A stretch of DNA of 37,463 bases. Source: Lentilactobacillus farraginis DSM 18382 = JCM 14108 (GTDB taxonomy: Bacteria > Bacillota > Bacilli > Lactobacillales > Lactobacillaceae). The translations under genes and the position numbers were made by a program. Shown in pieces: positions 1 through 37,463 of this stretch. The notes below the pieces were generated by a model. It was not told where the DNA came from. It searched no databases and was given only the letters and a program-made list of their open reading frames with translations. The stretch covers positions 1 through 37,463 of the forward strand of contig NZ_BAKI01000026.1 in NCBI RefSeq assembly GCF_000583655.1, read 5' to 3'. How positions within the stretch are numbered: position 1 is the stretch's first letter; the number at the start of each line of letters is the position of its first letter.

Positions 1-52
1 AAGAAAAAGTTGAATAGTCGATTTTAACCAAGTGACGCGGATAAATAGGAAG

Positions 53-98
53 TGGCATTGTAATAGTCTGAATCAGGACTGTTGCAATGCCATTTTTT
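53..98 (+). terminator. Rho-independent terminator of an upstream + strand gene
   Basis: TGGCATTG (53-60) pairs with CAATGCCA (85-92), with inner AGTC/GACT pairing, followed by six T (93-98). It implies a + strand gene ending before about base 50. Only its last bases could be here (stops in different frames at 15-17 and 25-27), so the gene cannot be identified. Confidence 0.75.
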
Positions 99-127
99 AT
101 AAAAATTGGGTTGGTTTTATTTTTTGA

Positions 128-988
128 TTATTTCTTATTAAATTGTTTGTACTGCTTTCCCAACTCGTAAACCAGCTCCGGTTCATTGCCGGTGCGCTGA
201 TTGCGGTTCATCACATCCAACATCGACATTTCATCATCACTCAGTTCAAAATTCAAGTCTGCGTTTTGGGCGATACGTTCTGGATTTTGGGACTTGGGAA
301 TAACTGCTACGCCACGTTGAACGTCCCAGCGAAGGATAATTTGGGCAGCAGACTTTCCATGGTGTTTGGCCATTTTGTCAATCATCGGATTATTCAGCAC
401 GGTCCCTCTTCCCAGAGGGCTCCAAGCCTGGGTGACGATGTTTTGGGCCTTATCGAACTTGATTAACGGTGCCTGGTTGAGATAGGGATGGGTTTCAATT
501 TGATTGACGACCGGCATTTCATCAGCTTTGGTTTTGAGAAGTTCCAACTGTGAACGGGTAAAGTTGCTGACACCGATTGAACGGACCTTACCCTGTTTCT
601 TTAATTCTTCGAAAGCTTCCCAGGTTTCAAAAAACTTGTCGGCAATTGGCCAGTGAACCAATAATAAATCAATATAATCAGTTCCCAATTGCTGCAGCGA
701 AAAGTTGGTGCTGTCGATGGTCAGGTCATGGCCCTGGTTCATTTCGGTCACCTTATCGATAATAAACACGTCTTGACGGGGGACCCCTAAATTACGAATG
801 GCATCACCGAGCATTTTTTCGTTTCGGTAGTATTGGGCAGTATCAAACAGCCGATAGCCGTTTTCATAGGCTGATTGAATTGTCTCATTCATTAAAGCCG
901 GTTTATCAATTTTATAAGTCCCAAATCCCAGTACCGGCATTTGGTTGCCGTCACGGAGTTGATAAGTTGATTTATCAGGTTCAAACAT
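128..988 (-). CDS. Aldo/keto reductase (2,5-diketo-D-gluconate reductase-like)
   Basis: Cytosolic NAD(P)H-dependent aldo/keto reductase of 286 residues, full length for the family. It shows the AKR N-terminal GFGTYKI strand and the catalytic tetrad by position: Asp49 and Tyr54 (LFDTAQYYRN), Lys79 and His112 (LLLVHWP). GVSNF, WSPLGRG and the cofactor-binding VIPKSQNPERI follow. An ATG 36 bases upstream is open, but it lies in the predicted -10; the ATG at 988 has AGAGGAG eight bases before it, so I use that one. The gene is divergent from the P-type ATPase. The substrate cannot be told from sequence; such enzymes usually reduce sugar-derived or other carbonyls. Confidence 0.93.
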   Translation of the reverse strand: MFEPDKSTYQLRDGNQMPVLGFGTYKIDKPALMNETIQSAYENGYRLFDTAQYYRNEKMLGDAIRNLGVPRQDVFIIDKVTEMNQGHDLTIDSTNFSLQQLGTDYIDLLLVHWPIADKFFETWEAFEELKKQGKVRSIGVSNFTRSQLELLKTKADEMPVVNQIETHPYLNQAPLIKFDKAQNIVTQAWSPLGRGTVLNNPMIDKMAKHHGKSAAQIILRWDVQRGVAVIPKSQNPERIAQNADLNFELSDDEMSMLDVMNRNQRTGNEPELVYELGKQYKQFNKK

Positions 989-1022
989 ATGGCACGCTCC
1001 TCTGCATCGTTCTGATAACTTC

Positions 1023-1076
1023 ATTCTAGCATAATTGATTGACGATTAATGTAAGCGATTCACAAAATGTTAAAAT
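1023..1076. promoter_or_regulatory. Divergent promoters with a cre-like site between them
   Basis: On the minus strand TGCTAGAAT (1023-1031) is an extended -10 for the aldo/keto reductase. On the plus strand TGTTAAAAT (1068-1076) is an extended -10 for the ATPase. Between them TGTAAGCGATTCACA (1050-1064) resembles a catabolite-responsive element but has one base too many compared with the 14-base consensus. No yybP-ykoY-like leader is seen before the ATPase. Confidence 0.45.
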
Positions 1077-1199
1077 AGATGGAGACATGGATTTCTTACG
1101 TTCGGTTAAAGTTTTCTAAACTTGTTTTGGATTTAAGACAATAAATAGGTTTTTCAACGAAGATTTTGTACAATTGACGTAAAAAGTGGGGCGTTTAAC

Positions 1200-3574
1200 T
1201 TGGCAGATGTAAAAATTTCAGAGGTTTCTTCCGAGCAGGGACTATCAGCTGCTCAGGTTGACCACCAAATTAAAAACGGATATAAAAACACCGGTGAACA
1301 ATCGCTTACCCGGAGTGTCAAAGAGATTCTTCGGGATAATACATTTACGTTGTTTAACTTAATCAACGTTGTCCTTGGCGCCCTGGTCTTTTACACGGGC
1401 AGTTATAAAAACTTGCTGTTTCTTGGAATTGCGTTTTTCAATACGATTATTGGCATTATCCAGGAGATTCGATCCAAACGTCAGGTGGATAAGATGGTCC
1501 TGTTGGCTGAGGGCAAATCAACGGTTATTCGCGATGGGGCGCCGATTGACATTTATCCGGAAAATATTGTTTTAGGAGATGTTCTGGTGTTGAACCGGGG
1601 CGATCAGATTCCTGTCGATGGGGTTGTTATGCAGTCAAAAGGAATGGAAGTTGACGAATCTCCTATTACCGGTGAATCCAAAACGATTTCCAAAGCTGTG
1701 GACGATCAATTGACATCAGGGACGTATCTGGTTGGCGGCTCCGGCAAAATGCTGGTAACCAAAGTCGGTGCCCAGACGTTTGTGAACCACCTTTCCGATG
1801 AAGCTAAGAAGGGCGAGGATACGTCCAGCATTCTATTGAATACGATTAACAGAATCATCAAGGTATTGACCTATGTCATTATTCCATTGGGGCTGATTCT
1901 GTTTGCGGCAAAGCTATTTGGCGGTAATGATCTAAACCGGGCAATTCTGGGGACGGTTGCGGCGATGATTGGTATGATTCCAGAGGGCCTGGTTCTTTTG
2001 ACATCGATGACCCTGGCAGTCTCAGCCATGCATTTGGCCAGAAAAAAGACGCTGGTCAGAGATCTGCCGGCGATTGAAACATTGGCACGGGTAGACGTGA
2101 TTTGTCTGGATAAAACCGGCACCATTACCAGCGGTGATTTGAAATTTGAACGCGTAATCCCATTGGCGGCCGGTGTGACGACTGCGACTTGGAAAGGGTG
2201 ATTGCCGGTATTACGTACGGGACCGGCGATACAAACGAAACGGCCAACGCAATTAAGGCAGCCATTGCAGACCCGCAAGCGGCTGTTAAGTCGATTGTGC
2301 CGTTTTCTTCTCAGCGAAAGTGGAGTGGTGCGGCATTTGAGGATGGCACCCAATACGTGTTTGGCGCTCCCCAGTTTATCTTTCACCAGTTGGATCCGGC
2401 AATCAAGCGACAAATTCAAACGTACGCGCAAAAAGGCTTTCGAGTCTTGGCGGTGGCTGAAGTAACATCATTAGATGCTGAACAGCCGCTGGTAAACCCG
2501 CAAATGATGGGCTTGGTTTTGATTTCCGATGTAATTCGTCCCAATGCCGTTAACACTTTCCAATATTTTAAAAATCAGGATGTCACTATTAAAGTGATTT
2601 CGGGTGATGACCCAACTACGGTGGCAACTGTTGCGCAAAATGCCGGTATTCAAAATGCGGATCACCAAATTGATATGTCAACGGTTACCGACAAGGATGA
2701 TTTTGAGAAAATCGCTGTTGAAAATACGGTTTTCGGTCGGGTGACCCCTGACCAGAAAAAACGGTTGATTAGCGCGCTGCAGGCACAACAACATACCGTT
2801 GCGATGACCGGTGACGGGGTGAATGATTTACTGGCACTGCGTCAGGCCGATTGTGGGATTGCAATGGCTTCGGGGAGTGAAAGTACCAAGAGTATCGCTG
2901 ATTTTGTCCTGATCAATTCCAATTTTGATGCCATGATCGACGTTTTGAATGAGGGCCGCCGGGTTATCAATAATATTGAGCGGGTCGCTTCCATGTACCT
3001 GATCAAAACGATGTATTCAGTGGTGTTATCACTCATTTTTGTTTTTTTGGCAATGCAGTATCCCTTCGAACCGATTCAGTTAACGCCAATTACTTCGTTG
3101 ATGGTAGGCATTCCGTCCTTCTTCCTGGCGCTGGAACCTAATTTTAGTCGAATAACCAATCAGTTTATGCGACAGGTTTTGATTGTCTCTGCCCCCGCCG
3201 CGGTGTGTGTGGTTGGCTATATTATGGCAATTGAAATTATTGGCCGACTTTTTGGATTGCATTATGAGTTTACGTCAACGCTGTGTGTCTTACTGACAGG
3301 TGCAATCTGCTGGCTGGCACTGGTGCTGGTTTCGCGTCCTTGGAATCGGTTGAAAATCGGGTTGGATCTGTTGGTTCTGGCGGCATTTCTGGCTATAATC
3401 ATCTTTTTCAACGATATTTTTTCCCTGGTGTCCTTCTTTGATAAGGATATCTGGCTGTACGCTGTTCCACTGATTGCGACCGCTTATCCCCTCTATATTT
3501 TCATGCAGGGTGTCATTACCAAAATACTTGATCGCAGGGAAGCAAAAAGAAAAGCCAAGCGGACCGGGAACTGA
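1200..3574 (+). pseudogene. Cation-translocating P-type ATPase (one-base frameshift)
   Basis: Membrane P-type ATPase of about 791 residues if the frame is restored. The first part (1200-2201) has the actuator TGES motif, a PEGL motif in TM4 (GMIPEGLVLL) and the phosphorylation site DKTGTITSG. The second part, in frame from about 2186 to 3574, has the N-domain FSSQRKWSG, hinge GDGVND and six C-terminal membrane segments. At about 2185 one base is missing; duplicating C or G gives a continuous reading. Start is TTG at 1200 with GTGGGG before it. There is no N-terminal metal-binding domain, and the sequence TGDGVNDLLALR departs from the usual GDGVNDAPAL, as in the CtpE-like/LAB Ca2+-Mn2+ ATPases. 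The ion (Ca2+, Mn2+ or Mg2+) is a guess from family. Confidence 0.88.
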
Positions 3575-3599
3575 TAGGCAGATTCCGGATATCAAAATT

Positions 3600-3622
3600 G
3601 AACCGGTGATGGTTCTTTTTTT
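3600..3622 (+). terminator. Terminator of the P-type ATPase gene
   Basis: GAACC (3600-3604), six-base loop, GGTTC (3611-3615), then seven T; short but extended by flanking A/T pairs. Confidence 0.7.
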
Positions 3623-3659
3623 ATTAATCTATTTTACCTGGTTTTGCTAACTAGATAAA

Positions 3660-3668
3660 ATGGTATAA
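3660..3668 (+). promoter_or_regulatory. Extended -10 promoter of the DUF1836 gene
   Basis: TGGTATAAT is a perfect extended -10; no good -35. It lies 28 bases before the chosen start. Confidence 0.6.
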
Positions 3669-3695
3669 TAATTTATAAGATGAGGAGTGATGATA

Positions 3696-4232
3696 ATGCC
3701 AGCTAATCATAACGAATATGAACAGTATGAAAAGTGGGAAGAAAAGTTAAAAACAGTTGACCTGCCGCTTTGGTCGGAATTACCCAAGTTCGAGCTTTAT
3801 ATGGATCAGGTAACCGCTTTGGTCAATGATACGTTGGGGCCGATCGGCGTTGAGAAGGTCACCCCGGCAATGATTAACAACTATGTTAAACACAAGGCTA
3901 TTATGGCACCGGTTAAAAAGAAATATCAGACGATGCAGATTGCGGATATTATCTTAATTAGTTTATTAAAACCGGTTTTTTCCTTGGAAACGATCCGGCA
4001 CGGGATTGATCAGGTAACCGCCAATATTTATCCGCAGCAAGCTTATGATCGATTTATTAAGCGCTTAATGTTTTCGTTTAAAAATCTTGCCAACCGGGCT
4101 GGGCAGGCAATTGAAGAAAAAAATTTAAATGACAAATTAATGCAGGTAGCGGTGAATGTCATAATTGATCAGTTACAGTCGAAGGTTTTGCTGCGAATTA
4201 TTGAAAAGCCGTTGACGAAGATTGAAAAGTAG
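3696..4232 (+). CDS. DUF1836 domain-containing protein
   Basis: 178-residue cytosolic protein of the DUF1836 family, whose N-terminal half resembles a MerR-like winged helix-turn-helix (around residues 45-75: PAMINNYVKHK, then KKKYQTMQIADIILISLLK). This suggests a DNA-binding regulator, but no function is established. Two earlier starts (GTG 3687, ATG 3690) overlap or crowd the GAGGAG site at 3682-3687; ATG 3696 has the right spacing. It is monocistronic between the ATPase terminator and its own terminator, directly upstream of adhE. Confidence 0.85.
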   Translation: MPANHNEYEQYEKWEEKLKTVDLPLWSELPKFELYMDQVTALVNDTLGPIGVEKVTPAMINNYVKHKAIMAPVKKKYQTMQIADIILISLLKPVFSLETIRHGIDQVTANIYPQQAYDRFIKRLMFSFKNLANRAGQAIEEKNLNDKLMQVAVNVIIDQLQSKVLLRIIEKPLTKIEK

Positions 4233-4238
4233 TGAATA

Positions 4239-4304
4239 TGTTCACATGTAAATAATGGAACCGTTTACATGAAAACGAGGGCTCAACTATTGAGCTCTTT
4301 TTTT
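4239..4304 (+). terminator. Terminator of the DUF1836 gene, preceded by an imperfect inverted repeat
   Basis: GGCTCAA (4280-4286) pairs with TTGAGCTC (4290-4297) followed by seven T. Just before it, TTCACATGTAAA (4241-4252) and GTTTACATGAAAA (4264-4276) form an imperfect inverted repeat of unknown role. Confidence 0.7.
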
Positions 4305-4349
4305 CGTCTCTTGGCGTCATTAAGGGGATGGAAGAGTCTGAAAATGCAA

Positions 4350-4423
4350 TTGTGATTTTTCGAACAAAACAGTTTACATTTGAAAAAATCGTGGTATAGT
4401 TATTTTTGTGAAATAGATAACAA
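4350..4423 (+). promoter_or_regulatory. adhE promoter with Rex-like operator
   Basis: -35 TTTACA (4373-4378), 16-base spacer, extended -10 TGGTATAGT (4392-4400). At the expected start of transcription lies TTGTGAAATAGATAACAA (4406-4423): its left half matches the Rex consensus TTGTGAAAT exactly and the right half partly. A weaker look-alike, TTGTGATTTTTCGAACAA, sits upstream of the -35 (4350-4367). Rex is the NADH/NAD+-sensing repressor that commonly controls adhE in Firmicutes; binding here is inferred. Confidence 0.6.
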
Positions 4424-4460
4424 GTAATTTTTCAGAAAGAATTTTCACGGAGGCTAACTA

Positions 4461-7077
4461 ATGATTGAGAATAAAGTAAAAGAACTCAAGACCAATAAAC
4501 CAGAAAAGACCAATGTTGATGAGATGATTAACAAGTTAGTTTCAAAAGCCCAAAAAGCTCTCGAAATCATGGATTCATTTGACCAGGAAAAAGTTGACCA
4601 TATTACCCATGAAATGGTAATGGCTGGTCAGGACAAACACATGGATTTGGCAATCATGCTGCGGAAGAAACCGGCCGGGGAGTTGCTGAAGACAAAGCCA
4701 TTAAGAATATGTATGCAACCGAAGAAATTTGGCACAGTATTCGGATCATAAAACTGTCGGCGTTATCAAGGATGACAAGGAACGCCAATTGATTACCGTT
4801 GCGGAACCTTTAGGTGTTCTCGCCGGTATCACCCCTGTTACCAATCCGACTTCAACAACACTGTTTAAGTCAATTATTGCGATGAAAACCAGAAACCCGA
4901 TTATCTTCAGTTTTCACCCGCAGGCAATGAAATCATCCGTTGCGGCTGCCAAAGTTGTTCGTGATGCCGCCGTTGCTGCCGGCGCACCTGAAGGCGCCAT
5001 TCAATGGATTGAAGAACCAAGCATTGAAGCAACCAATAAGTTAATTAATAATCCAGGCGTTGCAAGCACACTTGCCACTGGTGGTCCGGGTATGGTCAAG
5101 GCAGCTTACTCAACCGGAAAGCCGGCCTTGGGGGTTGGCCCCGGTAACGGTCCTGTTTACATCGAAAGGACTGCCAATATTCTTCGGGCTGTCAATGATA
5201 TCGTTCTTTCAAAGACATTTGATAACGGTATGATTTGTGCAACTGAGAACAGTGCCATCATTGATAACGAAATTTACGATGACGTGAAGGAAAACTTCAT
5301 CAAAAATGGTGTCTTCTTTGTTGCCAAGAAGGATCAATCAAAATTGGCTGAAGCGATGTTTGATCCTAAACGTGGCGGCGTTCGCGGCCCAATTGCCGGT
5401 AAATCCGCTAAAGGGATCGCTAAATTGGCTGGCATTAAAGTACCTGATAATACGAAGGTATTGGCTGCTGAAATGACTGGGATCGGACCAAAATATCCGC
5501 TTTCAGGCGAAAAATTAAGCCCGGTTATCAGTGTTTACAAAGCCAAGAGCCATGAAGATGCTTTTTCAATTGCAGAACAGCTTTTGAATTACGGTGGTTT
5601 AGGCCATACGGCTGCCATTCAGACAACCGATGATGATATTGCGCTTAAATTCGGTGTTAAAATGAAGGCTGCTCGGGTCTTGGTTAACACACCAGGCGGT
5701 TTCGGCGGTATCGGAAACCTTTATAATGAAATGACGCCATCGTTGACATTGGGAACCGGTTCATGGGGTGCCAACTCCATTTCTCATAACGTTACCGATT
5801 ACGACTTATTAAATATCAAGACAATCGCAAAGAGACGAAATAATATGCAATGGGTTAAATTACCACGGGTATACTTTGAAAAAACATCAATTCGTTATCT
5901 CGATGACATGCCGGGGATTAACAAAGTCTTTATTGTAACAACACCAGGAATGGTTGAACATGGTTACGTTGATACGGTTTTGGACGAACTAAAACGGCGA
6001 CCAAACGAAATTGAATACTCACTCTTCTCAGACGTTGAACCGGATCCGACAACTGATACGGTTGAAAAAGGGGTTGCCCAGATGCGGGCCTTTAAACCGG
6101 ATACCATTATTGCTCTTGGTGGTGGTTCACCACTGGACGCTGCCAAGAACATGTGGCTGTTCTACGAGGATCCATCAACCAGCTTCTTTGGCGCAAAGCA
6201 GAAATTTATCGATATCAGAAAGCGGGCTTACCGTTTCAACAAGCCGCGGAAAGCTCAAATGATCGCGATTCCAACTACTTCGGGAACCGGTTCGGAAGTA
6301 ACACCGTTTGCGGTTATCACTGATTCCAAGACCCACGTGAAGTACCCACTGGCTGATTATGCACTAACGCCGGACGTTGCGATCGTTGACCCGCAATTTG
6401 TTCAAACCGTTCCGAAGGGGACCGTTGCGGCATCCGGACTTGACACACTTTGCCATGGCATTGAGTCATTTGTTTCCGTTATGGCATCCGATTACACGCG
6501 ACCACTGTCACTTCAAGCCATTAAACTGGTCTTTGACAACTTGACCAAATCATATAATGGCGACGAGCATGCCCGTGAAGAAATGCACAATGCAGCAACC
6601 CTTGCCGGAATGGCCTTTGGAAATGCCTTCCTTGGCATTACCCACTCCGTTGCTCATAAGCTTGGCGGCGAATTTGGCTTGACTCATGGGATTGCCATTG
6701 CGATCACGTTGCCGCACGTTATTCGTTTCAATGCCAAGTTACCGGAAAAAATTGCCGTATGGCCGAAGTATGAATACTTCCGTGCTAATAAAGATTACGC
6801 TGAAATTGCCCGTTACGTTGGCATTCAGGGTAAAAACGACGATGAATTGGTAGAAGGCCTGGTTCAAAAGATTATTGAACTGGCTCACTCCGTTGGCGTT
6901 ACCCTCAGTTTAAAGGCTTGGGGCGTTGATAAGGACAAGTTTGATGCTGCGGTTGATCGCCTGTCAGTTTTGGCTTACGAGGACCAATGCACGACTGCCA
7001 ACCCGAAGGAACCATTAATTGCTGATTTGAAACAAATCATGATTGATGATTACGATGGCAAAGGCGTTGAAAAATAA
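4461..7077 (+). pseudogene. adhE: Bifunctional acetaldehyde-CoA/alcohol dehydrogenase (two one-base frameshifts)
   Basis: AdhE converts acetyl-CoA to acetaldehyde and then ethanol, oxidising two NADH; in heterofermenters it is the main NADH sink. Restored length is 872 residues, normal for AdhE. The N-terminal aldehyde dehydrogenase domain has the catalytic Cys in NGMICATENS and GPGNGPVYI. The C-terminal iron-dependent alcohol dehydrogenase domain has GGGSPLDAAK, PTTSGTGSEVT and the metal-binding histidines in HSVAHKLGGEFGLTHG. The start has ACGGAGG before ATG 4461. The frame is lost by one base near 4655 and one near 4743; between them the third frame reads AAEETGRGVAEDKAIKNM, as expected for AdhE. 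Two losses in an essential-type gene argue for sequence error. The stretch from 4729 alone encodes 782 residues. Confidence 0.93.
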
Positions 7078-7124
7078 CTACTGATTTAAAAATGATTTTA
7101 GTGACGCTTATTGTCAACTAATTA

Positions 7125-7169
7125 AATAACCGCTGATCAGGATTTTTGACTGATCGGCGGTTATTTTTT
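7125..7169 (+). terminator. Terminator of adhE
   Basis: AATAACCGC-t-GATCAG (7125-7140) pairs with CTGATC-g-GCGGTTATT (7150-7165), running into a T6 tract. Strong hairpin. Confidence 0.85.
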
Positions 7170-7226
7170 GGAAAACTACTATAATGTTGATATTGAAGTT
7201 TAAAAGAAATTGGGTGAGATGGTGCG

Positions 7227-7868
7227 ATGATACGGGAATTACGCAGAATTCAGGAATTTGTCCAAGAAGAATTGGCATATGAAACTTCCGGACATGATTA
7301 TACACATATCATGCGGGTAGTTAGTTTGGCCAGAACGATTTTAAAAGGGGAGTCGGCTGATGAACAGTTGGTATTGGTAGCTGCTTATCTACACGATGTC
7401 AGTGATGATAAGGTTACTACCAATCCGGCAGCCAAAAGAAAAGCTATCGTTGGTAAACTGACTGAAATTGGCTATGATGAGCATTTTATTGGCCGGGTCT
7501 TTGAGATTGTTGACCATATGTCGTTTAGCGCTAATTTGGCGACGCATTATCAGCTGCCGATTGAGGGAAAGATTGTTCAGGACGCGGACCGTTTGGATGC
7601 CATTGGCGCAATCGGGATTGCCCGGACTTTCTACTTTGGCGGTCACTTTGGCGAGGTGATGTATGATCCCCATATCATGCCGCGTACAGGGATGGATAAA
7701 GCTGAATATCGGAAGCGGGGAACGGTGATTAATCATTTTTACGAAAAATTATTAAAATTAAAGGATCAAATGAATACGGCAACGGCCAAAAAAATTGCCG
7801 AACACCGCCAGCAGGTGATGCTGGATTTTCTGCATGAGTTTATGGATGAGTGGAATGGTCAGGCTTAA
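7227..7868 (+). CDS. HD domain phosphohydrolase
   Basis: 213-residue cytosolic HD-superfamily metal-dependent hydrolase of the YedJ type. Metal ligands are visible: His27 (GHDYTH), His56-Asp57 (YLHDVSDDK) and a downstream Asp (QDADRLDAIGAIG, about 118). The substrate is unknown; relatives act on nucleotides or phosphate esters. GGTGAG lies eight bases before ATG 7227, and a TATAAT (7180-7185) lies upstream. The stop TAA (7866-7868) overlaps the stop of the convergent gene within TTAA, so there is no room for an intergenic terminator. Confidence 0.85.
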   Translation: MIRELRRIQEFVQEELAYETSGHDYTHIMRVVSLARTILKGESADEQLVLVAAYLHDVSDDKVTTNPAAKRKAIVGKLTEIGYDEHFIGRVFEIVDHMSFSANLATHYQLPIEGKIVQDADRLDAIGAIGIARTFYFGGHFGEVMYDPHIMPRTGMDKAEYRKRGTVINHFYEKLLKLKDQMNTATAKKIAEHRQQVMLDFLHEFMDEWNGQA

Positions 7869-8598
7869 CCAATTTTTGAAATCAGATTTAAGAGCGTTGA
7901 AATGACAAGATTGAAAATTAAAATGGTGGCAACCAATCTGACGACCTGATGCAATGCAGTAAAAATAACAGCACTGACCGGCAATATTGAGGCAACCCCG
8001 GCTAATAGGCCAAACAATAGAATGGTAACGGCCAGCCCCTGAACAGCATTTTGATAATCTGATGGGCTCAAATCAAAGCCGCCGATGCAGATGTTGGCTG
8101 AAAGCAGCAAAAAACGATCATGGGACCCCACTGAAAAGCCGGCAGCGAAAAATCAGTTATCGTGTATGTTGGATTGGTAAAATTGATCAGCCGATTGTAA
8201 ATTGTCGGCAGCAGCCATTTGGCCAACAATAAAGTACTAATGGCACAGCCGAAAACGGGCGCAATTCCGATGAATAAATTGCCAATAGTTTGATACAAAT
8301 TATTGGGTCGCCAGGTATGGTTAACGTATCCCAGTGTGGGATTGTCCCGGGTCGGCCACCTGAGCAGGCGGACCGATCGGATTCGATGACCAAAAATCAG
8401 TGCAACCAATAAATGACTGGCTTCGTGGATGATAACCCCCAGGAAGCCGAAAACAAGTTGACCGCCTATGCCGAATCGTTCAGCAATAACCGCCTTGGTA
8501 TTTCGATTGATGGCTGCCAGCAGATAGATAAAAAGAAAGGGTACTCCGATTAATAATCCGAGTACCAGTCCAATGTTAAGCAAAATGGCTTTAATCAT
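7865..8598 (-). pseudogene. Membrane metalloprotease-like protein with HEASH motif (one-base frameshift)
   Basis: Predicted integral membrane protein of 244 residues when restored, with a zincin-like HEASH (HExxH) motif around residue 58 in a membrane context (FLGVIIHEASHLLVAL), suggesting an M50-like or related membrane metalloprotease; activity unproven. The N-terminal part runs 8598 to about 8110 and the C-terminal part to 7865. The frames join if the six-base A run at 8109-8114 (T on the coding strand) has seven bases, giving IVFLLLSANI. ATG 8598 directly follows the stop of the ybaK-type gene (TAAATG), so translation is coupled and the two genes form an operon. Confidence 0.72.
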
Positions 8599-9102
8599 TT
8601 ACTTTTCCTTTAAATCGGCAAATGTACCGTGAACCAGCTGGCGCATTTGCTCCGCATCGACCTTGACCGAACGGCCGATTTGACCGGATGAAACAATGAT
8701 TTGCCCCATTTCTCGGGCTTCCTGGTCAATATAAATCGGATATTTGAATTTTTCCCAAATTCCGATGGGCGTGTTGGCACCGTGTTGGTAGCCGGTGGTT
8801 TTCAGTAAGTCTTTTAAGGGGACCATCGTAACCTTTTTATTGCCGGAAACTTTGGCAAGCTTTTTTTCATCCAGATGTTCATCAACCGGCACAACGCCGA
8901 CAACCGGTCCGGTAGTTTTACCGGTTAAAACCAGCGTCTTAAAAATTTGATGCTCATCCTGGTCCAAATGATCAACGCTTATCTGTTCAACATCGCCTTC
9001 TTGGTGGGTTGGGAAAGTCATCTGTTCAAAAGGAATTTTGTGTTTGTCCAAAATTTGTTCAACTAACGTTTTGTGTACTTTATTACGTTTCTTTTTTGAC
9101 AT
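8599..9102 (-). CDS. ybaK: YbaK/EbsC family aminoacyl-tRNA deacylase
   Basis: 167-residue protein of the YbaK/ProX editing family. YbaK hydrolyses mischarged Cys-tRNA(Pro) in the cytosol. Family signs are HKIPFEQMTFP near the N-terminus, a LVLTGK strand with the substrate-loop Lys, VGVVPVDEHLDEKKLAK, and GANTPIGI before the last strand. The N-terminus is basic (KKKRNKVHK). GTGAGGTG precedes ATG 9102; TGATAAAAT on the minus strand (9121-9129) is a plausible extended -10. It is first gene of an operon with the metalloprotease-like gene. Confidence 0.88.
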   Translation of the reverse strand: MSKKKRNKVHKTLVEQILDKHKIPFEQMTFPTHQEGDVEQISVDHLDQDEHQIFKTLVLTGKTTGPVVGVVPVDEHLDEKKLAKVSGNKKVTMVPLKDLLKTTGYQHGANTPIGIWEKFKYPIYIDQEAREMGQIIVSSGQIGRSVKVDAEQMRQLVHGTFADLKEK

Positions 9103-9120
9103 TTACGACACCTCACAAAC

Positions 9121-9129
9121 ATTTTATCA
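9121..9129 (-). promoter_or_regulatory. Extended -10 of the ybaK operon
   Basis: TGATAAAAT on the minus strand, giving a very short leader of about 12 bases before the start codon; no clear -35. Confidence 0.35.
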
Positions 9130-9200
9130 CAACAAATTCTGCTGCATGGGTTAAAATTTAGGTGATGTTTGGTTTTAAAAAAATCGCAAAGCCAGACATA

Positions 9201-9285
9201 AACGGCCGTTAAGACCGGATAGTCGGCAGATTCGTCTGAATTTGTCCGTAATATCTGGTATACTTTATGGATAATGTTAACGGAC
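9201..9285 (+). promoter_or_regulatory. gntR promoter with flanking inverted repeat
   Basis: Extended -10 TGGTATACT (9256-9264). GTCCGT (9244-9249) and ACGGAC (9280-9285) are perfect inverted copies flanking it, and the half-site-like TGGTATAC overlaps the -10, which suggests autoregulation by the GntR/HutC protein. Upstream are the palindrome AACGGCCGTT (9201-9210) and the small hairpin CAGA-TTCG-TCTG (9227-9238). Confidence 0.4.
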
Positions 9286-9309
9286 GATTTAATGAATTAA
9301 GGAGAAGCC

Positions 9310-10041
9310 ATGGCTGATTTAGTATATCAAAACATCATAAAAGATTTAAAGGATCGAATTAAGAAGAACGAATTTGATTCTAAGCGCTTACCGGATGAGC
9401 GTAGTTTAAGCGAATCTTATGGTGTTAGCCGCAGTTCGGTTAAGCGGGCTTTAAATGTTTTGGCAAATCAGGGCATTATTTTTAAAAAACGCGGTTCGGG
9501 GACCTTCATTAATCCGTTATATCAGAAAAACCGCTCCATTTTTCAGTACGAAGGTTCCAACTTGGGGGTTACCGACAGTTTTAAAAGCGATGGCAAGATT
9601 CCGAAGATTCGGCTGCTGGATTTTAATGTTATTCCGGCCGGAGAGGAACTGCAGACGGAACTGTTTTTGGATCCGGGCGATTTTGTTTATGAAATCAAGC
9701 GGCTGCGGACTTTTGAGGATCGGCCATTCATGATTGAATTGGGATACATACCGATTAAAGTGGTGCCCAACTTGAATCGGGAGCGGGTTGAAGGCTCGAT
9801 TTTTAATTACTTTGAGGAGACAACCGGCAAATCCGTTACCAAATCATTTATGACGATTACAACTACACCGTCAAACAAAGAGGATCAAAAGCTGCTGCAT
9901 TTGAAACCGGTAGAGCCGGTTGGCGTTATGGAGGGAATTTTCTTCCTGGATGATGGCACCCCGTTTGAAGTTTCGAACATGCGGCTGCATTATAAGTATT
10001 TGAATTACAACACGTTTGTAGATTTAAATGAGAACCGTTAA
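9310..10041 (+). CDS. GntR/HutC family transcriptional regulator (UTRA domain)
   Basis: 243-residue cytosolic regulator. The N-terminal winged helix-turn-helix (residues about 5-68) has the GntR signature LPDERSLSESYGVSRSSVK and RGSGTF. The UTRA effector-binding domain (about 90-240) ends with the typical FEVSNMRLHYKY. HutC-type regulators sense small metabolites such as sugar phosphates. AAGGAG precedes ATG 9310. It lies directly upstream of xpk in the same direction but has its own terminator. A 12-13 base motif shared between its leader and the xpk upstream region makes xpk a candidate target (inference). Confidence 0.92.
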   Translation: MADLVYQNIIKDLKDRIKKNEFDSKRLPDERSLSESYGVSRSSVKRALNVLANQGIIFKKRGSGTFINPLYQKNRSIFQYEGSNLGVTDSFKSDGKIPKIRLLDFNVIPAGEELQTELFLDPGDFVYEIKRLRTFEDRPFMIELGYIPIKVVPNLNRERVEGSIFNYFEETTGKSVTKSFMTITTTPSNKEDQKLLHLKPVEPVGVMEGIFFLDDGTPFEVSNMRLHYKYLNYNTFVDLNENR

Positions 10042-10070
10042 TTGTGATGATATAACGAAGTCAACTCGTA

Positions 10071-10102
10071 ACCGGCCAAGTTGAATGATTGGCCGGTCTT
10101 TT
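10071..10102 (+). terminator. Terminator of the gntR gene
   Basis: ACCGGCCA (10071-10078) pairs with TGGCCGGT (10090-10097), followed by C and five T. Confidence 0.85.
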
Positions 10103-10139
10103 TGACGTATTCATAAAATAAGATTGTCGGCCTTGAAAA

Positions 10140-10384
10140 TTGTGTAAAAAAATTGTTACAAATCCAATGTTTTAGTGGACTATTGCGGTTATATCACTCA
10201 TAATGGCAGATAAGTATAGAAGTTTTTGGACGATTTTAATTGGACCGTATCAATTTGCAAAAAGGTTGACTATTTGAAAAAATAGTGTAGTATTAGTGCT
10301 GTAAATTGATCAGACTAGTTGATGAATTTTACGAACATTCTATACAGTAGCTTTGTTGTTAAATCTTAGAAGGAGTGTTAATTA
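10140..10384 (+). promoter_or_regulatory. xpk promoter and leader
   Basis: -35 TTGACT (10266-10271), 16-base spacer, -10 TAGTAT (10288-10293), leader of about 85 bases and AGAAGGAG before the start. Just after the start of transcription, GTAAATTgATC (10301-10311) can pair with GATgAATTTTAC (10321-10332), a 5' hairpin. Upstream: AATTG-N8-CAATT (10239-10256), GGACGATTTTAAT (10228-10240, also in the gntR leader) and TTGT-N14-ACAA (10140-10161). I find no coding sequence here. Confidence 0.6.
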
Positions 10385-12775
10385 ATGACAGTAGATTACG
10401 ATTCCAAAGAATATTTGGATCTTCTAGACAAGTACTGGCGTGCCGCTAATTATCTTTCAGTAGGTCAGTTATACTTGCGTGACAATCCATTGCTCAAGCG
10501 TCCTTTGAAGTCGGATGATGTTAAGATCAAGCCAATTGGTCACTGGGGAACTATCGTTTCTCAAAACTTCATCTACGCTCAATTGAACCGTGCTATCAAC
10601 AAGTATGATTTGAACATGTTCTATATTGAAGGTTCAGGTCACGGTGGCCAAGTTATGGTTTCCAACTCATATCTTGATGGTAGTTATTCAGATATTTATC
10701 CAAATATCTCACAAGACGAAAAAGGTATGCAAAAATTGTTCAAGCAATTCTCATTCCCAGGTGGAGTTGCTTCACATGCCGCACCAGAAACACCAGGCTC
10801 AATCCACGAAGGTGGCGAGCTTGGCTACTCACTTTCACATGGTACCGGTGCAATCTTGGACAACCCAGATGTAATCGCTGCTGTTGAAATTGGTGATGGT
10901 GAATCAGAAACTGGTCCGTTGGCCGCATCATGGTTCTCAGACAAGTTCATCAACCCAATTACTGATGGTGCTGTATTGCCTATCATTAACATGAACGGAT
11001 TCAAGATTTCCAACCCAACCATTCTTTCACGGATGAGTGATGAAGAATTGACTGATTACTTCAAAGGTATGGGCTGGGAAGCACACTTTGTTGAAGCTAC
11101 TGCTGACACTGATCATGCAAAAGTTGAAGCAGAATTTGCTAAGACATTGGATACTGTTATTGAAAAGATCAAGTCCATTCAAAAGAATGCTCGTGAAAAC
11201 GAAACACCTGACAATGTTAAATTGCCAGTATGGCCAATGATCATCTTCCGTTCACCGAAAGGTTGGACTGGTCCTAAGAAGGATCTTGATGGTAACCCTA
11301 TCGAAGGTTCATTCCGTGCGCACCAAGTTCCAATTCCTGTTGATGCAAACGACATGGAACATGCCGATGAACTTGTTGACTGGTTGAAGTCATACAAGCC
11401 GGAAGAATTATTTGATGAAAACGGTACTTTGAAGCCTGAAATTCGTGAACTTGCACCTAAAGGCGACCGTCGTATGTCAGTTAACCCAATCACAAATGGT
11501 GGGATCAAGCCGGAACCATTGAAGCTGCCTAACGTTCGTGACTTCGAAGTTAAATTTGACAAACGTGGTACTGAACAGAAGCAGGATATGATCGAATGGT
11601 CCAAGTGGTTGGATGCAGTTGCTAAATTGAACCCAACAACCTTCCGTGGCTTTGGTCCTGACGAAACTAAGTCAAACCGGCTTTACAGCTTGCTTGATGA
11701 TGGTAAGCGTCAATGGATGGAAGACATCGATGAACCTTACGATGAAGATCTTGCCAACCATGGTCGTGTCATCGACTCACAACTTTCAGAACATCAAGCA
11801 GAAGGTTGGCTTGAAGGCTATATCCTGACTGGTCGTCACGGATTCTTTGCAACTTATGAATCATTCGGACGCGTTGTGGACTCAATGTTGACACAACACT
11901 TCAAGTGGTTGCGTAAAGCTTCAGAACAATACTGGAGAAAGCAATACCCATCATTGAACTTTGTTGATACTTCAACAGTATTCCAGCAAGATCATAATGG
12001 ATACACCCACCAAGACCCAGGTATGTTAACACACTTGGCTGAAAAGAAGCCTGAGTTCATTCGTGAATACCTGCCAGCTGATGCTAACGAATTATTAGCT
12101 GTTGGTGATGCTGCATTCAGAACTTACGAAAAGATTAACTTGATCGTAACATCCAAGCACCCACGTCGTCAGTGGTACTCAATGGATGAAGCTCAAAACT
12201 TGGTTAAGAACGGTCTTGGCTACATTGACTGGGCTTCAACTGATGAAGGTCAAGAACCAGATGTTGTCTTTGCTGCCGCTGGTAGTGAACCTAACTTGGA
12301 AGCATTGGCTGCTATCTCAATCTTGAATAAGGAATTCCCTGACTTGAAGATTCGCTTTATCAACGTTGTTGATATCTTGAAGCTTAACTCACCTAAGAAG
12401 GACCCGCGTGGTTTGAGTGATGAAGAATTCGATAACTTGTTCACAACTGACAAGCCGGTTATCTTTGCATGGCACGGCTTCGAAGATATGATTAAGGATA
12501 TCTTCTTCGATCGCCACAACCACAACCTTCACGTTCACGGTTATCGTGAAAACGGTGATATCACTACACCATTTGACATGCGTGTCTTGAACGAATTGGA
12601 TCGTTTCCACTTAGCTGCTGACGCTATCCGTAACGTTCCTTCATACGCTGTTAAGGGTAGTTACTTCATCCAACGGATGAACAACACGGTTGAAAAGCAC
12701 AACCGTTACATCCGTGAGGTTGGTACTGACCTTCCAGAAGTAACTTCATGGAACTGGGAACCACTCAACAAGTAA
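10385..12775 (+). CDS. xpkA: D-xylulose 5-phosphate/fructose 6-phosphate phosphoketolase
   Basis: 796-residue thiamine diphosphate enzyme that splits xylulose 5-phosphate (and often fructose 6-phosphate) with phosphate into acetyl-phosphate and glyceraldehyde 3-phosphate (erythrose 4-phosphate). It is the key step of heterolactic fermentation. Visible features: [17 protein letters not shown], the phosphoketolase signature [40 protein letters not shown], and the ThDP motif starting [14 protein letters not shown]. Length is normal and the frame is clean over 2.4 kb. Codon use differs from neighbours, with many CGT, GTT and AAC and few CGG, as for a highly expressed gene. Strong promoter and terminator make it monocistronic. 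Confidence 0.98.
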
Positions 12776-12805
12776 TTTAATTAGAAAATAATTACTAAAA
12801 CCGCA

Positions 12806-12841
12806 AAAAGGACGAAAAACACAATTGTTTTTCGTCCTTTT
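12806..12841. terminator. Bidirectional terminator between xpk and the amidase gene
   Basis: AAAAGGACGAAAAAC (12806-12820), six-base loop, GTTTTTCGTCCTTTT (12827-12841): a perfect 15-bp stem. Its A and T arms allow termination from both sides of the convergent pair. Confidence 0.88.
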
Positions 12842-12865
12842 GTCATACATAAGTAAGTTAAGATA

Positions 12866-14331
12866 TTACGCTTTAAATTTGAATTTAGCGGCATTTTCAA
12901 AGAGTCGACCGATTTGTAATAGTAAATCTTCGCGGCCTTTTTTGGCCATCAATTGAACACCAAGCGGCAGTCCGTTGTCGCCGACATAGGTCGGTAAACT
13001 GATGGCGGGCTGGCCGCTGATATTAGCCAACTGCGTAAATGGTGAAATCGTTAAAGCCGGTAGCCACTGATCCCAAATAAGCTGCAGCCGTTCATTTGGT
13101 GAGAAAGATTTGATATTTAAAAGCTTCTCCATGTTTTCATCGGAAACTAATTGCTGATCAATTCTGGGCGCCTGAAAGGCAGTGGTTGGAGTCAGGTAAA
13201 GATCGTACTGGGTACTAAAATGATCCATTGTGGCAGCGGTTTGATCCCAAAAGGCAAGTGCCTGGCTGTATTGGACAGCCGTCACTGATTTGCCGGTGAT
13301 GTTTAGTGCCCAAGTCAGTGGTTCGACGTTATCGTGAATGGTTTGATCGTCAAGTCCCATGTTGGCAAACATTGTCGCGGTTTCACCGGCATTCATCGTA
13401 TAGTAGGTTTGCATCAAAGTAGTCCCATCAATTGGCGCATCAACTTCGGTTAACTGATAGCTGCCTGTTCAAGAAAGTTAACAGCGTCCTGAACAGCTGA
13501 CTTGGCCGCTTCGGAAACGACTGTGTTAACAGGGGATTTGGTTGAAAATGCAATATTCAACGTTTTGGGTACTTCATTTAACGTACTTTCAAAGTCGTGT
13601 TCTGGTAACGGTACTTGAAACGGCGCGGCCATTTGGACAACTGACAGTGCATCCAACAATTTGGCGGTGTCCTGAATATTTCTGGTTAACGCAAAGTTAA
13701 TCGAAGCGCCCTGCCAGCCTCGCCATTCACCGGGACCAGTTGGGACACGGCCTCGGGTTGGCTTCAAACCGATTGTACCGGAAAAAGAAGCTGGGATTCG
13801 AATTGAGCCGCCACCATCATTTCCAGCCGCAATTGGCAGCCACCCGGCGCCAACAGCCGCTGCTGAACCACCGGATGAGCCGCCCGGTTGATAATCGAGA
13901 TTCCAAGGATTATGGGCATTACCGTATAGTTTTGAATCAGTAATGTTTTTGAAGCCAAATTCCGGTGCGTTGGTTTCGCCGATTGGGATTAAACCGGCAG
14001 ATAATAGTCCCTTAACAAAATTATTAGTTGCTGGCGCAACATAGTTTTGCAATAAGTGAGAACTAGCGGAATCAATTTCACCTTTAAATGATTGACCAAG
14101 CCCCTTTAATAAAATCGGAATGCCGGCAAACGGCTGGCCGGTGTCTTTAAATTCCGAAACCATTTTCAATGCCCGCTGGCGCCAAAGATGGGTGACGGCG
14201 TTTAGGTGAGGATTTTGCTGATCAATTGTAGTCAGTAGTTGTTTCAGTAATTCTTCTCGGGAAAGATGATGATTGCGAATTAAATTTGTTAGCTGGGTTG
14301 CGGAATAAGCTGCCAATTCATTAGTTGCCAT
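12866..14331 (-). pseudogene. Amidase signature family enzyme (one-base frameshift)
   Basis: Amidase of 488 residues when restored. The Ser-cisSer-Lys triad is visible: Lys in ILLKGLGQSF, cis-Ser in [10 protein letters not shown], nucleophile Ser in [12 protein letters not shown]. Such enzymes hydrolyse amides; the substrate is unknown. It is not the GatA of a GatCAB operon, since no gatC or gatB is adjacent. The N-terminal part runs 14331-13450 and the C-terminal part to 12866. One base is missing near 13461; duplicating G gives EQAGYQLTEV. AGGAGG precedes ATG 14331. A promoter on the minus strand is TTTAAA/TATACT (14400-14373). Confidence 0.88.
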
Positions 14332-14372
14332 GATAATGCCTCCTCGTAAAGCATTGGATTAGAACTGTCTTT

Positions 14373-14400
14373 AGTATAAGCGACCTGCTTGAGATTTAAA
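14373..14400 (-). promoter_or_regulatory. Promoter of the amidase gene
   Basis: -10 TATACT (14378-14373) and a weak -35 TTTAAA (14400-14395) with 16-base spacing on the minus strand, just past the stop of the upstream RluA gene. Confidence 0.45.
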
Positions 14401-14401
14401 G

Positions 14402-15325
14402 TTATGATGATTGCCTGGTTGAATTAATGCCAGCTTCAAATGTTTTGAAGTGGGGTGGCAGCGGTGCCGTTACATTGATTGTCGTTTCATGAAACGGCAT
14501 TGGAACGCTCAGCTGCCATGAATGCAGTAGTAAAAATGGTGCGTCATGAACCGGGTTATAGAGCGGATCGCCCACCACCGGATGATTAATCGCGGCCAAA
14601 TGGATTCGGATTTGGTGGGTTCGGCCGGTTTCCAGTTGAATGGCCAACAAACTATTGCCAACTGTTCTTCGAAGAACATGGTAATGGGTGATGGCTTTGA
14701 GTGCGTGGCGACCGTTGATGCGACGCTTGCGTTTGTCCTGGGGATCACGACCAATCGGCAGATCAATGGTTCCCTGATCGGGTAAATCTGAACCGCTCAC
14801 CCAGGCAAGATAGGTACGGCTGACCTGTTTGGCAGCAATTTCAGCAACCAGTGACGGTACGACAGCGGGATTTTTAGCAAAAAGAATGGCACCGCTGGTT
14901 TCCTGATCCAACCGATGCACCATGTACGGCAGCGTGTCTTCAGCTGCTAAATAAGCTGCCAGGTGGTTAATAGTTGCCCCGACTTCTCCCGGCTGATTGG
15001 GGTGGGTTTTATCGCCCCGTCGTTTGTTCACAATAATCAGATTGGCATCCTCGTATAGAACCGCCAAAGCAGCTGCCGAATCTGCCAAAACGTTTGGGAA
15101 AGGATGCTGAAAATCCGTTGGAATAAAGCTCAGGGTAACCTGATCCTGGTAATGAACCGGAAAGTTAACCGGCAGGTAATGCTGATTGACCAAAATCCGG
15201 TTGTCGGAACGCAAACTAAAAATTAAGTGTTTCGGCAGTAACCAGTGTTGATGAAGCAGGTAGCGCAATGGTTGGTTGTCCATGGATTTGGGAACCGTTG
15301 TGTTAAAAAGCCAGTTATGCTGCAT
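14402..15325 (-). CDS. RluA family RNA pseudouridine synthase
   Basis: 307-residue cytosolic enzyme that isomerises uridine to pseudouridine in rRNA or tRNA. The catalytic motif HRLDQETSG (Asp nucleophile) lies near residue 140, followed by RTYLAWV, the basic stretch KRKRRINGRHA, and GRTHQIRIHLA near 240, which is typical of RluA. The N-terminal 90 residues replace or degenerate the S4 domain. Which RNA position it modifies (RluD- or YjbO-like) cannot be told. AAGGAA precedes ATG 15325. It lies between uspA and the amidase on the same strand, but a terminator separates it from uspA. Confidence 0.92.
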   Translation of the reverse strand: MQHNWLFNTTVPKSMDNQPLRYLLHQHWLLPKHLIFSLRSDNRILVNQHYLPVNFPVHYQDQVTLSFIPTDFQHPFPNVLADSAAALAVLYEDANLIIVNKRRGDKTHPNQPGEVGATINHLAAYLAAEDTLPYMVHRLDQETSGAILFAKNPAVVPSLVAEIAAKQVSRTYLAWVSGSDLPDQGTIDLPIGRDPQDKRKRRINGRHALKAITHYHVLRRTVGNSLLAIQLETGRTHQIRIHLAAINHPVVGDPLYNPVHDAPFLLLHSWQLSVPMPFHETTINVTAPLPPHFKTFEAGINSTRQSS

Positions 15326-15350
15326 TAAATCATTCCTTGTATTTTAAAAT

Positions 15351-15398
15351 GAAAAAGGAAGCCGGACGTGTGGCTTACAGCAGCCTTAGCCCGGTTTC
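15351..15398 (-). terminator. Terminator of uspA
   Basis: On the minus strand GAAaCCGG (15398-15391) pairs with CCGGcTTC (15365-15358), with a nested GGCT-AGCC hairpin, followed by a C and five T (15357-15352). Confidence 0.75.
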
Positions 15399-15414
15399 AT
15401 TCTTACGTTGTCTT

Positions 15415-15885
15415 TTATTTAATCTGTTTGGGATCGTTTTTTGAACGAACGATTAAAACATCACAGAGCGCGGTTCGCGTTACATAACTTGTAACGGAAC
15501 CGATAATCAATCGTTCAACGGCGCTCAGGCCGGTTGAACCAATTACGATCACATCCGTGTGGTGATCGTGCGGGAATTCACGTGCGATAATCGGCTTTGG
15601 ATTACCAAACCGGATATGAATATCAACATCTTTCACACCGGCATCCAGTGCTTTTTGTTTCATTTCCTTTAGTTTGGATTCCGTGTTTTCAGTCAATTTG
15701 AAAACAACGTCTCCGCTTACAGCACTGCCATATGTTTGGTTAAATTGGTTAACTTCCAGAATGTTTAAAATATCTAGGTGGGCATTATTCGACAAAGCAA
15801 CTGAAATTGCCCGATTAAGGACTGAATCTGTAACAGCTGAACCGTCTACTGGTACCAGGACATTCTTATAATTTTGGTTTTCCAT
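15415..15885 (-). CDS. Universal stress protein, UspA family
   Basis: 156-residue cytosolic UspA-fold protein. The N-terminal strand VLVPVDGS and the ATP-binding motif G-2x-G-9x-GS (GSTGLSAVERLIIGSV, near 116-131) are present, so it is probably of the nucleotide-binding type. The role is stress adaptation and no reaction is known. GGGGTGA precedes ATG 15885. TGTTATAGT (15928-15920 on the minus strand) is an extended -10. Confidence 0.93.
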   Translation of the reverse strand: MENQNYKNVLVPVDGSAVTDSVLNRAISVALSNNAHLDILNILEVNQFNQTYGSAVSGDVVFKLTENTESKLKEMKQKALDAGVKDVDIHIRFGNPKPIIAREFPHDHHTDVIVIGSTGLSAVERLIIGSVTSYVTRTALCDVLIVRSKNDPKQIK

Positions 15886-15919
15886 GTGATCACCCCGTCA
15901 TCGATTTGTTCTTACTTTA

Positions 15920-15928
15920 ACTATAACA
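15920..15928 (-). promoter_or_regulatory. Extended -10 of uspA
   Basis: TGTTATAGT on the minus strand, about 35 bases before the start codon. Confidence 0.5.
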
Positions 15929-15987
15929 TTCTCAGAGCGGGTTGTAATCAATAATCATCTAAGCAGACCAAGGTTCAACACTTGTGA

Positions 15988-16016
15988 TTGTAATCGCTTA
16001 CGCAAGGTGCTACCAT
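15988..16016 (+). promoter_or_regulatory. lplA promoter overlapped by a catabolite-responsive element
   Basis: TGTAATCGCTTACG (15989-16002) matches 13 of 14 positions of the cre consensus TGWAANCGNTNWCA. It covers a -35 TTGTAA (15988-15993), 17 bases before a -10-like TACCAT (16011-16016), an arrangement expected for CcpA repression. Confidence 0.5.
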
Positions 16017-16056
16017 TATCTTGTGAAAGAATAGATGAAAAGGGGTTATTCTCGCT

Positions 16057-17067
16057 ATGTATTACTATGTTATGAAGTCCAATGATATTCGCCGCAATTT
16101 AGCGACTGAACAATATCTGATGAATGAAATTAATTTTGATGAACCATTATTGCTGTTCTACATTGAGGGGCCGTGTATTATCGTTGGTAGAAATCAGAAT
16201 ACGCTTGAAGAAATCAATAAGAAGTATGTTGATGAACACGGGATTGTTGTGACGCGTCGGCTTTCAGGCGGCGGCGCTGTTTATCAAGACCTTGGCAACC
16301 TCTGCTTTAGTTTTGTGGTTGATAGTGATAGTGAAGAGTTTGGGGACTTCAAGTCATTTGTTCAACCAGTTGTTGACGCGCTCCATGACATGGGGGCAAC
16401 CTCTGCTGAAGTCAGCGGCCGAAATGATATTTTGGTAGACGGCAAGAAGTTTTCGGGAAATGCCATGTATACCAAGGGCGGCAAAACCTTTTCCCATGGG
16501 ACATTAATGTTGGATGTCGATTTGTCCGTTATTCCCAAGGCCCTGACGGTTCCGGAAGATAAAATCAAGTCTAAAGGTATCAAATCGGTTAGTTCACGGG
16601 TAACAAATTTGAAACCATATCTGGCACCTGAATATCAAAATCTGACAACGCCTGAATTCCGGGATCGTTTGTTGAAGGAGCTATTCCATGTTGATAATTT
16701 GGATCAAATTAAAGATCGGGAATATCATTTAACTGATGAAGATAAGCAGGGAATTGATAAGATTTTCGACGATGTTTACAATAATTGGAACTGGGTGTAC
16801 GGGACGTCACCGGAGTTTACCGTTAAGAAACGTCAGCACTTTACTAATGGGACGATTGATGCCCGATTGCAGGTTGACGATGGCAAAATCTCGAACGTAA
16901 CCTTCTTTGGTGATTTCTTTGGCCCGAAAGATGCTGGTGAGTTGGCGGATAAACTCAAGGGTGTTCGTTTCGAACGGACTGACGTTGCCGATGCTTTGAA
17001 AGATGTTGATCTTAACCAGTACTTCACTGGTATTCCTGAAGAAGATTTTCTGGATATGCTTTTCTAA
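16057..17067 (+). CDS. lplA: Lipoate-protein ligase
   Basis: 336-residue cytosolic ligase that activates lipoate with ATP and attaches it to a lysine of lipoyl-domain proteins (E2 subunits, GcvH). The catalytic domain has RRLSGGGAVYQDLGNLCFSF near residue 68 and SGRNDILVDGKKFSGNA with the Lys expected for LplA; the C-terminal accessory domain (from about 245) is complete. No lipoyl-bearing complex is encoded nearby. AAGGGG lies 11 bases before ATG 16057, slightly far. A cre site over the promoter suggests catabolite control. Confidence 0.94.
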   Translation: MYYYVMKSNDIRRNLATEQYLMNEINFDEPLLLFYIEGPCIIVGRNQNTLEEINKKYVDEHGIVVTRRLSGGGAVYQDLGNLCFSFVVDSDSEEFGDFKSFVQPVVDALHDMGATSAEVSGRNDILVDGKKFSGNAMYTKGGKTFSHGTLMLDVDLSVIPKALTVPEDKIKSKGIKSVSSRVTNLKPYLAPEYQNLTTPEFRDRLLKELFHVDNLDQIKDREYHLTDEDKQGIDKIFDDVYNNWNWVYGTSPEFTVKKRQHFTNGTIDARLQVDDGKISNVTFFGDFFGPKDAGELADKLKGVRFERTDVADALKDVDLNQYFTGIPEEDFLDMLF

Positions 17068-17103
17068 AGTCTGCAAATACGTTAAACTAACAATGAGACT
17101 ATG

Positions 17104-17140
17104 AAAGATAAATTCTATGATAGTGGGTTTATCTTTTTTT
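17104..17140 (+). terminator. Weak terminator after lplA
   Basis: AAAGATAAA (17104-17112) pairs with TTTATCTTT (17128-17136), running into T; an A/T-rich stem with modest strength. Confidence 0.45.
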
Positions 17141-17165
17141 ATTGGCGTTATTTTGGAGGATTAAC

Positions 17166-17603
17166 TTGAGAAACGAAGAAAAAAAGGTTATCTACTGGGC
17201 GGTCATTTCACTAATATTGTTTCTATTAGTGAACTGGTTGATGACCCTTGATTTTATGCATTTGGCCCGATCGGTCAGGCTCTCTGAAGCGGTTAGGGTA
17301 ACCATTATTGCGGGGATTTTGTATCTGGCAACCATCTTATTGGCTGCTTTAAAAGTTAAAATCAGTTACTATTTAATGGCCGCGGTAGTTGCAATTTATA
17401 CGGTTGGCTTTGTGGGAATGCTGACAACGATGTTTACGGGGAGCGAAGCAAACATTGTGATTAAGCTGGTGATGGCCGGACTAAGCGCATTTGGTGTCAT
17501 CGTCAATTTCTACTGGTTTATTTTGGCCTTCAAGTTGAGAGCCGTTTTCCAGCGGGAATCACTGGCAAAGCAAATCAATAAAAATAAACAATTTAAGAAA
17601 TAG
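17166..17603 (+). CDS. Four-segment membrane protein of unknown function
   Basis: 145-residue protein with four hydrophobic segments (about residues 9-29, 42-62, 66-91 and 99-121) and a basic C-terminal tail ending KNKQFKK. I do not recognise the family. An open frame reaches back to 17142, but the TTG at 17166 has GGAGG at 17156-17160, so I start there; the next gene also starts with TTG. It is followed after 10 bases by the gene at 17614, with AGGTGA in the gap, so the two are probably cotranscribed. Confidence 0.72.
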   Translation: MRNEEKKVIYWAVISLILFLLVNWLMTLDFMHLARSVRLSEAVRVTIIAGILYLATILLAALKVKISYYLMAAVVAIYTVGFVGMLTTMFTGSEANIVIKLVMAGLSAFGVIVNFYWFILAFKLRAVFQRESLAKQINKNKQFKK

Positions 17604-17613
17604 GTGAAAGAAT

Positions 17614-18168
17614 TTGGATAGAGATGTAACAAATTTCATCGCTGATGTTACAGATGAAAAAATCACACGGCAAACGTTCAAAACCAGCTTGGCGGATCTG
17701 ATTGCGCATCCCGATGAAAAAATGGCCCCGATTTATGATTATGTTGAAGAACAGTTAAATGAAGGCCGATTGGCTGTTGGTGAGCTGCTGGTTGATGATG
17801 CGGACGTCGTGATCAGCCTGGAAACCAACTTGATTAATTTACCGCTTCAAGATATTAAGCGGATTGATAAAATGATTTCTGATGAAGATAAGCTGCCGGT
17901 AAACGTTTATATCGTAATGAGCTCGCCTTATGTGAATGTTTCGGGCTTGCGAATCGATGAGGTCTCTTCAGCAGATGATTTTATTAGTCACTTGGATCAG
18001 TATTTACCAATGATGAATGATTGGGTAGCGGATCACTTGGCGGCTGTTCAAGAAAATATGAAAACACAGGCTGAAAAAGAGGCGGCTGAAAAGAAAGCGG
18101 CTAAGGAACCTGCTAAAGCCAAGACCAAGAAAACGGTGAAAGCTAAAAAGACCGTTCAGAAAAAGTAA
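17614..18168 (+). CDS. Hypothetical protein with acidic body and Lys/Ala-rich tail
   Basis: 184-residue soluble protein that I do not recognise. Residues 1-140 are acidic and look folded (mixed alpha/beta, with a strand VNVYIVMSSPYVNVSG). Residues 146-184 are a low-complexity Lys/Ala/Glu tail ending in KKTVKAKKTVQKK, possibly helical and nucleic-acid binding. There are no membrane segments or signal peptide. TTG start with AGGTGA before it. It is the second gene of a two-gene operon. No terminator is seen directly after it; the structured RNA promoter begins two bases past the stop. Confidence 0.7.
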   Translation: MDRDVTNFIADVTDEKITRQTFKTSLADLIAHPDEKMAPIYDYVEEQLNEGRLAVGELLVDDADVVISLETNLINLPLQDIKRIDKMISDEDKLPVNVYIVMSSPYVNVSGLRIDEVSSADDFISHLDQYLPMMNDWVADHLAAVQENMKTQAEKEAAEKKAAKEPAKAKTKKTVKAKKTVQKK

Positions 18169-18169
18169 G

Positions 18170-18198
18170 TTGTATTTTAATTGAAAATGTGGCATAAT
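18170..18198 (+). promoter_or_regulatory. Promoter of the structured RNA
   Basis: -35 TTGTAT (18170-18175), exactly 17 bases, extended -10 TGGCATAAT (18190-18198). Transcription is expected near 18205, the first base of the closing helix. Confidence 0.55.
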
Positions 18199-18204
18199 AC
18201 ACAC

Positions 18205-18411
18205 GTGCGATGAGTCGAGAAAGATCACGCGGCTTTGTGCCGTTCGCGCAAGCGGCTAGGTGATATTTTGGATAACGGGGCACATTTTAAGCACGGATTT
18301 GTGGTGTCTGACTTTGACGGATTGTGGAGTCCAAAAAGTCTATTCGCACCAATGTGGTGTGGGTACCGTTAAAAAAGGCTGACCAAAAGTAAAATTTTGG
18401 CCAGCCTTTTT
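18205..18411 (+). ncRNA. Candidate structured non-coding RNA, family not recognised
   Basis: About 207 bases with their own promoter and a strong terminator and no normal-sized gene. The predicted 5' end GTGCGA (18205-18210) pairs with TCGCAC (18344-18349), closing a 145-base domain. Inside are AUCAC/GUGAU (18224-18228/18260-18264) enclosing GCCGUU/AA-CGGC (18239-18256), and GACUUU/AAAGUC (18310-18315/18335-18340) capped by GGA/UCC. CACCA-AUG-UGGUG (18347-18359) competes with the closing helix, and UAACGG/CCGUUA (18273-18278/18366-18371) is a further long-range pairing. It lacks SRP, RNase P and tmRNA signatures. Size and closing helix would suit a 6S-like RNA or the Lactobacillus Lacto-usp class, but I cannot confirm this. 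Two tiny reading frames lie inside (see findings). Confidence 0.5.
18373..18411. terminator. Strong bidirectional terminator
   Basis: AAAAGGCTG-a-CCAAAA (18373-18388) pairs with TTTTGG-c-CAGCCTTTT (18395-18410); flanked by A6 and T5. It ends the structured RNA and, from the other side, the MDR oxidoreductase gene. Confidence 0.9.
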
Positions 18412-18454
18412 GCATCTTCGATAAAAATAATTGATGCCCAATAAGCAGCGCCGA

Positions 18455-19416
18455 TTAATTAACGTTTAAAATTAGTTTGCCAACTACATGACCGGCTTCG
18501 CTTTTCCGATGTAGTTTCCGAACGTTTTCCACGGTGAAAGGGAGATCTTCAGCGATTCTCACAGATAGCTTTTTTGAACCGAACATGTCGGCAAGGGTTG
18601 AAATAACCTGTTTGTCTGGCCGAGCGTTAATTTTTTCAAAATTAACGTCATATTGGCTGCTTAATGCTGCTGCCTGATCGGTTGTTTCAACAATTGAGAT
18701 GACTCGGCCACCAGGCTTAACGACTTTAAAAGCGGCTCGTTGATTATCACCGCCGAGCGTATCAAAGACTAAATCGATGTGTGAGAGTACTTCTGAAAAA
18801 TCGGTTTGCGTATAATCAATGACTTCATCGGCTCCTAAACTTTTAACGTAGGCGGTATTTTTGCCGCTAGTGGTGGTGATAACATGAGCGCCGGCGTTTT
18901 TGGCCAGCTGAACAGCCATTAAGCCAACGCCGCCGGATCCAGCTAAAATCAAAATGGTTTGACTCGCTTTTAATTTGCCGGCATCAAAGATGGCTTCCCA
19001 CGCGGTAGTTCCGGCCAGCCCCAAGCCCGCTGCTTCTTCAAACGAAAGGCTTGATGGTTTGTGAGCGCCTGATCGGCATCAATTGCGTAGTATTCGGCGT
19101 AGGTTCCCCGATTGCTGGGAGTGCCATAACCGATAACTTCATCATCAACTTTAAAGCCGGTGGTAGCTTCACCGGTTTTGACAACCGTCCCGGCCATTTC
19201 TTGGCCCAGGATAATTGGAAAGTCGAATGGATAGCGTTTCTGCCGCAGCCCCTTTCTGGTTTTCCAATCAATCGGGTTAACACCAATGCTTTGGACTTTC
19301 ACCAGCAGCTGATTGGCATTAATTGTTGGGATGTCAACCTGCTGAGGCGTTAGTACATTTTCATCGCCGTATTGGTTAATGACGATAGCGTTCATTTTTC
19401 CTTCATTTGTTGTCAT
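18455..19416 (-). pseudogene. NADPH:quinone reductase-like MDR oxidoreductase (one-base frameshift)
   Basis: Medium-chain dehydrogenase/reductase without the catalytic zinc site, 320 residues when restored; relatives reduce quinones or enones with NADPH. The N-terminal GroES-like domain (19416 to about 19060) has GVNPIDWKTRKG and ILGQEMAGTV. The Rossmann domain (to 18455) has ILAGSGGVGLMAVQLAK and GADEVIDY. One base is missing near 19058 (AAA/CC context); restoring it joins ALT to SSLSFEEAAGLGLAGT. GAGGTGA precedes ATG 19416; a second ATG at 19395 is possible. Confidence 0.88.
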
Positions 19417-19502
19417 GTGATCACCTCGTCCCTATGGTATCACGAGAGAAGGAGAATCGAAATACGGTTACTAAATCAAAATATCAGTTGTGCGCAATTA
19501 TA

Positions 19503-19530
19503 TTGACAAAACTCGGAGTGGGCGTATGAT
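19503..19530 (+). promoter_or_regulatory. Promoter of the HesB-like gene
   Basis: Perfect -35 TTGACA (19503-19508), 16 bases, -10 TATGAT (19525-19530). Confidence 0.7.
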
Positions 19531-19553
19531 GGAGATTATTGGAGGGATAGCGA

Positions 19554-19907
19554 ATGAGATTAACAATTACGGATCAGGCATTTGAAAAGCTTAGAGAAAA
19601 TGTCCCAGAAAATAGTCGGCTGCTGTTAAGTTTTGACGATGGTGTTGGGCCGTTTTCAAAAGTGGGGATCTGCTCACTTGAAACCAGCTTTGATATTATT
19701 GCGGTTGATCGTGAAGTAAAGACACCGGATTATGATGCCAAATTAGCCACCAACCACGGTGAATGGCAATACAAGGGTTATTCCGATGTTTACCTGGATG
19801 ATGATATGAAGCTCGACATTAAAAATAACCAGTTGGTTTTGTCAGGGGAAAGTGGTATTTTGGACAGCAGCATTACTGTAAAAAACTTGGTTAAACAAGC
19901 CGGTTAG
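19554..19907 (+). CDS. HesB/YneR-like iron-sulfur cluster biosynthesis family protein
   Basis: 117-residue cytosolic protein with the HesB-like fold (ITDQAFEKLRE at the start, LLLSFDDGVGPFS, YLDDDMKLDIKNNQLVL, SGILDSSITVKN). It is the LAB variant of the family; the CGC C-terminal cysteines of A-type Fe-S carriers are absent, with one Cys near residue 40, so Fe-S transfer is doubtful. GGAGGG precedes ATG 19554 and a near-consensus promoter drives it. No other Fe-S assembly genes are nearby. Confidence 0.8.
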   Translation: MRLTITDQAFEKLRENVPENSRLLLSFDDGVGPFSKVGICSLETSFDIIAVDREVKTPDYDAKLATNHGEWQYKGYSDVYLDDDMKLDIKNNQLVLSGESGILDSSITVKNLVKQAG

Positions 19908-20035
19908 CAGTATTTTAGTCTGATAGAACTGCTGATTATCAACCAATACCGATTCTGAAAATAGAAATTCAACTTTTGGGACTTCGACAAATTAAATTTT
20001 GGCGGGGCCCTTTTTGGTTGGTTAATTAATAATTC

Positions 20036-20070
20036 AACTTAAGATTGATTTAAGTTTCCCTTGTTAAACT
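20036..20070 (+). promoter_or_regulatory. Histidine kinase promoter with repeat element
   Basis: AACTTAA-GATTGAT-TTAAGTT (20036-20056) is a perfect 7-bp dyad that also contains TTAAG twice, 11 bases apart, like OmpR-family response regulator sites. A weak-35 extended -10 TGTTAAACT (20062-20070) follows, as at activated promoters. The preceding gap from 19908 shows no gene. Confidence 0.45.
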
Positions 20071-20131
20071 AACATGATTCAACAGAAGCAGATGGCTAAT
20101 AGCGGCTTAATTAGGGGGGATTTTCATCAGG

Positions 20132-21486
20132 ATGGCTCAAGATGCGACAAAAAAACAATGGGTGAAGTTTTTCATTAATGAATTGGTCAGTTTTACGGCC
20201 CTATTCGCAATTCTTGGCGGCATTATTTATCTGTCATTTAAGGATTCAATCAATAAAAATATTAATTCAGGGTTGTATGGTCAAAAAACTGAAATCTTGA
20301 GAAGCCAACGAAAAGCCAAGTCGGGTGGGGACAGTATCCATCCCTATCGTGCCCAGGCGACACCGCCCCCCACAGATAACGCCACGTTTCGCACCCACGC
20401 CTGATTTTTGATAAAAATGGTCGAATTGAAAATGCAGGAATGATTGGCCAAGGGGCCTTCAGCGCTTTTCAGGGAATTAAATTGGTTAAGCGCAATATCA
20501 ATAAGGTCAAGGGACTGGTCATTACAACCCAGTTCGGCACCAAACGGTCCAATCACTATTTTATGACTTTGCTGATTAAAGTTCCCAGAACCAGTACAAA
20601 TTCAACTTATTCCGGAAAATATGTTTTAATCTTGCAAAATATTGATGCGGATCTGCTGGCAATGGAAAGTTTTAAAAAATCCCTCTTTATTACATTGCTA
20701 ATCTTTTGGGCATTGGCAATGATTATTGCCTACGTTTTATCCCGATCAAGTATGCGGCCGATTTTAGTTTCATGGAAGAAGCAGCGGGAATTCAGTGCCG
20801 ACGCAGCTCATGAGTTAAGAACGCCAATTACGGTAATTCAAAATCAAATGGAATATTTATTGACGAAACCCAAACAACGGATTCTGGATGAAGCGGCCAG
20901 CATCTCAACAACGTTGGATGAAGTTAACCAAATGCAGACACTGATTAAACGATTGCTGATGCTGTCTCGTGGTGACGCCAATATTATTCAGATTCAGCCC
21001 AAGTCAGTTGACTTAAAGGACTGGATTAAGCGAACGTTTAATATTTATCAGCCATTGGCCGAAAACCAGCATAAAACGCTTCAGAAAAATATTTTAGCTT
21101 CCGGACAGGTGATTTTTGATCCTGACCTGATGCATCAAGCATTGGTAATTTTATTGGATAACGCGCTTAAGTACACGCCCACAGGTGGAAGCATCGATGT
21201 ATTGATTAAACGGTTGCACGGTCGGTTGATTATTTCGGTGAGTGATACTGGCCCCGGTATTCCCGACAAGGACAAGCGTAATATTTTCGAACGGTTCTAT
21301 CGGGTTGATCAATCCAGAAATACTAAAACGGGTGGTAATGGTCTTGGATTGGCTATCGCAAAGTTTATTGTCCAGCAGCATAATGGAAAAATTGAAGTTC
21401 GGGATAATTATCCCCATGGGGCTGTTTTTCAAATCAGCATTCCAATTACCAGAGAAAAACGGCATCCCAAAACCGATAAGCCTTAA
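20132..21486 (+). pseudogene. Sensor histidine kinase (one-base frameshift)
   Basis: Membrane-bound sensor kinase, 451 residues when restored. It has TM1 (about 15-36), an extracytoplasmic sensor of about 140 residues, TM2 (LFITLLIFWALAMIIAYVL), the H-box FSADAAHELRTPIT with the phospho-acceptor His, N-box LVILLDNALKYTP, G1 VSDTGPGIP, F-box IFERFYR and G2 NGLGLAIAKF. All HK motifs are intact. The N-terminal part runs 20132-20404; one base is missing, probably in CCC at 20394-20396 or the C6 run near 20370, after which frame 20440-21486 continues (RLIFDKNGRIENAG before it). No response regulator gene is adjacent, so it is an orphan in this window. Confidence 0.88.
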
Positions 21487-21531
21487 ATAGGCGGTGCCTT
21501 TTAGCTAGGCAGCCGTACCATAAAATAACAA

Positions 21532-21575
21532 AATGTTTCCCAAGCCGGCAAATTAGCCGCTGGCTGAGAAACATT
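21532..21575 (-). terminator. Terminator of the TMEM175-type gene
   Basis: AATGTTTC (21532-21539) pairs with GAAACATT (21568-21575), with inner GCC/GGC pairs; on the minus strand the stem runs into TTTGTTATTTTA. Confidence 0.65.
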
Positions 21576-21582
21576 GACAGGT

Positions 21583-22161
21583 TTATAAATTGTGAAATGC
21601 TTTTTCAATTCGTTTATACGGCATCAGCCAGATCATCATTACCAAAAACGTACCGATCATCCCGAATTGATGCCAAAGAAACGAGAGCAGAAAGACAACA
21701 ACAAAAGCGCCAAGTGTAATGATACTTTTAGGTTCCCGTTTTAATGAGTCGACCATTACCCGATTGGTCTTGTCAGCCCGCAAAAGGGAAACCCGCAGGA
21801 AATTCCACGAGAGATTAATACCGATAAATAACAGCGTATAAAGCTGCGAACCAAACAGACTATTGGGATCGTTATTTACAATCGAGGTTGCAAACGGGAT
21901 AAATGATAGGAAGAAGACCAATAAGGTGTTAGCCCAGATAACGGTGCCATTGATTTTTTTAACGACTTGGAACATATGGTGGTGATTGCCCCAAACGATG
22001 GCTAACAGAAAGAATGATATTGCATAGGCCAGCAGCTCTTCGCGCATTTCCCATAGGCCAAGCCATGAATAGTTATGGGGTGCCTGTAATTCCAATACCA
22101 GAACAGTCATAATAATTGGTACGATTGCGTCCGTAAAAGCTTCCAAACGTCCTTTTCCCAT
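21583..22161 (-). CDS. TMEM175 family (DUF1211) potassium channel-like protein
   Basis: 192-residue integral membrane protein with six hydrophobic segments. The family signature in TM1 is present as RLEAFTDAIVPIIMTVLVLEL (variant of the FSDAV filter helix), and NHHHMF follows TM2. Bacterial TMEM175 proteins are tetrameric K+-selective leak channels; this activity is inferred from family. GGGGAGG precedes ATG 22161. It is monocistronic, convergent with the histidine kinase and divergent from the APC permease. Confidence 0.87.
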   Translation of the reverse strand: MGKGRLEAFTDAIVPIIMTVLVLELQAPHNYSWLGLWEMREELLAYAISFFLLAIVWGNHHHMFQVVKKINGTVIWANTLLVFFLSFIPFATSIVNNDPNSLFGSQLYTLLFIGINLSWNFLRVSLLRADKTNRVMVDSLKREPKSIITLGAFVVVFLLSFLWHQFGMIGTFLVMMIWLMPYKRIEKAFHNL

Positions 22162-22323
22162 TATATTTGCCTCCCCTTAAAAAGGTAATTCATTTATTAA
22201 ACCGCCTTCTTTTAACATATTTAGCATACAATAGCTGACCGGCAAATTGATTTTTAATGCTCAAAAAGTTAAAATGGAATAATAATTCTAATGAATTGCT
22301 AATTTTATTTGGAGGCTATTTTT

Positions 22324-23735
22324 ATGTCATTAGGTTCAAGAATTTTCCAACGTGAAAAATTGGATCGTTACCTGGAGACCGATAAAAAATTTATTAAAAC
22401 CATGTCGGCGCTTGATCTGATTTCTTTGGGAATTGGGGCCGTTATCGGTACCGGTATTTTTATTCTTCCCGGGACGGTTGCTGCAACCAAAGCAGGTCCT
22501 GGTATTATTTTGTCATTTATTTTTGCTGCAATTGTTTGTTCCACTTCGGCAATGTGTTACGCCGAATTTGCGTCGGCACTGCCGGTTGCCGGAAGTGCCT
22601 ATTCGTACGGGAATTTGGTTTTTGGTGAAATTATTGGTTGGGTGCTCGGCTGGGCGTTGATTTTGGAATACGTGCTGGCCGTAGCCGCTGTTTCAAGCGC
22701 CTGGGGGGCTTATTTCCAATCCTTCCTAAAGGGATTCCACATTGGCTTTCCAACCGCTGTTTCCGGCCCGTTTAACCCCGCTGCGGGACGTATGGTAACA
22801 TCATTGCCATTATTATCGTTCTCCTGATTTCTTGGATGTTGAGTCACGGGATGCGCTCATCGGTCCGGGTCAACAATACGATTGTGTTTGTCAAAATTGG
22901 GATTATCCTACTGTTTATTATTGTCGGACTCTTTTATGTCAAACCGGCTAATTGGCATCCGTTTTTACCGTATGGTTGGAGTAGTAGTAAAGGCGGTGTT
23001 CTTGGCGGTGCTGCCGCGGTATTCTTTGCCTATTTAGGATTTGATGCCGTATCAAGTTCGGCTGCGGAAGTTAAAAATCCTAAAAAGAATATGCCGATTG
23101 GTATTATTGGTACGTTGATTGTTGCAACCGTTTTATACGTGGGTGTTTCAATTGTACTAACCGGAATGGTTTCCTACACCAAGCTTAACGTCGCCGATCC
23201 AGTGGCTTTTGCATTGCAATTTGTTAATTTGAACTGGGTAGCCGGGATTATTTCAATTGGTGCTTTGGCAGGAATGTTTACGATGATGGTTACAATGATT
23301 TATAGCTCGTCGCGCTTAATTTATTCTATCGGTCGCGATGGTCTATTGCCTCATTTCCTTGGCAAATTGGATAAGCGGGGAAATCCTGGCAACAGTTTGA
23401 TGTTGGTGACAATCGTTATTGCTGTCATGGGTGGTTTTATCCCACTGGATCAATTGACCAATCTGGTTAATATCGGCACGTTGATTGCCTTTCTGTTTGT
23501 TTCCTTTGGAATTATTCCGTTACGGCACAATAAAGAAATTCAGAATAATCACGGCTATCAGGTCCCGGGTTACCCGGTCTTTCCAATTATTTCGGCATTA
23601 CTTTGTCTGTATATGCTGACAAAGCTGCCAGCTGAAACCTGGATTGCATCAATAATTTGGTTTGTAATTGGTCTGATACTTTACTTTAGTTATGGGATCC
23701 GACACAGTAAAATTAATAAGGATCGTGAAGTTTGA
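22324..23735 (+). pseudogene. APC family amino acid permease (one-base frameshift)
   Basis: Membrane amino acid transporter of 470 residues when restored, with about 12 hydrophobic segments. The APC/CAT signature GIGAVIGTGIFILPG is in TM1, and GFDAVSSSAAEVKNPKKNMP is typical of the CAT/YfnA-YhdG branch. Substrate unknown. An open frame starts at 22309, but GGAGG (22311-22315) fixes the start at ATG 22324. The first part ends at 22827; one base is missing near 22794 (GG), after which the frame reads GNIIAIIIVLLISWML and continues to 23735. Confidence 0.88.
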
Positions 23736-23754
23736 TTGCTCATTGATTAGACGC

Positions 23755-23804
23755 TAAAACGCCTTGAAGGATTGGCAGTTATGCCGGTTCTTCAAGGCGT
23801 TTTA
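23755..23804. terminator. Bidirectional terminator
   Basis: TAAAACGCCTTGAAG (23755-23769) pairs with CTTCAAGGCGTTTTA (23790-23804): a perfect 15-bp stem. It serves the permease and the convergent small gene, whose stop codon lies in the right arm. Confidence 0.88.
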
Positions 23805-24005
23805 ACTAAGCATCGTTAATATTTCAAAAAGAAAAACACTAAAGATAATTAAACCGATTAATCCGGAAACTAATAGGTAGCGATAAAAATTCCGGAAATT
23901 CAAATGCCGATAATGCCAATGATTATCTACCAAGACACCTAAAAGACCGCCAAATAAGGAGATGACAACTGTTAGGACAACCGCAGTTACCAGTGTAATA
24001 ATCAT
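23802..24005 (-). CDS. Small membrane protein, coupled to the MFS gene
   Basis: 67-residue protein with two hydrophobic segments (about 3-26 and 44-65) joined by a basic, His-rich loop (DNHWHYRHLNFRNFYR). I do not recognise the family. It is probably real: AGGAGG lies ten bases before ATG 24005 and overlaps the stop codon TAG of the MFS gene, and the stop lies within the terminator stem. Coupling suggests an accessory to the transporter, but this is inference. Confidence 0.6.
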   Translation of the reverse strand: MIITLVTAVVLTVVISLFGGLLGVLVDNHWHYRHLNFRNFYRYLLVSGLIGLIIFSVFLFEILTMLS

Positions 24006-24020
24006 TGCCAGTGATGCCTC

Positions 24021-25208
24021 CTAACGATAAATCGTTGCTTGTTGATGATTTGCCCGCCAGACTAAAATAATACTCAGCCAGACCACGAAGATAGCGATTG
24101 CGGCGACGATAAATAAGAAAATATATGAACGCGCTTCAATAATGATACCGCCCAATAGCGGGCCGAGTGCCCGGCCGGCAGATGACCACGAATTGACTAA
24201 TCCCTGATAAAGTCCCTTTGCTTCAACGGGCGTGAGGGTGTTTACCAGCGCGGGAATTGTCGGGAAAGTGATCGCTTCACCAATTGTTAACACGATCATT
24301 GCTATCACAAAGTATAAATAGGTGTTGGCAAACACAAGTACGATAAAGGACAACATGATCATCAAGACGCCAAAAAGAATTTGTAGAATCAAGTTTTCAT
24401 AGTAACGGGCGAGCCAATTGACAAATATTTGAATGATCACAATAAGTCCGGCGTTAATTGTCCAAAGAAAAGAGTAGTTGCGTAACGGAATATTTAAGGT
24501 AGTCATATAAACAGACAAGTTTGATACCCACTGCTGATACATTGTCCAAATAATCAACAGTGAGATGAAAAAGGTGGTTAAAATAAGAGCGTTTGGCTTT
24601 GGTAAAGTCTGCCTTTGCCAACTTGTTTTTAGCCCATCACCAATTTTTCTACGATGAGTATTTGCGGCTGGCCGGTACTTTGTCAAGACGACAAGTAAAA
24701 AGAAGCCAAATAACCCGCTGGCGATGATGAAAAGCAACGTGACGCTGATGCTGTAGACGAAGCCCACCAAAGATGTGCCGACAACCACGCCCAGGTTCTG
24801 GGCGAAATACAGCATATTAAAAACATAGCGGCTGTCAACGGTTGTAATGCTGGTGCCAATTGAATTGACAATCGTCAGATTCCATCCGGATGCCAGACCA
24901 TTTAGAAAAAGCAGACCGCCAAAAATCGGCCAGCCATGAAAGAAAATGAGGGCAATCAATGAGACCATTGCCGTAATAACGCCCCCAATAATTAAATGAT
25001 AGGGATTTTTCCGATCGTATAGATAACCGCCGATATAACTGCCTAAAACGCTTGCCAGCGAATTGAACAAAAGAACGATGCCAACCACAGTTAGTGAAAC
25101 GCCTAAGTGATTATGTAGATAAACACTGGCAAGTGGCCAAATGAAGCTCATACCAATGCTGTTTAAAAGCACACCAAATACCAGCCACTTCAGTTTGATA
25201 CTTTCCAA
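24021..25208 (-). CDS. MFS transporter, drug/metabolite efflux type
   Basis: 395-residue inner-membrane transporter with 12 hydrophobic segments. A motif A-like sequence (GGYLYDRKNP) joins TM2 and TM3, and TM11 starts with AGRALGPLLGG. The pattern resembles DHA1-type multidrug exporters; substrate unknown. TTG start at 25208 with GGAGGAG five bases before it. It is first gene of a two-gene operon with the small membrane protein and divergent from the OsmC gene. Confidence 0.87.
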   Translation of the reverse strand: MESIKLKWLVFGVLLNSIGMSFIWPLASVYLHNHLGVSLTVVGIVLLFNSLASVLGSYIGGYLYDRKNPYHLIIGGVITAMVSLIALIFFHGWPIFGGLLFLNGLASGWNLTIVNSIGTSITTVDSRYVFNMLYFAQNLGVVVGTSLVGFVYSISVTLLFIIASGLFGFFLLVVLTKYRPAANTHRRKIGDGLKTSWQRQTLPKPNALILTTFFISLLIIWTMYQQWVSNLSVYMTTLNIPLRNYSFLWTINAGLIVIIQIFVNWLARYYENLILQILFGVLMIMLSFIVLVFANTYLYFVIAMIVLTIGEAITFPTIPALVNTLTPVEAKGLYQGLVNSWSSAGRALGPLLGGIIIEARSYIFLFIVAAIAIFVVWLSIILVWRANHQQATIYR

Positions 25209-25455
25209 TTTTTCTCCTCCCTTAGTTTGTGAATTCTAACAGTTATTTTACCAAAAACTACCTGATTTAGTTAGCTGTGTTGGCTAAAGTAACCGCTGTC
25301 ATTTGTGGAGCTGTTTGATGGACTTCCGATTACAAATAACATAAGATTAAATTGTAAACGTAAGGGAGTGGCAGCGCTGAATCATAAAATGCGCTTGACG
25401 CCGGCTTACTTATCGATGATCAGAATGGTTTTAGTTAATTTGGAGGGATTTTAAT

Positions 25456-25881
25456 ATGGCTGTAGATGGATCACTTTATCATACTGAAATTGTTAATGAA
25501 CACGGTTTAACCGGACAAAGCTATGTTCGCGGTAACGAAGGCTTGGCACTGGGAGTTAGCAGCTCATTATTAAACAGTCCAGGTACCAACCCTGAACAAT
25601 TTATCGGCTTTGCACTGAGTACTTGTTTTAATGCAACAATTGGAATTGTTGAACGTCAGCACAAACTTGAACCAGACAGCATTATTCATACGGGCGTCGA
25701 TATTGTAAAAGATACGGTCGGCTATAAGTTTATTGTTCGCTGTCAGATATTCTTTAACAAATTAGACAATGACCAAGGGCAAAAGATGGTTGATGAAGCC
25801 TTGAATCAGTGCCCGGTTGCCAAATTGCTAAAAGCAAATGAAAACGTAACATTTGAAGTCGTTGATCAGTTTAGTTTCTAG
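25456..25881 (+). CDS. OsmC/Ohr family peroxide reductase-like protein
   Basis: 141-residue cytosolic OsmC-fold protein. Both redox cysteines are present: peroxidatic Cys in NPEQFIGFALSTCFNATI (near 56) and resolving Cys in NQCPVAKLL (near 120). Family members reduce organic hydroperoxides with dihydrolipoyl or other thiols; the N-terminal YHTEIVNEHGLTG hints at the OsmC/SACOL branch rather than classical Ohr. GGAGGG precedes ATG 25456. The 247-base gap before it shows TTGACG (25394) but no convincing -10. Confidence 0.87.
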   Translation: MAVDGSLYHTEIVNEHGLTGQSYVRGNEGLALGVSSSLLNSPGTNPEQFIGFALSTCFNATIGIVERQHKLEPDSIIHTGVDIVKDTVGYKFIVRCQIFFNKLDNDQGQKMVDEALNQCPVAKLLKANENVTFEVVDQFSF

Positions 25882-25900
25882 CATTAATGACAAAGATAAA

Positions 25901-25940
25901 AAACAAGTTGCCGGATCTTTCGCCGGTAACTTGTTTTTGT
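25901..25940 (+). terminator. Terminator of the OsmC gene
   Basis: ACAAGTT-g-CCGG (25903-25914) pairs with CCGG-t-AACTTGT (25923-25934), then T5. A flanks on the left may let it act for the convergent NlpC gene too. Confidence 0.8.
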
Positions 25941-25947
25941 TTTGGGC

Positions 25948-26453
25948 TTAATCGTATGATAAATCAGTTGGATGTGAAAAACCAACAACGTGCCACCAAG
26001 GTGCGTAAACTTGTTCAGTAACCACACCGCGGTTTTGTGAATCAATCATCCGGCCATTGCGATATACATCCCAACGTGGGAAATATTTGACTTGCTTGAG
26101 CCAAAGTAGACCAAATCACCTTTTTGGATATTTTTCTTTGAAACCTTTTTTGTGCCGTTGTACTGAGCTTGTGCGGTTCTTGGTAAGGTTTTGCCGATAG
26201 CTTTTTTGTAAACATATTTGGTGAAACCGGAACAATCAAAGTGGGTTGGTCCGACAGCACCATAGACATAGCTGGTACCCAAGTGTTTCTTGGCTTCTTT
26301 GTAAACAGCTGAGTAATGTGGTTTGTCAGTGCTGTCGGCGTTTACTGCTTGCGCAAAGGAAAATGCAGTTACCGCAAAGCTAATTAATGCAACAACGACT
26401 AAAAGTGGTTTTAAAGCTGATTTGATACTTCTATGACTGTGACTGTGTGACAA
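25948..26453 (-). pseudogene. Secreted NlpC/P60 endopeptidase (one-base frameshift)
   Basis: Secreted cell-wall peptidase, 168 residues when restored. It has a signal peptide (KPLLVVVALISFAVTAFSFA, cleavage likely near AVNADS) and the NlpC/P60 catalytic Cys (FDCSGF) and His (SHVGMYI). As it stands the frame stops at 26046, right after the His. Restoring one base near 26060 (G duplicated) gives IGNGRMIDSQNRGVV and runs to TAA at 25948, supplying the third catalytic residue in APWWHVVGF. So the gene is longer than its open frame. TTG start with AAGGGG before it. It follows the GH25 gene by 37 bases. Confidence 0.85.
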
Positions 26454-26490
26454 GACAATAATCCCCTTCTATAAATACGACTTTTTAAAT

Positions 26491-27396
26491 TTAATTGGAA
26501 ACAAATGCTTTATTAGCAGTGATATAGTTGCCATTTGTTAATTGAAACCTGTAAGCACCACCGGTTGAACGGGTGACAGCTTTTACAGATAATGTTTTAC
26601 CAGCAGCTAATTTAGTAATCCGACTTTTGAAATTAACATCCTGGTACTCATAAATGTTTCTTGTAATAGTTACCTTTTTAGATGCTGGTACTGCCGTGTA
26701 GTAAGTTGGCTTGGCCGTATCAGCAGATCCAGCTTTGAACCAAGAATTGACAACTGACGAATTAAGCGTTTTGCTTAAATCAACGTTGCCGCTGATACCA
26801 CTGACCCGTCCTGTTGATGTATATTGCCAAAGATCTGCTGAAGCAGTTGGCTTCTTAGAATAATTGGCAATCCATGAACCATCAAATTTTGAATAGTTGA
26901 TTTTATGAACAGCAACATAGTTATCGTAAGAATAGTAAATCAATGGTTTATTGGTGAGCTTTCTCATTTGACTCAGCCATGCGTTGACGTAGGATTGCTC
27001 GGAACCTTTGCCTTTTCGATGTTCATTATCCAAAACATAGAACCGCGCGCCGGCATTGGAGCGTTTATAAAAATCCCGAGCCTCTTTTTTGGCATCGGCA
27101 ACACTGCTGAATTCAGCGTAACCATATTGACCAAATGGCACGCCATATTTTTTGGCGCCGGCCGCGTTGACGTTTCGCTTGGAGTCGATTCGGAAATCGG
27201 CATCGCCGGTATCACCATGCTGAACCCGGATAATGGCATATTTTAGAACTTTGGATGCTTTGCTCCAATTGATATTTCCCTGGTATTGGGAAACGTCGGC
27301 GATTTTTGTTTTACTTGCACTGACCGATGTACTAATGGTAAAGGCTGCCAAAGCCCCCATAAACAGGCCAGCCATTTTTTTGAAATTAAATGTCAT
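26491..27396 (-). CDS. Secreted GH25 lysozyme with DUF5776-like C-terminal domain
   Basis: 301-residue secreted muramidase. There is a signal peptide (FMGALAAFTISTSVSA). The GH25 domain (about 30-220) has ADVSQYQGNINW with the catalytic Asp region, YAIIRVQHG, FYVLDNEHRKG with the Glu/Asp motif and DLWQYTSTG. The C-terminal module (about 230-301, YYTAVPASKKVTI to NYITANKAFVSN) resembles DUF5776 wall-associated repeats of lactobacilli. It cleaves peptidoglycan between MurNAc and GlcNAc. The first gene of an operon with the NlpC/P60 endopeptidase, pairing glycan and peptide cleavage. A -10 TATACT (27435-27430, minus strand) is a candidate promoter. Confidence 0.92.
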   Translation of the reverse strand: MTFNFKKMAGLFMGALAAFTISTSVSASKTKIADVSQYQGNINWSKASKVLKYAIIRVQHGDTGDADFRIDSKRNVNAAGAKKYGVPFGQYGYAEFSSVADAKKEARDFYKRSNAGARFYVLDNEHRKGKGSEQSYVNAWLSQMRKLTNKPLIYYSYDNYVAVHKINYSKFDGSWIANYSKKPTASADLWQYTSTGRVSGISGNVDLSKTLNSSVVNSWFKAGSADTAKPTYYTAVPASKKVTITRNIYEYQDVNFKSRITKLAAGKTLSVKAVTRSTGGAYRFQLTNGNYITANKAFVSN

Positions 27397-27626
27397 CTCA
27401 TTGGTCCCCCTTATAAAACTACAAGAATAAGTATAGGAGAAAAATGCTACATAACAGTCTCAAGATTGTTTCATAAAGATTAAACATAAATTTCACAGTT
27501 TTTTCACATTTGTGCGTTATTGATCCGACGGGAATTAAAAGCAATATCAATAAACTAAAATTAAAAAAATATTTTAACTTTTTTTTCGTAAATCAGCTAA
27601 ATTTTGCTAAAAATCAGTTAAAAATA

Positions 27627-27676
27627 GCTTAACCGCTCGCAAATATTACAAGTTAAGGCGGTTAAGCGTAATATTT
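27627..27676. repeat. Two interleaved inverted repeats upstream of yfhO
   Basis: GCTTAACCGC (27627-27636) with GCGGTTAAGC (27658-27667), and AAATATTAC (27641-27649) with GTAATATTT (27668-27676). The arms alternate 1-2-1'-2', so as RNA they would form an H-type pseudoknot. The rest of 27437-27738 is A/T-rich with no gene visible. Confidence 0.7.
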
Positions 27677-27738
27677 TCAAAAAATGATAATTGTTGGTAA
27701 AAAAAGAGTTTGTTTGCGTATTTAAAAATTGAGTGGGT

Positions 27739-27744
27739 TATACT
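27739..27744 (+). promoter_or_regulatory. Possible -10 of the yfhO gene
   Basis: TATACT, without a good -35. If used, the first start codons of the open frame (27710) are excluded. Confidence 0.35.
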
Positions 27745-27823
27745 AAATAGGATTCTGATATCAATAATGATTGTGGAAAACCAACTTGAAATAAAAAGTG
27801 ATATTTGGAGAGATTTTGAAATT

Positions 27824-30433
27824 ATGTTAACGAAAATGCGAATGCATCAGCGATTTAATTACTACATATCGATCACAATCCTACCAGTGGTCGTTGTCAG
27901 CCTGTTGTTTATAATAATTGGTATCGCGCCATTTGGTTCAAAAAATTTGTTGATCAGCGATTTGTCAACTCAGTACCTGCAATTTTTTGCCGAATTGAGG
28001 CGGCAGCTGCTGCACCTTTCTTTTTCAAGTTATTCTTTTTTAATTTCAATCGGGGACAGCCTGGTTCCGGTTTATGCCTATTATCTATTAAGCCCACTTA
28101 ATCTGCTGGTTGTCTTTTTTGAGCCGGCCCATCTGCCAATTGCTATTGATTTAATCATTTGGCTGAAAATTATTCTGTGTAGCGTTTCGATGAGTACCTT
28201 TTTGGCCTATAAATATCGGCATTATGATTTTATGGCTGCGTGTGGTGGCCTGGCTTATGGCCTGTGTGGCTTCGTATCTATGTATTTTTACGATTTAATG
28301 TGGCTGGATGCTTTGATTCTGCTGCCGATGATGATTTATGGTCTTGAGAAGCTTTATTATCAAAATCGTTTCTGGTTATATGTGGGTGGTTTAACGGCCA
28401 TTATTATAACCAACTATTATATGGGATATATTATTTGCTTGTTTAGTGTGATTTATTTCCTGTATTTAATGGTTAAGGAGCAGCCGGCACGGCTCTCATT
28501 GGGGATATATCTAAAGCAACAGCTGAATCGGATTGGCCGTTTTTTGTGGTATTCACTACTGTCGGGGATGCTATCGGCCGTTGTTTTAATACCCACGGCC
28601 ATTTCAATGATGTCAACCGGCAAAAAGGATATTCATCTGCGGAATTTTATTTTAAAGGGAACCTTTGGACCGAGTTTTACTGTTAATCTCGGATTCGGCG
28701 GTAATGATTTTGCGGGGCGACTGGTGCACAATCCCAGTATGTTTACCGGTTCTTTATTTATTATTTTGGGAATTGTTTATTTCTTTTCCAAAAGCGTGTC
28801 CAATCGTGATAAACAGGCAGCCGCTTTTCTACTAGGCAGTATTTTTATTGGGATGTGGTTGTTACCATTGAATACGGTTTGGCATTTGTTCCAGCGACCA
28901 GCCGGGTTTCCGTTTCGGATGGTATTCTTATTCAGCTTTGCGTTGGTAATGGTGGCTTATGAAGGCTACCTAAAGGGCATCTTTAAGGATTCAAAACTGA
29001 TTGTTCTCGCAACTGCTGGATTGGGAGTTGCGATTTCAATCGGTTATGCCTGGGCGGCTATTTTTCAGGAAAAGATGACGCCGTACAAATTTGCAACGCC
29101 GCAGCTTTCCGCTAATAATTTTATCTATGTGTTGGTGCTGGGCTTTTTGATTTTGACGGCCATTGCGATCATGTCACTGACAAATCGTCAGGCTTCCGGC
29201 AAGGTGATTCTTACCAGCATTTTGATTTTTGAATTAATGATGAATTTTTTCGTAGCGACGATGAATGCACCATTTGTCAATCAACATCAATTTGAAACTC
29301 AATACCGGCGCTCCAGACAGGCTATTCAGCGGGTTCAGCATCTAAAATTCACGCAGAATAAATTTTATCGCTTGTTGGTTCTGGATCAGCCTTACCGAAA
29401 TATTTACCGAATTCCTTACAGTGGTTATAATGATTCACTGCTTTTTGAAAATCACGGTATTAGTTCATATAGTTCGACGCTGAATTCTCATACGCACCAC
29501 GTTTTGGCTAGTCTAGGGTTTTCCAGTCGAAATATTCGGCGAATTGATATGTTGGGTGGCTCGATAATTACTAATCATCTGTTTGGGATTAAATATTATT
29601 ATGTTATCGGTCAACACATGCAAAAACTATTTGTCAGACAGAATGCCGCCCAGTTAGGTTTTATGACGCATCAACAAATGCGCCATTTAAAGTATCATTC
29701 CAACCAGGTCTTTGATAATCTTAATGCGTTGGTTCAGGCCGAAGCTGGCAATAATCGGCAATATCTTTATCGGCCGACGGTTACCGATTATCAACAGTCA
29801 CTAATCAAGGGGAACCACTATTATCGGCTGCAGATTCGTGCCAGAACCAGCGGTCCGCACTACCTTTATATCCCCAAAATCAGGCTGTATCATGTGACAA
29901 TGTGGGTAAATGGCGCTAAGTTGGCAAAAACTTATAGTGGTTTGGGAACGGAAATGATTCCGATTGGTTACTTGCAAAAAGGTCAGGTAGCGACAATTCG
30001 ACTACGATCAACTAAATTATTAAAAACGGTTCCTAAAATAACAATGGGCGTTGATTTGAAAAAATTTGAAGCCGTCGCAGCTCAAACAAGAAAACATCAG
30101 TTTCAATTACAAGATGCTCAAAATATCAATGAACATGGCGGCCATTTTCGGGGAACGGTTAACGTCTCAAAAAATAGCCGGATACTCTTAATGAGCTTTC
30201 CTTATGATCGGGGCTGGCAGTTGCACGTGGATGGAAAACCCCATCCGATCATAAAGGTTGCAGATGGCCTGATAGGTGCTAAACTAACAGCGGGAGAACA
30301 TCACTTGGCCTTTAACTACCACATCAGAGGCTTGGTGCCTGGTTTTATTATCACAATGATTGGGTTGGTATTGTTGGTAATTTCAAGGTGGTGGAAAGAA
30401 AAAAGCGTAAAATTTGTAAAACATTTACATTAG
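27824..30433 (+). CDS. yfhO: YfhO family multi-pass membrane protein
   Basis: About 869 residues, normal for YfhO. Twelve or so hydrophobic segments fill residues 12-480, with the early extracytoplasmic loop ISDLSTQYLQFF typical of the family (Asp near TM1, as in GT-C glycosyltransferases). A soluble extracytoplasmic domain (about 500-840) ends SFPYDRGWQLHVDGKP, and a final TM precedes a basic tail. In B. subtilis and Listeria, YfhO-type proteins take part in glycosylation of lipoteichoic acid. The open frame starts at 27710; I prefer ATG 27824 because GGAGAG lies at 27807-27812 and a TATACT lies inside the earlier part. Confidence 0.85.
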   Translation: MLTKMRMHQRFNYYISITILPVVVVSLLFIIIGIAPFGSKNLLISDLSTQYLQFFAELRRQLLHLSFSSYSFLISIGDSLVPVYAYYLLSPLNLLVVFFEPAHLPIAIDLIIWLKIILCSVSMSTFLAYKYRHYDFMAACGGLAYGLCGFVSMYFYDLMWLDALILLPMMIYGLEKLYYQNRFWLYVGGLTAIIITNYYMGYIICLFSVIYFLYLMVKEQPARLSLGIYLKQQLNRIGRFLWYSLLSGMLSAVVLIPTAISMMSTGKKDIHLRNFILKGTFGPSFTVNLGFGGNDFAGRLVHNPSMFTGSLFIILGIVYFFSKSVSNRDKQAAAFLLGSIFIGMWLLPLNTVWHLFQRPAGFPFRMVFLFSFALVMVAYEGYLKGIFKDSKLIVLATAGLGVAISIGYAWAAIFQEKMTPYKFATPQLSANNFIYVLVLGFLILTAIAIMSLTNRQASGKVILTSILIFELMMNFFVATMNAPFVNQHQFETQYRRSRQAIQRVQHLKFTQNKFYRLLVLDQPYRNIYRIPYSGYNDSLLFENHGISSYSSTLNSHTHHVLASLGFSSRNIRRIDMLGGSIITNHLFGIKYYYVIGQHMQKLFVRQNAAQLGFMTHQQMRHLKYHSNQVFDNLNALVQAEAGNNRQYLYRPTVTDYQQSLIKGNHYYRLQIRARTSGPHYLYIPKIRLYHVTMWVNGAKLAKTYSGLGTEMIPIGYLQKGQVATIRLRSTKLLKTVPKITMGVDLKKFEAVAAQTRKHQFQLQDAQNINEHGGHFRGTVNVSKNSRILLMSFPYDRGWQLHVDGKPHPIIKVADGLIGAKLTAGEHHLAFNYHIRGLVPGFIITMIGLVLLVISRWWKEKSVKFVKHLH

Positions 30434-30536
30434 TTGGTAAAAACAGTTACGTACCTGTTGAACTTGAACTAATTGCTAAAGCGCTGATATGAAAGTGATA
30501 GTAACCTGTTTTAAAATGAATTTACACAAAAATAAA

Positions 30537-30594
30537 ATAATCTGAAAAAAATTTACGCACAATGCTTGCGAAAATTCTTTTCAGATTATATAAT
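30537..30594 (+). promoter_or_regulatory. gnd promoter inside a 12-bp dyad
   Basis: -35 TTGCGA (30566-30571), 17 bases, -10 TATAAT (30589-30594). ATAATCTGAAAA (30537-30548) and TTTTCAGATTAT (30578-30589) are perfect inverted copies; the right arm abuts the -10 and the -35 lies in the loop. It may be an operator or, for readthrough RNA from yfhO, a hairpin. Confidence 0.65.
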
Positions 30595-30651
30595 AATTCT
30601 CGTAAAGAACAGTTGAGAACTAGTATATTAGACGAAAGAGGTACGATTCTT

Positions 30652-31553
30652 ATGCAAATTGGTATGATTGGTTTAGGAAAAATGGGTCTTAACCTGGTTA
30701 AGAACATGATCCGTAACGGTAATGAAGTGGTTGCATTTGATTTAAACGAAGATAACGTTAAGCTTGCTCAAGAGGCCGGTGCAACACCAGCTTCAAGTAA
30801 TGAGGATCTTGTTAGTAAATTAGATGCCCCTCGCACGGTTTGGATTATGGTACCGGCCGGCAAACCAACTGATTCAACAGTCCAAGAACTTATCGGTTTG
30901 CTTTCAAAGGGCGATTACCTGATTGACGGTGGTAACTCATTCTATGAGGATTCAATTCGTCATGGCAAGTTGGCTGAGGAAAAAGGCATTAACTTCTTTG
31001 ACTGTGGTACTTCGGGCGGTCAAGACGGTGCTTTAAACGGTGGTAACTTTATGATTGGTGGTACCAGCGCCGAAGCTTTCGAACACTTGAAGCATTATTC
31101 GATGGCATTTCACAAAAAGATGGTTACCTTTACACTGGCAAACCGGGTTCAGGCCACTATTTAAAGATGGTTCATAACGGCATTGAGTACGGTATGATGG
31201 AAGCCATTGGTGAAGGCTATGATGTTTTGGATCACAGTCCTTTCGATTATGACAATGAAGCAGTTGCGAAAGTTTGGGTAAATGGTTCTGTTATCCGTGG
31301 CTGGCTTATGGAATTGGCACAGGAAGCCTTTGCCAACGATGCCAACTTGGATCAGATCAGTGGCAAGATGTTCTCATCTGGTGAAGGTAAATGGACAGTC
31401 CAAGAAGCGCTCAAGCAAGGTATTCCGGTTCCAGTTATCACTGATTCATTGTTTGCCCGTAATCGTTCAATGGAACAAGATACCTTTACAGGCAAGGTTG
31501 TTTCAGCATTACGTCACGGATTCGGTGGCCATGCAATGGATATGAAGAAGTAA
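30652..31553 (+). pseudogene. gnd: 6-Phosphogluconate dehydrogenase, decarboxylating, short form (one-base frameshift)
   Basis: Converts 6-phosphogluconate to ribulose 5-phosphate, CO2 and NAD(P)H, feeding phosphoketolase. Restored length is 300 residues, matching the short (often NAD-linked) class rather than the 470-residue form. It has the Rossmann motif GMIGLGKMGLNL, substrate-binding FFDCGTSGG and catalytic KMVHNGIEYGMMEA. The frame breaks near 31093 (AAGCATT; doubling C gives AAG CCA); after it the sequence reads ALFDGISQKDGYLYTGK. The open frame begins at 30562, inside the promoter; ATG 30652 follows AAAGAGG. For a central enzyme, a sequence error is more likely than gene loss. Confidence 0.92.
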
Positions 31554-31573
31554 TTGACTTAAAAAATAACACG

Positions 31574-31608
31574 AAAAAAGATCGAGGCAAATTGGCTTCG
31601 ATCTTTTT
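31574..31608. terminator. Bidirectional terminator between gnd and the FCD regulator
   Basis: AAAAAGATCGA-g-GC (31575-31588) pairs with GC-t-TCGATCTTTTT (31595-31608) with A and T flanks on both sides. Confidence 0.85.
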
Positions 31609-31621
31609 GTAGTACTGAAAA

Positions 31622-32296
31622 TTAATTTTCTTTGTAATTCTTAAAATAGTCCGGGTAAGCATTCAGGACCCCTTGTTTTTCCAAGAGCATTAAATGTAGA
31701 TGTTGGGTTATCAGAAAATTTAAATCATCAATATCTTGATTAAGGACTGCATTATAAATTCGCTGATGTTGAGTTAACAGCGTGCGCCAGTTAAGGTTAC
31801 TTTCTTTTAATCGCAGTCTGCGGAATCTGTTGAGTTGGGTATTGTTAATTTGCAGCCACTGCCAGACTGTGTCTTTGTGGACGACTTTATAAAATTCGTG
31901 ATGAAAGTTTTGATCCAAATCAAAGAATTTGTCAGTCTCGTTATTCCTTGCAGTGTTGGCTTGAGCTCTTAAGTTGTCTGCCAAAATACTTTTGGTACTT
32001 TCTGTCATTTTTACGACGGCATCAACCATGATATTAGGCTCAATGCAGTTTCGCACAAACTGGGCATCTTTTGCATCTGCCATATCAATTTTAGTGATAT
32101 AGGTGCCGCTCTGAGGTATCACTTCAATCAACCCTTCACGTTCGATGCGGATAATTGCCTCTCTAACAGGCGTTCTACCAAGGCTTAATTCTGAAGAAAT
32201 TGTTTTTTCAGAGATTTTTTGCCCGGGGATGTAGTCAAAATGAATGATTTTATATTTAATTTCGTTGTAAGCATCGCTTCGCATGTTATCCATCAT
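31622..32296 (-). CDS. GntR family transcriptional regulator (FCD domain)
   Basis: 224-residue cytosolic regulator. N-terminal winged helix-turn-helix (about 5-70: GQKISEKTISSELSLGRTPVREAI). The helical FCD effector domain (about 80-215) shows metal-site residues in DLDQNFHHEFY and a later His (LLTQHQRIY). FadR-type regulators often sense organic acids or sugar acids. It is convergent with gnd, and the dyad at the gnd promoter is a candidate target (inference). AAGGAGAG precedes ATG 32296; TGCTAAGAT (32334-32326, minus strand) is an extended -10 with TTAACT upstream. Confidence 0.91.
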   Translation of the reverse strand: MMDNMRSDAYNEIKYKIIHFDYIPGQKISEKTISSELSLGRTPVREAIIRIEREGLIEVIPQSGTYITKIDMADAKDAQFVRNCIEPNIMVDAVVKMTESTKSILADNLRAQANTARNNETDKFFDLDQNFHHEFYKVVHKDTVWQWLQINNTQLNRFRRLRLKESNLNWRTLLTQHQRIYNAVLNQDIDDLNFLITQHLHLMLLEKQGVLNAYPDYFKNYKEN

Positions 32297-32325
32297 AGGT
32301 TTGCTCTCCTTTTTATACGAGTTTT

Positions 32326-32334
32326 ATCTTAGCA
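32326..32334 (-). promoter_or_regulatory. Extended -10 of the FCD regulator gene
   Basis: TGCTAAGAT on the minus strand, with TTAACT 17 bases upstream. Confidence 0.45.
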
Positions 32335-32373
32335 TAATCTTGTTCAAAAGTTAACGTAAAGAGGTTCCCTTAA

Positions 32374-32640
32374 AAGAGACCGACGTTCAAAAAACGGCAT
32401 CTGCCAGAATTAGTGGATGTGACAAATAAATTCTGGGAAATTTATGCTGAGTACGCGAGGGTAATGTGAACTAATGAAGACGTCTACTGGGGAGTTACCG
32501 ATGGGGCTTTATCGACAATTGGTGTCTTAGCTATCAATATTTGGATTTCTACTGCTATTCGGACGTTTGTGGACAAATACCACAAGTTGGTTCCAATGCC
32601 TGTGGCTCGTTCCTTTTTTGGAAAAACTGTGTGTTATTAA
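32374..32640 (+). pseudogene. Possible gene remnant with one in-frame stop
   Basis: One frame is open from 32374 to TAA 32638-32640 except for TGA at 32467-32469. It reads like protein (KFWEIYAEYA before the stop; TNEDVYWG, a hydrophobic stretch LSTIGVLAINIWIST, then VDKYHKLVPMPVARSFFGK after it). There is no good start or ribosome binding site and I do not recognise it. It may be a decayed membrane protein or chance. It accounts for most of the long gap before ackA. Confidence 0.25.
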
Positions 32641-32720
32641 AAAGTTTTGCTTGGAAAAGCGTTAGTATTAAATACCAAAATGCGCAATAGCGAATCATGT
32701 CACAATCTCCGAATAAATAG

Positions 32721-32726
32721 TATACT
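32721..32726 (+). promoter_or_regulatory. Possible -10 of ackA
   Basis: TATACT about 59 bases before the start codon; no good -35. Confidence 0.4.
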
Positions 32727-32784
32727 ATAGGCATGGATCCGTTTTCACAATGAATACAAATCATAAATGTCGGGGGTTAGTGCT

Positions 32785-33963
32785 ATGTCCAAAGTTTTAA
32801 TTGTTAACGCGGGAAGTTCTTCTTTAAAGTTCAAGTTATTTGAAATGCCAAAGGAAACGGTTCTCGCGGACGGTCAGGTTGAACGGATTAATCTGCCGGG
32901 CTCGATTATTAAGATCAAGTACGGGGACGGCGAGACGTTTAAGCAGGTTGAGGACAATGTTGATTATGAACGTTCGGCAGCAATTATGCTGAATAATTTA
33001 AAAGATCTTGGCGTCATTGACCATCTCCACGATATTGATGCAGTTGGTAACCGGGTAGTTGCCGGCAGCACTGTTTTTGATAAGGTTGCCAAGATTGATG
33101 ATAAAGCACTGAACTGGATTAATGAACTAAGTGAAATTGCGCCGATTCATAACCCGGTAGAGGCCGAATACATTCAGATTATTCGCCGGATTCTGCCGGA
33201 AACTGATCAGTATGCGATTTTTGACAGTGCTTTCTTTAAAGACGTGCCGGAAGTTAATGCAATTTATGGCATTCCGTATGAATTAACCAAGAAATTTACG
33301 ATTCGTCGATATGGCGAACATGGTATTAATCACGGTTACATTACGCAAAGGGCTCAGGAATTACTGGGGTATAAGACTGCTAAATTGGTTACGTTGCATT
33401 TGGGATCCGGTGCTTCCGTTGCTGCCGAAAAAGATGGCAAGTGTGTTGATACGTCAATGGGCTTTACGCCAATGAACGGTTTGACGATGGGCACCCGTTC
33501 CGGTGATGTTGACCCGGCATTGGTACCATTCTTTATGAAACGCATGGGGGCTTCGGCTGAAGAAGTAATTGAAATGTTTAATGACCGTTCCGGCTTGTTG
33601 GGGATTTCGGGAGTTTCTTCAGACATGCGGGATTTGGAAAGCTCAGATGATGATCGTGCTAAATTGGCGCTGGATATCTTTGTCAATCGAACGGTTAAAT
33701 ATGCGGCCAGCTACATTACGGAACTTGGCGGCGTTGACGCAATTGTCTTTTCCGGTGGCATCGGTGAACATGATAAGTGGGTCCGTGAGCAGGTCTGCAA
33801 GAAGCTGGAGATTTTTGGTATCAAGTTGGATGATGCGTTGAACGAAAAGCAAGCTCCCGGAGATTTAAGTACTAAAGATTCTACGGCAAGAATTTTGTTG
33901 ATTCCAGCCGATGAAGAATTGGCAATGGTTCGGGACGTGGCTGATGAAATGAATGCTGATTAA
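32785..33963 (+). CDS. ackA: Acetate kinase
   Basis: 392-residue cytosolic kinase converting acetyl-phosphate and ADP to acetate and ATP, the energy-yielding exit from the phosphoketolase reaction. Signature 1 is VLIVNAGSSSLKFKLF at the N-terminus; the middle has VTLHLGSGASVAAEKDGK and MGFTPMNGLTMGTRSGDVDP, and VFSGGIGEHDKWVR is near 325. Full length. An in-frame ATG at 32767 exists, but the protein family starts at MSKVLIVNAG (ATG 32785), which has GGGGG ten bases before it. No hairpin terminator is seen between its stop and the next promoter. Confidence 0.96.
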   Translation: MSKVLIVNAGSSSLKFKLFEMPKETVLADGQVERINLPGSIIKIKYGDGETFKQVEDNVDYERSAAIMLNNLKDLGVIDHLHDIDAVGNRVVAGSTVFDKVAKIDDKALNWINELSEIAPIHNPVEAEYIQIIRRILPETDQYAIFDSAFFKDVPEVNAIYGIPYELTKKFTIRRYGEHGINHGYITQRAQELLGYKTAKLVTLHLGSGASVAAEKDGKCVDTSMGFTPMNGLTMGTRSGDVDPALVPFFMKRMGASAEEVIEMFNDRSGLLGISGVSSDMRDLESSDDDRAKLALDIFVNRTVKYAASYITELGGVDAIVFSGGIGEHDKWVREQVCKKLEIFGIKLDDALNEKQAPGDLSTKDSTARILLIPADEELAMVRDVADEMNAD

Positions 33964-33980
33964 ATTTCTTCAAAAAATTG

Positions 33981-34034
33981 TTTACAATTAGAAAATAATG
34001 AGTTATCATACTTAACAATTAGAAAACGTTAAGA
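33981..34034 (+). promoter_or_regulatory. Promoter of the T-box operon, with 12-bp direct repeat and cre-like site
   Basis: -35 TTTACA (33981-33986), 17 bases, -10 TATCAT (34004-34009). ACAATTAGAAAA occurs at 33984-33995 and 34015-34026, 31 bases apart. AGAAAACGTTAAGA (34021-34034), just past the expected start, matches 12 of 14 cre positions. Confidence 0.55.
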
Positions 34035-34040
34035 AAAAAG

Positions 34041-34316
34041 CAACGAAAAGCAGGAGTAGATGATTTTCCTCGTTAAGAGAGCTTCTAATTGGTGAGAAGA
34101 AGCCTTGGGAGATTGTCGAAAGTAGGCTTTGAGCTGTAGATGCGAATGATTCATTGAGTGTCTACTGGATGCCACCATTACAAGGCCAACGACTACAATG
34201 ACAAGTTGTGTTCGTTAAGATCGGCTCTTTTGAGTTCGATAAAATCAAGGTGGTACCGTGCGTTAAAACGCGCCCTTCGATGTATATTCAATATATACTC
34301 GACGGGCGCGTTTTTT
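34041..34316 (+). promoter_or_regulatory. T-box riboswitch leader, specifier GUA (valine)
   Basis: Stem I: AAAGC/GCUUU (34047-34051/34126-34130), an internal loop with AGUA on the left and GAAAGUAG (34118-34125) on the right, an 11-bp helix with wobbles (34059-34069/34107-34117), the AAGAGAG bulge and distal hairpin GCUUCU/AGAAGC. Loop layout is the same as in B. subtilis glyQS, which puts the specifier at GUA (34122-34124), valine. T-box sequence AAGGTGGTACCGTG (34247-34260): UGGU fits a tRNA ending ACCA, as tRNA-Val does. Antiterminator: AAGG/CCUU and GUGCG/CGCGC around the UGGUACC bulge. Competing terminator: AAAACGCGCCC (34265-34275) with GGGCGCG and T6 (34304-34316). Uncharged tRNA should turn on the downstream genes. 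Confidence 0.88.
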
Positions 34317-34352
34317 GTTGCTTTCTTGTTGTTATGAAACGGAGGACTATGT

Positions 34353-35099
34353 ATGACAATTAATAACTTATTAACTTATTTGGATCATCGGCCGGAGACG
34401 ATTATGCCGGCATCAGGAGATGGTCGGACATTCAGTGCTTTGAGTAAAGAAAACTTTCCTGCCATTTTAATTGATGGAACGTTAACCAGTCAAAATCTGA
34501 TCGCTGAAGATTCCCAGGGAATGCTGACATTATCGGAATATGCCAAATTTTTGCGGGATATGCGGTTAAAAAAGACCGGTTTATTGATTGCCGACCTGCA
34601 GTCGGGATTTGGAAATCCGTTGAATACCTATTACGCTGCTAAAGAATTAGAGCGCTCCGGCGGCGACATTCTATTACTCAATGACCAGACGTATCCGGCC
34701 CACACAACGACCGAGCCGATGACGACAACGCCGGAAGAATTGATCGGTAAGCTTCGGGCGGCCAAAGACAGCTTGGAAAATCCGGCAACCCAAATCTGGA
34801 TTAAGTTGGAGGGGCTTCATTCATATGGCATTGAAGGCTTAATTAAACGCATTCAATATTTAGCCAAAGCTGGTGCCGATGCAATTGTCATTGATCACTA
34901 TGATAACCAGCAACTATTGCAATTGACCCAAGTTGGACTGCCACTACCGCTCTTGGCAACCTGGGAGCCGGGAATTGATCAAATCGACGGTATTACCGGC
35001 TGGCTTGACAAAGGATACCTGTCAACGGTTATTCAGCGGGCGCAGAGCCAAGCAATTAATTTTATTAAACAGGGAGGACTTGCCTATGCTGAAAAATGA
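34353..35099 (+). CDS. Isocitrate lyase/PEP mutase-family protein lacking the catalytic Cys motif
   Basis: 248-residue protein with the TIM-barrel layout of the PEP mutase/isocitrate lyase superfamily: AILIDGTLTSQNLIA, IADLQSGFGNP (cf. ADADTGYGD of the next gene), LLLNDQTYP (cf. IEDQVWP) and KAGADAIVIDHYD. Where active lyases have KRCGH after the Asp-Gln strand it has AHTTTEP, so the catalytic Cys is missing. It may be a non-catalytic partner or have another reaction. CGGAGG precedes ATG 34353. First gene after the T-box; its last 14 bases overlap the next gene. Confidence 0.75.
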   Translation: MTINNLLTYLDHRPETIMPASGDGRTFSALSKENFPAILIDGTLTSQNLIAEDSQGMLTLSEYAKFLRDMRLKKTGLLIADLQSGFGNPLNTYYAAKELERSGGDILLLNDQTYPAHTTTEPMTTTPEELIGKLRAAKDSLENPATQIWIKLEGLHSYGIEGLIKRIQYLAKAGADAIVIDHYDNQQLLQLTQVGLPLPLLATWEPGIDQIDGITGWLDKGYLSTVIQRAQSQAINFIKQGGLAYAEK

Positions 35100-35991
35100 A
35101 CGAATGAGAAGGCAATTTAAAGATGAAGTTATGAGCGGTCACATTGTTCGAATGATGGTGACGCCGGACGCATTGGCAGCAAAAATTGCGGCATCAGAAG
35201 GCGCCCAGGCGGTCTTTTCCGCCGGTTATGCGACAAGTGCCTCGGCTCTGGCAATGCCCGATCGGGGAATCACCGACTTCGGGATATCACTGGAACGCTG
35301 CCGCCAGATTATTAATGCGGTGGACATTCCGGTATTTGCGGATGCCGATACCGGTTATGGCGATTTGGATAACATCAAACGAACCGTTGAAAATTATGAG
35401 GCAATCGGGGCTGCCGGCATGTTTATCGAAGATCAGGTTTGGCCAAAACGTTGTGGTCATATGGACGGCAAAAAAGTGGAACCCGTTGAGGTCTTGGAAG
35501 CTAAGATCAAAGCCGCCAAAGCCGCCCGTAAGCATGACAACTTTTTGATAATGTCTCGAACGGATGCCCGGGCAGTCTACGGTTTGGATAACGCGATTGC
35601 CAGAAGTAAACGATACCAGGCGGCCGGTGCAGACTTGATTTTTATTGAAGCACCACAAAGTGTTGCCGAGCTTAAGAAAATTCACGAAGCTTTTCCAAAA
35701 ACGCCGTTAATGGCCAATATGATTGAAGATGGCAAGACGCCGTTAACCAGGACTGAGGATTTGGAGCGGCTGGGCTTTAATATTGTAGTTCACCCCACCG
35801 CTATGACTTATGCACAGGCCTTTGCCGAAAAGACGCTAATTGAAACGCTGCGGCGGGATGGGACGACCAAAGCCTATAAGAATCATATGATTACCTTTCC
35901 GAAGTTCAATGAATTTGTTGGTTTGGATAAGGTGAATGCCCGGGATGCCAGCTATTCGCCCGAAAAAATGCGGGCTGAATACATGAGCTGA
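35086..35991 (+). CDS. Isocitrate lyase/PEP mutase-family lyase (PrpB-like)
   Basis: 301-residue cytosolic enzyme of the methylisocitrate lyase/dimethylmalate lyase/oxaloacetate hydrolase group. It has GYATSASALAMPD, metal-binding ADADTGYGD, and MFIEDQVWPKRCGHM with the catalytic Cys, then IMSRTDARAVYG, FIEAPQS and MANMIEDGKTP. It probably cleaves a 2-hydroxy diacid to pyruvate or a related product; the exact substrate cannot be read. AGGGAGG (35071-35077) fixes ATG 35086, inside the end of the previous gene, so translation is coupled. An open frame reaching back to 34933 is only overlap. The T-box upstream suggests a link to valine shortage. Confidence 0.87.
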   Translation: MLKNERMRRQFKDEVMSGHIVRMMVTPDALAAKIAASEGAQAVFSAGYATSASALAMPDRGITDFGISLERCRQIINAVDIPVFADADTGYGDLDNIKRTVENYEAIGAAGMFIEDQVWPKRCGHMDGKKVEPVEVLEAKIKAAKAARKHDNFLIMSRTDARAVYGLDNAIARSKRYQAAGADLIFIEAPQSVAELKKIHEAFPKTPLMANMIEDGKTPLTRTEDLERLGFNIVVHPTAMTYAQAFAEKTLIETLRRDGTTKAYKNHMITFPKFNEFVGLDKVNARDASYSPEKMRAEYMS

Positions 35992-36009
35992 CAGGACACC
36001 GGTCAATTT

Positions 36010-36077
36010 CCACATAGCACCCGAATTGGGTGATACACATAGAAATAAACATAAACAAGCATTGTGTACACATAGAA
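36010..36077 (+). repeat. Intergenic hairpin and repeated TACACATAGAA
   Basis: CACCC-gaatt-GGGTG (36018-36032) is a hairpin without T tract. TACACATAGAA occurs at 36034-36044 and 36067-36077, 33 bases apart, with a third partial copy CACATAG at 36011-36017. It lies between the lyase gene and the MFS gene and shows no promoter I can defend. Confidence 0.5.
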
Positions 36078-36123
36078 CATCATCACACATAAAAAAATAA
36101 CTTGCCAAATGGAGGAATTGCCA

Positions 36124-37434
36124 ATGGCTGATAACATATATCATCAAAGTAATGCTTATTCTTTAGAGACCCGATTAAATGATGCCCGGGAAACGCCACT
36201 ATTTTATAAAGTCTTTGCATTAGCGGGTGCCGGGATGATTCTGGATGCCGCCGACGTTTATATGGCAGGCGCAATTAACAGTACGCTGATTCAGGACAAA
36301 TTCGCGAGTATTTCCCAAGGGTCGCTCTTTTTATCCAGTGGTTTTCTAGGACTCTTTGTTGGCTCAATTCTAGCGGGCTATATCGGTGATTTTTATGGTC
36401 GGAAACTATCTTACCATTTTAACCTGCTCTTATTCGGCCTCTTCACGCTGCTGTCAGCTTTTGCGCCGAATATGACCATCTTGATTGGGTTGAGATTCTT
36501 CGCGGCGGTTGGCCTGGGCGCTGAAATTGTGACCGGCTACGCGGTGGTTAATGAATTCGCACCGATTAAACGTCGGGGCCACTGGTCGGGAATGACGGCA
36601 ATTGTCGCCAATACCGGCGCTCCGATCACCTTACTGATCGCTTCGTTTATGATTCCCCGCTTCGGCTGGCGGTCGATGTTTATCACAATGGGCGTTTTAG
36701 CCCTGATCCTATGGTTGGCCAGAAGACATTTTCCGGAATCCCCTCGGTGGTTGTTGGCAAAGGGGCGGACTGAGGAAGCTAATCAAATCATTGAAAAACT
36801 AACGATTAATGGTCTTTATGAAAAAGATGAGTTAAAGGATGCCGATGAGCCGACTATTCACATTTCATTTGCCCGTGGTCTGTTTATCGCAATTGTTGCG
36901 GTTAGCGCGACGCTGTTGTGCCAATATACATTTACCTCCTGGGTACCGACATTACTGTTAAAGCAGGGAATTAACGTTGTTGATTCAATCGGGTTCTCAG
37001 CCATCATGATGATCGGTGCGCCGATTGGTTCGGCTATTGGTGCCTTGTTAGTTGATAGAACCGGCCGCAAGCGGCTGATTTTAACGGCATTTATTGCAAC
37101 GGCTGTTTTGGGCATTGCTTATGCTTATGAGCGGAGTACGCCCGGTATTCTAATTAATGGTTTCCTGTTGACAATTACGTTATATATCTTGGTAGCGTCG
37201 GTTGTCAGTATCTATACGAACGAACTATTTGAAACTTCCCATCGGTTCAGGGGTGCCGGGATTGCCAATGGCACGTCCAAGTTGTTAAATGTGTTGATGC
37301 CGACATTTGTGGCCATGATGATTACGCAGGTTTCACCGTCGTTTGTTTATTATGCTATTGCCGGGTTGGCTATTATTGCTGCAATTATCATCTGGCTGTT
37401 TGGCCCGGAAACGGATCAAAAAGCAATTAAATGA
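36124..37434 (+). CDS. MFS transporter (metabolite:H+ symporter-like)
   Basis: 436-residue membrane transporter with 12 hydrophobic segments. Motif A between TM2 and TM3 is GYIGDFYGRKLSYH, and FPESPRWLLAKGRTEEAN after TM6 is the signature of the sugar porter/aromatic acid and other metabolite symporter groups. An acidic central loop follows (about 220-240). It is thus more likely an importer of an organic acid or similar metabolite than a drug pump. ATG 36124 has GGAGG at 36111-36115; an upstream start at 36109 overlaps that site. As third gene after the T-box it could bring in the substrate of the two lyase-family proteins (inference). The last 29 bases of the window contain nothing further. 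Confidence 0.87.
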   Translation: MADNIYHQSNAYSLETRLNDARETPLFYKVFALAGAGMILDAADVYMAGAINSTLIQDKFASISQGSLFLSSGFLGLFVGSILAGYIGDFYGRKLSYHFNLLLFGLFTLLSAFAPNMTILIGLRFFAAVGLGAEIVTGYAVVNEFAPIKRRGHWSGMTAIVANTGAPITLLIASFMIPRFGWRSMFITMGVLALILWLARRHFPESPRWLLAKGRTEEANQIIEKLTINGLYEKDELKDADEPTIHISFARGLFIAIVAVSATLLCQYTFTSWVPTLLLKQGINVVDSIGFSAIMMIGAPIGSAIGALLVDRTGRKRLILTAFIATAVLGIAYAYERSTPGILINGFLLTITLYILVASVVSIYTNELFETSHRFRGAGIANGTSKLLNVLMPTFVAMMITQVSPSFVYYAIAGLAIIAAIIIWLFGPETDQKAIK

Positions 37435-37463
37435 TTTTATAAATAAAAGCCTTCGCATTTTCG

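Follow-up and report, generated by a model that had tools for sequence, protein, structure and literature searches.

T-box leaders (RF00230) act by transcription antitermination, and their duplication and switching are known from parts of two papers (PMC2494555, PMC3766115). Amino acids are also sensed by peptide-coded attenuation, as in the trp, ilv and leu leaders. On the enzyme side, the closest described systems are PrpB, the 2-methylisocitrate lyase, and the petal death protein (1zlp), which we take to be a 2-alkylmalate lyase. The operon described here lies in the window, i.e. the whole stretch of 37,463 nucleotides of Lentilactobacillus farraginis DSM 18382 = JCM 14108 that was analysed. 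As a first reading of the sequence alone had described, a valine T-box precedes a lyase-family gene (orfB), its altered paralogue (orfA) and a metabolite transporter (Table 1).

Table 1. Features of the operon and its leader (window positions).
Feature	Position	Strand	Basis
Promoter-like TTTACA-17-TATCAT ahead of the leader	33981..34009	+	10/12 matches, weak
T-box leader RNA, valine type	34034..34280	+	RF00230, 116.1 bits
Specifier codon GUA (Val)	34122..34124	+	RF00230 alignment, alignment of relatives, script reading
Antiterminator UGGU, complementary to the tRNA-Val ACCA end	34251..34254	+	Sequence, RF00230 alignment, tRNA-Val copy
Terminator (hairpin with T run) that competes with the antiterminator	34268..34316 (about)	+	Fold
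orfA, 248-aa PEP-mutase-family protein lacking the catalytic Cys loop of the lyase	34353..35099	+	Profile, alignment
orfB, 301-aa PEP mutase/isocitrate lyase superfamily lyase, predicted 2-alkylmalate lyase	35086..35991	+	Motifs, profiles, PDB
MFS transporter, closest to the aromatic acid:H+ symport family, predicted organic-acid importer	36124..37434	+	TIGR00895, below cut-off

The RF00230 match covers the full length of the model (positions 1-219, E 3.1e-25) and lies above the gathering score of 93. Together with the specifier, the UGGU and the competing terminator, it bears out the T-box that had been proposed. In the fold, the 5′ strand of the terminator hairpin is common with the antiterminator. 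A simple consensus scan of 33900-34400 picked up no terminator, presumably owing to the internal loops of the hairpin, and the fold was preferred over the scan. The canonical stem I was absent from single-strand folds of whole leaders, and these folds were not taken as a test. The promoter-like site is weak, as 2 such sites were found for 1.6 expected in shuffled sequences.

The RF00230 alignment sets its consensus specifier (uuc) on the GUA codon, in the context GAA-A-GUA-G-GCUU-UGAG. GUA is constant in the aligned relatives, and the helix that follows it changes on both sides (read by eye): AAGC/GCUU in the window, GAGC/GCUC in L034 and L037, AAGA/UCUU in L039. A script located the 5′ partner of this helix in 7 of 11 aligned rows. 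This covariation at a constant distance fixes the GUA register, and AGU, UAG and AAG were rejected on the same ground. The choice of GUA by the sequence-only reading is therefore upheld; of the two codons that it gave for a one-base shift, UAG is correct and AAG is two bases away, the other one-base shift being AGU. The genome encodes a tRNA-Val with anticodon UAC, which the specifier matches, and the copy read has an A after the acceptor stem, so that UGGU fits this acceptor end with its A discriminator, as had been noted. GUA is also the specifier (script) of the valS T-box of this genome, and control leaders read by eye gave UUC for pheS, UAC for tyrS, CGU for argS, CAC for his, UGG for trp and AUC for BrnQ.

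To see how far the valine signal is conserved, 40 copies of the operon from 33 operon-bearing genomes were compared; the gene order is the same in relatives, where it had been suggested to look for it. A T-box-like leader was found in 27 copies, 24 with GUA, one with AUC (Ile), and two (L042 and L043) without a readable specifier, their Rfam alignment being gapped in the specifier loop. The figure of 24 is the script reading, with L086 taken from a separate leader survey. Ten of 20 relative loci exceeded the RF00230 gathering score, L042, L043 and L099 being detected only below it, and the GUA T-boxes of the operon occur in more than one family. In four copies (L044-L046 and L096) the T-box is replaced by a valine-rich leader peptide, i.e. 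a short frame with a Val run, followed by alternative hairpins and a terminator-like fold. One copy has an isoleucine-rich leader peptide. Genome G032 has two lyases, one behind a valine-type and the other behind an isoleucine-type leader. Neither type was recognised in the last 8 copies, 4 of which adjoin another regulator; weak peptide matches before L040 (an Ile/Leu-rich frame), L083, L093, L094 and L098 were unconvincing and scored as none, and only 341 bases precede the operon on the contig of L095. As a background, VVV or IIII is present in 23 of 1388 short frames of the five peptide-led loci, five of these being the leaders themselves, and in 18 of 1383 outside the leaders. A run of Val or Ile alone is no proof, and position, the ATG start and the terminator folds bear the rest.

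Homologous leaders with differing specifiers had been named as an outcome that would speak against valine. They exist, as one AUC T-box and one Ile-rich peptide, against 24 GUA among 27 T-boxes. Isoleucine is the chemical neighbour of valine in the branched-chain pathway, and the nearest relatives of both isoleucine-type copies are valine-type, so that we read these leaders as a change of specificity rather than a refutation. Valine shortage as the signal is supported not only by the GUA T-boxes, but also by the valine leader peptides of four T-box-less copies. We conclude that the leader sequences strongly support regulation of the operon by valine, via uncharged tRNA-Val.

Both proteins exceed the cut-off of 31.5 bits for the PEP mutase/isocitrate lyase superfamily (PF13714), orfB with 143.6 bits and orfA with 39.0. 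A search of orfA for the motifs of an active lyase gave DxQ for DxD, nDQ for EDQ and no KRCGH, in agreement with the altered paralogue announced; it scored 44.3 bits against PrpB (TIGR02317, cut-off 354.4), and a marginal match to PanB (3ez4, E 0.27) was not significant. The start of orfB (35086) overlaps the end of orfA (35099). OrfA adjoins orfB as a separate frame in 38 of the 40 copies, the L033 and L100 frames being split or short; in L095 the two are fused, and L093 has only a remnant of orfA. This adjacency and the fusion support the integrity of the operon. OrfA is likely, judging from these features, to be a non-catalytic partner subunit of orfB.

OrfB has the whole motif set of a petal-death-type lyase: DxD, EDQ and KRCGH are intact, and all kept in 38 aligned copies, and F-EAP and ANMIE-GKTP are common to orfB and 1zlp. 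It lacks the Arg that follows in PrpB-type chains, where it presumably holds the extra carboxylate. Its best PDB sequence match is 1zlp (E 2.3e-58), PrpB-type chains reaching 6.1e-48 or weaker. Best match, motif variants and missing Arg support the alkylmalate-lyase class, it being our own assignment that the two variants would mark such lyases. The best NCBIfam model is nevertheless PrpB, with 249.7 bits, under the curated cut-off, and Foldseek ranks PrpB first, the highest identity among the 50 matches listed being that of 1zlp (39%). The earlier label of PrpB-like lyase thus holds for profile and fold, and less so for sequence, by which orfB is nearest to the petal death protein, yet not far from true PrpB. 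No catalytic detail in orfB separates isopropyl from smaller alkyl groups, and no superfamily member that cleaves isopropylmalate was found in the literature searched.

The transporter frame is open from 36109, with a better-placed start at 36124. Among the listed subfamilies TIGR00895 (AAHS) was the best, with 176 bits for a cut-off of 418.55, while the MFS_1 and Sugar_tr profiles exceeded theirs. In L040, L159 and L160 a MatC_N/CitMHS-type dicarboxylate carrier replaces the MFS protein (54% identity between L040 and L160, L159 being assigned by eye), which suggests a dicarboxylate as substrate. Six of the 40 copies have no related transporter next to them.

Both ilvC and ilvD are absent from 13 of the 33 operon-bearing genomes, meaning that pyruvate should not become valine there. 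Ten of these 13 keep the branched-chain aminotransferase ilvE_II, 11 have a valine-type leader on an operon copy, and 5 also lack leuA. Among the 13 are the type strains of Lentilactobacillus parabuchneri and Secundilactobacillus odoratitofui, bacteria of food or silage. The retention of valine-type leaders and ilvE_II suggests an operon product near valine. The proposal that the operon supplies pyruvate is accordingly disfavoured, and its alternative, a branched precursor, favoured. Two genes are commoner with the operon, in counts that ignore kinship: leuA (28/33 genomes, against 57/364 without the operon) and ilvD (20/33 against 36/364). By leuA we mean a short LeuA-like protein, as the NCBIfam leuA cut-off was passed in none of the 397 genomes and the matches stop at about position 380 of 494.

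We give about even chances to a salvage operon, induced by valine starvation, that imports a 2-alkylmalate and cleaves it to a 2-oxo acid, which is aminated to valine. Uncharged tRNA-Val(UAC) would pair with the stem I GUA and the antiterminator UGGU, letting transcription enter orfA-orfB-MFS; the transporter, MFS here and MatC/CitMHS-type elsewhere, would import a branched dicarboxylic hydroxy acid; and OrfB, with OrfA as its putative non-catalytic partner, would act as a 2-alkylmalate lyase, R-C(OH)(COOH)-CH2-COOH giving acetate and R-CO-COOH. With R = isopropyl, 2-isopropylmalate would yield 2-ketoisovalerate, one transamination away from valine; copies with isoleucine-type leaders would use the sec-butyl homologue. 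The substrate would most simply be 2-isopropylmalate, perhaps released by yeasts. The part consulted of one paper reports such release and the presence of the compound in wine (PMC8535518), which supports the alkylmalate route. By our reasoning, (2S)-2-isopropylmalate and the plant enzyme's (2R)-alkylmalates share one spatial arrangement, the change of descriptor coming from a swap in naming priorities.

Several observations go against this route. Most operon-bearing genomes have ilvD, and leuA, whose product would be the substrate of the lyase, creates the risk of a futile cycle and would be unnecessary for leucine if 2-isopropylmalate were freely imported. PrpB ranks first in NCBIfam and Foldseek, 8 copies have no recognised leader, 2 are isoleucine-type and 6 lack an adjacent related transporter. 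These first ranks and the shared catalytic motifs would fit a true 2-methylisocitrate or citramalate lyase, giving pyruvate with succinate or acetate, valine shortage being a mere proxy of carbon or amino-acid stress. We find this unlikely, as pyruvate should not relieve valine shortage in the ilvC/ilvD-less genomes, the PrpB score is under the cut-off, and no prp genes were seen beside the operon in the neighbourhoods listed. Equally unlikely is a different superfamily reaction by which OrfAB would form or release 2-ketoisovalerate, e.g. the cleavage of ketopantoate (PanB reversed) or of another branched acid. The same genetic argument for the product applies, and a GUA T-box preceding a PanE/ApbA-family gene in this genome would fit such a link, as would the PanB match; that match is however not significant and concerns orfA only, OrfB has the Cys loop of carboxylate-releasing lyases, and a dicarboxylate carrier replaces MFS in three copies.

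OrfA could also be the functional core, a protein without catalysis that regulates or binds branched-chain amino acid enzymes, OrfB being a mere companion. Six genomes indeed carry orfA-like genes without orfB behind valine-type T-boxes in ilv loci, and two of them (G012 and G050) gave no orfB match at all. The conserved catalytic motifs of OrfB, and transporters pointing to an outside substrate, make this a little more doubtful still. Very improbable, finally, is a T-box of lost or changed meaning, a valS-type leader copied before unrelated genes: in this genome RF00230 matches 49 sites at E values up to 0.001, 12 of which exceed the gathering score, and T-boxes do duplicate and switch, but GUA is kept in nearly all T-box leaders across families, and valine-rich peptides replace it elsewhere. 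Returning to the alkylmalate route, its full form falls slightly short of even odds in our view: a new route to valine, or to isoleucine in re-specified copies, in which lactic acid bacteria would import 2-isopropylmalate from yeasts or plants and split it without CoA. Step one of leucine biosynthesis would in effect be reversed, by a lyase of two proteins, the inactive one of which also figures in ilv loci. Induction of the operon by uncharged tRNA-Val would rely on a T-box in the majority of lineages and on a valine-coded attenuator elsewhere.

If true, genome-scale models of lactobacilli miss a branched-chain amino acid salvage route, and would call operon-bearing genomes without ilvC and ilvD valine auxotrophs. 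It would also explain a conserved gene pair whose present annotation goes no further than isocitrate lyase/PEP mutase family, and provide a specific case of cross-feeding from yeasts to the lactobacilli that live with them in wine, silage and sourdough. As one operon stands behind two unrelated tRNA-reading RNA mechanisms in different genera, it offers a natural experiment on how evolution exchanges one form of amino-acid control for another.

Compared with known T-boxes, the leader has the same full-length match, specifier, UGGU and competing terminator, but controls an operon for a lyase, a pseudo-lyase and an organic-acid transporter. No such target was found in the literature searched, the supplementary regulon tables of PMC3766115 (15 Lactobacillaceae) lying outside that scope and possibly listing it. 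The peptide leaders of L044-L046 and L096 follow the plan of the trp, ilv and leu attenuators, except that here they stand in for the T-box of other species before the same operon. OrfB has the fold and catalytic motifs of PrpB, and differs from it at ANLTEFG and the following Arg. With the petal death protein it has in common motif variants and fold, at about 39% identity, and departs from it by its obligate-looking inactive partner and its place in a bacterial operon under amino-acid control. The comparison points to a known switch with a new target, and probably to a new salvage route.

The Rfam T-box model matches the leader of the operon above its gathering score and sets the specifier, the codon read by the tRNA, on GUA, confirming the valine-type T-box proposed in the sequence-only reading. 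The register is also fixed by comparison: GAAAGUA is unchanged throughout 11 aligned leaders, while the helix beginning one base past it varies in both strands (AAGC/GCUU, GAGC/GCUC, AAGA/UCUU). The window's genome encodes a tRNA-Val(UAC) whose discriminator, read in one copy, is A, which fits the UGGU of the T-box. The valS T-box of this genome reads GAAA-GUA-GC by the specifier pattern, and other synthetase and biosynthesis T-boxes there give, by eye, the expected specifiers. With an E limit of 0.001, the Rfam model has 49 T-box matches in this genome, of which 12 exceed the gathering score.

Positions of the features (L-numbers, loci; G-numbers, genomes)
Feature	Position	Basis
T-box leader	window 34034-34280	Rfam T-box model, 116.1 bits (gathering score 93)
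Specifier GUA	window 34122-34124	Rfam model alignment
Ref68 / Lacto-3 small RNA	window 18206-18332	RF02840, 79.4 bits
6-phosphogluconate-dehydrogenase-like gene, two frames (split)	window 30562-31553	
Valine-type T-box (GUA/GUU) and orfA-like gene in ilv locus	L106 1482-3870 (G000:C127:127985 on); L171-L175	
PanE/ApbA-family genes behind T-boxes	L104 5263-6267 (G000:C121); L108 1734-2846; L114 1641-2663	
T-box ahead of 2-keto-4-pentenoate hydratase-kind gene	L008 365-1195 (G000:C81)	NCBIfam matches under cut-off

Forty distinct operon copies were compared (window, L031-L046, L081-L100, L102, L159 and L160; L101, a repeat of L046, was left out). A T-box-like leader precedes 27. The Rfam model, applied to L031-L050 and the window, gave 11 T-boxes above the gathering score upstream of the operon; the other leaders rest on the T-box core and the specifier pattern. 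GUA is found in 24 of the 27, 23 times via the specifier pattern and in L086 from a separate leader scan. L042 and L043 (67.5 bits) are counted without codon assignment, and L099 reads AUC by eye in the Rfam alignment (89.8 bits, slightly under the gathering score). Four copies (L044, L045, L046, L096) carry instead a valine-rich leader peptide (MTKVSKLAQTSATVVVVLLLS in L046), with stems 1:2, 2:3, 3:4 and terminator-like hairpins ahead of the gene, and L097 an isoleucine-rich one (...IAIQIIII); genome G032 holds both L096 and L097. The orfB tree pairs L096 with L097 (support 100/96) and L099, a long branch, with the valine/leucine-type L046 (100/98). From these pairs we infer that the shift to an isoleucine-type leader occurred at least twice.

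Neither kind of leader was recognised in 8 of the 40 copies (L040, L083, L093, L094, L095, L098, L100, L102). L083, L098, L100 and L102 are a paralogous group of orfA-orfB pairs adjoining a divergent MFS gene and, in place of a T-box, a 461-aa regulator-like gene (461-464 aa over the group; frame split in L100); their substrate may differ.

An MFS akin to the window's lies downstream in 27 of the 40 copies (frames split in L034 and L093), a related MFS is divergent and upstream in 4, a MatC/CitMHS-type carrier is found in 3 (L040 by Pfam, L160 by 54% identity to L040, L159 by eye), and no related transporter is adjacent in 6 (L086-L090 and L095, with another MFS in L089).

Relatives of orfB were detected at E 1e-40 in 33 of 397 sampled Lactobacillaceae genomes (11 of 40 genera, 37 places), and at E 1e-60 in 5 of 325 genomes of an order-wide sample, 3 of the 5 outside Lactobacillaceae; the species collection yielded 20 orfB loci, 16 of them from Lactobacillales. 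The 33 carriers have ilvC in 18 cases, the aminotransferase gene ilvE_II in 29 (28 above cut-off), ilvD in 20 and a short leuA in 28, compared to 36 and 57 of 364 non-carriers for the last two (Fisher p 5e-11 and 3e-16, kinship ignored). Matches to leuA occur in 85 of the 397 genomes; the LeuA-like proteins of Lactobacillaceae align to the model (494 positions) only up to about position 380, and their C-terminal regulatory domain therefore seems absent.

Both ilvC and ilvD are missing in 13 carriers (G002, G032, G067, G115, G149, G180, G185, G216, G237, G249, G274, G334, G372). Ten of these keep ilvE_II, five also lack leuA (G002, G149, G185, G249, G334), and in 11 at least one operon copy bears a valine-type leader, the exceptions being G149, without a recognised one, and G334, with an AUC T-box. 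The genome of G249 is assembled in one contig, with completeness 100.

Given valine-shortage control in cells unable to turn pyruvate/acetolactate into valine, a product lying between dihydroxyisovalerate and valine, i.e. 2-ketoisovalerate, makes most sense. A lyase of the orfB fold with 2-ketoisovalerate as product would have 2-isopropylmalate as substrate and release acetate too; the isoleucine-type copies would in that case serve the sec-butyl homologue. The substrates of petal death protein are (2R)-2-alkylmalates, and we reason that (2S)-2-isopropylmalate should match their stereochemistry. Against this scheme, LeuA is present in most carriers and its product, the predicted lyase substrate, would be destroyed; ilvD, too, is found in 20 of the 33. 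A starvation-controlled switch would lessen this conflict, not abolish it. Yeast release of 2-isopropylmalate and its presence in wine are described in PMC8535518, and PMC7397323 lists it among wine or grape metabolites.

OrfA, with a PEP_mutase Pfam score of 39.0 bits, was rightly described as a catalytically altered paralogue: neither the second metal Asp nor the Glu of EDQ is present, and the Cys loop is missing. Its AlphaFold2 model (pLDDT 88.0) has petal death protein (1zlp) as first Foldseek match (TM 0.81, 19% identity). In L095, orfA and orfB are fused in a single 546-aa frame. OrfA probably serves as a subunit with a structural or regulatory role. In 6 genomes, valine-type T-box transcription units of ilv loci likewise begin with an OrfA-like protein (by eye, GUA in G000 and G088; GUU in G012, G050, G081 and G108); 2 of these genomes gave no orfB match. 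These units, whose orfA-like protein is inactive-looking, have ilvA next in 5 of 6 and are mostly divergent from ilvB-ilvC.

Among other T-boxes, one of the three before PanE/ApbA-family genes reads GUA. The three genes perhaps encode 2-hydroxyacid dehydrogenases recovering branched 2-oxo acids, and an aminotransferase-like gene comes after the one in L108. The L008 specifier is perhaps AUC. In L115 (G000:C98), leuA is preceded by two leaders in tandem, of which the first is a T-box and the second a leucine-rich short frame (MTMTGVNTSVNMNQNVFETAALLALLL). Since leuA, ilvC and ilvD are split in the window's assembly like the 6-phosphogluconate-dehydrogenase-like gene, indel errors are likely.

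T-boxes, peptide attenuators and the PEP mutase/isocitrate lyase superfamily are already known. No T-box ahead of a gene of the orfA/orfB kind was found in the literature searched: 'lyase' and 'isocitrate' are absent from the main text of PMC2494555, and 'prpB' from the text of PMC3766115. OrfB belongs to the PEP_mutase family (Pfam, 143.6 bits) and has the motifs DADTGYGD, EDQVWPKRCGH, SRTDAR and ANMIEDGKTP. Its description as PrpB-like holds in part: PrpB is the top NCBIfam model, yet under cut-off, and a PrpB (3eoo) comes first in Foldseek with the AlphaFold2 model (pLDDT 84.7), 1zlp being eighth among the 50 matches listed. By PDB sequence match, however, petal death protein is closest (1zlp, E 2.3e-58), ahead of 4iqd (E 6.1e-48) and a PrpB (E 9.6e-48), and its 39% identity to orfB is the highest among those 50 Foldseek matches.
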